Shown: positions 1-64,000 of the stretch, piece after piece
Position numbering within the stretch: the stretch's first letter is position 1
Layout of the letters: each line of letters starts with the position of its first letter
DNA from: Spartobacteria bacterium
Lineage (GTDB): Bacteria; Verrucomicrobiota; Verrucomicrobiia; Chthoniobacterales; Chthoniobacteraceae
Direction: 5' to 3'
Assembly (NCBI GenBank): GCA_021324825.1
Contig: JAJPII010000016.1
Location: forward strand, 124,001-188,000
Length of the DNA: 64,000 nt
Made by a program: the position numbers and the translations under genes
The notes under the pieces: model-generated
What the model was told of the DNA's origin: nothing
Seen by the model: only the letters and a program-made list of their open reading frames with translations
Databases searched by the model: none

Positions 1-606
1 CCCAAGGAAGAGGGAGATCATGACAATGGCCTGGAGCGAACGTATGCCGCTGCACGCCTCCTCGATTCCGACCATACCGGTGGGGCCTTCGATGACGTTT
101 CCGTGCTGCACCGCCGGTATGCCCCAGAAAACGAGTATCTCCGTCGCCACCCGCGTGACGACGCCCGTCAGCCCCAGGACGACGGCGTGTTCCAGGAAGA
201 ACGGCCATGGCACGGCGGTGACGAGGAAGACGGCGGGAGGCGCGAAATGCCGCGCCCAGGGAGCGCCGCCCGCGGTGTAAGCGAGCAGGAGAAAAAGGGC
301 GATGACGAGAAGGGTGATCGTCCAGGTGGGGAGCAGCCAGTCGGGGTTTGCCTCCTTGATGAGCTTGACCGGGAGAATAGCCAGGGCCGCGACCGCCAGC
401 GCCGCGAAGGCGGAGCCGCGGGCGCGCGCCGTTTCCGGGCGCGATTGCCAGCGCCGCGCCAGGAGGAAGAGAAAGAGCAAAGGGACGGCCCAGCCGTAGT
501 TATAGTCGGGATCAATCGACCATTGGGGGCTGACTTCGGCAATAAACAACACCCACACGCCCAGAACGCACGCCAGAAGGGGAAGCGGGATGTCGCAAAA
601 CGTCAT
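1..606 (-). CDS. Exosortase (EpsH/Xrt family), N-terminal 202 residues, cut by window edge
   Basis: Translating the minus strand from the ATG at 606 gives an open frame of 202 codons running off the left edge. It is a polytopic membrane protein with several hydrophobic segments and ends in the exosortase catalytic-cysteine motif EEACSGIRSL (Cys near residue 185), preceded by the typical segment VIEGPTGMVGI. Exosortases are membrane cysteine transpeptidase-like enzymes that recognise C-terminal PEP-CTERM-type signals and process exported proteins. The later Arg and His catalytic motifs lie outside the window. The start overlaps the stop of the upstream antiterminator gene by four bases (ATGA), so the two are probably translationally coupled. 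A likely substrate is encoded at 4975-5754. Confidence 0.88.
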   Translation of the reverse strand, partial: MTFCDIPLPLLACVLGVWVLFIAEVSPQWSIDPDYNYGWAVPLLFLFLLARRWQSRPETARARGSAFAALAVAALAILPVKLIKEANPDWLLPTWTITLLVIALFLLLAYTAGGAPWARHFAPPAVFLVTAVPWPFFLEHAVVLGLTGVVTRVATEILVFWGIPAVQHGNVIEGPTGMVGIEEACSGIRSLQAIVMISLFLG

Positions 607-1136
607 GCCATAAGGAAGTGTCCCCGATCTGGCAGGACCTGGTCGCGCGCCAGTTCGACGTCGCGGCACTGGCCGAGAAACTCCAGCAGCACGCGCACCC
701 GGTCCTTCGCAGGCATGACGCTCGTGACCACGCTCGCCAGCCCGCGGAACAATCCGTGCGCCACGATCACGCTATCCCCCTCGCGAATCTCCTGGCTTAT
801 GGCTTTACATTCCGTTTCGCCCATCTCCACCCGCAACCCCTCGATGGCCTCCGCGGGCACTTGCGCGATCTCCTCGCCAAACCGGACGATGGACGTGACG
901 CCGTTGGAATAGGTGACCGCCTTCTGCGACAGCAAGCGGTCGAACCGGGCGAAGAGATAACCGGGAAAAAGCGCCTCGACGAACCAGACCGGGCCGCGCC
1001 GCGTGACCCGCCGCAGCCGGATGCGCGGGCAAAAGACCTCGACGCCTTCCAGCGTCCGCAGGTGCGCCGCGGCGATGTGCTCCTGCTTTGGCATGCTCCG
1101 CACGCAATACCATGCGGGTTCGGGGTTCGGCGTCAT
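603..1136 (-). CDS. NusG/RfaH-like transcription antitermination protein
   Basis: A 177-aa protein with an N-terminal NusG (NGN) domain, beginning WYCVRSMPKQEHIAAAHL and containing the conserved FPGYLFARF segment, and a C-terminal KOW-type domain (REGDSVIVAHGLFRGLASVV). It is shorter and more divergent than housekeeping NusG and resembles the specialised RfaH/UpxY-type paralogues that sit at the head of polysaccharide or exosortase operons and help RNA polymerase through long transcripts. Here it directly precedes, and overlaps by four bases, the exosortase gene. That location supports a locus-specific antiterminator, which remains an inference. A 10-bp tandem repeat lies just upstream of its start. 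Confidence 0.87.
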   Translation of the reverse strand: MTPNPEPAWYCVRSMPKQEHIAAAHLRTLEGVEVFCPRIRLRRVTRRGPVWFVEALFPGYLFARFDRLLSQKAVTYSNGVTSIVRFGEEIAQVPAEAIEGLRVEMGETECKAISQEIREGDSVIVAHGLFRGLASVVTSVMPAKDRVRVLLEFLGQCRDVELARDQVLPDRGHFLMA

Positions 1137-1170
1137 CCTGGCAATATACTCCGGGCCGCGGGCCGCTCAA

Positions 1171-1220
1171 GGGAACTTAAGGGAACTTAAGGGAACTTAA
1201 GGGAACTTAAGGGAACTTAA
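1171..1220. repeat. Tandem repeat, five perfect copies of a 10-bp unit
   Basis: The unit GGGAACTTAA occurs five times in a row without mismatch, flanked by AA on the left and GGGA on the right, so the tract is slightly longer than five units. The period is close to one DNA helical turn. It contains the TAA stop codon (1217-1219, minus strand) of the 591-aa secreted protein and ends about 35 bp upstream of the antiterminator start codon. Confidence 0.97.
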
Positions 1221-2992
1221 GGGACTTCGGAGATGGAGAACTGGAACGGTTTCCCCGGAACGTGCGTCGCGCTGCCGAACTTGAACCCGGTCGTTTCGGA
1301 CTGGCCTTCCAGCGCCACGAAGTTCACCGCTTGCTGGCCGTTGTAATCCATGACGGAGAGGTAGTTCACTCCGTAAGGAAGCCGGTTGTTGTTCGAGATT
1401 TCGGTCGCCACGGGATCGACCAGGCGGGTGTCGCGCAGGTAGCTCACCATGTCGCCGTTCTCCGTCAGGCGGAAGATGACGCGGTCGCCCCGGCAGGTGA
1501 TGTAGAGGTCGTTCGGGTTGGCGTCGCACGCCTGCGTGCCGTAAGAGATGTCGGTCGGGTTCCGGGAGATGGTCTTGGTCGCCACGAGCGAGGGGATCCC
1601 GGTCTCGCCTTCCGTATTCAGGTTGGTTACATCGAAGATTTCAAGCTGCCCGGCCATCGTCGCGACATAGGCGCGGTTGGCGAAGTTCCCTTCCCAAGCG
1701 CCGCCAGCCGGCTGGCGCCACCAGAAGTTGTTCCCCCTGTGGAAGCCCGCCGCCACCGCCGTCGGCTGCTGCACCGTCGTGCACCAGGCTACGGTGGGCG
1801 TCTGCTGGGGGGCGTAGCTGAACGTGAACGGCCACTGATTGGCCGCGGCGCCTTGCGTCTTGGTGGCGTTGTAGTTTGCCTGCGTGGTGAAATACATCCG
1901 GCGGTAATAATCGAACAGCGGTTGCAGGTTCACGAAGGCGACCTTGTTCTCGGCCCGGGAAGCGACGATGGCGTACCCGGTATGGGCCGTGCGGCGATAC
2001 GTGGAAGACCAGTTATACCAGTTGTTGCGCTCGGCCTGCGAATCCCAGTTCGTGCCGTTCAGTTCGCCGCTGCCGCGTCCGTTATCCATGGAAAGATCGG
2101 TCGAGACCGCCACCGAGGTCGGCGCCATGAACGGCAGCGGGACGTACCCGAGCACTTTCAACGATTGCACGCCCTGCCAGTTCGGCACTCCGTAACGGAA
2201 GCTGCCGCCGCCGGCGACCATCCAGCCGTTGACCGCGATCACCGCGAGCTGGCCCTGCTGCAACGCGGTGTCCCACACGGTCACCAGCACGAATTCGTTG
2301 TCCAGCGTCATGCAGACCGCCGTCGGAACCTTGTTGGCGGCGAGCTGGGCGTAGGCGTAGCGCGGCGCCAGGGTGTCGGAATCGTTGCCGGTGCCGAGCA
2401 TCGCCACGAGGCCGTTCTCAAAGATCGTCGCACCCGGCATCCCGGCCATGAAGCGCGCCCGGGCCACGCCGATGGCGGGCGTCGGCGGGCGTTGAGGCCA
2501 GCGGCAGGGGGTAAAGCAAGGGTCGGGATTCGAATTGTAGTAATTGCACTGGTCCGGAGTGAACGAGAGGCGGAAATCATAGAACGGCCCGGCGTTCGTC
2601 ATGTAGATGGAGCCGTTCCGGGCGCGCGCGAGGCCGGGATCGGTCGCGTAAATCGGCGCGTAGAGCATCTGGCCCGACATCGCAAACCAATCGGTCGCGC
2701 CCTGGTAGTTCCAAGGCGCCGGATACCAGCTTCCCGAACCGAGGACGGGCGTCGTGGCAGGGACAATGCCGCCGGAAGGGTGGTAATCCGCCCACGCGGG
2801 CCCCAGGCGGTAATTCAGGGTCTTGGCGGTGTTATATCCCTTGGCGGCGGCGACGTACTGGGCCGGGATGATCTTGTTGTTGGCATCGACCAGGATTTCA
2901 GTCCACGAACCGATCTTGGCGGGACCGGCGATGCAATTTCCCTGCGCAAAAAGGCAGGCCGCGGACAGTATGGAAAGGATGGAAAATCTCAT
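1217..2992 (-). CDS. Secreted protein of unknown function, 591 aa
   Basis: The protein begins with a clear signal peptide (MRFSILSILSAACLFAQGNCIAG) and is rich in Trp, Tyr, Asn and Gly. Segments such as NRAYVATMAGQLEIFDVTNL and NDLYITCRGDRVIFRLTENG look like beta-propeller blades, but no named family is recognised with certainty. Several cysteines suggest disulfides. It lacks a PEP-CTERM tail, so it is not an obvious exosortase substrate. The ATG at 2992 gives a good signal peptide. Its stop codon falls inside the 10-bp tandem repeat, and the gene lies in the same direction as the antiterminator and exosortase genes, so it is probably exported as part of the same surface programme. Confidence 0.8.
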   Translation of the reverse strand: MRFSILSILSAACLFAQGNCIAGPAKIGSWTEILVDANNKIIPAQYVAAAKGYNTAKTLNYRLGPAWADYHPSGGIVPATTPVLGSGSWYPAPWNYQGATDWFAMSGQMLYAPIYATDPGLARARNGSIYMTNAGPFYDFRLSFTPDQCNYYNSNPDPCFTPCRWPQRPPTPAIGVARARFMAGMPGATIFENGLVAMLGTGNDSDTLAPRYAYAQLAANKVPTAVCMTLDNEFVLVTVWDTALQQGQLAVIAVNGWMVAGGGSFRYGVPNWQGVQSLKVLGYVPLPFMAPTSVAVSTDLSMDNGRGSGELNGTNWDSQAERNNWYNWSSTYRRTAHTGYAIVASRAENKVAFVNLQPLFDYYRRMYFTTQANYNATKTQGAAANQWPFTFSYAPQQTPTVAWCTTVQQPTAVAAGFHRGNNFWWRQPAGGAWEGNFANRAYVATMAGQLEIFDVTNLNTEGETGIPSLVATKTISRNPTDISYGTQACDANPNDLYITCRGDRVIFRLTENGDMVSYLRDTRLVDPVATEISNNNRLPYGVNYLSVMDYNGQQAVNFVALEGQSETTGFKFGSATHVPGKPFQFSISEVP

Positions 2993-3049
2993 ATTTCCAA
3001 CCTATAAGCAATATGCGTGCCATAATTTTCATTTCTGCCATATTTACGG

Positions 3050-4831
3050 TTACTTCGGCGCCGCCGAGGGGGCGTCGCCGATGGATGCCTCCGCCTTGAC
3101 TTCCAACTGCTGTTCCTCCGGCAAGAGCACCGCCTGCTTTGCCAGCTTCAGATAGGGCCGGGCTTGCGAGGGATCGCCGCACGCCGCGAGGATGATGCCG
3201 TTGTACAAAGCGACCGAGGGGATTTTCAGTTGGGAGCCGAAATGGCTCATCACGTTCAAGGCTTCCGTCTTCTGGCCCTGGAGATAGAGCGAGAAGGCGT
3301 AGGTGGACCCTTTCCGCGCATCGGTCGGCTCGCCTTCGTAGGCCCTCTTGGCCAGCGCGTGCGCCTGGTTCTCGTTCTTTTTCAGGAGGAGGGAGACGAG
3401 GGCAAAGTTATTGAGCACGACGGTGTTTGCCGGCTCCAACTCGCGCCGCCGCGCCAGCAGGCGATACAGCTTCCTGGTGTCGCCTTCGGCCATGAAGCGT
3501 TCCTGCAGGGCCTCCAGGATGGCCTCGGGCGGATGCGGAGAGTCGACGACGCGCCACGCCAGTTCCTCGGCTTGCGTCTCCCAGCGCCAGCCCCAGGCGA
3601 TGGCCGCCGCGCAGAGCCGCACCAGCGATTGCGGGTTATCAGCCGCCTTCAGAGTCGCGAGGTTCCATTGATCCTGGGCTTGCTGCGTATCGCCTTCCTC
3701 CGAGAGCGCCCTGGCGAGCAATCCAGCGCGCAGGAAATCGATGTCCCTCCAATCCGCATCGGTGGTCAGGGCCTTCAGATGGGGCCAGTCCCCCAGGGTG
3801 AGATACGCCTCGCCCAAGGCGAGTTGGACCCGATTATCGGCGCGCACTTCGGGGGGGAGATTGATGATCCACTCGATGGCCAGCAGGGACATTTTATGGG
3901 CGTTCATCCAAAAGACCAGGCGCGCCACGTCTCGCGGAGCGCGGACGACGTCCTTATAGTCCCGCAACTCGGCGGTGAGCGCCGGGCTGCGGGTGCGCAG
4001 GAGGAAGTCGAGAAATTCAATGCGATCCTCGGGCGCGATCCCGGGGGTTTTTTTCATCAAGAGGAAATAGTCGGCGGCGCGCGCGTTCTGGTTATGCCGG
4101 ACGGCGTCGCGGAAGAGCATTCGCAAAGCCTGCAAGCGCAGAGTGGGATTGGCCGCCAAGGCTTCGAGATCCTGGCGCCCCTTCTCCCGGGAATCGCCGG
4201 GCAGAAGAAGACGGACTTTCGCCAATTCCAGCGCGTAGTCCGTCCTGGTTGAACTCAAGGCGGCGGCCTTTTCCAAGTGGTCGACCGCGTCCTGGAGATA
4301 TCTTTGGGCGAAAGCGGTTTCTCCCGCCAGCCATTGATAATCCGCGGTGTTGGCATCCGTCCGGCGCATCCTGTCGAGTGCATGGCGGGCGAGCGAGGGA
4401 TTTCCAAGACTCAATGCGGTTCGAGCCCATGCCAGGCAGTTCGCGGGATCGCCCGGCTGGACATTGTCAAGTTGCTGATGCCAATAGAGCGAATCCCTCG
4501 GCCAGCCCTTGTCGGTTGCCTGGGATATGACCTTTAGAGCGGCAAGGTTTTGGGGATCGTCGCGCAGCAATCCCCTCGCGAAGATCGCCGCGCCCCGGTT
4601 GTCGCCGCTCCGCAAGGCTTCGGTCGCATGGGCGAGGAGGCGTTGCTGTTTTACCCTGCCGTAGAGACGCCCGCCGCCGAAAAGGGCGAGAAGGAAGAGG
4701 AGCAGCGCGCAGAGGGCCGCTTTCCAGTGTTCAATAAAGTACCACAGGCCGAACTGGCGGTGGATGTTGTTGATAACCTGAAGAACGCGCAACCCGCGCG
4801 CGAGCAGCGCATGCCAAAGTTCCTCGATCAT
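3050..4831 (-). CDS. Membrane-anchored TPR-repeat protein, 593 aa
   Basis: A short cytoplasmic N-terminus is followed by one strong transmembrane helix (about residues 38-54, ALCALLLFLLALFGGG) and then a long helical domain of tetratricopeptide-like repeats (for example LRSGDNRGAAIFARGLLRDDPQNLAALKV split over residues 73-102). TPR arrays of this kind serve as protein-protein scaffolds and large TPR proteins are common in exosortase/exopolysaccharide loci. The tail is Ala/Pro-rich with no sorting signal. It is separated by 57 bp from the downstream secreted-protein gene and is probably co-transcribed with it. The precise partner cannot be read from the sequence. Confidence 0.82.
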   Translation of the reverse strand: MIEELWHALLARGLRVLQVINNIHRQFGLWYFIEHWKAALCALLLFLLALFGGGRLYGRVKQQRLLAHATEALRSGDNRGAAIFARGLLRDDPQNLAALKVISQATDKGWPRDSLYWHQQLDNVQPGDPANCLAWARTALSLGNPSLARHALDRMRRTDANTADYQWLAGETAFAQRYLQDAVDHLEKAAALSSTRTDYALELAKVRLLLPGDSREKGRQDLEALAANPTLRLQALRMLFRDAVRHNQNARAADYFLLMKKTPGIAPEDRIEFLDFLLRTRSPALTAELRDYKDVVRAPRDVARLVFWMNAHKMSLLAIEWIINLPPEVRADNRVQLALGEAYLTLGDWPHLKALTTDADWRDIDFLRAGLLARALSEEGDTQQAQDQWNLATLKAADNPQSLVRLCAAAIAWGWRWETQAEELAWRVVDSPHPPEAILEALQERFMAEGDTRKLYRLLARRRELEPANTVVLNNFALVSLLLKKNENQAHALAKRAYEGEPTDARKGSTYAFSLYLQGQKTEALNVMSHFGSQLKIPSVALYNGIILAACGDPSQARPYLKLAKQAVLLPEEQQLEVKAEASIGDAPSAAPK

Positions 4832-4974
4832 TTAAATGAAAGATAACGCGGCTTTCTCCGGGCGCACGAAGATTCCGCGGGCGGACGGATACGTCCACGC
4901 CTGGTTTGAAGCGAAAGGGAGGGGATCGCCGTCCACGCGGCGCGCCCGGTCAAGTCAATTTCCCTGGACTGAGC

Positions 4975-5754
4975 TTAGGCGACCGCCACCGCTTGTTTGC
5001 GCTGGCGCCACGAGGTGAGTGAACCCCCGGCGCAGGCAAGCAGGAGCAGTGCGGCAAGGGTGTTGCTCGCTTCGGGAACAGGAGGAAGTTCGCCGGCCCC
5101 GATAAACTGGCCCGACTCCGTATTGACGGCAAATGCTTTGATGGTGAACGAGTCCGGAAGATTCGGGTCGCCGCCATTGCCGTCATTGCCGATGCTCAGT
5201 TCGATGTAGCCGAGATCTCCGTTGGCAGCCTGAAAGCCGATGAAATACCCGCTCGCGTTAATCGGGAAAGAGCCCGAGACGTCGGTGCCGCCGCCTTTTT
5301 TGATGCGAATGGGAAGTCCAAAAACAGGAGCGCCCGCGGTCGAGGCGAGGGCGAAGGGGCCAGCGGCCGTGATCGCCGAGCCATTGGCAAGTTTCTTTAC
5401 GGCGTGGGAGGCCGCCCCGTTGGTAAGCAAGTTGCCGCCGATGGCTTTGACGCCGCCGTATGGCGCACCCGCATAACCGTAACCCTTCAGCACGATCCCG
5501 GGGGAGTGAGAGGAGATATTCAGGTGGAATGTCCCCGTCGAGACCCCTCCATTCACATTAAAAGGAACCGTTTGATTTACATGCTCGTAGATGATGGCGG
5601 CATTCGCCTGGCTCGAAAGTGAGAAAACCGCCGCGCCCGTAGCCGCGATCATGCCTCCCGTAACCGCGGCCCCGCTCGCCGTACGATTGTTTTTCAGGGA
5701 AGCGTGGCTGGTAACATAGTTCGTCCACTGGTTTTCAAAAGTGAATTTGTCCAT
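4975..5754 (-). CDS. Exported protein with PEP-CTERM-like sorting tail, probable exosortase substrate
   Basis: The chosen start is the ATG at 5754; an upstream in-frame TTG at 5829 would add 25 residues and is less likely. The 259-aa product has a hydrophobic export signal (AAVTGGMIAATGAAVFSL) ending in AxA-type sites near ANAA, a Gly/Ala/Ser-rich body, and a tripartite C-terminus: a PPVPEAS motif, a hydrophobic helix (NTLAALLLLACAGGSLTSW) and a basic end (RQRKQ). This matches PEP-CTERM architecture with PEAS in place of the usual PEPS. It would be cleaved by the exosortase encoded at the left edge. The function of the mature protein is unknown. Confidence 0.82.
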   Translation of the reverse strand: MDKFTFENQWTNYVTSHASLKNNRTASGAAVTGGMIAATGAAVFSLSSQANAAIIYEHVNQTVPFNVNGGVSTGTFHLNISSHSPGIVLKGYGYAGAPYGGVKAIGGNLLTNGAASHAVKKLANGSAITAAGPFALASTAGAPVFGLPIRIKKGGGTDVSGSFPINASGYFIGFQAANGDLGYIELSIGNDGNGGDPNLPDSFTIKAFAVNTESGQFIGAGELPPVPEASNTLAALLLLACAGGSLTSWRQRKQAVAVA

Positions 5755-5942
5755 TTTTAGGAAGAGGGATTTAGATGGGTGGATTACGGGGTGCGCGAGA
5801 CTAATAATCGACCTCGGATGGGAGTTCAAGAAAAAAATTTATATTTTTGTCAAATAAATCCATTTTCGGTTCCAGTCCTTGACTTTTGACCTTTCCTCAG
5901 CGTAGGAAGTAAGGGGTTTTTGCCCGCGTCTCTTTTGTTACG

Positions 5943-8840
5943 GTGAATCTCTCTCGCAAGCTCCTCCTCGTGGGTTGGGACGCGGCTGACTGGAAGCTCT
6001 TGAATCCCCTCATGGAGGCGGGGGAAATGCCCAATCTCTCCCGTTTGGTGGAGGAGGGATGCATGGGGCAGATATCGACCATCCACCCCGTCTATTCGCC
6101 CATGCTTTGGACATCCATCGCCACGGGCAAGCGTCCGTATAAACACGGCATCCTCGGCTTCGCGGAGCCGCTTCCCGACGGATCGGGCGTTCGCCCGGTG
6201 AGCGGGTTAAGCCGCAAAACGAAGGCGTTCTGGAATATTTTTCACCAACAGGGCTGGCGCGGCCATGTCGTTGGCTGGTGGCCCAGCCACCCCGCGGAAC
6301 GGATTAACGGTTGCATGATTTCCAACCTTTGCCACCACGCGGTCGGCCCCGTGGGCGAGCCGTGGCCCGTTCCGCCGGGAGGCATTCACCCTCCCGAATA
6401 CGTGCAGGCGCTGGCGGATTTGCGGTTTAACCCAAACGAACTGGTCGAGGAGATGGTGCGGCCGTTCATTCCGAAGGTACGGGAGATTGACCAGAAAGAG
6501 GACAGGCGCTTTGCCGCCTGCATGAAGGTGATCGCCGAGGCCGTCACCGTGCAAAGCTGGGCGGTGTGGCTCATGGAGAACACCCGGTGGGACTACATGG
6601 CGGTCTATTTTGACGCCATCGACCATTTTGCCCACGGGTTCATGAAATATCACCCGCCGCGGCGGTCGTTCATCAAAGAGACGGAATTCGATCTTTACAG
6701 CGGCGTCATGGCCCAGGCGGCCCGCTTCCATGATATGATGCTGGGCGCGCTCTTGGCTCGCGCGGGTTCGGAGACCACCGTCATCCTGCTTTCGGATCAC
6801 GGCTTTCACCCGGATGAATTGCGGCCCAGCTCGCTTCTCCCCATCCCGGCCGCGCCGGCGGAGGAACATCGGGACTTCGGCATCCTGGTGATGCGGGGCG
6901 CGGGCTTGAAGAAGGACGAGATTCTGCATGGCGCCAGCGTCCTGGATATCGCCCCGACGCTTCTTGTCCTGGAAGACCTCCCCGTCGGCGAAGATATGGA
7001 CGGCCGGCCCCTTCTCGGAGCCTGGGAACGCCCGCCGGACGTCCGGTATATTCCCAGTTGGGATGAAGCGCCGGGAGAGGACGGGCGGCTGCCGGCGAAC
7101 TTCCAACGCGATTCCGCGAGCGAACGGGCGGCCCTGGAGCAACTGATAGCCCTCGGCTATGTGCAACGCCCGCCCGATAACGTCCAGCTGGCGGTCGCGG
7201 AGACGGAGCGCGAACTGCAGATAAATCTGGCGGAAGCCTACATGGACGGCAGCCTCGAAATCAAAGCGCTTCCCATCCTGCGGAAGTTGTCTGCGGATTG
7301 GCCGGATGAATACCGTTTCTCCCTGCGCCTGGCGATGTGTTGCAAGGCCCTTGGCCGGGTCGACGAGCTGCGCGAAACGGTCGAGTCTCTCGAAAGCAAA
7401 CGGCCCAAGGCGGAAGCGGCCCGGAAGGAACTGGTCGAGTTGCGCAAAGAAATCGCGGCCCGCGCCCGCGCGCGCCAGGAGGAGGCGAAGCGCAAGGCCG
7501 AAGCCGGCGAGACTCCGCCTCCCGACGCAAAAAAAGAGCCGGCGGCCACTCCGCAAGAAATGGAGCGGATGGCGAAGCTGGACGCCGTCGCCAGCCTGAA
7601 CACGCATGGGATCGATTTCCTTCACGCGGTGGTCGCGATGGCGGAAAACAAACCGAAGGAAGCGCTCGAATATTTGCGGCAGGCTGGAAAGGGGATGCCC
7701 CGGATGCCCGGTTTGCATCTTCAGATCGGCGAAGCCTGGGCGCGCTTGGGGAAATGGAATGAAGCCCTCGCATCCTTCGAGCATGTCTTGAAGATGGACC
7801 CGCATAATCCCCACGCTTTCGTCGGCCAGGCGCGCTGCTTTCTGGCCCTGCGACGCAACGAGGAAGCCGCCGGGGCCGCCCTCAACGCCATAAACCTCCT
7901 TTACTATTATCCGCTGGCGCATCTGTTGCTGGGCATAGCCCTGCTGCGGCTCGGCCACGCGGAGCGCGCCGTTCTCGCATGGAAAACGGCCGTCGATCTC
8001 AACCCGATGTTTTGGCCCGCGCATATACGCCTGGCGCGTTTGTTGAAAAACAGCGACCCGGAAGTCGCCGCGGCCTATCGCGAGCGGGTTCGGGAGATCC
8101 GGCTGAACGCACGCGCGATGGCCCGGGGTGAGCAACCGGAGGTGAAGCCCAGTCTTAGAATCCCAGCCCACCAGCCGTCGCCCGCGCCTTCGCCCGCGGA
8201 GCCCCCGCTTGCTCCCTTTCCGCCGGAACGTCTTGGCAAAGACATCCCGCCTTTTGCCGAAGACGCAGTGACCCTTGTTACAGGCTTGCCAAGGTCGGGA
8301 ACCTCCTTGCTGATGCAAATGCTCGCGGCCGGGGGCGTCAAACCCCTTACCGATGAGGTTCGCATCGCCGATCCCGACAACCCGCGCGGTTATTTCGAAC
8401 TGGAAGCCGTGAAATCGCTGGCCGAGGACTCCTCGTGCCTGCTCGAAGCCGGGGGCAAGGCGGTGAAAGTCATCCTGCCGCTGCTCCAGCATGTGCCGGC
8501 GGGGAAGCGGTACCACGTCCTCCTCATCGAGCGCGACCTCAACGAGATATTCGCCTCGCAAAAAACGATGCTGGACCGGTCCGGCAAGGCTGTCGCCGAT
8601 CCCACGACGCTTCGTCCCGCGTATGAAGGGATATTGAAACGGGGGCGCCAGATTCTTTCGAACTCACCGCGCGTGCGGGCTTTGCGGTTGAGCCACAAAT
8701 GGGTGCTAACGCATCCGTTGGAGGCGGCGCGGGCGATAGCCTCTTTTCTGGGTCTGCCTATGGACGCCGCCAAAATGGCGGCAGTGGTGGACCCTGCTCT
8801 CTACCGTTCTCTTCGAGCCGAAGAGAAGACGGCGCCTTGA
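5943..8840 (+). CDS. Fusion of AlkP-superfamily phosphodiesterase, TPR repeats and sulfotransferase-like domain, 965 aa
   Basis: Starts at GTG 5943; no nearby ATG is in frame. Residues about 1-370 match type I phosphodiesterase/nucleotide pyrophosphatase proteins of the alkaline phosphatase superfamily: a metal-binding Asp in VGWDAADW, a Ser/Thr nucleophile region in YSPMLWTSIATGKRPYKHGI and a late metal site LSDHGFHPDE. The middle (about 400-720) contains an Ala/Arg/Glu-rich stretch and TPR-like units (EALASFEHVLKMDPHNPHAF). The last 190 residues begin VTGLPRSGTSLLMQML, the 5'-phosphosulfate loop of sulfotransferase-type domains. No signal peptide is visible. It faces the opposite direction from the exosortase genes and is probably involved in modifying exported glycans, which is inference. 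Confidence 0.85.
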   Translation: MNLSRKLLLVGWDAADWKLLNPLMEAGEMPNLSRLVEEGCMGQISTIHPVYSPMLWTSIATGKRPYKHGILGFAEPLPDGSGVRPVSGLSRKTKAFWNIFHQQGWRGHVVGWWPSHPAERINGCMISNLCHHAVGPVGEPWPVPPGGIHPPEYVQALADLRFNPNELVEEMVRPFIPKVREIDQKEDRRFAACMKVIAEAVTVQSWAVWLMENTRWDYMAVYFDAIDHFAHGFMKYHPPRRSFIKETEFDLYSGVMAQAARFHDMMLGALLARAGSETTVILLSDHGFHPDELRPSSLLPIPAAPAEEHRDFGILVMRGAGLKKDEILHGASVLDIAPTLLVLEDLPVGEDMDGRPLLGAWERPPDVRYIPSWDEAPGEDGRLPANFQRDSASERAALEQLIALGYVQRPPDNVQLAVAETERELQINLAEAYMDGSLEIKALPILRKLSADWPDEYRFSLRLAMCCKALGRVDELRETVESLESKRPKAEAARKELVELRKEIAARARARQEEAKRKAEAGETPPPDAKKEPAATPQEMERMAKLDAVASLNTHGIDFLHAVVAMAENKPKEALEYLRQAGKGMPRMPGLHLQIGEAWARLGKWNEALASFEHVLKMDPHNPHAFVGQARCFLALRRNEEAAGAALNAINLLYYYPLAHLLLGIALLRLGHAERAVLAWKTAVDLNPMFWPAHIRLARLLKNSDPEVAAAYRERVREIRLNARAMARGEQPEVKPSLRIPAHQPSPAPSPAEPPLAPFPPERLGKDIPPFAEDAVTLVTGLPRSGTSLLMQMLAAGGVKPLTDEVRIADPDNPRGYFELEAVKSLAEDSSCLLEAGGKAVKVILPLLQHVPAGKRYHVLLIERDLNEIFASQKTMLDRSGKAVADPTTLRPAYEGILKRGRQILSNSPRVRALRLSHKWVLTHPLEAARAIASFLGLPMDAAKMAAVVDPALYRSLRAEEKTAP

Positions 8841-8860
8841 GAAGCGCCGGGGTACAAACT

Positions 8861-8893
8861 AAGAGCGTGCAATCGTCAGGATTGCACGCTCTT
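8861..8893. terminator. Perfect 14-bp hairpin between convergent genes
   Basis: AAGAGCGTGCAATC and its exact reverse complement are separated by the 5-nt loop GTCAG. It lies 20 bp after the stop of the AlkP-fusion gene and 25 bp before the stop of the convergent gene, so it can act on both transcripts. Its outer AGAGCGTG sequence resembles the ends of the dispersed palindromic elements elsewhere in the window and it may be a minimal relative. Confidence 0.75.
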
Positions 8894-8918
8894 GGAAGAA
8901 AGATCAAAGTCGATCCGC

Positions 8919-9842
8919 CTATTGGCTGGACGGTGTTTGGACGATGGTGGAATTCTGAAGGACGATACCTGATGCGGCCACGACGCCGTCTACTGTTGAG
9001 CCGACCGGGTTGCCGCCCACTATGATCGAGTTCATCACGAACGTGCGGCTGGGCGCAAGGACGCTGCCGTGAAGGATGGAAGCCTGCATGTTATAGGTGT
9101 CCGGGGAGGCGGGCAACCCTTCAATATTGAAGACCACGTTGTCCTCCGTCAGTCCGCCCGAGAGAAGAACTTGAGAATTACTCAGGCGAAACGACCCGGA
9201 CGGTGATGCGCCTTGCGCGGAGATGTTGAAGACGAACTTGGTGTTCGCATTGCCGCTAAGCGTCAGCGTCGAATTCGCGAGGGTGAAGCTGTTAAGGTTC
9301 AGAACGGATTGCGTGTTGGCCGTCCCGGTGATGGTGATGGACTGGCCGCTCATGTTCAGGTTAAGATTTCCGGGCTTGTAGACGAGAGTCCTTCCCCCGC
9401 CAGTGTCCGGGGAAGCGTAATTGATCGCATTTGGCAAGGCGCCGAGGGCGCCGCTTGCGGAGATCAACTGATTCCGCTGGGTATCCAGCGTAGTGGGGTT
9501 GCCTTGGATGGCGTGATGAGCAACGAAGTTGCTTGAACCGGTGTAAACAGGGGCCCCGTAGAAGGTCGTCCCGGGATAGTAATAGAGATTTCCGTTGATC
9601 GTATTGACGGAGTTATCGAAGCTGACGACCGAGTTCGAGTTTCCGATTGCAACGTCGCCGGTGATGGCGCTGCCGTTGGTCATCAACAAGGTCGTCGTGC
9701 CGGTTCCCATCGTAAACGCGGCGTAACTCTCTCCATCGTTCCAGAAATATTGATTCTGCAGGGTGTCCGCCCAGGCGGTTGCCTGACCAAGGATGAACAT
9801 ACCAATGATCGCCGCGAATGGGAAAAGGTTTCTCAGTTTCAT
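8919..9842 (-). CDS. Secreted protein resembling the choice-of-anchor A domain, 307 aa
   Basis: Signal peptide MKLRNLFPFAAIIGMFILGQATAWA is followed by a Ser/Thr/Asn-rich beta-repeat body. Segments such as SVLNLNSFTLANSTLTLSGN, TKFVFNISAQ and EDNVVFNIEG fit the pattern of choice-of-anchor A/ice-binding-like beta-solenoid domains found on exported surface proteins. Such proteins often end in a PEP-CTERM tail, but this one ends STIVQTPSSQ with no membrane helix, so it is probably released or retained by another route. The ATG at 9842 is preceded at a suitable distance by GGAGG-like sequence on the minus strand. It is convergent with the AlkP fusion gene. Confidence 0.68.
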   Translation of the reverse strand: MKLRNLFPFAAIIGMFILGQATAWADTLQNQYFWNDGESYAAFTMGTGTTTLLMTNGSAITGDVAIGNSNSVVSFDNSVNTINGNLYYYPGTTFYGAPVYTGSSNFVAHHAIQGNPTTLDTQRNQLISASGALGALPNAINYASPDTGGGRTLVYKPGNLNLNMSGQSITITGTANTQSVLNLNSFTLANSTLTLSGNANTKFVFNISAQGASPSGSFRLSNSQVLLSGGLTEDNVVFNIEGLPASPDTYNMQASILHGSVLAPSRTFVMNSIIVGGNPVGSTVDGVVAASGIVLQNSTIVQTPSSQ

Positions 9843-9920
9843 AGGTGTGGAGTGGATGGAGGTAAAAAGGGAGGGGAAATTTTTTGCGCTTTAGAACGAA
9901 TTTTGATCAGGAAACGCACA

Positions 9921-12398
9921 TTGTCAATAAAAAGTTTCCGACGCGATGCTTTTTTATTTAAGAAGCGCGGTCCAACGCCTATTTTGCCCTGGTTGACCTC
10001 CTCCCGCGCATCCTCGGAGTCCACGCTACCCGGTTTTGGCGAGCTTGCAATCCTTGGGCTGACTCTTCTGGCGCCTTTGCTGGGCGGCTTGACCCAGCTT
10101 TGGGCCCAGGGAACTCTTCTTGTCCTAACGGGATTGCTATTCCTCGCCCGCCCTCCCCGCCGTTCACTCGGCCTGGCGGCAAACGTCGTCTTCCTGTTGC
10201 TGATCGCGGTCGCCCTCTCCGCGTTCCTGCCGGCGGCCTGGTTTGGCGTCCCGGAGTGGCGGCGAACGCTCATGGAAGAATTTCCCGGGCAGTTTCCCGG
10301 AACGCGAACGCCGCAGCCTTGGATAACGCTGGAAAACTCCCTCCTTTTTTTGACGGCGCTCTTGTGGGCCTATTACCTGCAATGTCAGGACTGGAGCGCG
10401 GAAAGCCGCCGTGGCGCGCTACGGTTTTATGTCTTTGGGATGGCCCTTCTGGCGGCGGCGGCGGCGGCCTCGCTTTTTTCGAATCGCACGGTGCCGTTCT
10501 GGGCGGGCTACCCGGGCAAGCCGGGGGCCGCCTGGGTATACCATAGCTTTTTCCCGAACCGCAACCAGACGGCCGACGTGCTCGCGCTCGCGGGAATCGT
10601 CGCCTATGCCGCCGCGCTGGACGCGTTGCGGGGGAAGCGGTTCGTCCAGCTCGGCTTCCTGGTGATTTCCCTGGCCGTTCTTTGCCTGGAGGTTGTCTGG
10701 GTCTATTCCCGCGCCGGCATCCTCCTCTTTTTTGGAGGGACCGCCGCGTGGCAGATGTGGTCTTTCTATCTCTCCCGTTCGGCGCAACGCGCGGGCCTGG
10801 CGGCGGCGGGGGTGGCGCTCGTTTTGGCCGGGTTCTTTTTAGGCGGAGGCGAGACGCTCCAGAGGTTCCAAGATAAAAATCTTCATGAGCTTTTGCACGG
10901 AAATGATTTTCGAGTGTTGATCCACCACGACGCCTTCCAGATGGCGAAGGCGACTCCCGGGCTGGGCGTTGGCCTGGGCAATTTCAAGGCGCTCTTTCCT
11001 TTGAGCCGGACGGCGTCCGTCCAGGAAAACGTTATCCTGCACCCGGAGAGCGACTGGCTCTGGTTTGCCGTGGAGTTGGGATGGGTTGCCGTGGGATTGA
11101 TAGCCGCCGGTGTCGTACTCTGGTTGAGGAAGTGTTTCCCTTTCAAGGAAGGGACGTCGCGTTATCTGCGGGCGGCGGCGACCGTCTGTGTGGCCGCCTT
11201 CATCCTTCACGGTTTTGTGGATGTCTCCGCGCACCGGCTTGGCGCGCTGTGGCCCGCCCTCTTCCTCGCAAGCATCGCAGTGAACGCCGCGGAGGGGCCT
11301 ATGAAGGGTGGCGGGTTGATCGCGCCGCTCTTCCGGGCGTTTGGCCTGGGGCTGGCCGGGATCGGAATTTTATGGGCGGCTTCCAGCAATGGCGTTGGCG
11401 TGAAGACGATTCCCACCACCGCCGACGTCAATCGATTGAGGCGCGAGGCGGCGACCTTTATCGAACAAGGGGACTATAAGGATGCCATCGCAAGTTCATC
11501 GGCGGCCATCCGGATCGCCCCCGTGGACTGGACGCTCTATTTTCAGCGGGCCGCCGCGGAGGCGCAGCTAGCGTTGTCGGACCGCGACGCGCGGCGCGAC
11601 TTCGCGACCTCTCGGTTCCTGGAGCCGCATTGGGACCAGCTCTGTTTTCAGGAAGGGGGGCTTTGGCTCGCGGCGGGAAGGACCGATTACGCGATCAATG
11701 CGTGGACGGAAGCGATGCGCCGCTCGCTGGAACCCGCGCCGGCCCGGAAAGTAAAGACCGCCCCGATACTCTTCCGCCAGATGCTGGCGGCGGCGAAGCC
11801 CGACTCGACTCTTCGCGGGGCGTTGAGGCTGCTTTCAAGGCGGGATTCCGATTGTCTCCTGCTCTTTCTGGGCGCGGCGGATCCGCTGGAGTTTGATATC
11901 GAGAGCCTGCGCCTGCTCCGGGAGGATCCTGAGCTTCGCACCTTCTCGGAAGTGCAGCGCAGGCAGTTCTTCAAGTTATGGTACGAGAGGGGGGACCGCT
12001 ACGCGCTGGCCGACGCCCTCGAATCCCGCCCGGAATTCCTGCCCGCGGCCTGGAGCTGGCTGGCCGCATGCTACGCGTCCTGGGGCCGGTATGAGGAGGC
12101 GTGTAAAACGGTGTTTAAACTAGCCCCGGCTCCCGCCATGCCCCGGCCCGGGCCGCGCGCGACGCTGGAGGCATTGCAGCGGGACTATTTCGTCAACCAG
12201 GGCGACGTGCAAAAGGGGGTGGCGCTATGCCTTGAACAGGAGAAGGAAGGCCAGTTGGATGCCGCCTTGTTTACGCTCCATTCCGTGCAGCCCGCCTCGC
12301 CGCCGCTTTATTTTCCCTACCTTCAGGGCCGGCTGTGGGGAGAGAAGGGGGATTGGAAAGAGGCTTGGGCCGCGCTGGGCCCGTTCCTGGCCCGCTAG
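9921..12398 (+). CDS. O-antigen ligase/polymerase-like membrane protein with C-terminal TPR domain
   Basis: About twelve hydrophobic segments fill residues 30-480, with the Wzy_C/WaaL-type features YSRAGILLFF in the central region and LGVGLGNFKALF followed by HPESDWLWFAVELGW in the large loop. The remainder is a soluble TPR-like domain (DYKDAIASSSAAIRIAPVDW and later repeats). This is the common layout of ligases that attach or polymerise undecaprenyl-linked glycans at the outer face of the inner membrane. The start is uncertain: TTG 9921 has AGGAAA six bases upstream and is in frame; TTG 9984 or 9993 would also leave the first helix intact. The far upstream open frame overlaps the neighbouring gene and is unlikely. 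Confidence 0.78.
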   Translation: MSIKSFRRDAFLFKKRGPTPILPWLTSSRASSESTLPGFGELAILGLTLLAPLLGGLTQLWAQGTLLVLTGLLFLARPPRRSLGLAANVVFLLLIAVALSAFLPAAWFGVPEWRRTLMEEFPGQFPGTRTPQPWITLENSLLFLTALLWAYYLQCQDWSAESRRGALRFYVFGMALLAAAAAASLFSNRTVPFWAGYPGKPGAAWVYHSFFPNRNQTADVLALAGIVAYAAALDALRGKRFVQLGFLVISLAVLCLEVVWVYSRAGILLFFGGTAAWQMWSFYLSRSAQRAGLAAAGVALVLAGFFLGGGETLQRFQDKNLHELLHGNDFRVLIHHDAFQMAKATPGLGVGLGNFKALFPLSRTASVQENVILHPESDWLWFAVELGWVAVGLIAAGVVLWLRKCFPFKEGTSRYLRAAATVCVAAFILHGFVDVSAHRLGALWPALFLASIAVNAAEGPMKGGGLIAPLFRAFGLGLAGIGILWAASSNGVGVKTIPTTADVNRLRREAATFIEQGDYKDAIASSSAAIRIAPVDWTLYFQRAAAEAQLALSDRDARRDFATSRFLEPHWDQLCFQEGGLWLAAGRTDYAINAWTEAMRRSLEPAPARKVKTAPILFRQMLAAAKPDSTLRGALRLLSRRDSDCLLLFLGAADPLEFDIESLRLLREDPELRTFSEVQRRQFFKLWYERGDRYALADALESRPEFLPAAWSWLAACYASWGRYEEACKTVFKLAPAPAMPRPGPRATLEALQRDYFVNQGDVQKGVALCLEQEKEGQLDAALFTLHSVQPASPPLYFPYLQGRLWGEKGDWKEAWAALGPFLAR

Positions 12399-12405
12399 AC
12401 TAACT

Positions 12406-12474
12406 GGAGCGTTTTTTCGCCCCCAGGCGGCTGGCACAGCCGCCTCTACAACGAAAGGATCGAAAGAACGCGCT
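12406..12474. repeat. Dispersed palindromic element, copy A
   Basis: An imperfect outer inverted repeat (GAGCGTTTTTTCG against CGAAAGAACGCGCT) encloses a perfect internal hairpin AGGCGGCTG-GCA-CAGCCGCCT followed by CTACAAC. The same internal hairpin recurs at about 25723, 44468 and 53298, and a variant at 59215. It sits eight bases past the stop of the O-antigen-ligase-like gene and before the stop of the convergent sugar transferase gene, so it may also serve as a terminator. Confidence 0.8.
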
Positions 12475-12496
12475 AACCCGGATATTTCACCATTAG

Positions 12497-13912
12497 CTAA
12501 TACGCCGTCTTCGGCGGCGCGATCATGTGCCAGGCGCTCGTGATGATGATGATGCAGTCGAGCGCGAAGGTCCAGTTTTCCAGGTAGGTTATGTCGGCCT
12601 TCAGCCGGTTGGCGATGTCTTCGGGACTCTTCGCCTGCCCCCGGAAGCCCCATATCTGCGCGAGGCCCGTCACCCCGGGTTTCACGAATGTCCGGACGTG
12701 GTAGTTCCCCATCAAGCGCGCGAACTGCCGGTTGTGCTCCATCAGGTGAGGACGCGGGCCCACGACGCTCATGTCCCCTTTCAGGACGTTCCAGAACTGC
12801 GGTATCTCGTCGATGCTGAACCTCCGTATCCAGCGTCCCGCGCGGAAGACCCGCTCGTCGTTTTGGGAAGCCTGGCGCGCGGGGTCGTCGTCGTGGTTGT
12901 TCGGGCGCATGCTGCGATACTTCAGGATCGTGAATTCGTGGTTCTGAATGCCCGCGCGCGGTTGCTTGAAGAAGAGCGGTCCGGGCGATTGCCGGCGCTG
13001 GACAAGCCAGACGACCAGCGATGTGAATGGGAAAACGAAGATCAGCACCAGCGTCGCCACGGTGATGTCCAGGAGGCGCTTGAACCCTCTGTTCACCGGG
13101 TTCTCCAACGGTTCCCGGCGCAGGGTGATGAAATGGAGGCCGTCATCCTCCACGTCCACCACCGGGTGGCTGAGTTTCTCCTCCAGGTCGTTCAGGATCA
13201 GCAGGCGCACTCCGAGTCTTTCGAGCACCGAGACAAGATGCATGTGAACATTGCGCAGCGTCGGCAGTTCCAGGAGGATGACCTGAGTCACTCCCTTCGC
13301 GGCGACGACCGCCTCCACTTCGTCCGAATACCCCAGGCACGGCAGGCCGTGCACATCCCCCGCGGGCTTCTCGTCGCACAGGATGCCCACGACCTCGATG
13401 CCGTAGGCGGCCTTGCGCACCAGCCAGTCTCTGAGCCTTTCCGCGTGCGCCGCGGAGCCGATGAGGAGCGTCTTGTCCGCGTGTTCCTTGCGAAAAAACC
13501 GCCGGGCGAGGATGGTCGGCAGGCGATAGTTCGTCCACAGGAGCAGCAGATAGAACAGCGCGCTGTAAGCGAGCATGAAGAAGCGGGAGATGAAGGCATC
13601 CTTGAAGACGGCCAGGTAGAATGTCACCAGGAGGATGGAGAAAACCGCCTGCCGCAGCGCGATCTGGTGCCGCGACACCAGGTCTTGCTGGAAGAGAGCC
13701 GTCCGGCGCGGCGCTTTGTCCCGGTCGAATGCTTCCAGGACGACGCCCACGAGAAACAACCCGCAGTAAACGGCGTAGTGCGTCAGGAATTCGAGGTCTA
13801 TGCCCCCTATCGCCACGAACACCGCCACGCAGAGGCAGAAGAGCGCCGCCGCCAAGGCGCATTGGCAGACCAGGAGCGCGTTCCGAAGGCCCCGGATGCG
13901 TTGGGAAATCAT
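12497..13912 (-). CDS. Polyprenyl glycosylphosphotransferase (exopolysaccharide-initiating sugar transferase)
   Basis: The 471-aa protein has four or five N-terminal membrane helices, a central nucleotide-binding-like domain (KTLLIGSAAHAERLRDWLV), and a C-terminal bacterial sugar transferase domain. The latter carries the hallmark segments KRLLDITVATLVLIFVFP, SPGPLFFKQPRAGIQNHEF, KYRSM, DEIPQFWNVLKGDMSVVGPRP and VKPGVTGLAQIWG. This family (WcaJ/UndPS type) transfers a sugar-1-phosphate from a nucleotide sugar to undecaprenyl phosphate, the first committed step of glycan assembly. Together with the ligase-like protein next door it shows that the region makes an exopolysaccharide. It is divergent from the gene at 14153. 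Confidence 0.93.
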   Translation of the reverse strand: MISQRIRGLRNALLVCQCALAAALFCLCVAVFVAIGGIDLEFLTHYAVYCGLFLVGVVLEAFDRDKAPRRTALFQQDLVSRHQIALRQAVFSILLVTFYLAVFKDAFISRFFMLAYSALFYLLLLWTNYRLPTILARRFFRKEHADKTLLIGSAAHAERLRDWLVRKAAYGIEVVGILCDEKPAGDVHGLPCLGYSDEVEAVVAAKGVTQVILLELPTLRNVHMHLVSVLERLGVRLLILNDLEEKLSHPVVDVEDDGLHFITLRREPLENPVNRGFKRLLDITVATLVLIFVFPFTSLVVWLVQRRQSPGPLFFKQPRAGIQNHEFTILKYRSMRPNNHDDDPARQASQNDERVFRAGRWIRRFSIDEIPQFWNVLKGDMSVVGPRPHLMEHNRQFARLMGNYHVRTFVKPGVTGLAQIWGFRGQAKSPEDIANRLKADITYLENWTFALDCIIIITSAWHMIAPPKTAY

Positions 13913-14152
13913 GACTTCGTGGAATGGCGCATCGCGTCCCGCAAGGACGGAGACTCAGCCTGGGAATTGGCGCCGGAAGCGGGAGGGATGGGTTGCCATG
14001 GGGATGCGGATACCCTGTTAACGTGCCATCCTTCCCGGCGGAGGGCAACCCCTTCGTCAGGGGAAACCCTTACGCTGGCGCCATTCCCCGCGCCATTCGC
14101 ATTTGCCGCGCGTCCCCGCATCGCGTATGGCTTTCCTGCCGCCTGCGTTTCC

Positions 14153-14920
14153 ATGAAAATCATTCTGGTTCTCTGCCTTCTCGCCGCCGCCGGGGCGCCG
14201 GCCCAGACGATTCCAGATATCAACCGCCTCGTCCTGGCGCGGATAGCCACGATGCCCGTTGGCGGCGCGTACGCCGCGAGCCACGACGCGAGCCTTCGTC
14301 TCCAGGGCGCCGCGCGGCTGGCCGGCGACGGGCGGCTCCTCCTCCAGCCGGAGGCCGCGGCGCCCACCTATTGTTCGGGCGCCACCTACCTCGTCTTTCT
14401 CGGGGTTATCCAGGCTTTGCGCGACCGCGGCGTATTGGAACTGGATGAAGAGACCCTGGGCCGTCTTCCGGTTCGCGGGCAGGCGGACGGGCAGGGCGTC
14501 TGGGGCCGCTGGAACGCCAACGGGCCCGGCACGGCACGGCTTTTCCACGAGTTGCGGCTGGGCTCCAACTTTTCCTCCATCCGCGACGCGCTCCCCGGCG
14601 ACTTCATGAAAATCTTCTGGACGCCCGAAGTCGGCGCGGCGGAACACGGGCATTCCGTCGTCTTCCTCGGGCTTGAAACGCGCGATGGCGCGCCGGCCGT
14701 TCGTTTCTGGTCCAGCAACAAGCCCGGCGGTTACGGCGAGAAAAGCGTCCCGCTTTCACGGGTCAGCCGCGCCATTTTCTCCCGCCTGGAGACCCCGGCA
14801 AACCTCTCCCGCGCCCGGGATTTGCCCGCCGTCGACTCCTATTTGTCCAGTCTGCAAAGGAAACGCTCCAGTTTTCGGGAAGCGGCCCTCCAATGCGGGT
14901 TCCTCCCCTCCGAGCCGTAG
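14153..14920 (+). CDS. Exported protein, possible NlpC/P60-like cysteine hydrolase
   Basis: The start is the ATG at 14153, which gives a signal peptide (MKIILVLCLLAAAGAPAQT); the open frame extends much further upstream but overlaps the divergent sugar transferase gene. The 255-aa product has a candidate catalytic Cys in PTYCSGATYLVFLG and a candidate His in AEHGHSVVFLGLE preceded by GDFMKIFW, an order and spacing reminiscent of papain-like NlpC/P60 or CHAP hydrolases that cleave peptidoglycan peptides. The family match is by motif impression only. Upstream lie 240 bp of non-coding sequence that must contain the promoters of both divergent genes; no clear motif was identified there. Confidence 0.6.
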   Translation: MKIILVLCLLAAAGAPAQTIPDINRLVLARIATMPVGGAYAASHDASLRLQGAARLAGDGRLLLQPEAAAPTYCSGATYLVFLGVIQALRDRGVLELDEETLGRLPVRGQADGQGVWGRWNANGPGTARLFHELRLGSNFSSIRDALPGDFMKIFWTPEVGAAEHGHSVVFLGLETRDGAPAVRFWSSNKPGGYGEKSVPLSRVSRAIFSRLETPANLSRARDLPAVDSYLSSLQRKRSSFREAALQCGFLPSEP

Positions 14921-14963
14921 GAGAAATCCTCTCCGCGGTATTCTTTATGCTCATCTGGCGGTC

Positions 14964-15422
14964 GTGAACGTCAAAGAATTGTATGCGAACATTCCCTTCC
15001 TGATCACCGCGGAAGAGGAGAAATCCTTCTGGCGCCGCTGGGGCATAGGCTGGTGGATCAGCGTCGATGGCGTCCTGGTCAGTTCCTGCAAGTCGGACGC
15101 GGAATTGCACGACCACATCCGCGAGATAAAGCTGGCGCGGCAGACGGGCAAACTCGTTCCCTGCCGCATCCACGGGCATTACAGCGAGCACGAATCCATC
15201 GCCGTCACCGAGGCGGTGGCTGCGGCCAACGGGTACCGGGTCGTCATGACCGACGACGGAGAGGAATCGTTCGTAAAAGTTCAGCCCACGGAAGACGCCT
15301 GGCGCTTCCACCAGAAACGGATGCGGATGCTGGGCCGCCACGAGGGAAGCGTCCACTCCTGGTGGGCGCGGCCCGAGCTTAAGAAAGAACCGGTTCCGGC
15401 CGCCCTCGAATCAAAGAAGTAG
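14964..15422 (+). CDS. Conserved-looking hypothetical protein, 152 aa
   Basis: The likely start is GTG 14964; upstream in-frame sequence belongs to the overlapping frame of the previous gene. The soluble product is charged and contains WRRWGIGWWISVDGVLVSS, HGHYSEHESIAVTEAVAAA and a His/Arg-rich tail. Three His-containing clusters might bind metal, but no family is recognised. A small inverted repeat (GGAGA-ATCC-TCTCC with one extra base) lies just ahead of it, after the stop of the preceding gene. Codon use is like its neighbours. Confidence 0.6.
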   Translation: MNVKELYANIPFLITAEEEKSFWRRWGIGWWISVDGVLVSSCKSDAELHDHIREIKLARQTGKLVPCRIHGHYSEHESIAVTEAVAAANGYRVVMTDDGEESFVKVQPTEDAWRFHQKRMRMLGRHEGSVHSWWARPELKKEPVPAALESKK

Positions 15423-15440
15423 CCGTCCCCGGTTGTTTTT

Positions 15441-15683
15441 TTATTCGAAGATGCCGGCTTTCTCGGGCGTCTGGCTTTCGGCCAGCCAGAGGCCCAGCGC
15501 CGCTTCCACGCCGTAAAAGACGCGCGCGATGGCGGTGTGCGCGGCGAGTTCTTCGATGGCTCTCCGAAAGGGGCCCGGCCCTATGTCCCAAAGCAGCGAA
15601 TGCCAGCGCGGCTTTACAAAGCCCGCGATGCCGTCGCCGATCATGACAAGAGCCGCCAATTGAATCACACGTCGTAGTATCAT
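15441..15683 (-). CDS. Small membrane-associated hypothetical protein, 80 aa
   Basis: The ATG at 15683 is preferred; a longer frame to 15758 has a basic, unlikely leader. The product starts with a hydrophobic helix (VIQLAALVMIGDGIAGFV), contains the amphipathic stretch RRAIEELAAHTAIARVF and a second hydrophobic helix (YGVEAALGLWLAE). No family name can be given. It is convergent with the 152-aa gene across an 18-bp gap that includes a T-rich tract. Confidence 0.6.
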   Translation of the reverse strand: MILRRVIQLAALVMIGDGIAGFVKPRWHSLLWDIGPGPFRRAIEELAAHTAIARVFYGVEAALGLWLAESQTPEKAGIFE

Positions 15684-15767
15684 GGTTTTACGTACGTTAC
15701 TCCAGCGGGGGCAAAATACAAATGCCCGGCTTGACCTGGTCCGGCCTTCGCGGTGCAATCAGCCCGC

Positions 15768-16514
15768 ATGCCGCTTAAAAAGGCCGATTTCCTTTTGATC
15801 GATATCAGCAACTCCTTCACCAAGATGGCGTTTTCGACGGGAAAACGCATCGGGGGCGTGAGCAGGATTGCGACCCGGTTGCTGACGCCGCGCTCCTTTG
15901 CGAAGGCGTCCGCGGGCAGGGCTTTCGATGCCGTCGTCCTCTCCTCCGTCGTGCCGGAAGCGGAGAGGGTTCTCCTGAAGGCGCTTTCGAAAAAGCGGGT
16001 TCTCCGCGTCGGGCCGAAGCTGAACCTTGGGGTGGGGATCGATTATCCGCGTCCGCGCTCCATCGGCGCCGACCGTCTCGCGAACGCGGCCAGCGCCCTG
16101 GCGCTTTACGGGGCGCCGGTCATCGTGGTCGATTTTGGGACGGCGGTTACTTTTGATATTATTTCGGCGCAAGGCCGGTATGTTGGAGGCGTCATCGCTC
16201 CCGGACTGGAGGTGATGACGGACTACATGTACCAACGAACCGCCCTGCTCCCGAAGATCAACCTGCTCGAACCGGTGCGGGCCATCGGCAAGTCGACGCG
16301 CGGCGCCATGCTGGCTGGCGCCGTCCATGGCTATCGCGGCCTGGTGAAGCAGATACTCGCCGAGATAAAACGCGAACTGCGCGCGCCATCCGCGGAGGTC
16401 GTCGCGACGGGCGGTTACGCGAAGCTCATCGCGGCGAAGCTGCCGGAGATCGGGAGGATTCACCCGCATCTCACGCTCGAAGGTTTGCGCATCATCGGCG
16501 CCTTGAACCGATGA
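15768..16514 (+). CDS. coaX: Type III pantothenate kinase
   Basis: Phosphorylates pantothenate in the first step of coenzyme A synthesis, without the feedback control of type I enzymes. The 248-aa product has ASKHA-fold signatures: the N-terminal phosphate loop DISNSFTKMAF, GIDYPRPRSIGADRLANA for pantothenate binding, the catalytic and monovalent-cation region IVVDFGTAVTFDII, GGVIAPGL, and a late ATGGYAKLI motif. The ATG at 15768 is chosen over GTG 15753. Its stop overlaps the start of the LolC/E-like gene by four bases (ATGA), implying translational coupling. Confidence 0.93.
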   Translation: MPLKKADFLLIDISNSFTKMAFSTGKRIGGVSRIATRLLTPRSFAKASAGRAFDAVVLSSVVPEAERVLLKALSKKRVLRVGPKLNLGVGIDYPRPRSIGADRLANAASALALYGAPVIVVDFGTAVTFDIISAQGRYVGGVIAPGLEVMTDYMYQRTALLPKINLLEPVRAIGKSTRGAMLAGAVHGYRGLVKQILAEIKRELRAPSAEVVATGGYAKLIAAKLPEIGRIHPHLTLEGLRIIGALNR

Positions 16515-17809
16515 AGGTTCCCTTCAGCCTTTTTCTCGCGCTCCGCTACCTGAAGCCGAAGCGGACGTTTGTTTCCATCATCACGCTCATCTCCGTCCTG
16601 GGCGTCACGCTCGGCATCACGGTGTTGATCCTCGTCATCTCGGTGATGACGGGGTTCGACCAGGAGCTGCGCGACAAGGTGCTCGGCTTCGACGCGCACA
16701 TCGTCGTGAACAACGAGGATATGGCGGAGGGCGTCATCCAGGACTGGCGCGACTTGGTGGCGAAGATCGACAAGACGCCCGGCGTGGTGGCCGCCGCGCC
16801 GTACGTGCAGGGGCCGGTCATCGTCGAGTTCGAGCACCGCAGGCTCGCGCCGGTCATCCGCGGCGTCAACCTGGACGAGCAGGAAAAGGTCACCCCGCTC
16901 AAGAAATCGATCATCGCCGGCAGCGCCGTTTTGCGGGGCGACAGCGCCATCATCGGCAGCGAGATCGCGCGCTCGCTCGGGATCGGCGTCGGCGACAAAT
17001 TGACCGTCTATTCGCCCGGGAACATCAGCGACGTCAGCAAGCTCATCGACGAGCTGGAGAAACATCCCAACGATCAAAAGCGCCTGGCGGACTTGAAAGG
17101 CCTCGTCTCGCCGAACGACCTCACCGTCACCGGCATTTTCGAGTCGGGGCGGTTCATCTACGACTCCGAATTCGTCCTCGTGCCGCTGCACATCGCGCAG
17201 GAGCTTTACGCGATGGAGGACGACGTGCACGGCATCACCGTCAGGACCGACGACCCCTACCAGGCGGAGGCGATAAAGAACCGGCTGGCCTCCTTCCTGC
17301 CGCCGCCCATGGCCGCCTCCACGTGGATCGACCAGAACAAACAGCTCTTCGACGCCATCCGCACCGAGCGCAACGTCATGTTCTTCCTGCTCCTGTTCAT
17401 CGTCATCGTCGCGGCATTCGGCATCATGAACACGCTCATCACCGTCACCGTGCAGAAGACGCGGGAGATCGGCATCATGAAAGCGCTCGGCGCCACCACG
17501 CCGCAGATCATCTGGGTCTTCCTTTCGCAAGGGATGATCGTCGGCCTGTTCGGCAACGTCAGCGGCCTCGCGCTGGGCATGACGCTCATCCGTTACCGGA
17601 ACGAATTCCGCGACTGGCTGGGCCGCGTCCTGCACATCCAGATATTTCCGGCGGAGATATACCAGTTCAGCGCCATCCCGGCCAAGGTGGTGCCGCACGA
17701 TGTCGCGATCATCTGCCTGAGCGCGTTTGCGATCTGCTCGCTCGCGGCGCTGGTTCCGGCCTGGGCCGCCGCGCGGCTCGACCCGGTCACGGCGTTGCGC
17801 TACGAATAA
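16511..17809 (+). CDS. Lipoprotein-releasing ABC transporter permease, LolC/LolE type
   Basis: A 432-aa inner-membrane permease with one N-terminal helix (about residues 20-45), a long periplasmic domain and three C-terminal helices. The pattern includes RYLKPKRTFVSIITLISVLGV, MTGFDQELRDKVLGFDAHI and QKTREIGIMKALGAT, characteristic of LolC/E proteins that extract lipoproteins from the inner membrane for delivery to the outer membrane. No LolD ATPase gene is adjacent; the downstream genes are unrelated and on the other strand, so the ATPase must be elsewhere. It is coupled to coaX through a four-base overlap. Confidence 0.92.
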   Translation: MKVPFSLFLALRYLKPKRTFVSIITLISVLGVTLGITVLILVISVMTGFDQELRDKVLGFDAHIVVNNEDMAEGVIQDWRDLVAKIDKTPGVVAAAPYVQGPVIVEFEHRRLAPVIRGVNLDEQEKVTPLKKSIIAGSAVLRGDSAIIGSEIARSLGIGVGDKLTVYSPGNISDVSKLIDELEKHPNDQKRLADLKGLVSPNDLTVTGIFESGRFIYDSEFVLVPLHIAQELYAMEDDVHGITVRTDDPYQAEAIKNRLASFLPPPMAASTWIDQNKQLFDAIRTERNVMFFLLLFIVIVAAFGIMNTLITVTVQKTREIGIMKALGATTPQIIWVFLSQGMIVGLFGNVSGLALGMTLIRYRNEFRDWLGRVLHIQIFPAEIYQFSAIPAKVVPHDVAIICLSAFAICSLAALVPAWAAARLDPVTALRYE

Positions 17810-17934
17810 TCCGGCTCGCGACGACAGCGGATCGATCTCCTGCAACCGCGCCTTTTCCTTCAAAGTAGCTCGTCCTTAAGTAGAAGGGTTCGATGCAGGT
17901 CGCGAATTTGGTCCCACGGCTCCCTGGAAGTGTA

Positions 17935-17952
17935 TGCTTCACTTCGTCATGA
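17935..17952 (-). pseudogene. Possible remnant of a WHH-toxin C-terminus
   Basis: An 18-nt stretch (plus strand TGCTTCACTTCGTCATGA) is identical to 19106-19123, where it encodes part of IHDEVKHTGG at the end of the WHH toxin. Read on the minus strand here it also gives HDEVKHT, and the flanking in-frame residues differ from the toxin. It overlaps the stop codon of the CdiI-like immunity gene. A fragment of an earlier toxin cassette is the simplest explanation. Confidence 0.5.
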
Positions 17953-18261
17953 GGTTCCGGTCAGCGATTGTTCGAGTTCGGCGATGACCTCATCGAGCCA
18001 TTGGCGCATAGGGACGCCCCGAAATCTTTCCGGACTATAGTAGCAGTCAATTTCCAGCATCGCTCGGTTGAGGTCCGGCCCTTGAAATTCCGCAATAATT
18101 TGGCGAAGATCATGTAATGCGCCAGCCCGGGTTCGTGGGCTGGCATACTTTATATATTCAGCCACGGCTTCTTCGGGTTCATCAAAGTCACAGTGCCAGT
18201 CCGGGTTGAAGTAACAGCCAAGGAACTGGTTGGCATGCTCAAACCGCTCTCTAGTTTTCAT
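17947..18261 (-). CDS. CdiI-type immunity protein, 104 aa
   Basis: A small acidic soluble protein whose segment FLGCYFNPDWHCDFDEPEEAV matches the signature of contact-dependent growth inhibition immunity proteins of the CdiI_2-like group. The rest (RAMLEIDCYYSPERFRGVPMRQWLDEVI) has the helical character usual in that group. Such proteins bind and neutralise the C-terminal toxin domain of their cognate effector. The cognate toxin is probably represented by the truncated RNase A-like frame directly upstream (18285-18575). The local G+C content is clearly lower than in the surrounding genes, a sign of horizontal acquisition. Confidence 0.7.
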   Translation of the reverse strand: MKTRERFEHANQFLGCYFNPDWHCDFDEPEEAVAEYIKYASPRTRAGALHDLRQIIAEFQGPDLNRAMLEIDCYYSPERFRGVPMRQWLDEVIAELEQSLTGTS

Positions 18262-18284
18262 CAGATATTCGGAGGTTGAATTGT

Positions 18285-18575
18285 TTAGCGAAGCATTGGA
18301 AATCCAGTTTGGATATAGTAACCAGCAGGGGAATTCAGATCAGATCTCAGAAAAAAAGCGGAGGACGAGGTGGAAACGGATACACCCTCTTTTGTGACGA
18401 TTTTTCCAACGGACCTGTTTAAATTACCGTGGATTAATAGAGTTCGGTCCTCACCAGCCTCCAACCACTTTGTGATCTGCCCGGCATTGGCTTTGATGGC
18501 CTGCGCCGCTGCTGTTTCGGCGGTGACTTGGTCGACGAAAGACGACACCAGACCGGGGGCTGACGGGTCGGTCAT
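18285..18575 (-). pseudogene. Truncated RNase A-like (CdiA-CT type) toxin tip
   Basis: The 96-aa frame matches the C-terminal half of bacterial RNase A-like toxin domains: SSFVDQVTAETAAAQAIKAN, a short ITKWLEAGEDRTLLIHGN region, VGKIV and the terminal NSPAGYYIQTGFP. The N-terminal part that carries the first catalytic His (usually within a GGHTxxxHVGK-like segment) is missing: only ILKGHSTSRA precedes the first ATG before an in-frame TGA. Because the effector body and the first His are absent it is probably a displaced toxin tip. It is followed by a CdiI-like immunity gene and preceded by the SUKH gene. Confidence 0.66.
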
Positions 18576-18598
18576 CGCCCTAGAAGTGGAATGGCCTT

Positions 18599-19063
18599 TT
18601 AGTATTCAGGCTTAAAATTGGGATCTATCCACGCTCTCTTAACCTGCCCCGGTTTTAGTTTGATTTCGTCGATATCGAATTTTTCGAGCATGGTCAGAAA
18701 ATCATCGAAAGAATTGGCCACTTTTGGATCCGCTTCGTCCACCTCATGGTCCCAGAAGTGGATGGTTCCGTCTGCAGGATTCAAGTATATATAATCCCCT
18801 CCTTCGGCTTCGGCAAATGGCAGCATGTTTTTAGGAAAGCCCTCAATGGCATTGCAACAACGAATGATGTCAGCCGCTGGGATGAACTGCCGAACATTGG
18901 CGCTTGTTCGCTCGTCGATTTTAAAAATGTTCTCTTCCGGCTCCGCGCCGTCATGTTGATTCAGGAAAGCCTTATAGCTTTTCGGGAGTTCTCCAAATCG
19001 GATCTCCAGAGCTTTCAACGCTGCAGAGGGCCTTGAAGGGGTTATCGGGATAATTACGCTCAT
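18599..19063 (-). CDS. SMI1/KNR4 (SUKH) family immunity protein, 154 aa
   Basis: The product has the SUKH pattern: ALEIRFGELPKSYKAFLNQHDG near the N-terminus, FPKNMLPFAEAEGGDYIYLN in the middle, then HFWDHEVDE and a C-terminal NSFDDFLTML helix. SUKH proteins neutralise a wide range of nuclease toxins in polymorphic toxin systems. The start overlaps the stop of the WHH-toxin gene by four bases (ATGA), the typical arrangement of a toxin with its cognate immunity gene. The region is A+T-rich relative to neighbours. A cytoplasmic location is expected since there is no signal peptide. Confidence 0.88.
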   Translation of the reverse strand: MSVIIPITPSRPSAALKALEIRFGELPKSYKAFLNQHDGAEPEENIFKIDERTSANVRQFIPAADIIRCCNAIEGFPKNMLPFAEAEGGDYIYLNPADGTIHFWDHEVDEADPKVANSFDDFLTMLEKFDIDEIKLKPGQVKRAWIDPNFKPEY

Positions 19064-20394
19064 TTGTCAAATCCTCCATTGCGGATAATAGCCGCCCCTC
19101 CAGTGTGCTTCACTTCGTCATGAATGTCTATAGGGACTAACTGCATTGTTTCGCCATCCTCCACGTGATGCCAAACGTAACCTTTTGGCGTCTTTTGCAA
19201 TCCGACGGCTTTATTGGCAAGCTTGGAATCGATCCCCTTGTTGCCAGTGAGACCATCCACCTCAACCTCCGCAAGTGCGTGGTCGCTGAAATCGGGGAAG
19301 CCTTGAAGCGTGAACTCAACTCCAGCCGGATGCATCTTTCCCGCATACTTGCTATTTATGGGGCGGCGGCCATTGATCGTAGGGATTTGGGTAGCAGGCG
19401 GCCCCATCGCTTTCTCATCGTAGGCGCTCCTTTCTTCTGCGTCCGAAGCTTGATCAAAGGGGCTTTTAGCCGTGATGCTTCCCGCGTCCCCGGACATCCC
19501 CCCTTCAAACTCCTCCAGAACTCCGCCCAACAGCATCATTGCCATCGAGTCAACAAAATCGAGGTCGTCCTTTTGGGAGCGGATATATGGGTGTTGCAGT
19601 TTCAACCAATTCAGCGTGGCTTGATCGTTGAATTTCTCCGCGTAGTAAGCGGCGATGTGGTTCAACTCCGGGTTATTGATCCCGTATTGCTTCAGCATCA
19701 GCGGGCGGTAATCGTCCTCCTTGCCGTGTTCCAGGATGTATGCCCGCCGCTGCATCTCTTCCGCCACTTGTCGCGCTTCTTCCGCTGCCGCGTAATGGCG
19801 TTGATATTCCCTGTCCGCCCAGGGCTGGGGTCCCCTCCCGAGGTCCTCCTCCGCGGCTTTCTCCAGACAACGCTGCGCCAGGAGCGCAAGCTTCTTTGCC
19901 TGCGCGGTTCTTTGCGCCTGGCGCTCTGTTCCTCCGGGGTCTCCGGAGGTCCATCGGCCCCCGCCCGGCTGACCCGCGGGCATGCGCGGTTCATCGGGAT
20001 TATATCCCGCATTGGCGAACGAATCGTCGGTAATGATCTCGATGGCCGCCGCCGCCGGTGCAAAGATCAGCTCGATCGTTTTTTGGCGCGGCGATTTCTC
20101 ATTGGAAATGTCGGCCCGTGCTTGCGGCCATAGGGGGAAGCTTGGACCGATTAAATCCACCTCACGCCCCGCCTCTTCCGCGCCGCGCTCGTTCGCAAAG
20201 TCTAAGTTATAGTTGCCCGCCGCCGTTGGTTCCTTCGTTGTCGTCATTGGCTCATGCTTTCTACTCGCTTCGCTTTCCGCCGAATTAGCCCTGTTCCTCT
20301 TGTTCTCTTCAACTTTAACACGGAAGCTCTCGCTATCCCAGGGTTCCGTTGGCTCCATTGGCTCCATTGGGGAAAATTTCATCGGCGGCTGCAC
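19060..20394 (-). CDS. Polymorphic toxin with C-terminal WHH nuclease domain
   Basis: The last 40 residues carry the WHH motif of HNH/EndoVII-superfamily toxins (GYVWHHVEDGETMQLVP at about 405-421, then IDIHDEVKHTGG), predicted to bind a metal and cut DNA or RNA. Residues about 130-150 contain the linker NPDEPRMPAGQPGGGRWTSG, seen in other effectors. The rest is charged and helical. No signal peptide, RHS, haemagglutinin or T6SS marker domain is visible, so the export route is unknown. The frame opens at GTG 20394; ATG 20247 (MTTTKEPT) is an alternative start that removes an odd MEPMEPTEP low-complexity leader. The immunity gene follows directly with an ATGA overlap. Confidence 0.78.
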   Translation of the reverse strand: MQPPMKFSPMEPMEPTEPWDSESFRVKVEENKRNRANSAESEASRKHEPMTTTKEPTAAGNYNLDFANERGAEEAGREVDLIGPSFPLWPQARADISNEKSPRQKTIELIFAPAAAAIEIITDDSFANAGYNPDEPRMPAGQPGGGRWTSGDPGGTERQAQRTAQAKKLALLAQRCLEKAAEEDLGRGPQPWADREYQRHYAAAEEARQVAEEMQRRAYILEHGKEDDYRPLMLKQYGINNPELNHIAAYYAEKFNDQATLNWLKLQHPYIRSQKDDLDFVDSMAMMLLGGVLEEFEGGMSGDAGSITAKSPFDQASDAEERSAYDEKAMGPPATQIPTINGRRPINSKYAGKMHPAGVEFTLQGFPDFSDHALAEVEVDGLTGNKGIDSKLANKAVGLQKTPKGYVWHHVEDGETMQLVPIDIHDEVKHTGGAAIIRNGGFDK

Positions 20395-20459
20395 GCCCGC
20401 CTATCCCAGGATTTGCGGGTGCATTCGGCGCGACCAGTCGAGCCCGCGTCGGAAGCGCC

Positions 20460-22976
20460 TTATCGGGACGTTGTCGATAGTGCCGGCGTTTCCTGGATTC
20501 GCGCCGCAGAGCGGTCGAAATGCGAGCGGAAGGTTTTCTCCAAACCGGGGTCGTCCATGATGATCATGTCGGTGTCGTGCGCGCGGTTTCCGTCGTTCTC
20601 CCAGATTTCGTTCCACCAGCAGAAGCCCGCGACATGCGGCCAGCGGTTCGCAAAAATGTCCGCGAGCGCGGCGTCCGCCCACGCGGCGGCGGGCAGGGCG
20701 CTGTTCCCCGCCGTGCAGCCGAATTCTGAGACGAGGATCGGCTTGGACGGATCGAGCGCCGTCAGCCGCGCATAGACGCCGTCCATTTGCCCGCGGAAGC
20801 CGGGCAGGTCTTCGCGCTCGCCCGGCGTGCGCGCGCCGTAGTCGCTCACTCCGATCCAGTCGATATAGGCGCCGCCGGGGTAGTAAGCCTCCAGCCGGTT
20901 GGAGTCCGTCTCCGGGTCGTCGCTGTTGTTGACGTGCCAGACCCAGGTGATGTTGTCCGCGCCCCGCCCGCGCATCAGCGTGATGATCCGCCGGTACGCC
21001 TCCGCGAATTTCCCGGGATCGCCGCTCCAGGGGAACCACCGGCAGTTGCATTCCACGCCCCATTCCACGAGGAGCGGGCCTCCGAAGTTCCGCGCGGCGT
21101 CCGCCCATTTGCGGAAGGCGCCGTCGAATTTCCCCGCCGCGATGGCGGAAACGGTGTAATGCCTCTCGGGCTTGAATTCCTCCGCGCGCGACCAGGTCAT
21201 CAGGCGGATGTAGGGGACTTTGCCGAGAGCGCGAATCCAGCGGCAGGTTTTCAAGGGGAAATCCTCTCCTTCAAACCACTGCTGGGAGAAATAGATGTAA
21301 GCGGCTTTTTTGCCCACCGCCGCTTCGTATCGGGCTGTGTCCTCCGGCGTTACATTGTATTCGAGCGCCTCGTGCCCGTGCGCGGGGCGTCCGTCGTAGA
21401 AGAAGCCGTTGTAGAGTTTCCCCCCGGGCGGCGGGGAGAGCTTTTCGGCCGCGCCGGAATGAAAAGGAAGCGCGAGAAGCAGGATCGGGATCAGCATCTT
21501 TGCGAACGCCTCCTTTATCAACTGCGCGTAAGTTTCGGAGGGCCGGTCTCCGAGCTGGTCCTCCACGAGGCGGTCGGCGCCCTTGGTGTAATCGATCGCG
21601 TAGAGGCCGAAGCGCGGCGTCAAGGAACCCCATTCGTAGTTGTCGAAGAGCGACCAATGGAGGTATCCCACGAGGGGGATGCCGTCGTTGACGATCTTCA
21701 CGACCTCGTGGACGTGCAGGCGCAGGAATTGGCTGCGCTTCAAGTTATCCGCCCGGCGCGAAGCTTTGTTGTCGGCCCGCCGTCGCAGCGCCATGCCGTT
21801 TTCCGCGATCAGAACCGGCCGGTTGAAATCGCGCGAATAGCAGCCGCAAAAGAAATGCAGGCCGCGCGGGAGGACGCGCCAATCCCACCATTTGCTGGTG
21901 ATGGTGTTCATGATCCAGGAGTGGAACGACTTGTTTTTAAACTCGTGATCCCACAACGCCGGGAGCCGGAAGGCGTGGGCGGCGAACGGGTCGTAGTAAT
22001 CCAGCCCGATGTAATCGAAGAGCCGCGCACGCGGGGAATCGTAGATCGCCGAGAGCGCGGGTTCGAAGGCTTTGCAAGTGAACCGGCGGCAGCCGATCCA
22101 GTTGCTGATCCGTTTTACCAAGTCGCCGAAATAGTAGGGGATGTCCTTGCGCAACGGGATTCGCGCGGCGCGGAAGGCGTCCTCGAATTCGCGGTGCTTG
22201 GCGAATATGTATTCTTTGACACGATGCCGCGGGATGCCGCGTTCCGCGACGCTCACCAGATCCAGGAGCACCTTGTCCGACCAATAGAGATCGCTGCAAT
22301 AGTTGTTGAACGTAACCAGGGGCGCGGCCCAGCCTTCCGCTTCGTAGAGGTCGTGAAGCGTGTTGTAGGCGAGCACGTGCCCGGCAAGAAGGCCATTATA
22401 AGCGCCGATGACGGAGGCGAACCCGAGGCGGCGCCTGGAGGGGAACTGGTTTCCGAGGTACGTGTTGAGCACCAGCATGTTCGGCTCATTGATCGTGATG
22501 AAGTAACGCAGGGGCGCGGCGAGCCGCCGGTTGAGATGCGCCGCCGCCTTCTTCACATAAGCGGCGAACAGCCTGGGCGTTTCCGCGTCGAACCACGGGT
22601 CCGGCCCGAGCCACGCCGGGTGGACGAAGTGATGCAGCGTCACGACCGGTTCCATCCCGTGCGCGCGGCATGCGGCCAGCATCTGCGCGTAATGGTCGAG
22701 CGCCGCATGGTCGAAGGGCGGGGGCTGCCCGCGTTCGTTTAAAGTTGTCGGCTGCACGCGGCTCCATTCGACGCCGAGGCGGAATGCGTTGAAGCCCAGT
22801 TCGCGACAGCGGGCGAAGTCTTCCTCGTAGCGCGTCCAGAACTCCGCCGCCGCGCCTGTTTTCACCACGTCTCCCTTTGCCTCGGCGGTCGCCCAGTTCG
22901 TCTGCGGCTGGCCCGCGCCGTTGTAGCCGCCTTCGGATTGGTAGGCCGAAGTCGCCGCGCCCCACAGGAAGTTCAT
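20460..22976 (-). CDS. GH1 beta-glycosidase fused in frame to a GH26-like glycosidase, 838 aa
   Basis: Residues 1-480 are a GH1 enzyme with acid/base Glu164 (ITINEPN) and nucleophile Glu392 (VLIAENGM). Residues 494-838 resemble GH26 mannanase-like enzymes, with a candidate acid/base Glu642 (WGVECNCRWFPWSG) and nucleophile Glu751 (PILVSEFG). Between them is MLIPILLLALPFHSGAAEKL, which looks like a complete signal peptide. On the minus strand AAGGAGG lies 11 bases before that internal ATG (21497). The GH26 part may therefore also, or mainly, be made as a separate exported protein. The start overlaps the stop of the upstream glycosyltransferase gene by four bases. Confidence 0.85.
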   Translation of the reverse strand: MNFLWGAATSAYQSEGGYNGAGQPQTNWATAEAKGDVVKTGAAAEFWTRYEEDFARCRELGFNAFRLGVEWSRVQPTTLNERGQPPPFDHAALDHYAQMLAACRAHGMEPVVTLHHFVHPAWLGPDPWFDAETPRLFAAYVKKAAAHLNRRLAAPLRYFITINEPNMLVLNTYLGNQFPSRRRLGFASVIGAYNGLLAGHVLAYNTLHDLYEAEGWAAPLVTFNNYCSDLYWSDKVLLDLVSVAERGIPRHRVKEYIFAKHREFEDAFRAARIPLRKDIPYYFGDLVKRISNWIGCRRFTCKAFEPALSAIYDSPRARLFDYIGLDYYDPFAAHAFRLPALWDHEFKNKSFHSWIMNTITSKWWDWRVLPRGLHFFCGCYSRDFNRPVLIAENGMALRRRADNKASRRADNLKRSQFLRLHVHEVVKIVNDGIPLVGYLHWSLFDNYEWGSLTPRFGLYAIDYTKGADRLVEDQLGDRPSETYAQLIKEAFAKMLIPILLLALPFHSGAAEKLSPPPGGKLYNGFFYDGRPAHGHEALEYNVTPEDTARYEAAVGKKAAYIYFSQQWFEGEDFPLKTCRWIRALGKVPYIRLMTWSRAEEFKPERHYTVSAIAAGKFDGAFRKWADAARNFGGPLLVEWGVECNCRWFPWSGDPGKFAEAYRRIITLMRGRGADNITWVWHVNNSDDPETDSNRLEAYYPGGAYIDWIGVSDYGARTPGEREDLPGFRGQMDGVYARLTALDPSKPILVSEFGCTAGNSALPAAAWADAALADIFANRWPHVAGFCWWNEIWENDGNRAHDTDMIIMDDPGLEKTFRSHFDRSAARIQETPALSTTSR

Positions 22977-24160
22977 GCCCCCGCTGCCGCGCTGGCGATG
23001 GCGGCGCGTTCTTCGGCGTTGATCTTCAAGGGCGGCAGGTCGTCGCCGATGAGCGTCTGGACGACCGTCCTCGCCGCATCGGGCCGCGCGAGCGCCAGGG
23101 CGCGCCGGCGCATGGCCGCAAGGCGCTCCGGTTCATCGAGCAGGCGGTCGATCTTGAAGGGGATCGTCGTCATCTCGTTGCATTTGATCGCCACGCCGTC
23201 TTCGAGCAGGTGGTCGCTGTTCCTCTCCTCCTGGCCGGGGATGGGGGAGACGATCGCCATCGGCAATCCGCACGCAAGCGCTTCCGCCGTCGTCAGCCCG
23301 CCCGGTTTGCCGATGAAGAGGTCCGCGGACTTCATCAACTCGTGCATTTTGTCCGTGTAACCCAGGACGCGGAAATGCGCGGACCCGCTTCCCGCGATGG
23401 CCTCGGCCCGGTTCCGCAATTCTTCATCGCGCCCGCAGACGACGAGCGCCTGTGTTTCGTTTCGCAGATGCGCCAGCCGTTGCAGGATGAATTCCGCCGG
23501 GCCCACACCCAGCGCGCCCGCGGAAAGGAGAAGCGTCCTCTTTTCCGGGTCGAGGCCGTGGGCGGACAGCACGGCGCGGCGGTCGACCGGCTCGCTGAAA
23601 ACGGGGTCGATGGGTATGCCGGAGACGGTTATCCGCTCGCCGGGCAGGCCGAGCGTTTCAAGGTGCGCCCTGGTCTCCTCTATCGCGACGAAGTAGCGGT
23701 GGAACGTGCGCGAGAGCCACATCGCGTGGAAATCGAAATCCGTCACCACGATGGAAAGGTGCGCCTGCAGGTTGCGCGTCCGGATCAGGTGCGAGATGAG
23801 CCCCGCGGGCATGAAGTGGGTGCAGACCGTGATGTGCGGGTCGAACCGGCGGATGAATTTCACGAGCGGCCCGGTGTTCAGGCGGTCGAGCCGCAGCCGC
23901 ATCGCGTCGGTCTTCCACGGTTCGTCGCTCGTCTTGTACCACCAGCCTAGAAATTCCGGGGCCGAGCGGACGAAGGTCGTGTAGAGCTTCGAATAGAAAT
24001 CGCGGAAAAGCTTGTTGGTGTATTTCAGCGCGTCCTCGTGGACGACCTCCTCGACGCGGCCATCCCGGGCGAAGGTCTTCGCCAGCGCCTCGGCGGCGCG
24101 CGTGTGGCCCGTGCCCGCGCTCGTCGAAATGATGAGGACGCGTTTCCTCGCTTCAATCAT
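22973..24160 (-). CDS. MGDG-synthase/MurG-like glycosyltransferase, 395 aa
   Basis: A GT-B-fold protein of the GT28 group. The N-terminal half has the MGDG-synthase pattern (RVLIISTSAGTGHTRAAEALA, then HFMPAGLISHLI and VVTDFDFHAMWL) and the C-terminal half has the donor-binding region (LLLSAGALGVGP, FIGKPGGLTTAEALACGLPM). Family members transfer glucose or galactose from UDP-sugars to diacylglycerol, or act on other lipid carriers, at the inner face of the membrane. It is part of an operon with the 51-aa lipoprotein upstream (8-bp overlap) and the GH1-GH26 gene downstream (4-bp overlap). The exact acceptor is not determinable from sequence. Confidence 0.87.
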   Translation of the reverse strand: MIEARKRVLIISTSAGTGHTRAAEALAKTFARDGRVEEVVHEDALKYTNKLFRDFYSKLYTTFVRSAPEFLGWWYKTSDEPWKTDAMRLRLDRLNTGPLVKFIRRFDPHITVCTHFMPAGLISHLIRTRNLQAHLSIVVTDFDFHAMWLSRTFHRYFVAIEETRAHLETLGLPGERITVSGIPIDPVFSEPVDRRAVLSAHGLDPEKRTLLLSAGALGVGPAEFILQRLAHLRNETQALVVCGRDEELRNRAEAIAGSGSAHFRVLGYTDKMHELMKSADLFIGKPGGLTTAEALACGLPMAIVSPIPGQEERNSDHLLEDGVAIKCNEMTTIPFKIDRLLDEPERLAAMRRRALALARPDAARTVVQTLIGDDLPPLKINAEERAAIASAAAGA

Positions 24161-24308
24161 CCCAAAAAAAGGAACGGTAGAACTCGCGCTCCTCGTGATC
24201 GACCTTCGGGTGAAGCCAGCCGCGTTCGTAAAATTCGCGATCGTCGGGATCGGAGGCGCAGCCGTTCAACAGCAAAAGCAGCGGCAGGAGGGCGAGCAGG
24301 CGTTTCAT
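24153..24308 (-). CDS. Small lipoprotein, 51 aa
   Basis: Found by direct translation of the minus strand from the ATG at 24308. The product has a classical lipoprotein signal: MKRLLALLPLLLLLNGC, with the lipobox Leu-Asn-Gly-Cys (Cys17), followed by a short acidic and aromatic mature part (REFYERGWLHPKVDHEE and ending FFWDD). After acylation only 35 residues would remain. Its stop overlaps the glycosyltransferase start by eight bases, which supports expression. No family is recognised. It could be a membrane-tethered accessory of the neighbouring transferase, which is speculation. Confidence 0.72.
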   Translation of the reverse strand: MKRLLALLPLLLLLNGCASDPDDREFYERGWLHPKVDHEEREFYRSFFWDD

Positions 24309-24358
24309 CGTTTGGAAAAAGGACAATCACCGTTTCGCCCCCCGTTTGCAACCGAAGA

Positions 24359-25222
24359 TCAGCCCGCCGCCCGCAACCACGCCGCCAGCACGATGGCGGG
24401 CGGAAGCCAGACGAGAAAACGGATGTTCCTCCGCGGGGCGAACGCGCCTAGTCCGCACCCGGCTGTGAATCCCCAGAAATGCGCCATGAAATCGGTGTGT
24501 TCGCCTTCCGTGCCGAGATACGCCAGCAGGGACGCGCCCGCGCCCAGCGGCAGGATCATCTCCCATAGCCGGACGCGGCGCGGGCCGGAGAGCACGTTGA
24601 CCGCCTGGCGGGCCGTAAGCATGCCGAGCGCACCGAAGACGGCGGTCGAAGCGCCGATGGAGACGCGCGGCTCGGGATTGTAGAACCACGCGTTGGCGAG
24701 GTTGCCGAGCGCCCCGCTCAGGAGAATGCCCGTCCAGGTCACGCCCGTCCCGAGCATCGGCAGCAGGAACGCCGAGAAAAGCAGACCGGCGGCAAGGTTG
24801 GCGGCGAGGTGCGGCAGATCGGCGTGGAGCGTCAGCGCGGTGACGGTCCGCCACCATTGGCCCCGCTTCAGGATGTCCTGGGGCGAAGCGCCGCCGCGTT
24901 CGATCCACCACTCCGGCGCGCGTTGCTGCAAGAGGAAGAAGAGCGTCATCATCCACGCGAAAACGAAGAGCGAGAGAGGACGGACCTTGCCGTTTTCAAC
25001 GACGGTCGGAACCCGGCGATTTTCGAGTTCAAACTTTTCGAGTTCCTTGCCGACCGCTTCCAGACGCCGTCGTTCCACACACAGGACAAACTGCGAACCG
25101 TCCCGGAAAAGCCAGCAGCCGAGCCCCATCGCCAGGACGACGAGAGCGCGGTCATTGGCTTCGCGGCGGCGTCCGTACCGGCCGGCTTCCGCCAGCGCGG
25201 GGTTGTCGGGAAGTTCGGGCAT
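24359..25222 (-). CDS. Rhomboid-family intramembrane serine protease
   Basis: The start is placed at ATG 25222 (MPELPDNPALAEAG); the longer frame has an Arg/Ser-rich out-of-character leader. The 287-aa product has a soluble N-terminal part followed by about six membrane helices. The rhomboid hallmarks are present: WWRTVTALTLHADLPHLAAN in the first loop, catalytic Ser in GASTAVFGALG (GxSxxxFG) and catalytic His in AHFWGFTAGCGLG (HxxGxxxG). Rhomboids cleave membrane proteins near the bilayer. The substrate is unknown. The gene is divergent from the response regulator across only 32 bp. Confidence 0.9.
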   Translation of the reverse strand: MPELPDNPALAEAGRYGRRREANDRALVVLAMGLGCWLFRDGSQFVLCVERRRLEAVGKELEKFELENRRVPTVVENGKVRPLSLFVFAWMMTLFFLLQQRAPEWWIERGGASPQDILKRGQWWRTVTALTLHADLPHLAANLAAGLLFSAFLLPMLGTGVTWTGILLSGALGNLANAWFYNPEPRVSIGASTAVFGALGMLTARQAVNVLSGPRRVRLWEMILPLGAGASLLAYLGTEGEHTDFMAHFWGFTAGCGLGAFAPRRNIRFLVWLPPAIVLAAWLRAAG

Positions 25223-25254
25223 TTGGAACGGGATATGCTTTAAACCCACGCCCA

Positions 25255-25626
25255 ATGAACAGCAAACGGAAGATATTGATCGTCGATGACAACCCGATGA
25301 TCGCGAAGATGGTGAGGGTCTGGCTGGAAAGGACCGGCTTCTACAAGACGCGCGAGCAGACCGACCCGCTCCACGCCCTCGAGACCGCACGCCATTTCAA
25401 ACCCGACCTCGTTTTGCTGGATGTCGATATGCCGGGTATGGACGGCGGCAAAGTGGGCGACGCCATCCGGCGCGACCCGGAGTTGGGAGGGACGCCGATC
25501 CTGTTCCTGACCGCGTTCATCGCCCGCGCGGAAAGCCTCGCGGGAGGGCGGAAATTCATCCCCAAACCGGTTTCACCGGCGGAATTGATTGAGAGCGTCG
25601 AAGAGGCGCTGGCCGTCTGCCACTAG
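25255..25626 (+). CDS. Single-domain response regulator (CheY-like), 123 aa
   Basis: A stand-alone receiver domain: acidic pocket DD in ILIVDDNPM, phosphoacceptor Asp in LVLLDVDMPGMDG, conserved Thr in LFLTAF and Lys in KFIPKPVSP. There is no output domain, so it acts by protein interaction or phosphotransfer. No histidine kinase gene is in the neighbourhood. The TAG stop codon coincides with the left end of palindromic element B. Confidence 0.93.
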   Translation: MNSKRKILIVDDNPMIAKMVRVWLERTGFYKTREQTDPLHALETARHFKPDLVLLDVDMPGMDGGKVGDAIRRDPELGGTPILFLTAFIARAESLAGGRKFIPKPVSPAELIESVEEALAVCH

Positions 25627-25783
25627 GGCGCCTCATGCGCTTTTGGCCCCTGGGCGATGTCGTTGCCGTTGCCGCCTGGAGCGGGAAGGCAACGACCAAG
25701 CGCCAGACCGTTCCAGGTCTCTAGGCGGCTGGCACAGCCGCCCTCTACAACCCAGGAGCGGGCGAAGTGCGTGACACGCTCTA
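25624..25783. repeat. Dispersed palindromic element, copy B (about 160 bp)
   Basis: The largest copy. Outer ends TAGGGCGCCTCATGCGC and (right end) GTGCGTGACACGCTCTA form imperfect inverted repeats bounded by TA on both sides. Inside are a GTCGTTGCCGTTGCCGCC module with a partner GGCAACGAC, a CCAGACCGTTCCAGG-type segment and the hairpin AGGCGGCTG-GCA-CAGCCGCC followed by CTACAAC. The left TAG is the stop codon of the response regulator gene; the right end lies 7 bp from the stop of the convergent Sel1 gene. Confidence 0.85.
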
Positions 25784-25790
25784 AACTAAG

Positions 25791-28052
25791 TCAGGAAAGT
25801 CCGGTCGAGAAGGCCGGTTCGCCCAGGGGATCGGTCTCGCGAGGTTCGTTGCCCTCGGGTTTGAACTCCGAGGCTCGCTTTTTTCCTTCTTCGATTTGCG
25901 CCGGCGTCATTTGCGGCAGTATGGCGTTCAGATTCACCGCGGCCCTGGCTTTCGGGTCGGGTTCGTCCTGGGCCATCGCGAGCGTATACCACTTATAGGC
26001 TTCCACGAGGTCTTGCCGGACGCCCTCTCCCCGGGCCAGGGCGTAACCCAGCGCGTTTTCACCGCGGGAGTTCCCTTGGACAGCCGAGAGCCTGAACCAT
26101 TTCGCCGCTTGCGCCGGGTCGGCCGGGACCCCTTCGCCACGCTCGTAACGCAGTCCCATGGAAAACTCGGCGTTGGGTTCACCCTGGTCGGCCGCTTTGC
26201 CAAGCCATTTCAGACCCTCTTGCGGATTCTTCGGCACGCCTGCGCCATTCCAAAAAGTGTAGCCGAGAGCCGCTTCCGCATCCCTGTCTCCCTGCTCGGC
26301 GGCTTTCTGGCACAGGGCGAAAGCCTTCGCGGGGTCCTTTTCGACGCCCGTGCCCGAGCCGTACATCCAGCCGAGCAGGAACTCGCCTTTCTTGTCCCCG
26401 GCATCCGCCGCTTTTTGCAGCCACGCGAGGGCCTGCGCCGGATCCTTTTGGACGCCCTGTCCGCGCAGGAAACCGAGTCCAAGGATCGCCTGCGCGCGGC
26501 CGTTTCCCTGGGTCGCCGCTTTCTTCAGCCATTCCATCGCTTTGGCTTGATCTTTTTCGACGCCAAGGCCGTTAAAATAGGCGAGTCCAATTTGCAACTG
26601 GGACTCCGGGCGGCCCTGGTTCGCCGCCTTTTCGAACCACATGGCGGCCTGGTTCCAGTCTTTGAAGACTTCGTCCCCCTTCGCATAAATCTTGCCGAGG
26701 CTTTCTTCCGCATCCGCATCGGCTCCGTCCGCCGCCTTGCGGAGCCAGTTCAAGGATTCCCCACGGTTCCGGCCCATCCATTTCCCCTCCCATAAAAAGC
26801 AGGCAAGCTCCTGCTGCGCCTGCGCGTCGGAGGCGTCCGCCCTTCGCCTCAGCAGTTTTTCGAAGTCCTCGGGCTTTTCCGGCGCGGCCATGCCCTTCAG
26901 GTAGTAAAAGGCGAGCAGGTGTTGCGCCTGGCGGTAGCCGTGGGAAGAGGCTTTCTCCAGCCATTTCACCTCCGCGCCGGGGTCTTTCGCCACGCCGGAA
27001 CCATTATGGTAACACAACGCAAGGTTGTACTCCGCCAGGGGCGCTCCCTGGTCGGCCGCTTTCTGGAACCAGGACACCGCGGTCGCGGGGTCGCGAGGAT
27101 AGAGGAGCATTCCGAGGTCGCATTGCGCGGCGGCCATGCCGGTCTGGGCGGCCTTGGTGAAAAGCTTCTCCGCTTCCTGCTTGTCCTGGGGGACGATGTG
27201 CCCGTTTACATACCAGGCGCCGAGGTCAACTTCCGCCGGCGGAAATTCGGACGCGGCCGCCCGTTTCATCAAGTCCAGCGCTCTCGCCGGGTCTTTAGCC
27301 ACAAGCTTTCCTTCGTCATAAAGGTGAGCCAGCACCAGGCGCGCCTGGGCGTTTCCGTTCCCCGCCTCCGTTTGCAGTTTGGCGACGCCGGTGGCCGTGT
27401 AGCCGGACTGGATGGCTTTCACCGCGATCAGCACCGGGTCGTTGCTCGGGCGTGGCACGGAGGCGTTGAGTTGCGCCACGTCTATTTTCAGCGGGGCGGG
27501 CGGCGCGGAAGTCTTCGCGGCCCGGGCGCCGGGATTCCCGATCGTCAATCCGTTCAGAAACCGCTCCGCTCCGGGCCGGTATTTTTCCGAGACTTCCGCG
27601 GGCATGAAAACCACGCTTTGAACAGTCCCTTCCGGGCCGGTGTAGATATAATCGAAAAAGACGCTCCGGACGTTCTTGACGACTCCCGCCAGGCTTAGGA
27701 AGAGCACATTCCTGCCGTCAAGCGTCCTGACTTCCACGGAAGTGAGGTCGACCTCCGGGTAGGTGGAGCGGAAGTGTTCCAGCGCGGCTCTCGGCAGAGT
27801 GTCGAAAGCGACAACCGAAGGTTCCGCGCTGATGATCGCGCCGGCCTTGCCGCTGACGTGCTCGAATTCCATCTTGAATAGATCGTCCGTGTTCGGATGC
27901 GGCTTCCACTCCTTTGGATCGATCCAGACGCCGAAATTCGCCCGTGTCGCGCTATAATGGTCGGTCGCCCCCGCGGGCTTCTTGACGACCTTCTCCGCGG
28001 CGAGCGCGCAGGCCGCCAACGCGAGCAACAGGCAGACGGCCCGGTAAAACAT
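25791..28052 (-). CDS. Exported Sel1-repeat protein, 753 aa
   Basis: ATG 28052 gives a signal peptide (MFYRAVCLLLALAACALAAE). After an N-terminal domain of about 180 residues with no recognised family, the protein contains about thirteen 36-residue Sel1-like repeats (pattern A..W..KAA.QG...A...LG..Y..G.GV.KD), for example AMEWLKKAATQGNGRAQAIL and AFALCQKAAEQGDRDAEAAL. Sel1 arrays form alpha-superhelical protein-binding surfaces and often act in envelope signalling. The gene starts 5 bp after the stop of the Nudix gene upstream, so the two are likely co-transcribed. Confidence 0.92.
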   Translation of the reverse strand: MFYRAVCLLLALAACALAAEKVVKKPAGATDHYSATRANFGVWIDPKEWKPHPNTDDLFKMEFEHVSGKAGAIISAEPSVVAFDTLPRAALEHFRSTYPEVDLTSVEVRTLDGRNVLFLSLAGVVKNVRSVFFDYIYTGPEGTVQSVVFMPAEVSEKYRPGAERFLNGLTIGNPGARAAKTSAPPAPLKIDVAQLNASVPRPSNDPVLIAVKAIQSGYTATGVAKLQTEAGNGNAQARLVLAHLYDEGKLVAKDPARALDLMKRAAASEFPPAEVDLGAWYVNGHIVPQDKQEAEKLFTKAAQTGMAAAQCDLGMLLYPRDPATAVSWFQKAADQGAPLAEYNLALCYHNGSGVAKDPGAEVKWLEKASSHGYRQAQHLLAFYYLKGMAAPEKPEDFEKLLRRRADASDAQAQQELACFLWEGKWMGRNRGESLNWLRKAADGADADAEESLGKIYAKGDEVFKDWNQAAMWFEKAANQGRPESQLQIGLAYFNGLGVEKDQAKAMEWLKKAATQGNGRAQAILGLGFLRGQGVQKDPAQALAWLQKAADAGDKKGEFLLGWMYGSGTGVEKDPAKAFALCQKAAEQGDRDAEAALGYTFWNGAGVPKNPQEGLKWLGKAADQGEPNAEFSMGLRYERGEGVPADPAQAAKWFRLSAVQGNSRGENALGYALARGEGVRQDLVEAYKWYTLAMAQDEPDPKARAAVNLNAILPQMTPAQIEEGKKRASEFKPEGNEPRETDPLGEPAFSTGLS

Positions 28053-28057
28053 GCGTT

Positions 28058-28675
28058 TCAGCGAGGCCGCCCTTGGATCGCGTCCAGCGAATCCAGGCAA
28101 AGCTGCGACCACGTTTCCAGGTTCTCCCGTTTTGCCCGCAGTTCCTCCGGCGTCAGGAACGCCAGGCCCGTGATCATTGCCTCGCGCTTGCCGACCTGGG
28201 CGGTCTCGAGTTCGAAAAGATGGACGACGCCGAGATGCACCCGGCCCACTTCCGTCGTGTCGTCATTGAGAAGCGCGACGATGCGGTTCGTATAAGGCGT
28301 TTCGACGCGAAGTTCCTCCTCGACCTCGCGCCGCACGCCCGCGAGATACGCCTCCCGGTCGAGAGCGAACAACCCTTCATCCATGTCGTTCATGTGGCCG
28401 CCGATGCCGATGGAGCCTTTCGCCGCCAGCCGCTGTTCGCCGCTCTTCTTGCCGCGCACGTAGTGGAGGATTTTCCCCCCGTGCGAAAGCAGCGCGTACG
28501 GGATGATCTGCTTGAACGCGGGGTCCGTCTCCGCGATCGAGCGCGCCATGAAGAAATTGTTTTCGCGCGAAAGCAGCGCGGGCAGGTAGCGATCCACGTC
28601 AAAACTCAGGCCGTGGAAAACGCCGAGCTTCTCCAGCAACGAACGCCGGACAACGAGAACCATTTCTTCTTTCAT
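28058..28675 (-). CDS. Nudix-domain hydrolase, 205 aa
   Basis: A Nudix fold is indicated by the segment from IGIGGHMNDMDEG to REVEEELRVETP, which gives the Nudix box with the REVEEEL core that binds divalent cation. Upstream sequence YALLSHGGKILHYVRGK forms the preceding strands. The N-terminal 50 residues are typical of the predicted-phosphoesterase subgroup that starts with VLVVRRSLLEKLG. The substrate, presumably a nucleoside diphosphate derivative, cannot be inferred. Confidence 0.85.
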   Translation of the reverse strand: MKEEMVLVVRRSLLEKLGVFHGLSFDVDRYLPALLSRENNFFMARSIAETDPAFKQIIPYALLSHGGKILHYVRGKKSGEQRLAAKGSIGIGGHMNDMDEGLFALDREAYLAGVRREVEEELRVETPYTNRIVALLNDDTTEVGRVHLGVVHLFELETAQVGKREAMITGLAFLTPEELRAKRENLETWSQLCLDSLDAIQGRPR

Positions 28676-28705
28676 CGCAGTCCGGGAGTCTCGGGGAAAC
28701 GCGCG

Positions 28706-29281
28706 CTACTTCTCAAGGTATTTTTGCAAACGCACCCGCAGGTCGGCCCGCGCGCGGAACAGGACGCTCTTCACCGCCGGTACGGAGAGCTTAAGCACCC
28801 CGCCGATCTCCTCGTAGGAAAGCTCCTCGTACCGCCGCAGGATGATGGCCATGCGCTGCGTCTCCGGCAGCGATTCGATGGCCTCGCGGATGGCGCGCTG
28901 CAACTCGCCCTCCAGCATGCTCGCGTCCGGCGCGCTGCCGGCCGTGTCCGCCGTCTGCGTAAAGGCGTTTTCCTCCTCCCGGTCCAGCGAAGTGACGGGA
29001 TGCCGCTTCCGGCGCCGCATCTCGTTGAAAACCAGGTTCCGCGTGATCTTGAAAAGCCAGGTCGTGAACTTCGCGGACGGCTCGTAGCGCGGCGCGGATT
29101 TCCAGACCCGTATGAACACCTGTTGCGCGATGTCCTCCGCGTCGGTCTCGTCGCCCAGCATCTTCGCCACCGTGCCGACGACCCTCGCCTGGTGCGCCTC
29201 GATCAACTCCCGCAAGGCCTCCATGTCCCCGGTCTTGAGCCGTTCCATCAGGAGGAGGTCGCGAGCATGGTCGTCGCTCAT
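28706..29281 (-). CDS. ECF-type RNA polymerase sigma factor, 191 aa
   Basis: ATG 29281 (MSDDHARDLLL) is preferred over an upstream in-frame start that would overlap the divergent promoter region. Sigma region 2 is present (EAHQARVVGTVAKMLG, DAEDIAQQVFIRVWKSAPRY, FTTWLFKITRNLVFNEMRRR) and region 4 is a clear helix-turn-helix (LPETQRMAIILRRYEELSYE, then VPAVKSVLFRARADLR). No anti-sigma gene is adjacent. It is transcribed away from mqnE. Confidence 0.94.
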   Translation of the reverse strand: MSDDHARDLLLMERLKTGDMEALRELIEAHQARVVGTVAKMLGDETDAEDIAQQVFIRVWKSAPRYEPSAKFTTWLFKITRNLVFNEMRRRKRHPVTSLDREEENAFTQTADTAGSAPDASMLEGELQRAIREAIESLPETQRMAIILRRYEELSYEEIGGVLKLSVPAVKSVLFRARADLRVRLQKYLEK

Positions 29282-29351
29282 CGCGTGGGGGAACTCATGG
29301 TCGTATTTGCAAATAGTTTCAACACATGGAAAGCTGCGCCAGAAAAATCCC

Positions 29352-30473
29352 ATGATTCCGGCCCTGCTTCCCACCGATCTCCGCCCCATTTACGACAAGG
29401 TGGCCGCGGGCGGGCGGATCAGCGACGCCGACGCGCTCACTCTTTACGCCTCGACCGATCTGAACGCCATCGGGGCGATCGCGAACATCACCCGGGAACG
29501 ATACAACGGCAACGTGGCGACCTACATCGTAAACCGCTACATCAATTACTCGAACATCTGCGTCCTCTCCTGCCAGTTCTGCGCCTTCGCGGCGAAAAAG
29601 CGGGACGAGCACGCCTTCGAGATGGCCGTCCCCGAGATCATCTCCTTCGCGCGCGCCGCCCTGGAGGAAGGCATCACGGAGATACACATGGTCGGCGGGC
29701 TGCACCCCACCCTGCCGAAGGAATGGTATCTCGATCTCCTGCGGGGCCTGCGCGCGCTCGATCCGAACCTCCATATCAAAGCCTTCACCGCCATCGAAGT
29801 CCGCCACCTCGCCCGGCGCATCTTCAAGATGTCCATCCGCGAGACGCTGGAAGCGTTGCGCGAAGCGGGCCTCGGTTCGCTCACCGGCGGAGGCGCGGAA
29901 ATATTCGACGCCGAAGTGCGCGACCGCATCTGCCGCGGCAAGGAGAGCGGCGAGGAATGGCTCGATGTCCATCGCGTCTGGCACCAGATGGGCGAAAGGA
30001 GCACCTGCACCATGCTCTACGGCCACATCGAGACCCACGCGCAACGGGTCGGCCACCTGCGGCAACTGCGCGAATTGCAGGACGAAACGCGCGGCTTCAC
30101 CGGGTTCATCCCGTTCGCCTTCGTCCCGGAAACGACCTCCCTGGCGCACGTCAAACCCGCCTCCGGCTTCGAGGAACTGCGGAACCTCGCCGTGAGCCGC
30201 ATCTACCTCGATAATTTTGAACACGTCACCGCGTATTGGATAAGCCTGGGCCTGCCCCTCGCGCAGATATCCCTCAACTACGGCGTCGACGACCTGCACG
30301 GCACCATCATGGAGGAAAAGATATTCCACATGGCCGGCGCGAAGACCCCGCAATCGCAAACCGTCGAAAAACTCGAACGCGCCATCCGGGAAGCGGGCCG
30401 GGAACCCGCGCAGCGCGACAGCTACTACCGCCGCATCGCGGGCGCCGCGCCGCGGGAACTCGTCTGCGCTTGA
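29352..30473 (+). CDS. mqnE: Aminofutalosine synthase (radical SAM)
   Basis: Second step of the futalosine pathway to menaquinone: joins enolpyruvyl-benzoate to an adenosyl radical from SAM. ATG 29352 gives a 373-aa protein. It carries the [4Fe-4S] cysteines in CVLSCQFC (C-x3-C-x2-C), then MVGGLHPTLP, HIKAFTAIEV, LTGGGAEIFD, GEEWLDVHR and TMLYGHIET, a segment order diagnostic for MqnE rather than MqnC. The stop overlaps the start of mqnA (TTGA). The remaining mqnB, C and D genes are not in the window. Confidence 0.94.
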   Translation: MIPALLPTDLRPIYDKVAAGGRISDADALTLYASTDLNAIGAIANITRERYNGNVATYIVNRYINYSNICVLSCQFCAFAAKKRDEHAFEMAVPEIISFARAALEEGITEIHMVGGLHPTLPKEWYLDLLRGLRALDPNLHIKAFTAIEVRHLARRIFKMSIRETLEALREAGLGSLTGGGAEIFDAEVRDRICRGKESGEEWLDVHRVWHQMGERSTCTMLYGHIETHAQRVGHLRQLRELQDETRGFTGFIPFAFVPETTSLAHVKPASGFEELRNLAVSRIYLDNFEHVTAYWISLGLPLAQISLNYGVDDLHGTIMEEKIFHMAGAKTPQSQTVEKLERAIREAGREPAQRDSYYRRIAGAAPRELVCA

Positions 30474-31231
30474 GCGCGCATCCCGAACTGGACGCCGTCA
30501 GGATCGGCTGTGTCCAATATCTCAACGCCGCGCCGCTTATATACGGGTGCGACAGCGCGGTTCGCTTCGATCACCCCGCGAACCTGGCGCACGCGCTCTC
30601 GCTGGGCGCGCTCGATGTCGCCCTCGTTCCTGTATACGAACTTTTTTCGCGGCCAGGTTACCGCATCGTTGACGGCGTCTCCATCTCCTCGCGCGGCCCC
30701 GTCCTCAGCGTCTTCCTCGCGTACCAAGGCGAATTGCGGGACATAAAATCCGTCGCGCTCGATCCCGCCTCGCTCACCTCCTCGCACTTGATACAATGCC
30801 TGCTGGCCGAATACCGCGGCCTGTTTCCAAGCTATTCCGGCGGAAACGGCGCCGCGCGACTCCTCATCGGAAACCAGGCGCTCGACTTCCGGCGGGAACG
30901 CGGCGCTGCATTCCGCTATCTGGACCTGGGGGAGGAATGGACATCGCGCACAGGGCTGCCGTTCGTCTACGCGTTATGGCTGCTCCGGCCCGAAACGCCG
31001 AATCCCAAATGCGTGGCGGACGCCCTGCGCCGCATCAAGGCTGAAGGCATTGCACACGTGCCGGAGATCGCGGAAGGGCAGCGCGATCCCGCGTTCTGCG
31101 AACACTATCTGCGCGAATGCGTCCGTTACGACCTTGGCGAGCCCGAAAAAGCCGGGATGCTAAAATTCCGCGCCCTGCTGGTAAAGTATGGCTTCGTGAG
31201 CGCGTCCGAAGCTTCGTTGGGATTCATCTAA
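30470..31231 (+). CDS. mqnA: Chorismate dehydratase, futalosine pathway
   Basis: Converts chorismate to 3-enolpyruvyl-benzoate, the entry step of the futalosine pathway. The 253-aa product shows the family pattern RIGCVQYLNAAPLIYG, LSLGALDVALVPVYEL, ISSRGPVLSVFL and GNQALDFR, with a periplasmic-binding-protein-like fold. No ATG is available at a sensible place; TTG 30470, which shares bases with the mqnE stop, gives the expected length. The order mqnE-mqnA and the overlap indicate a coupled operon. Confidence 0.9.
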   Translation: MSAHPELDAVRIGCVQYLNAAPLIYGCDSAVRFDHPANLAHALSLGALDVALVPVYELFSRPGYRIVDGVSISSRGPVLSVFLAYQGELRDIKSVALDPASLTSSHLIQCLLAEYRGLFPSYSGGNGAARLLIGNQALDFRRERGAAFRYLDLGEEWTSRTGLPFVYALWLLRPETPNPKCVADALRRIKAEGIAHVPEIAEGQRDPAFCEHYLRECVRYDLGEPEKAGMLKFRALLVKYGFVSASEASLGFI

Positions 31232-31643
31232 CCGCCCTGGTGCCAAGGGTTCCGCGATTGTGTGTCGTCGAAACTCCGGTTACCGTGCATGAGCAGCAAT
31301 GAGCACGATTCAGGAAATTAAAGCGGCGATTAACCGCCTCGATCCGCGACGCGCGCTCTGCTTCCGGCGAAGTTATTCGCCATGGAAGGGCTTTATCTTC
31401 GACGGGAGGACGACAATTGGCTCCGGCGTCGCGCGAAGCTTGTCCGGGCTGATTTTGTTCAGGAAATTGGCGAACACTGGTCGCGCAGGCCGCTTCACTT
31501 GAACCGCGTGGCCGCTTAGTTAGCTATGTTCTTCCTCACAAACCGAAGCCGCCGGAGAGTTCTTTTCTGTCCGAGAAGCGCTTATTCCTTGCCAGCGTTG
31601 CTCTCCAGTCTAGGAGGGGCTTCGCAGTTAGTACACGGCATCC
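31232..31643. other. About 410 bp with no convincing gene; possible decayed antitoxin-like frame
   Basis: The only coding hint is a 67-codon plus-strand frame at 31299-31502. Its first 17 residues (MSTIQEIKAAINRLDPR) resemble the start of many small antitoxin-like proteins, but the rest is low-complexity and unlike any such protein. Another frame opens at an ATG near 31381 and reads MEGLYLRREDDNWLRRRAK before ending at TAG near 31517, which could be a shifted continuation. No RNA gene or clear terminator is visible. Confidence 0.35.
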
Positions 31644-33839
31644 TCAAATCATCCCGGCGATTTTTCTTGCGGTCCAGTAGATCGCCAGCAGCAGCACGAT
31701 GGCAGCGCCGGACCACCATTCGCTCCAGAGACGCCACCGTTTCTCCATCGGCGCTGGTTCCGGCAGCAAAGAGATTTTTTGCACGATGCTCTCGATGTCG
31801 CCGGTTCCTCCCGAGACGCCGTTGGTTATCTCCGCCAGCTCGCGCAGGACGGGCAGGTTCGCGGGGTCGCCGATTTTTTCACGCGTGGGGTGCGAGACGA
31901 GGATGTGCGTTTCTAGCTGCTGGCCGCCGTTTTCATTGAGGACAACGAGTTTGTAATCGCCGCCCTCGCGCGGTTCGAAGCTGCTCTTGAAGACTCCCCA
32001 GCCGCCGGGCGATGCGGCGAATTCCACGCGCTCGGTCGTCGCCGAAGGGGCGCGGATGCTTGCGGTGACGTGCCCTTTCTCGATGGGGAAGCCGCTTGCG
32101 TCGAATACGGTGGCGAGCAGGAAAACGGTGTCGCCCTTGCGCGGATCCTCGGGGCTGAAGCTGAGGCGGATGCGTTCGCCTTGGGCGAGGTGGCGCTGGT
32201 GGGCCATCCAGCGGACGACCTGGCCCCAGAAACGGTAGTGGTATTTGTCCTCGACGCCGCGCCGCCAGCGCCACGCGGCATCGGAGCCGAGGTAGAGGAC
32301 TTTTCCGTTTCCGTACGGCCGCGTCACCAGGAGCGGTTCGCGCCCGCTCTCGACGCGCAACGAGGAGTGCACGGCCAGGATTTCGGAACCCGGACGGCTT
32401 TTTTTGACGGCGGCGGACCAGTAGAAGCCGGGCAGGTTTTTCCAGACTTCGGCGTTGGTCGCTTCATCCGGCGCGAGCATGGTGAGGAGGTGCGCCCGAC
32501 CGGCGCTGGTGAGCACGAAATGGGATTCGAGCGCGCTTGCGTCGCCGCGCGGCCTGGAGTCGTCGAACTCGACCGGCAGAAGGTCGGCGAGAGGGCTGTT
32601 TGACAATGTCAGCTCGCGTCCGCGCAGCCCCGGCACGAGGACGAGGCCGCTGCCTTGTTGTTCGACGAGGCCTTTCAACAGCGTGAGGTCCTGGCTGGTC
32701 AGTTCGCCGCCGCCGAGGCCGACGTCGCCCAGAAAGACGACGTCGAATTTGGAGAGCAGATCCTTGCCGGATGGGAACGCGGGGATGTAATCGAGACCGG
32801 CGCCGGGTTCCATGCCGGGATGAAGCAGGAGGCATTGGACGTTGACGCCGGGGTCGCGCGCGAGGGCGTTGCGCAGGTAGCGGTATTCCCAGCGCGGCTG
32901 CGAATCGACCACGAGAACCTGGAGCGTCTCCGTGCGAATAGAGATGCGAAAAGTTTGCTCGTTGTTGTCGGCAAGCGCTTCGTCGGGCTCGACCGGCAGC
33001 TTCAGCGAGAGGTCGTACGCGCCGGCGTCGACGGGCGACCAGACGAGCGAGTCCTGCACTTCGCCGAACGCGGGGATGGTGACGGGCTTCGAGGCGGCCA
33101 CGCCGTCGGGCGAGTAGAGGGAGACGGCGCTCTTCACTTCGCGCGGAAGCGAACTCCGGATTCTGAAGGGGATGGAGATTTGTTCGCCGAGGAGCCCGTA
33201 GGCGGGCGTCGTGGCGTGTTCCACCGCGAGGTCGGGCAGGGGCGTTTCGCTGCCGATGCCCACCGTGTAGATGGGGATGTTGCGGGCGCGGTATTTGCCG
33301 GCGGCGGTCGCGGGCGGGTCGCCCATGTTCCAGTCGCCGTCGGAAAGGAGCAGGACGGCTTTCAGGTTTTCATCGCGCCGCAGGATTTTTTCCAGGGCGG
33401 CGTCGATGTCGGTGCCTTCCTCGGCGGGCGGCGCGGGCTTTCCAAAGTCCTCCAGCGTCACCTTGCCCCTGGTCTCGAGCGGCTTCCAGAATCGCGCGTC
33501 CTGTTTCCCGCGCAGCCACGCGGCGCGCGTGATGACGCTCTTCGCGTCGAGCGCCACGTCCCGAGTTTTCATGCTGCCGGAGGCGTCTGTGAGGACGACG
33601 ACGCGCGGCTCTTGGGTGCGCGGGATTTCACGCGCGGCCTCGGGTTTCAGAAGCGCCGCGCAGAGAAGCGTGAGGGCCAGCATCCGCACGCATTCGATGG
33701 CGAGGATCGCGTTGCCGCCGCCGCGCCTGCGCCATTGGACGGCGGAGAGGAGAAGCGAGGCGATCCAGACAAGCGCGCCGAAGAATAGGATGGGGGGCGA
33801 GGCGGTGAAGGACCAGCGGATCACGGTTGCAGACAGCAA
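31644..33839 (-). CDS. Membrane VWA-domain protein, 731 aa
   Basis: Two N-terminal helices (about residues 15-35 and 45-65) and one C-terminal helix (AAIVLLLAIYWTARKIAG) flank a large extracytoplasmic part. A von Willebrand factor A domain begins RVVVLTDASGSMKTRD, with an intact MIDAS motif (DxSxS), and continues to LKAVLLLSDGDWNMGDPP. Further on there is a glutamine-amidotransferase-like domain (FDVVFLGDVGLGG, YGNGKVLYLGSDAAWRW), an arrangement common in Planctomycetes/Verrucomicrobia. The function is not established. The start is 67 bp from the GTG of the divergent ARC ATPase gene. Confidence 0.87.
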   Translation of the reverse strand: MLSATVIRWSFTASPPILFFGALVWIASLLLSAVQWRRRGGGNAILAIECVRMLALTLLCAALLKPEAAREIPRTQEPRVVVLTDASGSMKTRDVALDAKSVITRAAWLRGKQDARFWKPLETRGKVTLEDFGKPAPPAEEGTDIDAALEKILRRDENLKAVLLLSDGDWNMGDPPATAAGKYRARNIPIYTVGIGSETPLPDLAVEHATTPAYGLLGEQISIPFRIRSSLPREVKSAVSLYSPDGVAASKPVTIPAFGEVQDSLVWSPVDAGAYDLSLKLPVEPDEALADNNEQTFRISIRTETLQVLVVDSQPRWEYRYLRNALARDPGVNVQCLLLHPGMEPGAGLDYIPAFPSGKDLLSKFDVVFLGDVGLGGGELTSQDLTLLKGLVEQQGSGLVLVPGLRGRELTLSNSPLADLLPVEFDDSRPRGDASALESHFVLTSAGRAHLLTMLAPDEATNAEVWKNLPGFYWSAAVKKSRPGSEILAVHSSLRVESGREPLLVTRPYGNGKVLYLGSDAAWRWRRGVEDKYHYRFWGQVVRWMAHQRHLAQGERIRLSFSPEDPRKGDTVFLLATVFDASGFPIEKGHVTASIRAPSATTERVEFAASPGGWGVFKSSFEPREGGDYKLVVLNENGGQQLETHILVSHPTREKIGDPANLPVLRELAEITNGVSGGTGDIESIVQKISLLPEPAPMEKRWRLWSEWWSGAAIVLLLAIYWTARKIAGMI

Positions 33840-33906
33840 ATCACGGCGCGGGGAAATGGGAAGCCGATTTGCGGCTTGCCGGGCCGCGGTTTATAATCGG
33901 TTCACG

Positions 33907-35568
33907 GTGCGGGAAGATTCTTCATTCGAAGCGGATGACGCTTTCTCCAGTTCGGAAAAGCTGGACCGGATCCTTTTCTCCTTGAAGGACGACGAGCCGC
34001 TGCGGCGCGCCCTGCAGGATTTGCGGGCGAGCGTGGCCGAGGAGGAGGAGACGATCGCCGAGGCGCGGCAGACGCTTGAGAAGATGGAGCAGATCATCAA
34101 GAAGGTCACTTCGCCCGCGAACCGCATCGGCACGTATCTCGGCAGCCCCAACAAGGAGACGGCGCAGATCGTCGTGGGCGGCTCGGACTACTATTGCAAC
34201 GTCGATCCGCGCATCCCCGCCGCCAGGCTCAAGAAGGGCGTGCGCGTCCTGGTCAACGAGGCTTACGTCATCGTGGGCGATCTCGGCTACGACACGGCGG
34301 GGCCGGTCACGAAGATCACGGAGATCATCGGCGGCGAGCGGCTCCGGGTGGGGAGCGAACACGGGATGCAATCGCTCGTGCTCCAGCGGAGCGCGGATTT
34401 GATGAAGCGAAATCTCAAGGTCGGCGACGAGGTGCGCGTCGATGCGAATTTCCGCGTCGCGCTCGAAGTGCTGGACCGCCCGCACAGCGAGGATCATTTT
34501 TTGGACACCGTGCCGGAACTGCCCTGGGAGAAGGTCGGCGGCCAGCAGGAAGCCTTGCGCGCGATCCAGGACGCCATCGAGCTGCCGCTGCTGCATCCCG
34601 GCCTCTTCGCCCGTTTCCAGCACGCCACGCCGAAGGGGTTTCTGCTCTACGGCCCGCCCGGCTGCGGCAAGACGCTCATCGGCAAGGCCACGGCCTACAA
34701 TCTCACCGCGAAGCTGAAACAGGAGACCGGCGAGGAGATGAGCGAGTATTTCATGCACATCAAGGGGCCGGAAATACTGAACATGTGGGTGGGCGAATCC
34801 GAACGCATGGTGCGGGAAATCTTCGCCACCGCGCGCGAAAAGCGGAAGGAGGGCTTCATGCCCTTCCTCTTCATCGACGAGGCGGAGAGTATCCTCGGCA
34901 CGCGGCGGGCCTCGCGGTATTCGAACATCCTCTCGACGCTCGTGCCGATGTTCTGCACCGAGATGGACGGCATCGATTCGCTCAACGAGGTGGTCATCAT
35001 CCTCGCGTCCAATCGCGCCGATCTCATTGACCCGGCCATCCTGCGCCCGGGGCGCATCGACCGGAAGATCAAGGTCAACCGGCCCGACAAGGACGCCGCG
35101 CGCGAGATTTACAAGATATACCTCGCCCGGGATTTGCCGTATGAACCCGCGCTGGTGCGCGACAAGGGAGGGGTTCCCGAGGCGATCGACTACCTTGTCG
35201 GCAAGGCCATCGACCTCCAGTTCTCGCACCGGGAGGAAAACCGCTTCCTGGAAGTTCTGCTGCGCAGCGGGCGCAAGGACATCCTTTACAGGGGCGACCT
35301 CGTCAGCGGCGCGCTCATCGCCTCCGTCGTCGAACGCGCGAAGAGCTTCGCCATCAAGCGCGCCATCGCGACCTTGCAGGAGGAAGGCATCAGCGAAAGC
35401 GACGTGCGTCTTTCCCTCGAAGCCGAATACGCCGAGAACGACATCTTCCCGCCCACGGACATCACGGAGGATTGGCTGAAGCTCATCGACTACGATTCGG
35501 AGAACGTCGTAAAGGTCTCGCCCATCCGCCCCGGGCCGAAGCCGCGCGCCGCGAGTCCCGTCATCTGA
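33907..35568 (+). CDS. Proteasome-associated AAA ATPase, ARC/Mpa type, without the docking tail
   Basis: GTG 33907 gives 553 aa. Order: an N-terminal coiled coil (about residues 12-60), OB-type domains (NRIGTYLGSPNKETAQIVVGG and later), then an AAA module with Walker A GPPGCGKT, Walker B FLFIDEAES, and LASNRADLIDPAILRPGRID containing sensor and arginine-finger segments. Spacing and sequence match ARC/Mpa, the unfoldase that recognises pupylated proteins through its coiled coil. Mpa/ARC normally end in a GQYL-like tail that inserts into the 20S proteasome; this one ends PRAASPVI with no Tyr. The stop TGA shares its last base with the dop ATG. No prcA, prcB or pup gene is in the window. Confidence 0.9.
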   Translation: MREDSSFEADDAFSSSEKLDRILFSLKDDEPLRRALQDLRASVAEEEETIAEARQTLEKMEQIIKKVTSPANRIGTYLGSPNKETAQIVVGGSDYYCNVDPRIPAARLKKGVRVLVNEAYVIVGDLGYDTAGPVTKITEIIGGERLRVGSEHGMQSLVLQRSADLMKRNLKVGDEVRVDANFRVALEVLDRPHSEDHFLDTVPELPWEKVGGQQEALRAIQDAIELPLLHPGLFARFQHATPKGFLLYGPPGCGKTLIGKATAYNLTAKLKQETGEEMSEYFMHIKGPEILNMWVGESERMVREIFATAREKRKEGFMPFLFIDEAESILGTRRASRYSNILSTLVPMFCTEMDGIDSLNEVVIILASNRADLIDPAILRPGRIDRKIKVNRPDKDAAREIYKIYLARDLPYEPALVRDKGGVPEAIDYLVGKAIDLQFSHREENRFLEVLLRSGRKDILYRGDLVSGALIASVVERAKSFAIKRAIATLQEEGISESDVRLSLEAEYAENDIFPPTDITEDWLKLIDYDSENVVKVSPIRPGPKPRAASPVI

Positions 35569-37076
35569 TGAAGCGCGTCTTCGGCATCGAGACCGAATAC
35601 GGGATAACCGTGGACGGCATGGACAATGTCGACGTCGTCCAGGAATCCATCGAGATCGTGCGCCGCTACACGGAGCACGGCGCGCTGATGAAGTGGGACT
35701 ACGACCTCGAGGACCCGCACCAGGACGCGCGCGGTTTCCGCGCCGCCGAGTTGATGCAGGATACGGACGAATCCGCGTACTACGAGATCGACAAGAGCCG
35801 CCCGCTGAGCTTCGAGGAGATAAAGAGCGACCTGGTCTTGAGCAACGGCGCGCGCTTCTACAACGACCACGCCCACCCCGAGTATTCCACGCCCGAGTGC
35901 TCGACCTTGCGCGAGATCGTCATGCAGGACAAGGCGGGGGAGCGCATCCTGGCGGAGTGCGCGCGCCGCCGCAACGCCAGGCTCGCGCCGCTTGGCCGCG
36001 AGGTGCGCCTCTACAAGAACAATACGGATTTCGTCGGCCACAGCTACGGCTGCCACGACAACTACCTCATGCGGCGCGACGTGCCGTGGGATCGCATCGT
36101 CGCGGGCATCCTGCCGTTCCTCGTGACGCGCCAGATATTCGCGGGCGCCGGCAAGGTGGGGATCGAAGGCGAAGGCTCCGCGGAGCAGCCCGGCGTCTTC
36201 CAGATATCGCAACGCGCGGATTTTTTCAGCGTGCTTGTCAGCATCGACACCATGAACCGCAGGCCGCTCGTCAACACGCGGGACGAGCCGCACGCCGACG
36301 CCGCGCTGTACCGCCGGTTCCACGTCATCACGGGCGACTCGAACATGAGCGAATTCGCCACCGCATTGAAAATCGGCGCGACGGCGCTCGCGCTGGAACT
36401 CATCGAACTCGGCAAAGCCCCGCAACTGGAACTCGCGCATCCGGTCGAATCAACCAAAGCCATCAGCCGCGACCAGGATTATTCATGGATCATCGAGTTG
36501 CAGGATGGCCGCAAGATTTCCGCGATCGAAGTGCAGCGGCTGTATCTTGCGGAAGCGAGAAAGCATTGCGCCCGCGACGAGGAGACGGAGTGGCTGCTCG
36601 ACGAGTGGGAGACCGTCCTGGACGATCTCGCGCAGGACGTGACGCGCTGCCAGGACCGCCTCGACTGGGTCGCGAAGAAATACCTGCTGAACACCTTCCG
36701 CGAGAGCGAAAAGCTGGAGTGGTCCGACCCGTGGCTCCAATCCATCGACCTGGAGTACCACAACATTTCCCAGGGGTTGTATTACGAACTTGTCCGCACC
36801 GGACAGATGCGGCGCCTCGTCACCGAGCAGGAGATCAAGAACGCCATTTTCCAGCCTCCCGCCGCCACGCGCGCGTTCTTCCGGGGCCGGGCCGTCGCGC
36901 GGTTCAACCGGCGCATCTCCTCCATCCAGTGGGATGAAGTGGTCTTCGACGACAACGGCTCGGCCAAGCGGGTGAGCCTGAACCACGCGTTCGGGGATGA
37001 ACAACTGAACCGCCTGAACCGCCTCATCCAGGAAGCGGCGACCTGCGACGATCTCGTTCGCGAATTGGGGGAATGA
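35568..37076 (+). CDS. dop: Pup deamidase/depupylase Dop
   Basis: A 502-aa carboxylate-amine ligase-fold protein that starts MKRVFGIETEYGIT, carrying the Mg2+-binding glutamates. The segment WDYDLEDPHQDARGF is followed by a Dop-type insertion and then LSNGARFYNDHAHPEYSTPE, which holds the catalytic Asp. Other matches are YKNNTDFVGHSYGCHDNYL, VNTRDEPHADAALYRRFHVI and GDSNMSEFATALKIG. Presence of the insertion and the IETEYGI start point to Dop, which deamidates Pup-Gln and removes Pup, rather than the ligase PafA. The start is coupled to the ARC gene through TGATG. The 3' end overlaps the convergent GH15 gene by 53 bp. Confidence 0.92.
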   Translation: MKRVFGIETEYGITVDGMDNVDVVQESIEIVRRYTEHGALMKWDYDLEDPHQDARGFRAAELMQDTDESAYYEIDKSRPLSFEEIKSDLVLSNGARFYNDHAHPEYSTPECSTLREIVMQDKAGERILAECARRRNARLAPLGREVRLYKNNTDFVGHSYGCHDNYLMRRDVPWDRIVAGILPFLVTRQIFAGAGKVGIEGEGSAEQPGVFQISQRADFFSVLVSIDTMNRRPLVNTRDEPHADAALYRRFHVITGDSNMSEFATALKIGATALALELIELGKAPQLELAHPVESTKAISRDQDYSWIIELQDGRKISAIEVQRLYLAEARKHCARDEETEWLLDEWETVLDDLAQDVTRCQDRLDWVAKKYLLNTFRESEKLEWSDPWLQSIDLEYHNISQGLYYELVRTGQMRRLVTEQEIKNAIFQPPAATRAFFRGRAVARFNRRISSIQWDEVVFDDNGSAKRVSLNHAFGDEQLNRLNRLIQEAATCDDLVRELGE

Positions 37077-38868
37077 TTCCGCATCTGTGCCCGGCGGGGC
37101 CGGTCTCGGCGGTGAGATTGTGCGCGGTGTTGATGAGGCCGACGTGGGAGAACGCTTGCGGGAAGTTCCCGGCCTGACGCTTCCCGACGGGATCATATTC
37201 CTCGGATAAAAGGCCGAGGTCGTTTTGCAACGTGAGGAGGCGCTCGAAAAGTTGTACGGCTTCCTCGCGTCGGCCGGCCATGTTCAGGCAGTCGGCAAGC
37301 CAGAAGGAGCAGGGGAGGAAGACGCCTTCGCCCGGCGGCAGGCCGTCGACATCCGAGGAGGCTTCGGGGTGGTAGCGATAGACGAAGCCGTCGATGAGGA
37401 GTTCGCGCCGGATGGCCTCCAGCGTGCCGCGGATGCGCGGGTCGTCTATCGGCAGGAAGCCGACCAGCGGCAGCATGAGCAGGCTCGCGTCCAGCGCGCC
37501 GGAGCCGAAGTATTGGGTAAAGCTCCCTTTCGACGCGCTGTACCCCTTGTCGCAAACTTCGCGGTGGATCGCGTCCCGCACGGTTCTCCAGCGGTTCGCG
37601 TCGCCGTCCATTTTGAAATTCTCGATGGATTTCACGGCGCGATCCATCGCGACCCAGGCCATGACCTTGGAATGCGTGAAGGGACGCCTGCCGCCGCGCA
37701 CCTCCCAGATGCCTTCGTCCGGCTCGCTCCATTTGGATTCGAGGAATTCCAGGAGGTTGGTCTCCAGGCGCCACGCCGCGTCCTCGGGCGGGATGTCCGC
37801 GCACCGGGTTTGGTAAAGGCAGTCGAGGACTTCGCCGTAAACGTCGAGCTGGAACTGGCCCGCGGCGGCGTTGCCGATCCGCACCGGGGCGGATTTCTCG
37901 AAGCCGGGGAGCCACTCGAGCTTTACTTCCAGCAGGCGGCGTTCGCCGTGGACGCCATAGAGTATTTGCAACTCGGACGCTTTGCCGGCGATGGCCCTAA
38001 GCAGCCAGTCGCGCCAGGCGACGGCTTCGTCGTGGTAGCCTGCGCCGAGCAGGGAGTAGAGAGTGAAGGTGGCGTCGCGCAGCCAGCAGTAGCGGTAATC
38101 CCAGTTGCGGACGCCGCCGAATTGCTCGGGCAGGGACGTGGTCGCCGCGGCGACGATGCCGCCCGTGGGCGCATAGGTGAGGCCCTTGAGGGTGATGAGC
38201 GAGCGCGTGACGGTTTCCCGCCAGCATCCGCAAGGCTCCTCGCGGCGGCGGCCCGCCCATTCCTTCCAGAATTCCTCGCTGGCGGCGACGGCCTTGTCCG
38301 TGTCGAGGGCGGGCGGCGGCTCTTCGTGCGACGGGTTCCAGGTCAGGACGAAGAACATGCTTTCGCCCTCCGAAACCGTGAAGTCCGCGACGGTGGTGAA
38401 ATCCTTGCCGCGGGTTTGCACGTTCGTTCTCAGAACGAGGCAATCGGGCCCCGCGATGGCCTCGATCGCCCCGTCCCGCCGTCGCACCCAGGGCATGATG
38501 GAGCCGTAGTCGAAACGGATGACGAGTTCCATCCTCATGGAGACCTTGCCGCGGAGGCCTTCCACCCGCCGGACGAGCGACGGGTGGGTCGTGCGCGGCG
38601 GCATGCAATCGACGAGCCGCACGGCGCCTTCGCCGGTCTCGAATTCCGTTTCGAGGATGAGGGTGTTCTCCCGGTAACGACGCCGCGAGCCTTGCACTTC
38701 GCAGGCGGGAGCCAGCAGCCACCTGCCGTTGCGTTCATCCCCGAGGAGCGCGGCGAAGCAGGCGCCGGAATCGAAGCGCGGCAGGCAGAGCCAGTCGACG
38801 GAGCCGCCGCGGCTTACCAGCGCGCCGGTCTCCATGTCGCCGATGAAGCCGTAGTCCTCAATCTTCAT
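37024..38868 (-). CDS. Glycoside hydrolase family 15 enzyme (glucoamylase/trehalase-like), 614 aa
   Basis: The N-terminal segment IEDYGFIGDMETGALVSRGG followed by VDWLCLPRFDSGACFAALLG is typical of cytoplasmic bacterial GH15 proteins, as are VRNWDYRYCWLRDATFTLYS, the acid/base region EGIWEVRGGRRPFTHSKVM and EEYDPVGKRQAGNFPQAFSH with the late catalytic Glu. Substrates in the family include starch oligosaccharides, isomaltosides and trehalose. No signal peptide is present. It is the last gene of a five-gene minus-strand operon, overlapping the MacB-like permease stop by four bases. The extension after INTAHNLTAE overlaps dop on the other strand. Confidence 0.92.
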   Translation of the reverse strand: MKIEDYGFIGDMETGALVSRGGSVDWLCLPRFDSGACFAALLGDERNGRWLLAPACEVQGSRRRYRENTLILETEFETGEGAVRLVDCMPPRTTHPSLVRRVEGLRGKVSMRMELVIRFDYGSIMPWVRRRDGAIEAIAGPDCLVLRTNVQTRGKDFTTVADFTVSEGESMFFVLTWNPSHEEPPPALDTDKAVAASEEFWKEWAGRRREEPCGCWRETVTRSLITLKGLTYAPTGGIVAAATTSLPEQFGGVRNWDYRYCWLRDATFTLYSLLGAGYHDEAVAWRDWLLRAIAGKASELQILYGVHGERRLLEVKLEWLPGFEKSAPVRIGNAAAGQFQLDVYGEVLDCLYQTRCADIPPEDAAWRLETNLLEFLESKWSEPDEGIWEVRGGRRPFTHSKVMAWVAMDRAVKSIENFKMDGDANRWRTVRDAIHREVCDKGYSASKGSFTQYFGSGALDASLLMLPLVGFLPIDDPRIRGTLEAIRRELLIDGFVYRYHPEASSDVDGLPPGEGVFLPCSFWLADCLNMAGRREEAVQLFERLLTLQNDLGLLSEEYDPVGKRQAGNFPQAFSHVGLINTAHNLTAETGPAGHRCGIIPPIRERDRRRSPLPG

Positions 38869-40079
38869 TCATATCGCAATGCGTCTATGGGATCGAGAAG
38901 CGACGCCTTGCGGGCCGGGTAGAAGCCGAAGAAAATCCCCACCGCCGCGCTGAAAAGGAAAGCGACGACCACCGAACTGACGGAGACGAGGGTCGGCCAT
39001 TTGAGCCAGACGGACATCGCCTTGGAAGCGCCGAGGCCGATGAGGATGCCCGTCACGCCTCCGAGCGAACTGATGGTGATGGCTTCGATCAAAAACTGGA
39101 GGAGAATGTCGCGGCCATGGGCGCCGACGGCCATGCGGATGCCAATCTCGCGGGTGCGTTCGGTGACGCTGACGAGCATGATGTTCATGATGCCGATGCC
39201 CCCCACGATGAGCGAGACGCTGGCGATGGCCGCGAGCAGGACGGTCATGACGCGCGAGGTCGCCGTGGCCGCGGCGGCGATCTCCTCCTGGTCGCGCACG
39301 GTGAAGTCGTCGTCCTTGCCGGGCCGGATGTTATGGTGCTGGCGCAGGATGGCGACGATCTGCTGCTCGACGACGCCGAGGTCGGCGGCATTGTCGGCCT
39401 GGACGTTGAACGACCCGAAGGAAGTGTTGCCGGTGATGCGTTTCATGGCGCTGGTGTACGGCATGATGACGATGTCGTCCTGGTCGTTGCCCATGACGGA
39501 GAGCCCCTTGGGAGAGAGGACGCCCAGGACGATGAACGGCGCGCCTTTTATGCGGATGATCTGCCCGAGCGGGCTCTCATCGCCGTAGAGTTGCGTGGCG
39601 ATGGTTTTGCCGATGACGGCGACTTTCTTCGAGCCGCGCACGTCGTCGGCGGTGAAGCTCGCGCCTTCCGCCAGCGGCCATTCCCGCAAGTCGAGGTATT
39701 GGTCGGACTCGCCGAGAATCGTCGTGAACCAGTTCTGGTTTCCGGCCGAGACCTGGTTCTTTGAGCGGATTTCCGGGCTGGTATTTGCGACCTGCCGGAT
39801 CTCGCGGGCGATGGCCTGGTAATCCGGAAGCTTCAGGCCGACGCCGCCGTAGCCGGTATGGACGCCGCCGGGGGAAAAGCTGCCCGCGAACACGAGGATG
39901 ACATTCTGGCCGAGGCTTGCGATCTGGGCCTCCACCTGCGACTTCGCGCCGTTGCCGACGCTGACCATCGCAATGACAGCCGCGACGCCGATGATGATCC
40001 CGAGCGCCGTGAGGATGGAACGCATCTTGTTCCGCCGCAAGGCGCGGAGGGCGATCTTGTTCGTGGAGAAGATTCTCAT
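38865..40079 (-). CDS. MacB-type ABC permease, 404 aa
   Basis: One N-terminal helix (residues about 20-42, SILTALGIIIGVAAVIAMVS), a periplasmic core domain and three C-terminal helices, with the family marker VTERTREIGIRMAVGAHGRD. This is the membrane half of a MacB-like transporter, split from its ATPase, which is encoded immediately upstream with a four-base overlap. It couples ATP hydrolysis in the cytoplasm to periplasmic conformational change and works with a MacA adaptor and TolC channel, both encoded in the same operon. The substrate (drug, peptide or lipid) cannot be inferred. Confidence 0.93.
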   Translation of the reverse strand: MRIFSTNKIALRALRRNKMRSILTALGIIIGVAAVIAMVSVGNGAKSQVEAQIASLGQNVILVFAGSFSPGGVHTGYGGVGLKLPDYQAIAREIRQVANTSPEIRSKNQVSAGNQNWFTTILGESDQYLDLREWPLAEGASFTADDVRGSKKVAVIGKTIATQLYGDESPLGQIIRIKGAPFIVLGVLSPKGLSVMGNDQDDIVIMPYTSAMKRITGNTSFGSFNVQADNAADLGVVEQQIVAILRQHHNIRPGKDDDFTVRDQEEIAAAATATSRVMTVLLAAIASVSLIVGGIGIMNIMLVSVTERTREIGIRMAVGAHGRDILLQFLIEAITISSLGGVTGILIGLGASKAMSVWLKWPTLVSVSSVVVAFLFSAAVGIFFGFYPARKASLLDPIDALRYE

Positions 40080-40831
40080 TCGAGGGAAAGCTTGTGCGCC
40101 TCCTCCAGCTTGCGCATTTCCTCCCTCGAGTCGAGGCGCGCGGCCACGGGGACATCGGTGAGGATTTTGCCGTCGCGCATGACGATGTTGCGTTTCGCGT
40201 AGGAGGCGATGTCCAGCTCGTGCGTGACCATGATGATGGTGATGCCTTGCTCGTTCAATTGCTGGAAGACGCCCATGATCTCGACGCTTGTCCTGCTGTC
40301 CAGGTTCCCGGTCGGCTCGTCGGCGAGCAGGACTTCCGGCTCGTTTATCAGCGCCCTCGCCACGGCCACCCGCTGTTGCTGGCCGCCCGAAAGCTGGCTC
40401 GGGTGGTGATCCAGCCGCTTGCCGAGGCCCACGAGTTGCAACGCGCGCTCGCCTTTTTCCCGCAGTTCGCGCGTCGTGAAACGCCGGTGGGAATAGAGCA
40501 GGGGAAGTTCGACGTTCTCCAGCGCCGAGGTTCGCGAAAGGAGATTGAAGTTCTGGAAGACGAACCCGAGCTTGCGGTTGCGTATGTCCGCCAGCGCGTT
40601 GCGGCCCAGTTGGGAGACATCCGCGCCGTCGAGGCGGTAGCTGCCTCGCGACGGGCGGTCCAGGCAGCCGAGGATGTTCATCAGCGTCGATTTGCCCGAC
40701 CCGCTGGAACCCATGAAGGCGACGAATTCCCCCTTGCCGATCTCCAGCGAGACGCCGCGCACCGCATGGACGTCGACTTCGCCGGTGTGGTACGTCTTGT
40801 GGACATCCGCCAGTTGGACGACCGCGGTCAT
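40076..40831 (-). CDS. MacB-type ABC transporter ATPase, 251 aa
   Basis: ATP-binding subunit of the LolD/MacB group: Walker [11 protein letters not shown]-loop VFQNFNLL, signature [15 protein letters not shown] and Walker [13 protein letters not shown], followed by [17 protein letters not shown]. The N-terminal [19 protein letters not shown] is typical. It is the middle gene of the tolC-macA-macB-like operon; there is a three-base gap from the adaptor gene and a four-base overlap with the permease gene. Confidence 0.95.
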
Positions 40832-40834
40832 CCT

Positions 40835-41977
40835 TTAAAACCGGCGTTGCGGCCCGAAGGGATTCGAGCTTTGCGCGGCCGCTCCGCCGCCGGCCGCCTC
40901 CTTGCGGGCGATGACGATATTGTCTCCCTCTTTCAGCCCGCTCAGCACTTCCGTGGAGATGCCGTCGGATATGCCCGTATTTATTTGCACGGGTCGCGGC
41001 GCGGCGGCCTTGCCTTCCGGCAGCAGATAAACCGTCTTCTCCGAGCGCTTCTCCTTCGCCCTTTTCTGCCCGGCCTCGAAGGGGTGGTACCGGAGGGCGG
41101 AATTGCCAAGCGTCAGCACGCCGCTCCGTTGCGCGATGACGATCGAGAGATTGGCGGTCATGCCGGGTTTCAGCTTCAAGTCGCCATTCTTGACGCTGAT
41201 GACCACGTCGTAGGTCACGACGTTCTGGACGGTGGCGGGGGAGTTGCGAACCTGCGTCACCTTGCCGTGGAAAGTCTGGTACGGATAAGCGTCCACGGTG
41301 AAGTCCACGCCCTGGCCCTCCCGGACGCTGCCGACGTCGGCCTCCGCGACGCTCGAGTCGATCTGCATGTTCGTGAGATCATTCGCGATAAGGAAGATGA
41401 TCGGGGCGCTGAAACCGGCGGCGACCGTCTGCCCGACGTCGACGCTGCGCGAAATGACGATGCCGTCGATCGGCGAGTAGATGGTGCAATGCGCGAGGTC
41501 GACCTTCGCCTTGTCGAGCGCGCCCTGCTTGATCTTGATCTGCGCCTCCGCCTGGTGAAGGCTCGCCAGCGCGTTATCCAGCGTCGATTGCGGCGTGCCG
41601 TCCTTGTCCCGCAAATCTTTCGTCCGGGCCGCGACGATCTTCGCCAGTTCCAGCGCGGCCTTCGCGCTCTCCAGGTCGCCCTCGGCTTGCAGCACGCTGG
41701 CCTCGAATTCCGCGGGGTCGATCTGGGCCACCACCTGCCCGGCTTTTACGGGCGAGTTCCAATCCGCGTAGAGCTTCGAAATATTGCCGGAAATCTGGCT
41801 GCCAACCTGCACGTTCAGCACCGGGTTCAACTGGCCCGTGGCGGTCACGGCCTGGGTCAGGTCGCCGTGCGCGACCGCGGTCGTGATGTAGCCCGGCGTT
41901 TCCCCGGGGCGTTCCCAATACCATGCGCCGAGGGCGGCGCCCGCGATAACGAGGAGGAGGATCAAAACGGGTTTCAT
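40835..41977 (-). CDS. MacA/HlyD-type periplasmic adaptor, 380 aa
   Basis: ATG 41977 (MKPVLILLLVIAGAALGAWYW) provides a membrane anchor; the open frame further upstream lies within the tolC gene. Residues about 30-80 form the lipoyl half (ATGQLNPVLNVQVGSQISGN), then a coiled-coil hairpin (ASVLQAEGDLESAKAALELAK to GALDKAKVDL), the second lipoyl half (CTIYSPIDGIVISRSVDVGQ) and beta-barrel domains (KLKPGMTANLSIVIAQ). It bridges the MacB-like transporter and the TolC-like channel. The C-terminus is Gly/Ala-rich with no further domain. Confidence 0.93.
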   Translation of the reverse strand: MKPVLILLLVIAGAALGAWYWERPGETPGYITTAVAHGDLTQAVTATGQLNPVLNVQVGSQISGNISKLYADWNSPVKAGQVVAQIDPAEFEASVLQAEGDLESAKAALELAKIVAARTKDLRDKDGTPQSTLDNALASLHQAEAQIKIKQGALDKAKVDLAHCTIYSPIDGIVISRSVDVGQTVAAGFSAPIIFLIANDLTNMQIDSSVAEADVGSVREGQGVDFTVDAYPYQTFHGKVTQVRNSPATVQNVVTYDVVISVKNGDLKLKPGMTANLSIVIAQRSGVLTLGNSALRYHPFEAGQKRAKEKRSEKTVYLLPEGKAAAPRPVQINTGISDGISTEVLSGLKEGDNIVIARKEAAGGGAAAQSSNPFGPQRRF

Positions 41978-43329
41978 CGTGCTTTCTTTACGCGCTCGGT
42001 TTCGAACATGGCGATGGCTCGCTGGAGATCGCGCAAGGCCACCTGGTAGTCGTGCGTTTCCGCGTTGAGGGTGGTGCGCGCGTTGTTCAGGTCTATAAGC
42101 GCGCTCTCCGCGTCCAGGCTCGTGGCGGAGCCTTCCTTGTATTGGTTCGCGACGTCCGTATACGTCTGGTCGGACGCCTCCACCTGCGCGCGCGACGCCT
42201 TCAACGTCTCGCTGAGCGTCCGCACCTGCAGCCAGGCGTTCTTGACTTCCTCCTGGAGATTTTTCCCGGCGATCTCGTAGTTCAGGCGCGTCTCGTCGAC
42301 TTGGCGCCCCGCCGTCCGCAGATCGATCTCGCGCTGCCCGCCGGTAAGGAAAGGCATTTGCACCCCGACATTCGCATCCCACGCAAAGCTGTTGGAGGCC
42401 CCGGAGCCGCCGGCGGTCTGCGTGGCGCGGGCGGTGTCGGCGCTGGCCTGCGCGACGATTTTTGGCAGGTATTCGGCCAGGATTTCCTTTCGGCGTTCGG
42501 TGTCTTCCTCGACGGCCAATTCGCTGGCCTTGTAGTCCTCGCGTTTGTCGAATGCCATGGCGACCGCCGTTTCCATCGGGACGATATCGGTCGCGGCTTT
42601 CGGCGGTTCTCTCAGGAGGAACGAGGTGTCGCCGCCGAGGTTCAGGATGTTGCTCAAAGTGTTGCGATCCACATCCAGCGCGTTCTGTGCGGTGATGAGC
42701 GTCTGCCGGGCCCCTTCCAGGGTCGCCTGCGCCCGCAACACGTCGCTGCGCGCGGCGTCGCCCACGTCGTGCCGGTCCCGAGCCAGCCGCAATTGCTGGC
42801 CCGCGAGGTCGAGGGTCTGCTGGTTCACGGCGACCACGCTCTCCTGCTTCAAGACTTCATAGTACGCCCGCGCCACGCCGAAGAGGGTTTGCCGGACCGT
42901 GAAGATATACTGAAGCCGCGCGGCCCTGGCGGAGAGCGAGCCCGCGCGGTAGGCGGGGAAGGCGGTCAAGTCCAGCAACGTCTGTTGCAAGGTGATGCTC
43001 GCGCTGCCGGTGTTCCCCGCCGTGACAACCGGCCCCGCGGGGTCGTTCACCACCGAGAAAGACCTGTTGTAGCTGGAGTCGTAACCCAGGTTGCCCGTCA
43101 ATTGCGGTCCCAGCCGCGTCAAGGCGCTCCACGGCAACAGGTTGGCCTTGCGCAACTCCAGCCAGGCGATCCGTATGCTTTGATCCGTCGCCAGCGTCCG
43201 GTCGTAAGCTTCCTCCAGAGTGACGACCCTTCCGCTTCCGGCGGCGACCGCCATGGGAAGAGTCAAAGCCGCCAGCCGGCAGAGAAGGCGAAAAAGTGAA
43301 GGGATGGGCGCGGAGGGACGGGCCGCCAT
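41974..43329 (-). CDS. TolC-family outer membrane efflux protein, 451 aa
   Basis: A signal peptide (LCRLAALTLPMAVAAGSG) is followed by two structural repeats with helical hairpins, as in TolC (for example VTLEEAYDRTLATDQSIRIAW, DVLRAQATLEGARQTLITAQ and, in the second half, AGKNLQEEVKNAWLQVRTL). It forms the outer membrane exit duct for the MacA-MacB-type pump. It is the first gene of the operon tolC-macA-macB(ATPase)-macB(permease)-GH15 and overlaps the adaptor gene by four bases. The promoter must lie in the 126 bp that separate it from the divergent response regulator gene; no clear hexamers were picked out. Confidence 0.93.
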   Translation of the reverse strand: MAARPSAPIPSLFRLLCRLAALTLPMAVAAGSGRVVTLEEAYDRTLATDQSIRIAWLELRKANLLPWSALTRLGPQLTGNLGYDSSYNRSFSVVNDPAGPVVTAGNTGSASITLQQTLLDLTAFPAYRAGSLSARAARLQYIFTVRQTLFGVARAYYEVLKQESVVAVNQQTLDLAGQQLRLARDRHDVGDAARSDVLRAQATLEGARQTLITAQNALDVDRNTLSNILNLGGDTSFLLREPPKAATDIVPMETAVAMAFDKREDYKASELAVEEDTERRKEILAEYLPKIVAQASADTARATQTAGGSGASNSFAWDANVGVQMPFLTGGQREIDLRTAGRQVDETRLNYEIAGKNLQEEVKNAWLQVRTLSETLKASRAQVEASDQTYTDVANQYKEGSATSLDAESALIDLNNARTTLNAETHDYQVALRDLQRAIAMFETERVKKAR

Positions 43330-43455
43330 CGTGTCCTGTTAACGCCCGCCAGGCGGCTTGTCAACGAGGGGCGCTTTTTCTCTCGACAGCGTGCGCCGGT
43401 TTTTCTGTAAATCCATGGAGGCTGGGCGGAATGCGAGGAACAGGAGGTATGAGGT

Positions 43456-44124
43456 GTGAGGACAAAGCGGCGCGTTTTTTTGGTGGATGATCATCCACTC
43501 TTCCGGGACGGTCTTGCCCAACTTTTGGGCAAGCACGGCTTCGAGGTCTGCGGCCAGGCGGACAGCGTCGCCGACGCCCTCGCCTGGTTCGAGGCCGCCG
43601 CCGCCGCGGAGAAACTTCCGGCCGCCGTCATCACCGACATCAATCTGCGGCGCGGACGCAACGGCCTGGAACTCATAAAGGAGGCGGGCGTCCGGTTTCC
43701 TGGCGTTCCGATCCTGGTGCTTTCCATATATGACGAGTCGATCTACGCGGAGCGCGCCCTCCGGGCCGGGGCGAAGGGTTACATCCACAAGAGGGAACCG
43801 GGCAGGAAGGTCGTCGAAGCGCTTCATTGCGTCCTGGAAGGGGGCGTCCATGTCAGCCCGGACTTGTCCGCCCTCATGGTGCGCCAGTTCCTCGGCGCCG
43901 ATGGGAAAGGCCGCTCGCCCATCGAACGCCTGACGGATCGCGAACTGGAAGTTTTCCAATCCATCGGACGCGGACACACCAGCCGGCAGATCGCGCAGGA
44001 GCTGCATCTCGATCCCAAAACAATCGAGACCTATCGCGGCCGCATCAAGATCAAACTCTCCCTGAAGAACGCCACTGAATTACATCAGCACGCTTTGCGG
44101 TGGCTCGAAGGCGGGAGGACATAA
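43456..44124 (+). CDS. NarL/LuxR-family response regulator, 222 aa
   Basis: GTG 43456 is preceded by AGGAGG with eight bases of spacing, which fixes the start. The receiver domain has DD in FLVDDHPLFRDG, the phosphoacceptor in VITDINLRRGRNG, LSIYDES and a conserved Lys in GYIHKREPG. The C-terminal LuxR-type helix-turn-helix is LTDRELEVFQSIGRGHTSRQ and IAQELHLDPKTIETYRGRIK. It is divergent from the tolC efflux operon and so is a candidate regulator of that operon. No kinase gene is adjacent. Confidence 0.94.
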   Translation: MRTKRRVFLVDDHPLFRDGLAQLLGKHGFEVCGQADSVADALAWFEAAAAAEKLPAAVITDINLRRGRNGLELIKEAGVRFPGVPILVLSIYDESIYAERALRAGAKGYIHKREPGRKVVEALHCVLEGGVHVSPDLSALMVRQFLGADGKGRSPIERLTDRELEVFQSIGRGHTSRQIAQELHLDPKTIETYRGRIKIKLSLKNATELHQHALRWLEGGRT

Positions 44125-44143
44125 AATCAGGCACGGCTCATGC

Positions 44144-44174
44144 TATGATTATTATAAATAACATAATAATCATA
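44144..44174. promoter_or_regulatory. A+T-rich perfect palindrome abutting a start codon
   Basis: Twelve-base arms TATGATTATTAT and ATAATAATCATA surround the 7-nt spacer AAATAAC and end one base before the ATG at 44176. The arms contain only one G or C each in an otherwise G+C-rich region. It could be an operator, a promoter-embedded palindrome or a hairpin that sequesters the translation start. No Shine-Dalgarno sequence is visible between it and the ATG. Confidence 0.8.
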
Positions 44175-44175
44175 T

Positions 44176-44457
44176 ATGAACCCTCCTTCCAGCAAGACCC
44201 GCCAGGCGCGGATCGTCATCACCAAAGGCAACCCTTCCCGCGGACGCGGTTACGAAGTCGCGCACTTCGTCCTCGTTGCCGGCAAACTCAGAAACGTGGC
44301 GGAACGCGACGTTTTCCTGCCATCCCTGACCAAAGCGGCGCTTTGGGTCTGGAAAGTGTATCCGAGCGCCCAACTCGCCACCGGCCGCAGGAACCACAAG
44401 GGCGCCCTGGCCGCCCTCAGCTTCCGGTGTTCCGCCTCCGACTTGATGCGGAATTAG
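44176..44457 (+). CDS. Small basic hypothetical protein, 93 aa
   Basis: The frame opens directly after the A+T-rich palindrome. The product is soluble and basic (VITKGNPSRGRGYEVAHFVL, then VWKVYPSAQLATGRRNHKGA) with no recognised family; the RGRGYE segment hints at nucleic-acid binding, which is weak. The minus-strand alternative frame looks less natural. Its TAG stop coincides exactly with the left end of palindromic element C, as for several other genes, which supports it being real. Confidence 0.5.
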   Translation: MNPPSSKTRQARIVITKGNPSRGRGYEVAHFVLVAGKLRNVAERDVFLPSLTKAALWVWKVYPSAQLATGRRNHKGALAALSFRCSASDLMRN

Positions 44458-44573
44458 AGCCGTTGTAGAGGCGGCTGTGTCAGCCGCCTGGAGCAGGAGG
44501 CAACCCAAGCCCAGCGGGCTTTAGGCGGCAACCCGGAGCAGGCGAAAGCGCATGACGCGCTCCAGAGGCTCTA
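44455..44573. repeat. Dispersed palindromic element, copy C (about 120 bp)
   Basis: Bounded by TAGAGCC on the left and GGCTCTA on the right. It contains GTTGTAG, the hairpin GAGGCGGCTG-TGT-CAGCCGCCT, a TTTAGGCGGCAAC segment and GCGAAAGCGCATGACGCGCTC, the last resembling the right ends of copies D and F. The left TAG is the stop codon of the 93-aa gene and the right CTA is the stop codon (TAG, minus strand) of the DUF3309 gene, so both flanking genes terminate exactly at the element borders. Confidence 0.82.
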
Positions 44574-44726
44574 AAGGCGCCCGGTCAGCAGAAGGATGAT
44601 CAGGATGACAACGACGAGACTTAGTCCGCCGCTGGGATAATATCCCCACCCTCTGCTATGGGGCCACGTCGGCAGCGCGCCGAGCAGCAGCAGGATCAGG
44701 ACGATAAGTAAAATTGTGCCTAGCAT
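44571..44726 (-). CDS. DUF3309 family small membrane protein, 51 aa
   Basis: Translating from the ATG at 44726 gives MLGTILLIVLILLLLGALPT followed by WPHSRGWGYYPSGG and a second hydrophobic helix ending LLLTGRL. This is the full-length pattern of the DUF3309 proteins: two membrane helices linked by a short Gly/Tyr-rich loop. The function of the family is unknown. The gene is below common length cut-offs and easily missed. GAGAGG lies ten bases upstream of the start. Its TAG stop coincides with the end of palindromic element C. Confidence 0.88.
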   Translation of the reverse strand: MLGTILLIVLILLLLGALPTWPHSRGWGYYPSGGLSLVVVILIILLLTGRL

Positions 44727-44781
44727 TCGTTTATTGCCTCTCTATTCAAGTGAATCGCCCCGGAGCGCGGTTATGGACTTC

Positions 44782-45483
44782 TTAAACTTCACTTCGGCGC
44801 GCGGTATAGAGAGAAACGATCCCCGCCGTCAGCGGTTCGCACGTTTCGGCGTCGAACCCGTTGTCCTTGAGGAGACGCAGCATGGCGGAGCCGCGCGGAA
44901 AGCGTTCTATCGACTCGGCGAGGTACTGGTACGCCCCGCGTTCGCCCGTCAGCGATCCCGCCAGGCGGGGCAGGCAGCGGTGCAGATAAAAGCGATAGAG
45001 GCCGCGCAACGGGAGCGGCGGCAGGGAAAAATCCAGGATGAGCATGCGCCCGGCCGGTTTCAGCACGCGGCGGAACTCGCGTACCGCGAGCGGCCAGGAA
45101 CGCATGTTTCGCAACCCGAAGGCGATGGTCACGGCATCAAAGGCCGAGTCGGCGAACGGCAGAAGGAGGCCGTCCGCGGCGACGAGGTTCGCCAGGCCCT
45201 TGGCGCGGGCTCGCGCGAGCATCGGATGACAAAAATCCGCGCCGACGACTCGCGCGTTTGGAAAATGGCCGCGCAACGTCAGAGCCAGGTCGCCGCTGCC
45301 GGTGGCGACGTCCAGGATTATCCGGGGATCCCAGGGGCGAAGAACGGCGGCGGCGCGCCGGCGCCAATACCAGTCGAGCCCGCCGCAAAGGAAATGGTTC
45401 GCCCGGTCGTAGCGGAACGCGATGGATGCGAACAGCGCCCGGACGGCAGCCGGAGTTTCAAGAGAGCCCGAATCTTCCGGCAC
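44782..45483 (-). CDS. menG: Demethylmenaquinone/ubiquinone C-methyltransferase (UbiE/MenG family)
   Basis: A 233-aa SAM-dependent methyltransferase that starts at GTG 45483. It has the UbiE pattern AFRYDRANHFLCGGLDWYWR, motif I ILDVATGSGDLAL, then GADFCHPMLARAR, AFGLRNMRSWPLAVREFRRV and LKPAGRMLILDFSLP. In an organism with the futalosine genes mqnE and mqnA this enzyme most likely performs the last step of menaquinone synthesis. It is separated by 17 bp from the small exported protein gene upstream. Confidence 0.88.
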   Translation of the reverse strand: MPEDSGSLETPAAVRALFASIAFRYDRANHFLCGGLDWYWRRRAAAVLRPWDPRIILDVATGSGDLALTLRGHFPNARVVGADFCHPMLARARAKGLANLVAADGLLLPFADSAFDAVTIAFGLRNMRSWPLAVREFRRVLKPAGRMLILDFSLPPLPLRGLYRFYLHRCLPRLAGSLTGERGAYQYLAESIERFPRGSAMLRLLKDNGFDAETCEPLTAGIVSLYTARRSEV

Positions 45484-45500
45484 GCTACGTCCCTACGTCC

Positions 45501-45758
45501 CTACATCCCTTTTGGGACCAGCGGCTGTGCCAGCGGGTTGAGCAGCGGCTCGGTCGTCGGGATGAAAACCGCATCCGTCTGGAGGATCAGGCTCCCGTGC
45601 GTCGTCGGGATGAGCGGGTATAACGTAGGCTGGACGAGCTTCGCACCCGTCCCGTTCACAAGGATAAAATCCGTGGGGTGAATGACGGGCGGTTGCGGGG
45701 CCGCGAACGACACGCTCCACGCGCCGAGCCAAAGCAAGAGCCAGGCATTTCGTTTCAT
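45501..45758 (-). CDS. Small exported hypothetical protein, 85 aa
   Basis: ATG 45758 gives a signal peptide (MKRNAWLLLWLGAWSVSFAA) and a short Pro/Thr/Leu-rich mature part (VIHPTDFILVNGTGAKLVQP, then LNPLAQPLVPKGM) with no recognised family. An in-frame TTG nine bases earlier is less likely. It lies between rodA (upstream, 42 bp) and menG in the same direction. Confidence 0.6.
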   Translation of the reverse strand: MKRNAWLLLWLGAWSVSFAAPQPPVIHPTDFILVNGTGAKLVQPTLYPLIPTTHGSLILQTDAVFIPTTEPLLNPLAQPLVPKGM

Positions 45759-45799
45759 GGGATGCAATATAGCACAGTTTTTTTTAAAAACGTATCAGA

Positions 45800-46903
45800 C
45801 TAAGGCATCATCTTCCTGTGGACCCAGACGCTGTTGACGATGCCGAGGCCGAACATGATGACGAGCACGAAAGAACCGCTGTAGCTGATGAGCGGCAGCG
45901 GCACGCCGGTGATCGGCAGGAGCGCCACGGTCATCCCGACATTCTGGCAGAGGTGGGTGAAGATGAGCGTGGTGACGCCGACGGTCATCAGCAGGCCAAG
46001 GTCATCCGACGAGTTGAACGCGATATACAGGCAGGTCAGCAGCATGAGCGCGAAGGCGCATAGCAGCGCGATGCCGCCAAGGAAACCCCACTGCTCCGCG
46101 ATGCCGGAAAAGATATAGTCGTTATGCACCGCCGTGGAGGGAAGAAAGCCGAGTTCCACCTGGCTGTTTGGCGCCTTGAATCCCTTCCCCGCCCAGCCGC
46201 CGGAACCGATGGCTATCATTGACTGGTTGATGGCCCAGGCCGCTCCCTGCGGGTCGATATCGGGATCGAGGAACGCGGTTATTCGCTCCTTCTGGTAACG
46301 TTTCAAGACGAAAAATATGACGAGCGGAAGGAAGGAGACGCCCAGCAGGATCATCGAGAGGAGATACCGCAGCGGCAGCCCGCCGATGTACAGCATCGCC
46401 AGTACGGTGGGCACCCAGATGATGACTTCCCCAAGGTCCGGCTGGAGCAGGATGAGCAGGCACGGCGCGCCGACGATGACCCCGCAGAAGAGCAGCCGCA
46501 GCATCGGATGCAGATTCCGAAACTGGCTCAGGATAAGCGCCAGCACCATGATGCCCGCCACGACCGCGAGCTGCGCCGGTTGGAAGTTGATGGGGCCGAT
46601 GCGCAGCCAGCTTTTGGCGCCGTAAACCTTGGAGCCGATGAACTTGGTCAGGAGGAGGAACCCGATCCCAGAGAGATACATCGGCAGGGCGCCCCACTTG
46701 ATCCAGCGGTAATCGATCAGGCTGACCGTGATGAACGCCACGGCGCCGACGCCGACCCAGTACGCCTGCTTGCTCCAGAAGGTCGAGTCCTCGCGCATAT
46801 ACGTCACGCTATAGATCGCCACCACGCCGAAGCAGGCCAGCCCCAGCATCAAGGCGAAGAGCAGCCAGTTCATGCCAAAGAATTTTCGAAGGAACGGGGT
46901 CAT
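45800..46903 (-). CDS. rodA: Rod-shape-determining peptidoglycan glycosyltransferase RodA (SEDS family)
   Basis: A 367-aa integral membrane protein with about ten helices. Family landmarks include SKQAYWVGVGAVAFITVSLID, GAKSWLRIGPINFQPAQLAV, LQPDLGEVIIWVPT and the C-terminal LLPITGVPLPLISYSGS. SEDS proteins polymerise glycan strands from lipid II together with a class B penicillin-binding protein. RodA acts in the elongation complex that keeps rod shape. No mreBCD or PBP2 gene is in the window; in many genomes they are adjacent, so the rest of this cluster is elsewhere. Confidence 0.92.
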   Translation of the reverse strand: MTPFLRKFFGMNWLLFALMLGLACFGVVAIYSVTYMREDSTFWSKQAYWVGVGAVAFITVSLIDYRWIKWGALPMYLSGIGFLLLTKFIGSKVYGAKSWLRIGPINFQPAQLAVVAGIMVLALILSQFRNLHPMLRLLFCGVIVGAPCLLILLQPDLGEVIIWVPTVLAMLYIGGLPLRYLLSMILLGVSFLPLVIFFVLKRYQKERITAFLDPDIDPQGAAWAINQSMIAIGSGGWAGKGFKAPNSQVELGFLPSTAVHNDYIFSGIAEQWGFLGGIALLCAFALMLLTCLYIAFNSSDDLGLLMTVGVTTLIFTHLCQNVGMTVALLPITGVPLPLISYSGSFVLVIMFGLGIVNSVWVHRKMMP

Positions 46904-46912
46904 GGGGTTATT

Positions 46913-47683
46913 TCAGATTGCGCCCGGCGCGGCGGCCAGCAGTTTTTTCGTATAGTCGTGCTTCGGGTCCTGGTAGATCGCTTCGGCGGAGGCGGATTCG
47001 ACGATTTTGCCGCGATACATCACGAGCACATGATCGCTGACGTGCTCGACCACCGCAAGATCATGCGCGATAAAGAGGTACGCCAGCCCGAGTTCCTCCT
47101 GCAAGTCCTGCAAGAGGTTGACGATCCGCGCCTGCACGCTCACGTCCAGCGCGCTGACCGGTTCGTCGCAGACGATGAACCGCGGCTTCACCGCCAGCGC
47201 CCGCGCGATGCCGATCCGCTGCCGCTGCCCGCCGCTGAATTCGTGCGGGTAGCGCTCCATCATCTCTTCCTTCAACCCGACCTGGCGCAGAAGTTCCGCC
47301 ACGCGCTCCCGGCGATCCGCATTTTGGGTTTTCGGGAAATGAATTTCCAGCGCCTCGCCGATGATCTCCCGCACCCGCATCCGCGGATTTAACGAGCCGA
47401 ACGGGTCCTGGAAGACCATCTGCATCCGCGCGCGCAAAGGCCGGAAGGCGCGCTCCTCCATCCCGAGTATCTCCCGGCCCTCGAAAAACGCTTCACCGCC
47501 CGTGGCCGGAATCAGTTTCAATAATGTGCGTCCCACGGTTGTCTTGCCGCTGCCGCTCTCGCCGACGAGGCCCACGGTTTTCCCCGCGGGCACGGAAAAG
47601 CTGATGTCGTCCACCGCCTTTACCCAGCCGCTTCGCTGGCGGAACCACGTCTTCAGGCCGCGGACTTCCAATAAATCAGCCAC
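46913..47683 (-). CDS. Oligopeptide/dipeptide ABC transporter ATPase, OppF/DppF type
   Basis: A 256-aa ATPase that starts at GTG 47683, overlapping the thiG stop by eight bases. Motifs: Walker [13 protein letters not shown]-loop [15 protein letters not shown], signature [15 protein letters not shown] and Walker [17 protein letters not shown]. The segments [10 protein letters not shown] and [11 protein letters not shown] are diagnostic of OppF/DppF. No permease, OppD or binding-protein genes accompany it here, so it must pair with subunits encoded elsewhere. The pairing with thiG may be fortuitous. Confidence 0.92.
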
Positions 47684-48470
47684 GATACAGGAACCCCGTC
47701 AGCGGACTCGTCGCCGCCGCGACCTTGCCGGGCGAGGCGAGGCCGATCTCGTACGCCTCGCGGCCCGCTTCCACCGCTTTTTTGAAGGCGGCGCCCATGC
47801 GCGAGGGGTCGGAGGCGATGGCGATGGCGGTATTCACCAGCACGCCCGCCGCGCCCATCTCCATGGCTTCGGCGGCCTGGCTGGGCGCGCCAAGCCCGGC
47901 GTCGACGATGACCGGCACGGCGGCTTGTTCGATGATGATCTCGATCTGCGCCCGGGTCTCGATGCCGCGATTGCTCCCGATGGGCGAACCGAGCGGCATG
48001 ACCGTGGCGGTTCCCGCGTCCTGTAGGCGTTTGGCCAGGACGGGGTCGGCGTTGATATACGGGAGCACCACGAAGCCCTCCTTCACCAGGATCTCCGCCG
48101 CGCGCAACGTCTCCACGGGGTCTGGCAGCAGGTAGCGCGGGTCGGGATGGATCTCCAGCTTGACCCATTTCGGCAGCCCGGCGGCGGCGGCCAGGCGGGC
48201 GAGGCGCACGGCTTCCTCCGCGGTGTTGGCGCCGCTGGTGTTCGGCAGCAGGAGATATTTCTCCCGGTCGATAAACTCCAGGATGTTCGCGAAGGCGTCC
48301 CCTTTGCCCGAGAGGTCGGCCCGGCGCAAGGCGACCGTCACGATCTCCGCGCCGCTCGCTTCCAGCGCGGCGCGCATCTCTTCGTTGGAGGAGAACTTCC
48401 CCGTGCCCAGGAGCAGCCGCGAGGTGAATTCACGTCCGGCGATCTGGAGTTTTTGTGGTTTGTCAGCCAT
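47676..48470 (-). CDS. thiG: Thiazole synthase
   Basis: Forms the thiazole phosphate part of thiamine from deoxyxylulose phosphate, dehydroglycine and ThiS-thiocarboxylate. The 264-aa TIM barrel shows [16 protein letters not shown], the Schiff-base Lys in [30 protein letters not shown], the phosphate-binding [12 protein letters not shown] and [18 protein letters not shown]. There is no room for a thiamine riboswitch upstream, because the divergent methyltransferase gene starts only 26 bp away. No thiS, thiF or thiH is adjacent. Confidence 0.95.
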
Positions 48471-48496
48471 TACGCACTACGTTATCATATACTACT

Positions 48497-49249
48497 GTGA
48501 AGCGAGCTTTCAATGCGGCCGAGCCGGAGTTGATGGATCGTTCGCAGCCCGTGTCCGAGGAATTGGAGACCTGCCTGAAAAATCTCGGGAAGCTCAATCA
48601 CTGTTTCGGCGCGCACCAGCTCGTTAAGCGCTTCCTGCGCGTCTGGCTCGCGCCGGGCAGGGTGTACCGCGTTCTCGATCTGGCCACCGGCTTCGGCGAC
48701 ATCCCGCGGATGATGGTCGAGTGGGCGCGCCCGCGCGGGATCGACCTGCGGATCGACGCGGTCGATCTCCATCCCTCCACCCTGGAAGTCGCGCGGCGCT
48801 GGAGCGAAGGGTATCGCGAGATATCTTACATCCAGGCCGACGCCCGGGAATTTTCCGACCGGCAAACATATGACCTCGTTTGCTGTTCGCTGGCGCTGCA
48901 CCACTTCAGCGAGGAGGACGCCGTCCGGCTCCTGCGGCGGATGCGCGATCTTTCCCACGACAAAATCCTCGTCGCCGACCTGGAACGCAACGCGCTGAAC
49001 TGGGTCTCGATCTACCTCCTCACCGCCCTCGTCTTTCGCGAACCGATGACGAAACACGACGGGCGCGTTTCCATCGAACGCTCGTTTTCCTACGGGGAAC
49101 TGGACAGCCTCGCGGGAGCGGCGGGGTGGGAAGGGTTCCGGCATCAGCGCTTCATCCCGGCCCGGCAGGCCATCTGGATGAGCGTGCGGGAAGAGGGCGC
49201 CGTCTTCGACTTCGGGCTGCCGGCCACAGATTTTGCGACCGGTTGTTGA
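48497..49249 (+). CDS. SAM-dependent methyltransferase, class I, 250 aa
   Basis: GTG 48497 is chosen since upstream sequence belongs to the divergent thiG promoter. Motif I is RVLDLATGFGDIPRMM, motif II DAVDLHPSTLEVAR, followed by LVCCSLALHHFSEEDAVRLL. The N-terminal ELMDRSQPVSEELETCLKNL is typical of a subgroup whose genes sit beside FAD-dependent reductases, and such a reductase is encoded three genes downstream (50776). A shared role in lipid or quinone-like modification is plausible but unproven. Confidence 0.82.
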   Translation: MKRAFNAAEPELMDRSQPVSEELETCLKNLGKLNHCFGAHQLVKRFLRVWLAPGRVYRVLDLATGFGDIPRMMVEWARPRGIDLRIDAVDLHPSTLEVARRWSEGYREISYIQADAREFSDRQTYDLVCCSLALHHFSEEDAVRLLRRMRDLSHDKILVADLERNALNWVSIYLLTALVFREPMTKHDGRVSIERSFSYGELDSLAGAAGWEGFRHQRFIPARQAIWMSVREEGAVFDFGLPATDFATGC

Positions 49250-49282
49250 ATGCCGGGCGCGGACTGGTAAGATGCAGCCGTT

Positions 49283-49648
49283 ATGTCTCCCAAGCGGCTA
49301 TTGCTAGTCGATGACGATCCACGGGTGTGCGAGACGATGAGGCGCATCCTGGCCATGGACGGGCACGTGGCGGAAACCGCGAACGGCGGGCGCGAAGCCT
49401 TGGAGAAATTCGAGAACGGGAAGTTCGACCTGGTAGTCCTCGACCTGGAGATGCCCGGAATGCGCGGAGACGAACTGGCCCTGGAAATAAAAAAGGCCTC
49501 GCCGCAACAGCCCGTCATCCTCCTGACCGCCTACGGGGACATGCTCAATGCCATGAGGGAATGCCCTCCCGGCGTGGACCGCGTTTTTGGAAAACCGATA
49601 GGCTTCGAGACGGTGCGGGAAGCGCTCGATGTCATCTGCGCGAAATGA
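49283..49648 (+). CDS. Single-domain response regulator, 121 aa
   Basis: A receiver domain without output module: LLLVDDDPRVCETMRRIL, phosphoacceptor in LVVLDLEMPGMRG, LLTAYG and a Lys in RVFGKPIGFE. Its stop overlaps the hemW ATG by four bases, so the two are translationally coupled, an unusual partnership. No kinase is nearby. Confidence 0.92.
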   Translation: MSPKRLLLVDDDPRVCETMRRILAMDGHVAETANGGREALEKFENGKFDLVVLDLEMPGMRGDELALEIKKASPQQPVILLTAYGDMLNAMRECPPGVDRVFGKPIGFETVREALDVICAK

Positions 49649-50733
49649 TCCGGCATCTCTACGTCCACATCCCTTTCTGCCCGAAGCTCTGCCCGTACTG
49701 CTCCTTCTACAGCGAAGTCTCCGACGCCTCCCAGACCCGGCGCTTCCTCGACGCCCTGCTCCTGGAGATGGAAAACCAGTCCGGTCTCCAGCCGCACACC
49801 ATCTTTTTCGGAGGCGGCACCCCGAGCGCCCTTTCCGTCTCGCAGCTTGAATATCTCTTGAGCGGCATGCGCGCCCGGCTCGACTTGAACGCCGTGCGCG
49901 AGTGGACGCTCGAAATGAACCCCGCCACCGTATCGAAGGAAAAAGCCGTTCTTCTGCGCGACCTGGGAGTCAACCGCGTCAGCATGGGCGTGCAATCGTG
50001 GGACGCGGACATCCTGAAAGTCCTCGGGCGCGTCCACAGCGCCGAACAGGCCGGGCGCTCTTACGGCATCCTGCGCGAGGCCGGGTTCGAGAACATCAAC
50101 CTCGACCTCATGTTCGCCATCCCCACGCAGAGCGCCGCCCAATGGCTCTTCTCCCTTGAAAAGACCGTCGCCCTGCGGCCCGAACATATCTCCGCCTACT
50201 GCCTGACCTACGAGGAAGACACCGAGTTCTTCGATAAATTCTCCTCCGGCCAATTCATCCAGGACGAAGAGGCGGACGCTCTCCTGTTCGAGACCGCGAT
50301 GGACACCCTGGGCGCAGCCGGTTACGAACAGTACGAAATCTCCAACCACGCCCTGCCCGGGCGCGAATGCGAGCACAACCTCGCCTATTGGCTCGGCGCG
50401 GATTACCTGGGAATCGGGCCAAGCGCCTTCTCCACCGTTGGCGCGCGGCGGTGGCGGAACATCCCGGACGCGCGGGAATACGCCAACCGCGTTTTCGCGG
50501 GCAAGCCGCTCGCGTCCTTCGAGGAAAACCTGGATGCCTCCACCCGGACCCGCGAGGCGATCGCCTTTTCGCTGCGGACGAACCGGGGTGTCGCGCGGCA
50601 GGCGCTCTCGCCATGGCGGGAACAGGTCGATGAATTCAGCGCGCTCGGCCTGCTGGAGACGGATGCCGGGCGGCTGCGACTGACCCGCCGGGGAAAGATG
50701 CTCGCCGACTCCGTCGCCGAAGTCTTTATCTAG
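49645..50733 (+). CDS. hemW: Radical SAM heme chaperone HemW
   Basis: ATG 49645 gives 362 aa. The [4Fe-4S] cysteines are in HIPFCPKLCPYCSFYS (C-x3-C-x2-C, lacking the extra Cys of HemN). Other landmarks are IFFGGGTPSALS, EMNPATVSKEKAVLLRDLGV, NRVSMGVQSWDADILKVLGR and INLDLMFAIPTQSAAQW, and a C-terminal winged-helix HemN-C domain (LETDAGRLRLTRRGKMLAD). HemW binds heme and delivers it to target enzymes rather than acting as a coproporphyrinogen oxidase. The TAG stop is the left end of palindromic element D. Confidence 0.9.
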   Translation: MIRHLYVHIPFCPKLCPYCSFYSEVSDASQTRRFLDALLLEMENQSGLQPHTIFFGGGTPSALSVSQLEYLLSGMRARLDLNAVREWTLEMNPATVSKEKAVLLRDLGVNRVSMGVQSWDADILKVLGRVHSAEQAGRSYGILREAGFENINLDLMFAIPTQSAAQWLFSLEKTVALRPEHISAYCLTYEEDTEFFDKFSSGQFIQDEEADALLFETAMDTLGAAGYEQYEISNHALPGRECEHNLAYWLGADYLGIGPSAFSTVGARRWRNIPDAREYANRVFAGKPLASFEENLDASTRTREAIAFSLRTNRGVARQALSPWREQVDEFSALGLLETDAGRLRLTRRGKMLADSVAEVFI

Positions 50734-50789
50734 AGCGTGTCATGCGCACTTCTTGCCAAGAGCGGGTAAAAGTGCATGGCGCGCTCTAG
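50730..50789. repeat. Dispersed palindromic element, copy D (60 bp)
   Basis: The shortest copy with both ends intact: CTAGAGCGTGTCATGCGCAC at the left and GTGCATGGCGCGCTCTAG at the right, around CAAGAGCGGG. The left TAG is the stop codon of hemW. The ATG start codon of the next gene (50776) lies inside the right inverted repeat, so that codons 1-5 of that gene come from the element. Confidence 0.88.
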
Positions 50790-51816
50790 GTTCGACGTCA
50801 TCGTCGTAGGCGGCGGTCCGGCGGGGTCGGCGTGCGCCGCGTTCTGCGCGCGGGCGGGTCTCTCCACCCTGTTGCTGGAGCGCGCCGTTTTCCCCCGGGA
50901 AAAAGTGTGCGGCGACTGCCTCAACCCCGGCTGCTGGGAGATCCTGGATCGGCTCGAAGTCGCGGAGCGCGTTCTCGCCCAGCCGCACGCGCGCCTCACC
51001 GGCGTCGAATTCATCGGCATCGGCGGGCGGTCATCCCGCCATCCACTCCGGGAAATCGCCATAAAGCGAAGCCTGTTCGACGATATCCTGCTCCGGCGCG
51101 CCATCGAATGGGGCGCGGATGTGCGGCAGGACGCCGCCGTGACCGCCGTCGAGAGCGCCTGGAAAGTGACGGCGCGGGAGGAAGTCTTCGAAAGCCCGGT
51201 CCTGGTCGCCGCGGACGGGCGCAATTCCACCGTCGCGAAACTGGCCGGCTTGCTGCCCGCCGCCGCGCGGGAACGGATCGCCGTCCAGACGCATCTCGCG
51301 ACGCCCGCCCGGTATGAAAACCGGGTCGCGCTCCGATTCCTGCCGTGGGGATACTGCGGCATGAACGACGTCGGCGGCGGCCGCTTCAATCTCTGCATGG
51401 TGGGCGGCGCTTCGCAAACGGCGTCCTTGAAACAATGGGCGGGAGAAACCTTCCCGCTTTCGCCCGAACAAGTTTGGCGAACGATAGCCCCTCTTTCGAG
51501 AAAACCGGTCGATTGTTCTCCCCGCAACGGCCTCTTCCTGGTCGGAGACGCCGCCCGCGTCATGGAACCCTTTACCGGCGAAGGGATATTCTACGCCCTG
51601 GCCTCCGGCGAACTGGCCGCGCGCTGCATCATCCGCCGCGCGTTCGCGGACTACAAGCGCGGGCACGCCGCGCTCTACGGCGGCAGGCTTTGGATCAACC
51701 GCCTGGCAAAGGAAGCCGTGACCCATCCGCGGATCGGAAGCGTCGCTCTCGCCCTGCCTGGCGTGATGCGATTCCTTACCGCGCGAGTCGTGGGAAGCCC
51801 TAAGAATTCAACGTGA
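50776..51816 (+). CDS. FAD-dependent oxidoreductase, geranylgeranyl-reductase-like, 346 aa
   Basis: Rossmann FAD-binding motif FDVIVVGGGPAGSACAAFCA, then ERAVFPREKVCGDCLNPGCW, typical of geranylgeranyl reductases and related hydrogenating flavoenzymes, VLVAADGRNSTVAKL and the second FAD motif LFLVGDAARVMEPFTGEGIF. Members reduce isoprenoid double bonds of quinones, lipids or related compounds. With the methyltransferase three genes upstream it may form a small lipid- or quinone-modifying pathway. The first residues MARSR are encoded by palindromic element D; no alternative start with a good ribosome-binding site was seen before the conserved FDVIVVGG. Confidence 0.88.
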   Translation: MARSRFDVIVVGGGPAGSACAAFCARAGLSTLLLERAVFPREKVCGDCLNPGCWEILDRLEVAERVLAQPHARLTGVEFIGIGGRSSRHPLREIAIKRSLFDDILLRRAIEWGADVRQDAAVTAVESAWKVTAREEVFESPVLVAADGRNSTVAKLAGLLPAAARERIAVQTHLATPARYENRVALRFLPWGYCGMNDVGGGRFNLCMVGGASQTASLKQWAGETFPLSPEQVWRTIAPLSRKPVDCSPRNGLFLVGDAARVMEPFTGEGIFYALASGELAARCIIRRAFADYKRGHAALYGGRLWINRLAKEAVTHPRIGSVALALPGVMRFLTARVVGSPKNST

Positions 51817-51827
51817 AGGCGGAAAAG

Positions 51828-52151
51828 CTACTTGGCGGTGACGGCAAGAGTAAATGTGCGCGCGGGCGGCTTCTGCCTTTCCCACGCTCGTTGCAAGTTG
51901 AGGAGAATCCTTGCATTCCCCCTTGAGCGAACTCGCAAACGAAACTGCCGGACTCCACCCCCGCCGATCCCCGCGTTTTCAAAACGCAATAAATCATCCG
52001 TCTCCAAGGTGAGAACATCCTTCGGGAAATCCTCCCAATGCCAGGCGAATCCCGTCGTAGCGTTTTCCTCAAGGCGAATTGGTATGACATCCCCGACGGA
52101 GGCTTCGATGGAGCGATGATTTTCTTTCTCGGTAAAGATGAAATCCGGCAT
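51828..52151 (-). CDS. Chagasin-type cysteine-protease inhibitor (family I42), 107 aa
   Basis: Three loops that plug papain-like active sites are recognisable: EENATTGFAW (chagasin NPTTG loop with Ala for Pro), the Gly-rich segment AGIGGGGVRQFRLR, and LQRAWE in place of the RPW loop. The rest is beta-rich and the length is typical of the I42 family. No signal peptide is present. It is encoded 20 bp downstream of a papain-family protease gene in the same direction, so it is most likely the cognate inhibitor. Confidence 0.86.
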   Translation of the reverse strand: MPDFIFTEKENHRSIEASVGDVIPIRLEENATTGFAWHWEDFPKDVLTLETDDLLRFENAGIGGGGVRQFRLRVRSRGNARILLNLQRAWERQKPPARTFTLAVTAK

Positions 52152-52171
52152 CGATCAGGAACGTTCAACCA

Positions 52172-53047
52172 TCATGCAAACTCGAGCCCCCACATGGTTG
52201 AGTCAATCCCGCATTGGCCATAGGCAATGTGGAAAAAGCCGTGCTCCCCCCAGCCTGTTCCCCAGCTGTTCTTGCAAATCCACGCCCGCGACTTGTCATC
52301 GTATCCCACACAGCAGACGCAGTGGCCGCCGCGCAGCGCGCCGGAAACATGGTGGTAAATGCCGCTGGTATAGTTGTCAAAATCCTCGTACACGTTGAAG
52401 CAGGTGATTAGCGGCCCCTTGTTGGCGATCCAGCTTTTCATGTCGGCCGCGGATGTGATCGATTGCCATGCCTTGATCTTCGTCAATCGTTTTTGCCAAT
52501 CGGAACAAGGGTTGCAAGTCTGCTGGTGATCCGTGTAAGGAAAGCACTTTTCATCCACCGTGCCTGTCCCCTGCAACGAAGTGAGCGCCTGACTTGTATT
52601 CCAACCCGTGGAGCAAGCGCCGCCGCTTACTCCATGGTGGCAGAAAAACAGGAACGCCTCCGACAGGTCTTCATCCTTGTCAGGCGTCTTCCTGTCGATC
52701 AGCACCGCCGATTCCAGCGCCGCGACGCTCCCGAATGAAACGCACGAACCGCATTGTCCCTGGTCGCGAATGGGCGTCACATAGTTGCCATTCGGCAAAT
52801 TGCCGTGCGCCGCCGCCTTTCGCCAGTCAAATTGGGGCGGATAAGGCAACGGCCCGGCGACTGCCGCCATCGCTAGGAAGTGCTTATTGTTAACGAATGC
52901 GATCAACTCGCGCGCCTGGAGCGAGTGTTCCGTGATATCCGGGACGTAGCCCAGCGCATGTCGTCGCGGTTCCCCTTCGACCGATGTTTTCCAACGCGCG
53001 CCAGCGAAGGACAGCGTATCTTTAAGTTGTTTGGGATCTATAGCCAT
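52172..53047 (-). CDS. Papain-family (C1A) cysteine peptidase, 291 aa
   Basis: The catalytic residues are all present: oxyanion Gln96 and nucleophile Cys102 in RDQGQCGSCVSF (Val replaces the usual Trp after the Cys), His242 in LRGGHCVCCVGYDD and Asn260 in CKNSWGTGWGEHG. The N-terminal 70 residues form a short, atypical pro-region ending PPQFDWRKA. There is no signal peptide or membrane helix, so an intracellular or non-classically delivered enzyme is likely. The chagasin-type inhibitor gene follows 20 bp downstream. Upstream is a 320-bp non-coding stretch, partly A+T-rich. Confidence 0.9.
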   Translation of the reverse strand: MAIDPKQLKDTLSFAGARWKTSVEGEPRRHALGYVPDITEHSLQARELIAFVNNKHFLAMAAVAGPLPYPPQFDWRKAAAHGNLPNGNYVTPIRDQGQCGSCVSFGSVAALESAVLIDRKTPDKDEDLSEAFLFFCHHGVSGGACSTGWNTSQALTSLQGTGTVDEKCFPYTDHQQTCNPCSDWQKRLTKIKAWQSITSAADMKSWIANKGPLITCFNVYEDFDNYTSGIYHHVSGALRGGHCVCCVGYDDKSRAWICKNSWGTGWGEHGFFHIAYGQCGIDSTMWGLEFA

Positions 53048-53370
53048 AAGTTTGCGATCTTTGATTGATGTATATTAGCGTGAGGTCAAGCGCAGCGAAG
53101 TTGCGTTTGAGAGGAATATATCAAAGAGAAATCAGAAAGATGTCCACGTTATTTTTTGCAAATTGGGAAACAAAATGGAAATAACCTGGAACGCTTACAA
53201 TTCAAGTGGTTGTTAACTTACAACTAGTCTTGGTTCCTTGGGCGGCGGCGGCGTCGTTGTCGTTGCCGCCTAAAGACCTGGAAGCGCCCTCCCGTTCCAG
53301 GCGGCTGGCACAGCCGCCTCTACAACCAAGAGCCATTTTCCGGCGTCGTTGGCGCGAAGGTTGCTTTCTC
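53048..53370. other. Non-coding region upstream of the divergent peptidase and 383-aa protein genes
   Basis: The first 170 bp are A+T-rich and must carry the promoter of the C1A peptidase gene; no clear -35/-10 pair was singled out. Positions about 53229-53330 hold palindromic element E: CTTGGTT and AACCAAG at the outside, a GTCGTTGTCGTTGCCGCCT module and the hairpin AGGCGGCTG-GCA-CAGCCGCCT with CTACAAC. This copy lacks the AGAGCGTG ends seen elsewhere. Confidence 0.7.
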
Positions 53371-54522
53371 ATGAAAGATATGTTTCGACCGAACAGGAAA
53401 ACCACCCTTGGTTGCGCCTTGGCTGCCGCCGTAGCGGGAATTTTTCTTTACTGCGGGCAATCGGGGAAGCAATCCCCTTTTAACTTTGTCAGACACCGGC
53501 ATCTCAAGCCGAATTCCCCCGTCTCCTTCGGTCCCGCCGTTGATCTCGCGGCGGCCATAACGCAGAAGAGCGTCACCGCGGACTTCACCGGCAACGGGCG
53601 CGAACGGATGCTGGCGATGGTCCACAACAAAACGGGGAAGGGGCTGCATTTGCGCTTCAAGGCGGGGCAGCTTTTCGCGACGGGCGAGAATAACGTCGTC
53701 CTCGTCCGGCCCGTCGATATGGACATACCGGGCGGCGAGACGCAGAAGCGCGAACTTCAGACCGCCGCGACGCGCTCGACGAACGTCGTGCGTCTGGAGC
53801 CGTACAGGCCCGCCATTTATACGCTGGCGAATCTCGAATCGCTGCTCGCCCAGGTTGGCCAGGAGCCGGAGGCGACCCCCGGAGCGATCCAAACCGCGGT
53901 GCTTGCGCTGACGGAGAACCTGCCCGTGGCCGCCTTCGCGAAATTTCCGGAGCCGGGAAGCGACCTCCCGACGAAGTTTGACACGAAGGCGTTCAAGGTT
54001 GACGTGGCGGATATTCTCGGCGCGCTCGTGCTGTTGCGGGATATCGGCGTGCCGGACGAACAGCTTGCCCTGGCGGTCGATCCCCAGTTGAAGATCGAGG
54101 CGATGATCGACCCGATGGCGCACGCCGAGGCGATGCGCTACTACGGCATCAGTTCATCGGCGGAATGGGAATACTGGAAGCATGAACTCCTGCAGGGCGA
54201 CGAAAGCACCCGGCACTACGCGTTGTACGGCATAGCCCGCTACTTCCCCAAGGTGGCCCTGGACATGCTGCCGCGCTGGGCTCGGGAAAACAGGACGACG
54301 CCGGTCTTCCGCCTCTCCGCCATCCAGGCGCTCGCCCTCACGGAACGCCCGGAAGCGCTTTCAGCCCTCCGTCAGCTGGAGCACGAACTGGCCGGGGACA
54401 ACGACCTCGGCGACGCCGCCCGCCGCTCGGCGGACCTATTGGAAGCGCGCCTGGTGAAATCCCCCTCGTCAAAGAAAGTCGTGATAGCCTTCCGCACCGC
54501 GGGCGATCTTCCCCGCATGTAA
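53371..54522 (+). CDS. Exported or membrane-anchored hypothetical protein, 383 aa
   Basis: ATG 53371 yields a basic N-terminus and a hydrophobic segment (TLGCALAAAVAGIFLYCGQS), either a signal anchor or a non-canonical lipoprotein signal. The middle region (LLAQVGQEPEATPGAIQTAV, DVADILGALVLLRDIGVPDE) and the C-terminal part with HEAT-like helices (ALYGIARYFPKVALDMLPRW, SAIQALALTERPEALSALRQ) suggest a helical scaffold. No family is recognised. The frame upstream of this ATG runs through palindromic element E and is not coding. Confidence 0.62.
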   Translation: MKDMFRPNRKTTLGCALAAAVAGIFLYCGQSGKQSPFNFVRHRHLKPNSPVSFGPAVDLAAAITQKSVTADFTGNGRERMLAMVHNKTGKGLHLRFKAGQLFATGENNVVLVRPVDMDIPGGETQKRELQTAATRSTNVVRLEPYRPAIYTLANLESLLAQVGQEPEATPGAIQTAVLALTENLPVAAFAKFPEPGSDLPTKFDTKAFKVDVADILGALVLLRDIGVPDEQLALAVDPQLKIEAMIDPMAHAEAMRYYGISSSAEWEYWKHELLQGDESTRHYALYGIARYFPKVALDMLPRWARENRTTPVFRLSAIQALALTERPEALSALRQLEHELAGDNDLGDAARRSADLLEARLVKSPSSKKVVIAFRTAGDLPRM

Positions 54523-54564
54523 GGATCGCCGCGAAATGGCGCGGGCGAAGGTTTAGGCAAAACG

Positions 54565-54596
54565 AAAATGGCCGGGCGTTGCCGCCCGGCCATTTT
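54565..54596. terminator. Perfect 14-bp bidirectional terminator hairpin
   Basis: AAAATGGCCGGGCG and its exact complement surround the loop TTGC. Each orientation ends in a run of T after the stem. It sits between the convergent 383-aa gene and groEL, suitable for terminating both. Confidence 0.9.
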
Positions 54597-54617
54597 CTTA
54601 TCCTTTGCGTGGGACGC

Positions 54618-56252
<1,635 letters not shown>

Positions 56253-56274
56253 AAATCGATATCTCCTTTTGGTT

Positions 56275-56568
56275 TTAGCCGATGATGCCGAGGATGTCGT
56301 CCTCGCGCATGATCAGATAGTTTTCTCCGTCCACTTTGATCTCCGTCCCGCCGTATTTCGAGATGAGAACCTTGTCGCCTTTCTTGACTGTGAACTCGAT
56401 CTTCTTGCCTTCGTCATCGAGTTTGCCGGTGCCCAGGGCGACGACTTCGCCTTCCTGCGGCTTTTCCTTGGCCGTGTCGGGGATGATGATCCCGCCCTTC
56501 TTCACTTCTTTCTCTTCGATCGGATGCACGAGCACGCGGTCTCCGAGAGGTTTGACATTAATTGCCAT
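56275..56568 (-). CDS. groES: 10-kDa co-chaperonin GroES, 97 aa
   Basis: Lid of the GroEL chamber. The product has [18 protein letters not shown], the mobile loop [20 protein letters not shown] and [26 protein letters not shown] precedes the ATG at six bases. The 90 bp upstream contain no CIRCE (TTAGCACTC-N9-GAGTGCTAA) sequence, so HrcA control at this position is not supported. A G+C-rich hairpin separates it from dnaK. Confidence 0.99.
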
Positions 56569-56605
56569 GTGTTTCTCCTGTGTTGTTTCTGGTGTTTTAC
56601 TCGCG

Positions 56606-56640
56606 CGCCCACGCGCGGCAACTTTGGCCGTGCGCGGGCG
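56606..56640 (-). terminator. G+C-rich hairpin between dnaK and groES
   Basis: On the minus strand CGCCCGCGCACGGC pairs with GCCGCGCGTGGGCG (one mismatch and one G-T pair) around a 7-nt loop. It follows the dnaK stop by 18 bp. There is no T-run after it in the dnaK direction, so it may only attenuate read-through into groES-groEL. Confidence 0.55.
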
Positions 56641-56658
56641 TTTTGAATAAAGAGTGGG

Positions 56659-58924
<2,266 letters not shown>

Positions 58925-59161
58925 ATGATAAATCACGAAGCAGGAGACAAAGTTGGGAACGATCCTCTCGCGTCCGAGAAGATAGCCATCGAACGCAAGA
59001 TTTTCTTCCTCGACCTCAAAGAAAACAACCGGGGCCGGTTTCTAAAGATAACCGAGGATGTCGGCGGACGTCGCGATACGATCATGCTGCCGGCGGCGGC
59101 ATTCGCGGATTTCTTGCAAGCGCTGACGCGCCTGGTGGAGTTCGAGAAAAATATTTCCTAG
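58925..59161 (+). CDS. PUR-alpha family (DUF3276) DNA/RNA-binding protein, 78 aa
   Basis: The core ASEKIAIERKIFFLDLKENN and RGRFLKITEDVGGRRDTIML is the PUR repeat, a single-stranded nucleic-acid-binding beta-sheet/helix module. Bacterial examples, such as the Borrelia regulator BpuR, bind DNA and RNA and influence expression. A single repeat of this length would be expected to dimerise. It is divergent from dnaK. Its TAG stop is the left end of palindromic element F. Confidence 0.9.
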   Translation: MINHEAGDKVGNDPLASEKIAIERKIFFLDLKENNRGRFLKITEDVGGRRDTIMLPAAAFADFLQALTRLVEFEKNIS

Positions 59162-59273
59162 AGCGTGTCATGCATTTTTCGCCCGCGTTCCCGGGCGGCG
59201 GCGTTGTCGTTGTAGAGGCGGCTGGCTGCCGCCTCGACAGCCAAGAGCGGGCAAAAATGCATGAAACGCTCTA
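59159..59273. repeat. Dispersed palindromic element, copy F (115 bp)
   Basis: The best-preserved ends: left TAGAGCGTGTCATGCATTTT and right AAAATGCATGAAACGCTCTA, extending to CGCCCGC/GCGGGC inside, an inverted repeat of about 28 bp with two differences. The centre holds a GTCGTTG module and a shortened hairpin AGAGGCGGCTGGCTGCCGCCT. The left TAG is the stop codon of the PUR gene; the stop codon of the convergent PIN-TRAM gene begins two bases past the right end. Confidence 0.92.
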
Positions 59274-59274
59274 T

Positions 59275-60267
59275 TTAGCTCAGTTCCGCGAAGAACAACT
59301 GCCCCGCCGAGGTTTGCAAAGTCCCGGCGATGGTGACCTGGACGGTTTTGCCCAGGTATCCGCGAGCGTGGTTGACGACGATCATCGTCCCATCGGACAG
59401 GTAACCCACGGCCTGGTGCGAGTCGCGGCCCTCCTTGACCAGCGCGAGATCGACTTCATCCCCCGTCTTGAGGGAGGACTTCATCGCCTTTGCCAGGTCA
59501 TTCAGGTTTAAGACGGATACTCCCTGAAGCCGCGCGATCTTGCACAGGCCGGTGTCATTGGTGATGAGTTGCGCCCGCAGGAGTTGGGCGAGGCGCACGA
59601 GCCGCGTGTCCACGGGGATGTTCTCTTCGTCCGCGCCCTCGTGGATCGTCACGTTCAATCGGGCCATTTTTTGCAATTCGTGCAGCCTGTCCAGGCCGCG
59701 GCGGCCGCGCTCGCGCTTCGCGGGTTCGGCGGAGTCCGCCAGCCGCTGCAATTCATCCAGCACGAAATGCGGGATGACGAGGGAGGCGCTCAGGAACCCC
59801 GCGGCGCAGATTTCGCCGATGCGCCCGTCGATGACGATGCTGGTGTCGACCACGAGCGGCGCGCCGCCCGCGATGGATTGCTGGAAGCGGACGAAGGGGA
59901 CGACCAGCGCGAATTCATCCCGGTTGCTGCGGATCGCAAGCATCGTCCCGATATAGCCGAAGGTCGCATAGACGATGAGGCTGATGATCCAGCGCATATC
60001 CTCGGTGAGGAATCTGAGGACGTTGGAAGCCAGCAGCAGATGCGCCAGGACGAACCCGAGGAGCAGCCCGAAAGTCGCGGCTGAAAAAAGGCGGAGGGAA
60101 AACCCTTTCAGGAGCCTGTCGAAAAGGACGACGACCAGGCCGAACGCCAGGCCGGCGCTGGCGCCGAGGGAGCTTTGCGCGTAGCCGGAGCCGATCGTGA
60201 GGCCCATGAACATGGACGCCACGAGGAAGAGCACCCGCAGGAGATTGATCGTGAGGACGGGCGTCAT
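59275..60267 (-). CDS. Membrane PIN-TRAM domain protein, YacL-like, 330 aa
   Basis: Four N-terminal membrane helices (about residues 1-120) are followed by a PIN nuclease domain: VDTSIVIDGRIGEI with the first catalytic Asp, IPHFVLDELQRLAD, and LITNDTGLCKIARLQGVSVL with the later acidic cluster. The C-terminal TRAM domain (GRDSHQAVGYLSDGTMIVVN, GKTVQVTI) binds RNA. This architecture is conserved across many phyla, but its substrate is not established. It is the last gene of the Mla-type operon, starting 10 bp after the MlaD-like gene ends. Confidence 0.92.
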   Translation of the reverse strand: MTPVLTINLLRVLFLVASMFMGLTIGSGYAQSSLGASAGLAFGLVVVLFDRLLKGFSLRLFSAATFGLLLGFVLAHLLLASNVLRFLTEDMRWIISLIVYATFGYIGTMLAIRSNRDEFALVVPFVRFQQSIAGGAPLVVDTSIVIDGRIGEICAAGFLSASLVIPHFVLDELQRLADSAEPAKRERGRRGLDRLHELQKMARLNVTIHEGADEENIPVDTRLVRLAQLLRAQLITNDTGLCKIARLQGVSVLNLNDLAKAMKSSLKTGDEVDLALVKEGRDSHQAVGYLSDGTMIVVNHARGYLGKTVQVTIAGTLQTSAGQLFFAELS

Positions 60268-60276
60268 GCGTCAATT

Positions 60277-61206
60277 TCAACGGGAGATCGCCCGCTTCGC
60301 GGGGGAAGGCGACGGGCGCGGGGCGGTGTCCCTGTAGAAAAGGAGGCCGCGCTGGCGGAGGTTGGAGATGAGCGCCTTCACGTTCTCCCCCAGCTCGCGA
60401 TTGGACAAAAGAGCGGCGATGACGCCGTCGCCCTCGGTGGCCTTGCGCAGCACTTTCCTCGCATCCGCTATCGCGCCGCGCAAATCCCCCGCCGCTCCGT
60501 TCGTGGTAGTCATCGTTTGCTTTGCGGCGTCGATGGCGCTCTGGGCGTTCTGGATGACGACGTTCAGGTCTTTCGAAGCGTCCACGAAAGAGGCGCTGGT
60601 GGTTTTCAAGTTCGCGAAGGTGTCCTTCATGTTCTTGAGGTTCGCGTCGCTCAGGAGTTGATCCAGGCGCTTGTCAAGGTCGGAGGTCGTGTCCTTCAGC
60701 TTGACCAGCGCCGACTTCAGCTCGTCCATGACATCGGAACCCTTGGCCGCCAGTTCCTCTATGCCGCCGGCGCGGGTTCCTTCTATTTTTTCCCCGTCGG
60801 CATAGACCTGGTCCGGGTCGTTGGGATTGAACGTCCTGGGGTCGAACTTCTTGCCCATGACCACCGAAACGTACCGGTCGCCCAGCAGGCCGGAGCTTCC
60901 CACCTCGAAGCGCGCCGATCTTGGGATCTTGATTTCCTGGAACACCCGTATTTCAATGGCCACGGCTCCGATGGTCGGCAATATCCTCGGCTTTTCGGAG
61001 ACGTAGCCGATGCGCGCGCCGGCGAGTTGCACGTCGGAGCCTTTGAGGAGGCCGTTGGCGTCCGGTATGTCGACGGTGAGGTGGTAGAATTTCCTGAACC
61101 CTTCGCGCGTCAGGCCGAACTCGATGATCATCGCGGCGATGACCGCCAGGCCGACCAATACGAAGACGCCCACCTTGAGTTCCAAAAGTTTTTCCCGATT
61201 TTCCAT
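60277..61206 (-). CDS. mlaD: MlaD/MCE-domain lipid-binding protein, 309 aa
   Basis: One N-terminal membrane anchor (KVGVFVLVGLAVIAAMIIEF) followed by an MCE domain (FYHLTVDIPDANGLLKGSDV, QLAGARIGYVSE, RFEVGSSGLLGDRYVSV) and a long helical, coiled-coil-like tail (ALVKLKDTTSDLDKRLDQLL). MCE proteins form hexameric rings that carry phospholipids between the inner and outer membranes, driven by the MlaF ATPase and MlaE permease encoded just upstream. The gap from mlaF is three bases. Confidence 0.92.
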   Translation of the reverse strand: MENREKLLELKVGVFVLVGLAVIAAMIIEFGLTREGFRKFYHLTVDIPDANGLLKGSDVQLAGARIGYVSEKPRILPTIGAVAIEIRVFQEIKIPRSARFEVGSSGLLGDRYVSVVMGKKFDPRTFNPNDPDQVYADGEKIEGTRAGGIEELAAKGSDVMDELKSALVKLKDTTSDLDKRLDQLLSDANLKNMKDTFANLKTTSASFVDASKDLNVVIQNAQSAIDAAKQTMTTTNGAAGDLRGAIADARKVLRKATEGDGVIAALLSNRELGENVKALISNLRQRGLLFYRDTAPRPSPSPAKRAISR

Positions 61207-61209
61207 GGT

Positions 61210-61947
61210 TTATTCCGTGTCTCTTGAACGCCCGAGGATGAAGTCCTGGATGAGCGGGTCCTCCGAAGCCCGGAACTCCCCGGGCGACCCGTGGAAGTAG
61301 ATGCGTCCTTCGTGGAGATAGGCGATCTGGTCGCCGACGTGGAAGGCCGTTTTCATATCGTGCGTCACTACGATGGAGGTCACCTTGAAGCGGTGTTGCA
61401 TGCGGCGGATGAGGTGGTTGATGCTGTCGGCCACCACGGGGTCCAGCCCGGAGGTCGGCTCGTCGTAGAGGATGGAGGCGGGGTTGCTGATGATGGCCCG
61501 CGCCAGGCCGACACGCTTCTTCATTCCGCCGCTGAGGCTCTCGGGCATCTTTTTTTCCTGTCCCTGCAAGTTCATGACTTCGAGCGCTTCGGTTATTTTT
61601 CCACGGAGCACTTTCGGGTCCTTTTCCCCCGCTTCACGCAGCGGGAAGGCAAGATTATCCTCCACCGTCATCGAGTCAAAGAGAGCGCCGCTTTGGAAAA
61701 GGATGCCGACCTTCTTCCGGATCGACGCCAGTTGGCGTTCCCCGAGGGGGACGATGCTCTCGTTCTCCACGAGCACATCGCCCGAAGTCGGTTTCATGAG
61801 GCCGATGATGTGCTTCAACAGGACGCTCTTGCCTCCGCCGCTGCGGCCTACGATCACCGCCGTCTCGCCGGGATTCACCTCGAGGTTCACCCCCCGGAGT
61901 ATCTCCTGGCGGCCGATCTTTTTTGTGAGATCGCGAACGCTTATCAT
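61210..61947 (-). CDS. mlaF: Lipid-transport ABC ATPase, MlaF type, 245 aa
   Basis: Walker A VGRSGGGKSVLLKHIIGL, Q-loop LFQSGALFDSMTVEDNL (the GALFDS motif is typical of MlaF), signature SLSGGMKKRVGLARAI and Walker B ASILYDEPTSGLDPV. It powers phospholipid movement through MlaE. It lies 3 bp after the downstream fragment of the split mlaE, and 3 bp before mlaD. Confidence 0.95.
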   Translation of the reverse strand: MISVRDLTKKIGRQEILRGVNLEVNPGETAVIVGRSGGGKSVLLKHIIGLMKPTSGDVLVENESIVPLGERQLASIRKKVGILFQSGALFDSMTVEDNLAFPLREAGEKDPKVLRGKITEALEVMNLQGQEKKMPESLSGGMKKRVGLARAIISNPASILYDEPTSGLDPVVADSINHLIRRMQHRFKVTSIVVTHDMKTAFHVGDQIAYLHEGRIYFHGSPGEFRASEDPLIQDFILGRSRDTE

Positions 61948-61950
61948 GAG

Positions 61951-62181
61951 TCATCCGCCATAAGGGAAAACGACGTTCAGCAGGAGGGAGAGGAAGAAAT
62001 TTGAAACGAGGATCGCCAGGGAACAGATGACGACCGCCTCCGTGGGGGCGCGCCCGACGCCCACGGCGCCTTCCTTCGCGTTCAACCCCTGGTGGCAACT
62101 GATGAAGACGATGAGGAACGAAAAGACGAACCCCTTCGAGAGCGCCATCTTGACGTCGCGGATGCCGGTGAACTTCTGCAT
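61951..62181 (-). CDS. mlaE: C-terminal part of MlaE permease, separated by one in-frame stop
   Basis: Seventy-six residues (MQKFTGIRDVKMALSKGFVF to FLSLLLNVVFPYGG) match the last two helices of MlaE, including the ISCHQGLNAKEGAVGVGRAPTEAVV region conserved in the family. It is in the same frame as the upstream fragment: the sequence reads CAT-TAA-ATG-CAG, so a single TAA codon splits the gene and an ATG follows at once. Either a nonsense mutation, a sequence error, or a stop-restart arrangement that makes two subunits could explain it. Confidence 0.88.
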   Translation of the reverse strand: MQKFTGIRDVKMALSKGFVFSFLIVFISCHQGLNAKEGAVGVGRAPTEAVVICSLAILVSNFFLSLLLNVVFPYGG

Positions 62182-62736
62182 TTAATGGACGTAATAGACC
62201 GCGGGGATGTCCAGCAACCCCACGCCGACGAAGTAACCGGCGAGGATGCCGATGCCCACGCATTCGGCGACCAGGAGGGGCATGGAAACCATCATGGCCA
62301 GGGTGCGCGGCACGACGAGGTAATCGACGGGATAAACCCCGAGCGCGCGAAGAGCGTCGATCTGCTCGGTCACCTTCATCGTCCCGATCTCCGCGGACAT
62401 CGCGGCTCCGACGCGCCCGGCGACCATCAAGCCCGTCAGCACGGGGCCCAGTTCGCGGAACATCGAGACGGCGACCACGGAACCGACGGCGGAGTCCATC
62501 CCGAGCGTGTGAAACTGGAAGTAAGTCTGCGCGGCGAACACGGCCCCGGTAAACGCCCCGGTCATGATGACGACCAGTTGCGAGCGGAACCCGACCTCGA
62601 GTACCTGCGCGAGAAAAAGCCGCCACCGGATCGGCGAGGCGAAGATGGAGTGGAAGGTATCCGTCGCGAGAAGCAGCAACTCCCCCAGATACGCCAGGAA
62701 AGAAAGAACCGCGCTGCCAACGTAGCGGAAGAGCAT
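62182..62736 (-). CDS. mlaE: N-terminal part of MlaE permease, 184 aa
   Basis: The product covers about two thirds of MlaE (usual length about 250-260 aa) with FRSQLVVIMTGAFTGAVFAA, QTYFQFHTLGMDSAVGSVVAVS, REPGP-like RELGPVLTGLMVAGRVGAAM and EIGTMKVTEQIDALRALGV, all hallmarks of the permease. It ends DIPAVYYVH at the TAA at 62182-62184. The remaining helices are encoded by the frame that begins with the very next codon. The gene starts 18 bp after the 97-aa gene. Confidence 0.9.
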   Translation of the reverse strand: MLFRYVGSAVLSFLAYLGELLLLATDTFHSIFASPIRWRLFLAQVLEVGFRSQLVVIMTGAFTGAVFAAQTYFQFHTLGMDSAVGSVVAVSMFRELGPVLTGLMVAGRVGAAMSAEIGTMKVTEQIDALRALGVYPVDYLVVPRTLAMMVSMPLLVAECVGIGILAGYFVGVGLLDIPAVYYVH

Positions 62737-62754
62737 GAGCGCCCCCGGGAAGGG

Positions 62755-63048
62755 CTATCCTTCCGCTTCCGCCATCGGGAAAATCGTGGGAAGGAGCTGC
62801 TGCGTTTTGCTCTTCTGGTTCAACTCGGAGGGAATCTGCCCGACGATCCGGGATTCCAGCCCCAGCTTGTTGAAGACGGCGTGGATTTCCTCGATCATCA
62901 AGACGGGCGCGTCGAATTCGAGATAGACGATGTCGTGGTTGCTGTCCACTTTATAGCGAAGGCCGGATACGGCTTCCAGCTCGTGATCCAGTTCCAGGAT
63001 TTTCTCCAGGGCGCGGACGCCGGCTGCATACACCTCGACTTCAATCAT
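62755..63048 (-). CDS. Hypothetical protein, 97 aa, first gene of the mla operon
   Basis: ATG 63048 is preferred; the longer frame would overlap the divergent carB start. The product (MIEVEVYAAGVRALEKILEL, then YKVDSNHDIVYLEFD and IEEIHAVFNKLGLESRIVG) has a beta-alpha-beta pattern similar to ACT-like or ferredoxin-like folds, with no named family. It lacks membrane helices. The position at the head of the lipid-transport operon suggests a linked regulatory role, which is inference. It is 115 bp from carB, divergent; that gap must hold both promoters. Confidence 0.65.
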   Translation of the reverse strand: MIEVEVYAAGVRALEKILELDHELEAVSGLRYKVDSNHDIVYLEFDAPVLMIEEIHAVFNKLGLESRIVGQIPSELNQKSKTQQLLPTIFPMAEAEG

Positions 63049-63163
63049 GAAGTGATAAATATCCGGTCTCCGGGCGAAAGCCAAGAGAAATTCGGCGAAC
63101 TCCTGTTGCCCCGGTCCGGCTCCTCTGCTAAGAACCTCTGGCCCCGGAATCAGACGCCTCGCG

Positions 63164-64000
63164 ATGCCAAAAAACACCGACCTGAAAAAGATACTCTTGA
63201 TTGGTTCGGGGCCCATCGTCATCGGGCAGGGGTGCGAGTTCGACTACTCGGGAGTGCAGGCGTGCAAGGCGCTCGCGGAGGAGGGGTACGAAGTCGTGCT
63301 CGTCAACTCGAACCCGGCGACCATCATGACCGACCCGGAGTTCGCGGCCCGGACGTACATCGAGCCGATAACGCCCGAGGTCATCGAGAAAATCCTCGCC
63401 CGTGAGAAGCCGGACGCCATCCTGCCGACGCTGGGCGGGCAGACCGCCCTTAACGCCGCGATGGACCTGGAGCGCAACGGCGCCCTGGCCCGGCACGGCG
63501 TGCGGCTCATCGGCGCGAACGCGGAGGCCATCGCGAAAGGGGAGGACCGCCATCTTTTCAAGGAGTGCATGCTGCGGATAGGCCTGGAGGTCGCCCGCTC
63601 CGGCGTGGCCCACAAGCCGGAGGAAGCGCGCGCCGTCGCGGCGGAGATCGGCTCTTTCCCGCTCATCGTCCGCCCGGCGTTCACCCTGGGCGGGGCGGGC
63701 GGCGGCATCGCCTACAACCGGGAGGAGTTCGACGAGATCGTGGCGCGCGGGCTGGACCTTTCGCCCGTGAGCGAGGTGCTCATCGAGGAATCGCTCCTCG
63801 GCTGGAAGGAATTCGAGATGGAGGTCATGCGCGACCGCGCCGACAATTGCGTGGTCGTCTGCTCGATCGAGAACTTCGACCCGATGGGCGTCCATACGGG
63901 GGATTCCATCACCGTCGCGCCCGCGCAGACCTTGACGGACAGGGAATACCAGGTCATGCGCGACGCCTCCTTCGCGGTCATCCGCGAGATCGGCGTCGAG
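63164..64000 (+). CDS. carB: Carbamoyl-phosphate synthase large subunit, N-terminal 279 residues, cut by window edge
   Basis: The plus strand is open from ATG 63164 to the right edge. The translation starts [20 protein letters not shown], then [59 protein letters not shown] and [20 protein letters not shown], an unmistakable CarB N-terminal ATP-grasp domain. CarB makes carbamoyl phosphate from glutamine-derived ammonia, bicarbonate and two ATP for arginine and pyrimidine synthesis. carA is not adjacent upstream. Confidence 0.97.

What the first reader, a model, noticed from the sequence alone, without database searches (positions are those of the whole stretch)
51828..53047. Papain-type protease with its own chagasin-type inhibitor, both without export signals
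A C1A peptidase with complete Gln-Cys-His-Asn machinery is followed 20 bp later by an I42 inhibitor. Most bacterial chagasins are exported and not linked to a C1A gene. The co-location and absence of signal peptides suggest an intracellular toxin-antitoxin-like or latency pair. Val103 replaces the Trp normally following the catalytic Cys, which might alter the fit of the inhibitor.
Basis: partly seen in the sequence, partly recalled or inferred. Interest (0 to 1): 0.57.

Follow-up and report, generated by a model that had tools for sequence, protein, structure and literature searches.

The report
Cytosolic papain protease with paired inhibitor
The two genes encode a papain-type protein-cutting enzyme, apparently kept inside the cell, and next to it the inhibitor that probably holds it in check; similar pairs recur in many bacteria and archaea, which offers a way to test what bacterial chagasin-type inhibitors are for.

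Summary
Confirmed: on the minus strand a complete C1A peptidase (53047-52172, 291 aa) is followed after 20 bp by a chagasin (I42) inhibitor (52151-51828, 107 aa); neither has room for a signal peptide. Each family has one member in this genome. The pair is not a local oddity: of the 80 best peptidase relatives kept from 526 in GTDB genomes, 49 have an I42 gene beside them, in at least 12 phyla including archaea. None of those 49 enzymes has a Sec-like signal, against 13 of 23 usable unlinked ones. Unlinked chagasins of the window's phylum are nearly all exported (34 of 35), linked ones rarely (at most 9 of 49). The usual operon also has an unnamed 85-aa domain, found only in these operons and absent here. 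The modelled N-terminus resembles a procathepsin-B propeptide. Best reading: a laterally acquired, latent cytosolic zymogen held by its own chagasin. Inhibition, toxicity and trigger are untested. Toxin-antitoxin is possible, not shown; retained disulphide cysteines and lectin-like tails in relatives favour an outward role. Val103 is the subfamily norm. Ten searches of an open-licence library found no description.

The parts
52172..53047 (-). C1A (papain-family) cysteine peptidase gene, 291 aa, first gene of the pair
   Evidence: PF00112 E 8.2e-47; AlphaFold2 pLDDT 93.5, pTM 0.92
52850..53047 (-). N-terminal propeptide-like region, about residues 1-66 (end approximate)
   Evidence: model residues 1..290 align with procathepsin B zymogens (4i04_C Z 30.0, 260 aligned, rmsd 2.9), mature cathepsin B only from about residue 67 (8he9 Z 27.0, 216 aligned)
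52760..52762 (-). codon of oxyanion-hole Gln96
   Evidence: invariant 38 of 38; 49 of 49 linked
52742..52744 (-). codon of catalytic Cys102 (followed by Val103)
   Evidence: invariant 38 of 38; Val103 in 48 of 49 linked relatives
52322..52324 (-). codon of catalytic His242 (followed by Cys243, in 46 of 49 linked and 8 of 31 unlinked relatives)
52268..52270 (-). codon of catalytic Asn260
52152..52171 (-). 20-bp intergenic gap
51828..52151 (-). chagasin-family (I42) cysteine peptidase inhibitor gene, 107 aa, no signal peptide
   Evidence: PF09394 E 1.6e-19; best PDB sequence amoebiasin-2 3m86 E 9.2e-15, then chagasin 2nnr E 2.7e-9
52050..52064 (-). inhibitory loop NATTG (residues 30-34), counterpart of NPTTG
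   Evidence: alignment; motif named in PMC5014320
51954..51965 (-). inhibitory loop GGGG (residues 63-66), counterpart of GxGG
   Evidence: PMC5014320
51882..51890 (-). inhibitory loop RAW (residues 88-90), counterpart of RPW
   Evidence: PMC5014320

Best explanation
The pair is a two-gene operon for a latent cytosolic papain-type protease and the chagasin that keeps it inactive. Shown by sequence or model: intact catalytic residues, a propeptide-like N-terminus, all three chagasin inhibitory loops, no export signal on either protein, enzyme gene first and inhibitor gene 20 bp behind it, and recurrence of this arrangement in many phyla. Inferred: both are made together; the propeptide and the chagasin block the active-site cleft so that any enzyme matured in the cytosol is trapped; activity appears only when enzyme and inhibitor are parted or the inhibitor is outnumbered. 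The window's pair is a minimal form, acquired by lateral transfer, of a module that usually has a third gene. Whether the enzyme finally acts on its own cell or on something outside after lysis or unconventional release is open.
For: One C1 and one I42 in the genome, adjacent. 49 of 80 best relatives linked to I42; independent Pfam search finds I42 in 41 of 41 linked genomes searched (42 asked, one not held; 7 of the 49 loci not asked), 36 of them with a single I42. 0 of 49 linked C1s signal-like against 13 of 23 usable unlinked (8 of 31 unlinked dropped for short flank or truncation), Fisher p 1.6e-8. Unlinked I42s exported 34 of 35, linked at most 9 of 49. Zymogen-like model. C1 and I42 distance matrices correlate, r 0.61, n 47, 0 of 5000 permutations as high. 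A second, differently built case: on plasmids an ImmA/IrrE protein fused to I42 sits beside a different C1; 16 of 26 tblastn records match through the I42 part and all 16 have the C1 gene next to it, none of the 10 that match the ImmA part alone does. Lateral origin: nearest C1 in 212 other genomes of the order is 33% identical, against 58% to L079, a proteobacterial MAG; GC 57.0 and 54.3% against 63-67% for the FAD, GroEL and 53371-54522 genes around it.
Against: No binding or activity data. Up to 9 of 49 linked I42s may be exported while their C1 is not, which does not fit a purely intracellular pair. Within the main clade alone the C1/I42 correlation is weak (r 0.23, n 36, 214 of 5000). Signal peptides were judged by a crude hydropathy rule, not SignalP. 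No other genome of the genus is held, so persistence of this very pair cannot be seen.
Confidence: 0.7

Rival explanations
1. Outward-acting protease with self-protection: the enzyme is stored in the cytosol and released by lysis, grazing or an unconventional route, and the chagasin only protects the producer, as staphostatin does for prostaphopain.
For: Papain-type disulphide cysteines are conserved in linked enzymes (C99 and C145 49 of 49, C136 and C178 47 of 49), odd for a protein meant to work in a reducing cytosol. Linked relatives without the special tail carry DUF346 repeats (three proteins), FG-GAP repeats, DUF5648 or DUF4114, families I know as lectin-like or extracellular. PMC9684519 (passages): staphostatin A protects S. 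aureus by preventing premature activation of prostaphopain.
Against: No Sec signal in any of 49 linked enzymes; no secretion genes recur nearby. The window's enzyme has no tail at all. Cysteines may be ancestral leftovers.
Confidence: 0.4
2. Toxin-antitoxin or abortive-infection pair: the freed enzyme degrades the cell's own proteins under phage or damage stress and the chagasin is the antitoxin.
For: Co-directional two-gene layout, spread across phyla, plasmid cases. In one architecture the I42 is fused to an ImmA/IrrE protease beside an HTH repressor; these match PADLOC CapP (E 4.8e-15) and CapH (E 3.6e-13), and CapP is reported to cleave CapH when bound to ssDNA (PMC10904395, passages). In Deinococcus the operon is followed by caspase-family genes.
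Against: Toxin first, antitoxin second, no regulator in the window. PADLOC finds nothing in either window protein. Among 138 neighbours of 47 linked loci, defence models match only single proteins. Toxicity untested.
Confidence: 0.25
3. Housekeeping or nutritional cytosolic peptidase whose activity is merely tuned by the chagasin.
For: Chromosomal place among core genes (ThiG, FAD oxidoreductase, GroEL, names by recall).
Against: Patchy and lateral distribution; no relative at the FAD oxidoreductase neighbour in 14 of 14 family loci, flanks up to 1.5 kb.
Confidence: 0.15
4. Chance neighbours: the chagasin serves against foreign cysteine proteases and only happens to lie beside the C1 gene.
For: Pseudomonas chagasin Cip1 inhibits plant proteases (PMC5014320, passages).
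Against: Linkage in 49 of 80 relatives and in three different architectures; no export signal here.
Confidence: 0.04

Closest known systems
Staphopain-staphostatin operons (scpAB, sspBC)
   Same: Papain-fold zymogen and a small cytosolic inhibitor encoded together, enzyme first
   Different: Staphopain is C47 and has a Sec signal; staphostatin is I57, not I42 (PMC7863939 and PMC9684519, passages; the Sec signal by recall)
Chagasin-cruzipain and other protozoan ICPs (I42)
   Same: I42 inhibitor without signal peptide controlling endogenous C1A enzymes (PMC5014320, passages)
   Different: Eukaryotic; genes not known to me to be paired; there the enzyme is vesicular (recall)
Pseudomonas Cip1 / exported bacterial chagasins
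   Same: I42 family, same three loop motifs
   Different: Exported; most Pseudomonas genomes have no C1A enzyme (PMC5014320, passages)
Bacillus Isp1 and IPI
   Same: Intracellular protease with propeptide and an intracellular inhibitor (PMC3901451, passages)
   Different: Serine protease, unrelated inhibitor fold lineage, and its intracellular role is questioned there
Fungal chimerolectin MOA (recalled, no call)
   Same: Signal-less papain-like protease joined to a lectin domain, as in some linked relatives
   Different: No chagasin partner; window enzyme has no lectin domain

Membership tests
Peptidase family C1A (PF00112) | Pfam model over its cut-off | tested here: met
   160.5 bits against 20.7
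Peptidase family C1A (PF00112) | Gln-Cys-His-Asn catalytic residues | tested here: met
   Q96, C102, H242, N260
Peptidase family C1A (PF00112) | Zymogen with propeptide across the cleft | tested here: inconclusive
   Model aligns end to end with procathepsin B; coordinates were not inspected and no processing was seen
Inhibitor family I42 (chagasin, PF09394) | Pfam model over its cut-off | tested here: met
   70.4 bits against 27.2
Inhibitor family I42 (chagasin, PF09394) | Loops NPTTG, GxGG, RPW | tested here: met
   NATTG, GGGG, RAW at the aligned columns
Inhibitor family I42 (chagasin, PF09394) | Tight reversible inhibition of a C1A enzyme | not testable with these tools
   needs purified proteins
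Staphostatin-type guarded protease | Enzyme exported with Sec signal, inhibitor cytosolic | tested here: not met
   no signal on the enzyme; frame has 9 codons before the ATG
Type II toxin-antitoxin system | Toxic to own cell unless antitoxin present | not testable with these tools
   needs expression in a laboratory strain
Type II toxin-antitoxin system | Autoregulated operon with DNA-binding antitoxin | tested here: not met
   I42 alone, Pfam finds no DNA-binding domain
Known anti-phage defence system | Match to a PADLOC model | tested here: not met
   none for either protein at E 0.01
C1-EXT / EXT / I42 operon (this survey) | EXT tail and middle gene | tested here: not met
   no EXT in the window genome (positive control 29 of 30 genomes)
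C1-EXT / EXT / I42 operon (this survey) | Enzyme falls in the linked C1 clade | tested here: met
   clade of 45 rows, SH-aLRT 98, 41 linked

The most novel reading that the evidence does not exclude
Cytosolic papain-chagasin modules are an undescribed, laterally spreading class of conflict systems in bacteria and archaea, built several times over: a stand-alone pair, a three-gene form with its own EXT domain, and a plasmid form in which a DNA-damage-type HTH/ImmA switch carries the chagasin. Loss or destruction of the chagasin unleashes the protease on the cell or on whatever breaks it open.
Probability: 0.25. Interest if true: 0.82.

Novelty: new variant of a known kind. Interest (0 to 1): 0.57.

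Why it matters
[quoted passage not shown] The survey separates two classes, exported chagasins without a C1 neighbour and cytosolic ones paired with a C1 gene, and hands over enzyme-inhibitor pairs that can be tested directly. It also points to an unnamed 85-aa domain confined to these operons and to a plasmid version joined to an ImmA-type switch.

Tried and rejected
Val103 as an oddity: rejected, it is the rule. Signal peptide hidden by a wrong start: rejected, no upstream frame. Defence island: no enrichment. Phage carriage: no near match of the L104 operon in phages; phage C1 relatives are 23-36% identical and partial; among seven IMG/VR loci only L160 has I42 within its flanks by my profile. 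Empty site: orthologues of the FAD oxidoreductase neighbour in 14 family loci have no C1 or I42 beside them, but the other neighbour was not found there either, so no empty site was shown. My 'HemW' query was read in a wrong frame and is not used. A Cys243-Cys258 redox switch: considered and dropped; Cys258 lies inside a search pattern (WICKNSW) and is therefore biased, and I could not measure distances. First genome-contig scan with the single protein found nothing. First Mantel test on 54 rows gave r 0.33, p 0.002, superseded after leaving out three distant rows and four near-duplicates. Papers: ten searches used, none describing a bacterial C1-I42 operon; Rigden 2002, the likeliest place, is not held. 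The library holds open-licence papers only.

Full report
Observation. The minus strand of 51828-53047 holds a 291-aa C1A peptidase (PF00112, E 8.2e-47) and, 20 bp behind it, a 107-aa I42 inhibitor (PF09394, E 1.6e-19). All four catalytic residues are present and invariant in 38 of 38 aligned sequences. The reading frames are closed 9 codons before the first ATG and 1 codon before the second (300 and 108 aa stop to stop), so neither protein can have a longer form with a signal peptide. The nearest solved sequences are dipeptidyl peptidase 1 (3pdf, E 1.2e-29) for the enzyme and amoebiasin-2 (3m86, E 9.2e-15) and chagasin (2nnr, E 2.7e-9) for the inhibitor. The inhibitor keeps the three loops that PMC5014320 (passages) lists for chagasins, as NATTG, GGGG and RAW.

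Own genome and near kin. The 3.3 Mb assembly has one C1 and one I42 match, the two neighbours studied here. In 40 genomes of the family I42 occurs in 6 and C1 in 7, and only the window's genome has both. In 387 genomes of the phylum, I42 occurs in 97 and C1 in 79; by my comparison of the two lists 22 genomes have both, and only the window's has them adjacent. In 213 genomes of the order the next best match to the window's peptidase is 33% identical, while L079, from a MAG labelled proteobacterial, is 58% identical over 224 columns. GC is 57.0 and 54.3% for the two genes, 63-67% for the FAD, GroEL and 53371-54522 genes around them and 62.2% for the window. This fits lateral acquisition.

Relatives elsewhere. 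A tblastn in plasmids gave C1 relatives with an I42 gene beside or near them in Deinococcus, Streptomyces and Priestia. My I42 profile, seeded with the window and four plasmid sequences and retrained twice, finds an I42 reading frame in the flanks of 49 of the 80, nearly always just downstream on the same strand. Pfam's own model confirms I42 in 41 of 41 of those genomes that could be searched; 42 were asked, L122 was not held, and 7 of the 49 loci were not asked. In 36 of the 41 it is the only I42 of the genome; I checked by coordinates that it is the linked one for seven of them (L088, L095, L103, L104, L105, L109, L112) and take it for granted in the rest. The 49 lie in at least 12 named phyla of bacteria and archaea, and the tree mixes phyla freely. 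The window falls in a clade of 45 rows (SH-aLRT 98) of which 41 are linked; of the other four, L085 and L099 run off the contig within 322 bases of the C1 gene. Its partner in the tree is L100, another two-gene form (support 95, though L100 is a long branch).

Two classes of chagasin. By a crude hydropathy rule that tests every possible start, none of the 49 linked peptidases has a Sec-like signal; of 31 unlinked ones, 8 were dropped for short flanks or truncation and 13 of the remaining 23 have one (threshold 1.8; 12 at 2.0; Fisher p 1.6e-8 and 8.8e-8). For the inhibitors it is the reverse of the usual: 34 of 35 I42 loci of the window's phylum that are not beside C1 look exported, mostly as lipoproteins, while at most 9 of 49 linked ones do, several of these with an internal start that would remove the signal. 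The 35 are the best-scoring loci, not a random draw. The 9 exceptions count against a strictly intracellular pair. Val after the catalytic Cys is present in 48 of 49 linked and 22 of 31 unlinked relatives; Trp only in 8 unlinked ones. Cys after the catalytic His is present in 46 of 49 linked and 8 of 31 unlinked.

Anatomy of the common form. In most linked loci the peptidase has a C-terminal extension of about 85 aa and a middle gene, whose product ends in the same kind of domain (called EXT here), lies between it and I42 (32 middle frames printed). In 30 linked genomes searched, EXT occurs exactly twice in 29 and never in the one whose locus (L089) lacks it; every pair of matches shares one contig, in frames of the size of the peptidase and the middle protein. 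It is absent from 387 genomes of the phylum, the window's included. It has no hit among PDB sequences, NCBIfam or, at credible level, Pfam. Other linked peptidases carry DUF5648, FG-GAP, DUF346 or DUF4114 regions instead. The window's enzyme has no tail and is a reduced or simple form. Beyond these genes no neighbour recurs: the most frequent Pfam family is in 3 of 138 neighbours of 47 loci.

Mechanism. AlphaFold2 with 38 sequences gives a confident model (pLDDT 93.5, pTM 0.92). Its best matches are procathepsin B zymogens over the whole length (4i04_C, Z 30.0, rmsd 2.9, 260 aligned residues, model 1..290), while mature cathepsin B aligns only from about residue 67 (8he9, Z 27.0, 216 aligned). 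So the N-terminus is propeptide-like, and the chagasin would be a second lock. The distance matrices of C1 and I42 agree over 47 loci (r 0.61, 0 of 5000 permutations), but only weakly inside the main clade (r 0.23, 214 of 5000, n 36). That C1 and I42 bind each other is therefore inferred from recurrence, motifs and co-inheritance, not shown.

A second and a third construction. In a Bradyrhizobium plasmid an HTH gene is followed by an ImmA/IrrE-I42 fusion and then, overlapping by one base, a C1 gene; PADLOC's CapH and CapP models match the first two. Of 26 plasmid records similar to the fusion, 16 match through the I42 part and all 16 have the C1 gene next to it; none of the 10 that match the ImmA part alone does. 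I42 was confirmed by profile in the five fusions that I read. Within the window's own order, 3 of 29 fetched loci of another C1 subfamily (L211-L213) have I42 directly downstream, as do a Priestia plasmid and viral contig L160. That three unlike C1 types sit beside I42 argues against chance.

Role. Retained papain-type disulphide cysteines (49 of 49 and 47 of 49) and lectin-like tails in relatives favour an enzyme that works outside the reducing cytosol after lysis or unusual release, with the chagasin as self-protection. The ImmA-linked form favours a stress-triggered switch. The window offers no regulator and no tail, so I leave the role open between these.

Comparison with what is known. 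It works like staphopain-staphostatin in having an enzyme and its guard in one operon, but is not of that kind: the families differ and there is no export signal. It belongs to C1A and I42 by every test I could run. The toxin-antitoxin label is untested. In the literature seen, bacterial chagasins were without a known role (PMC5014320) and without a verified bacterial target (PMC2784779); my ten searches of an open-licence library found no description of C1-I42 operons, which does not show that none exists.

Noticed in passing
L077 2996-5821, L196, L197, L198, L199: Plasmid cassette HTH / ImmA-IrrE fused to I42 / C1 peptidase, usually followed by a further gene of about 260 aa and a uracil-DNA glycosylase gene on the other strand; 16 records incl. 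the archaeon Haloarcula marina.
   Followed up: partly
L082 6823-7077 and 7321-7575 (and homologues, alignment A6): EXT, an unnamed domain of about 85 aa found only as the peptidase tail and as the middle protein of C1-I42 operons.
   Followed up: partly
L074 7865-12750: In Deinococcus aetherius plasmid pDAETH-2 the C1-EXT-I42 operon is followed by caspase-family genes.
   Followed up: no
L017, L018, L023, L024, L029 and others: Some genomes of the phylum encode proteins of 420-460 aa with three I42 domains in a row.
   Followed up: no
L160 (IMG/VR 2654587987): A 50-kb viral contig carries a C1 gene with I42 next to it, like the Priestia plasmid L076.
   Followed up: no
L107 7625-8341: An extra membrane-protein-like gene lies between the middle gene and I42 in a Syntrophobacteraceae MAG.
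   Followed up: no
L133, L142, L145, L146, L154-L156: A side clade of linked enzymes, mostly with other tails; in some the first I42 loop reads SLGGAGYSW-like instead of NPTTG.
   Followed up: no
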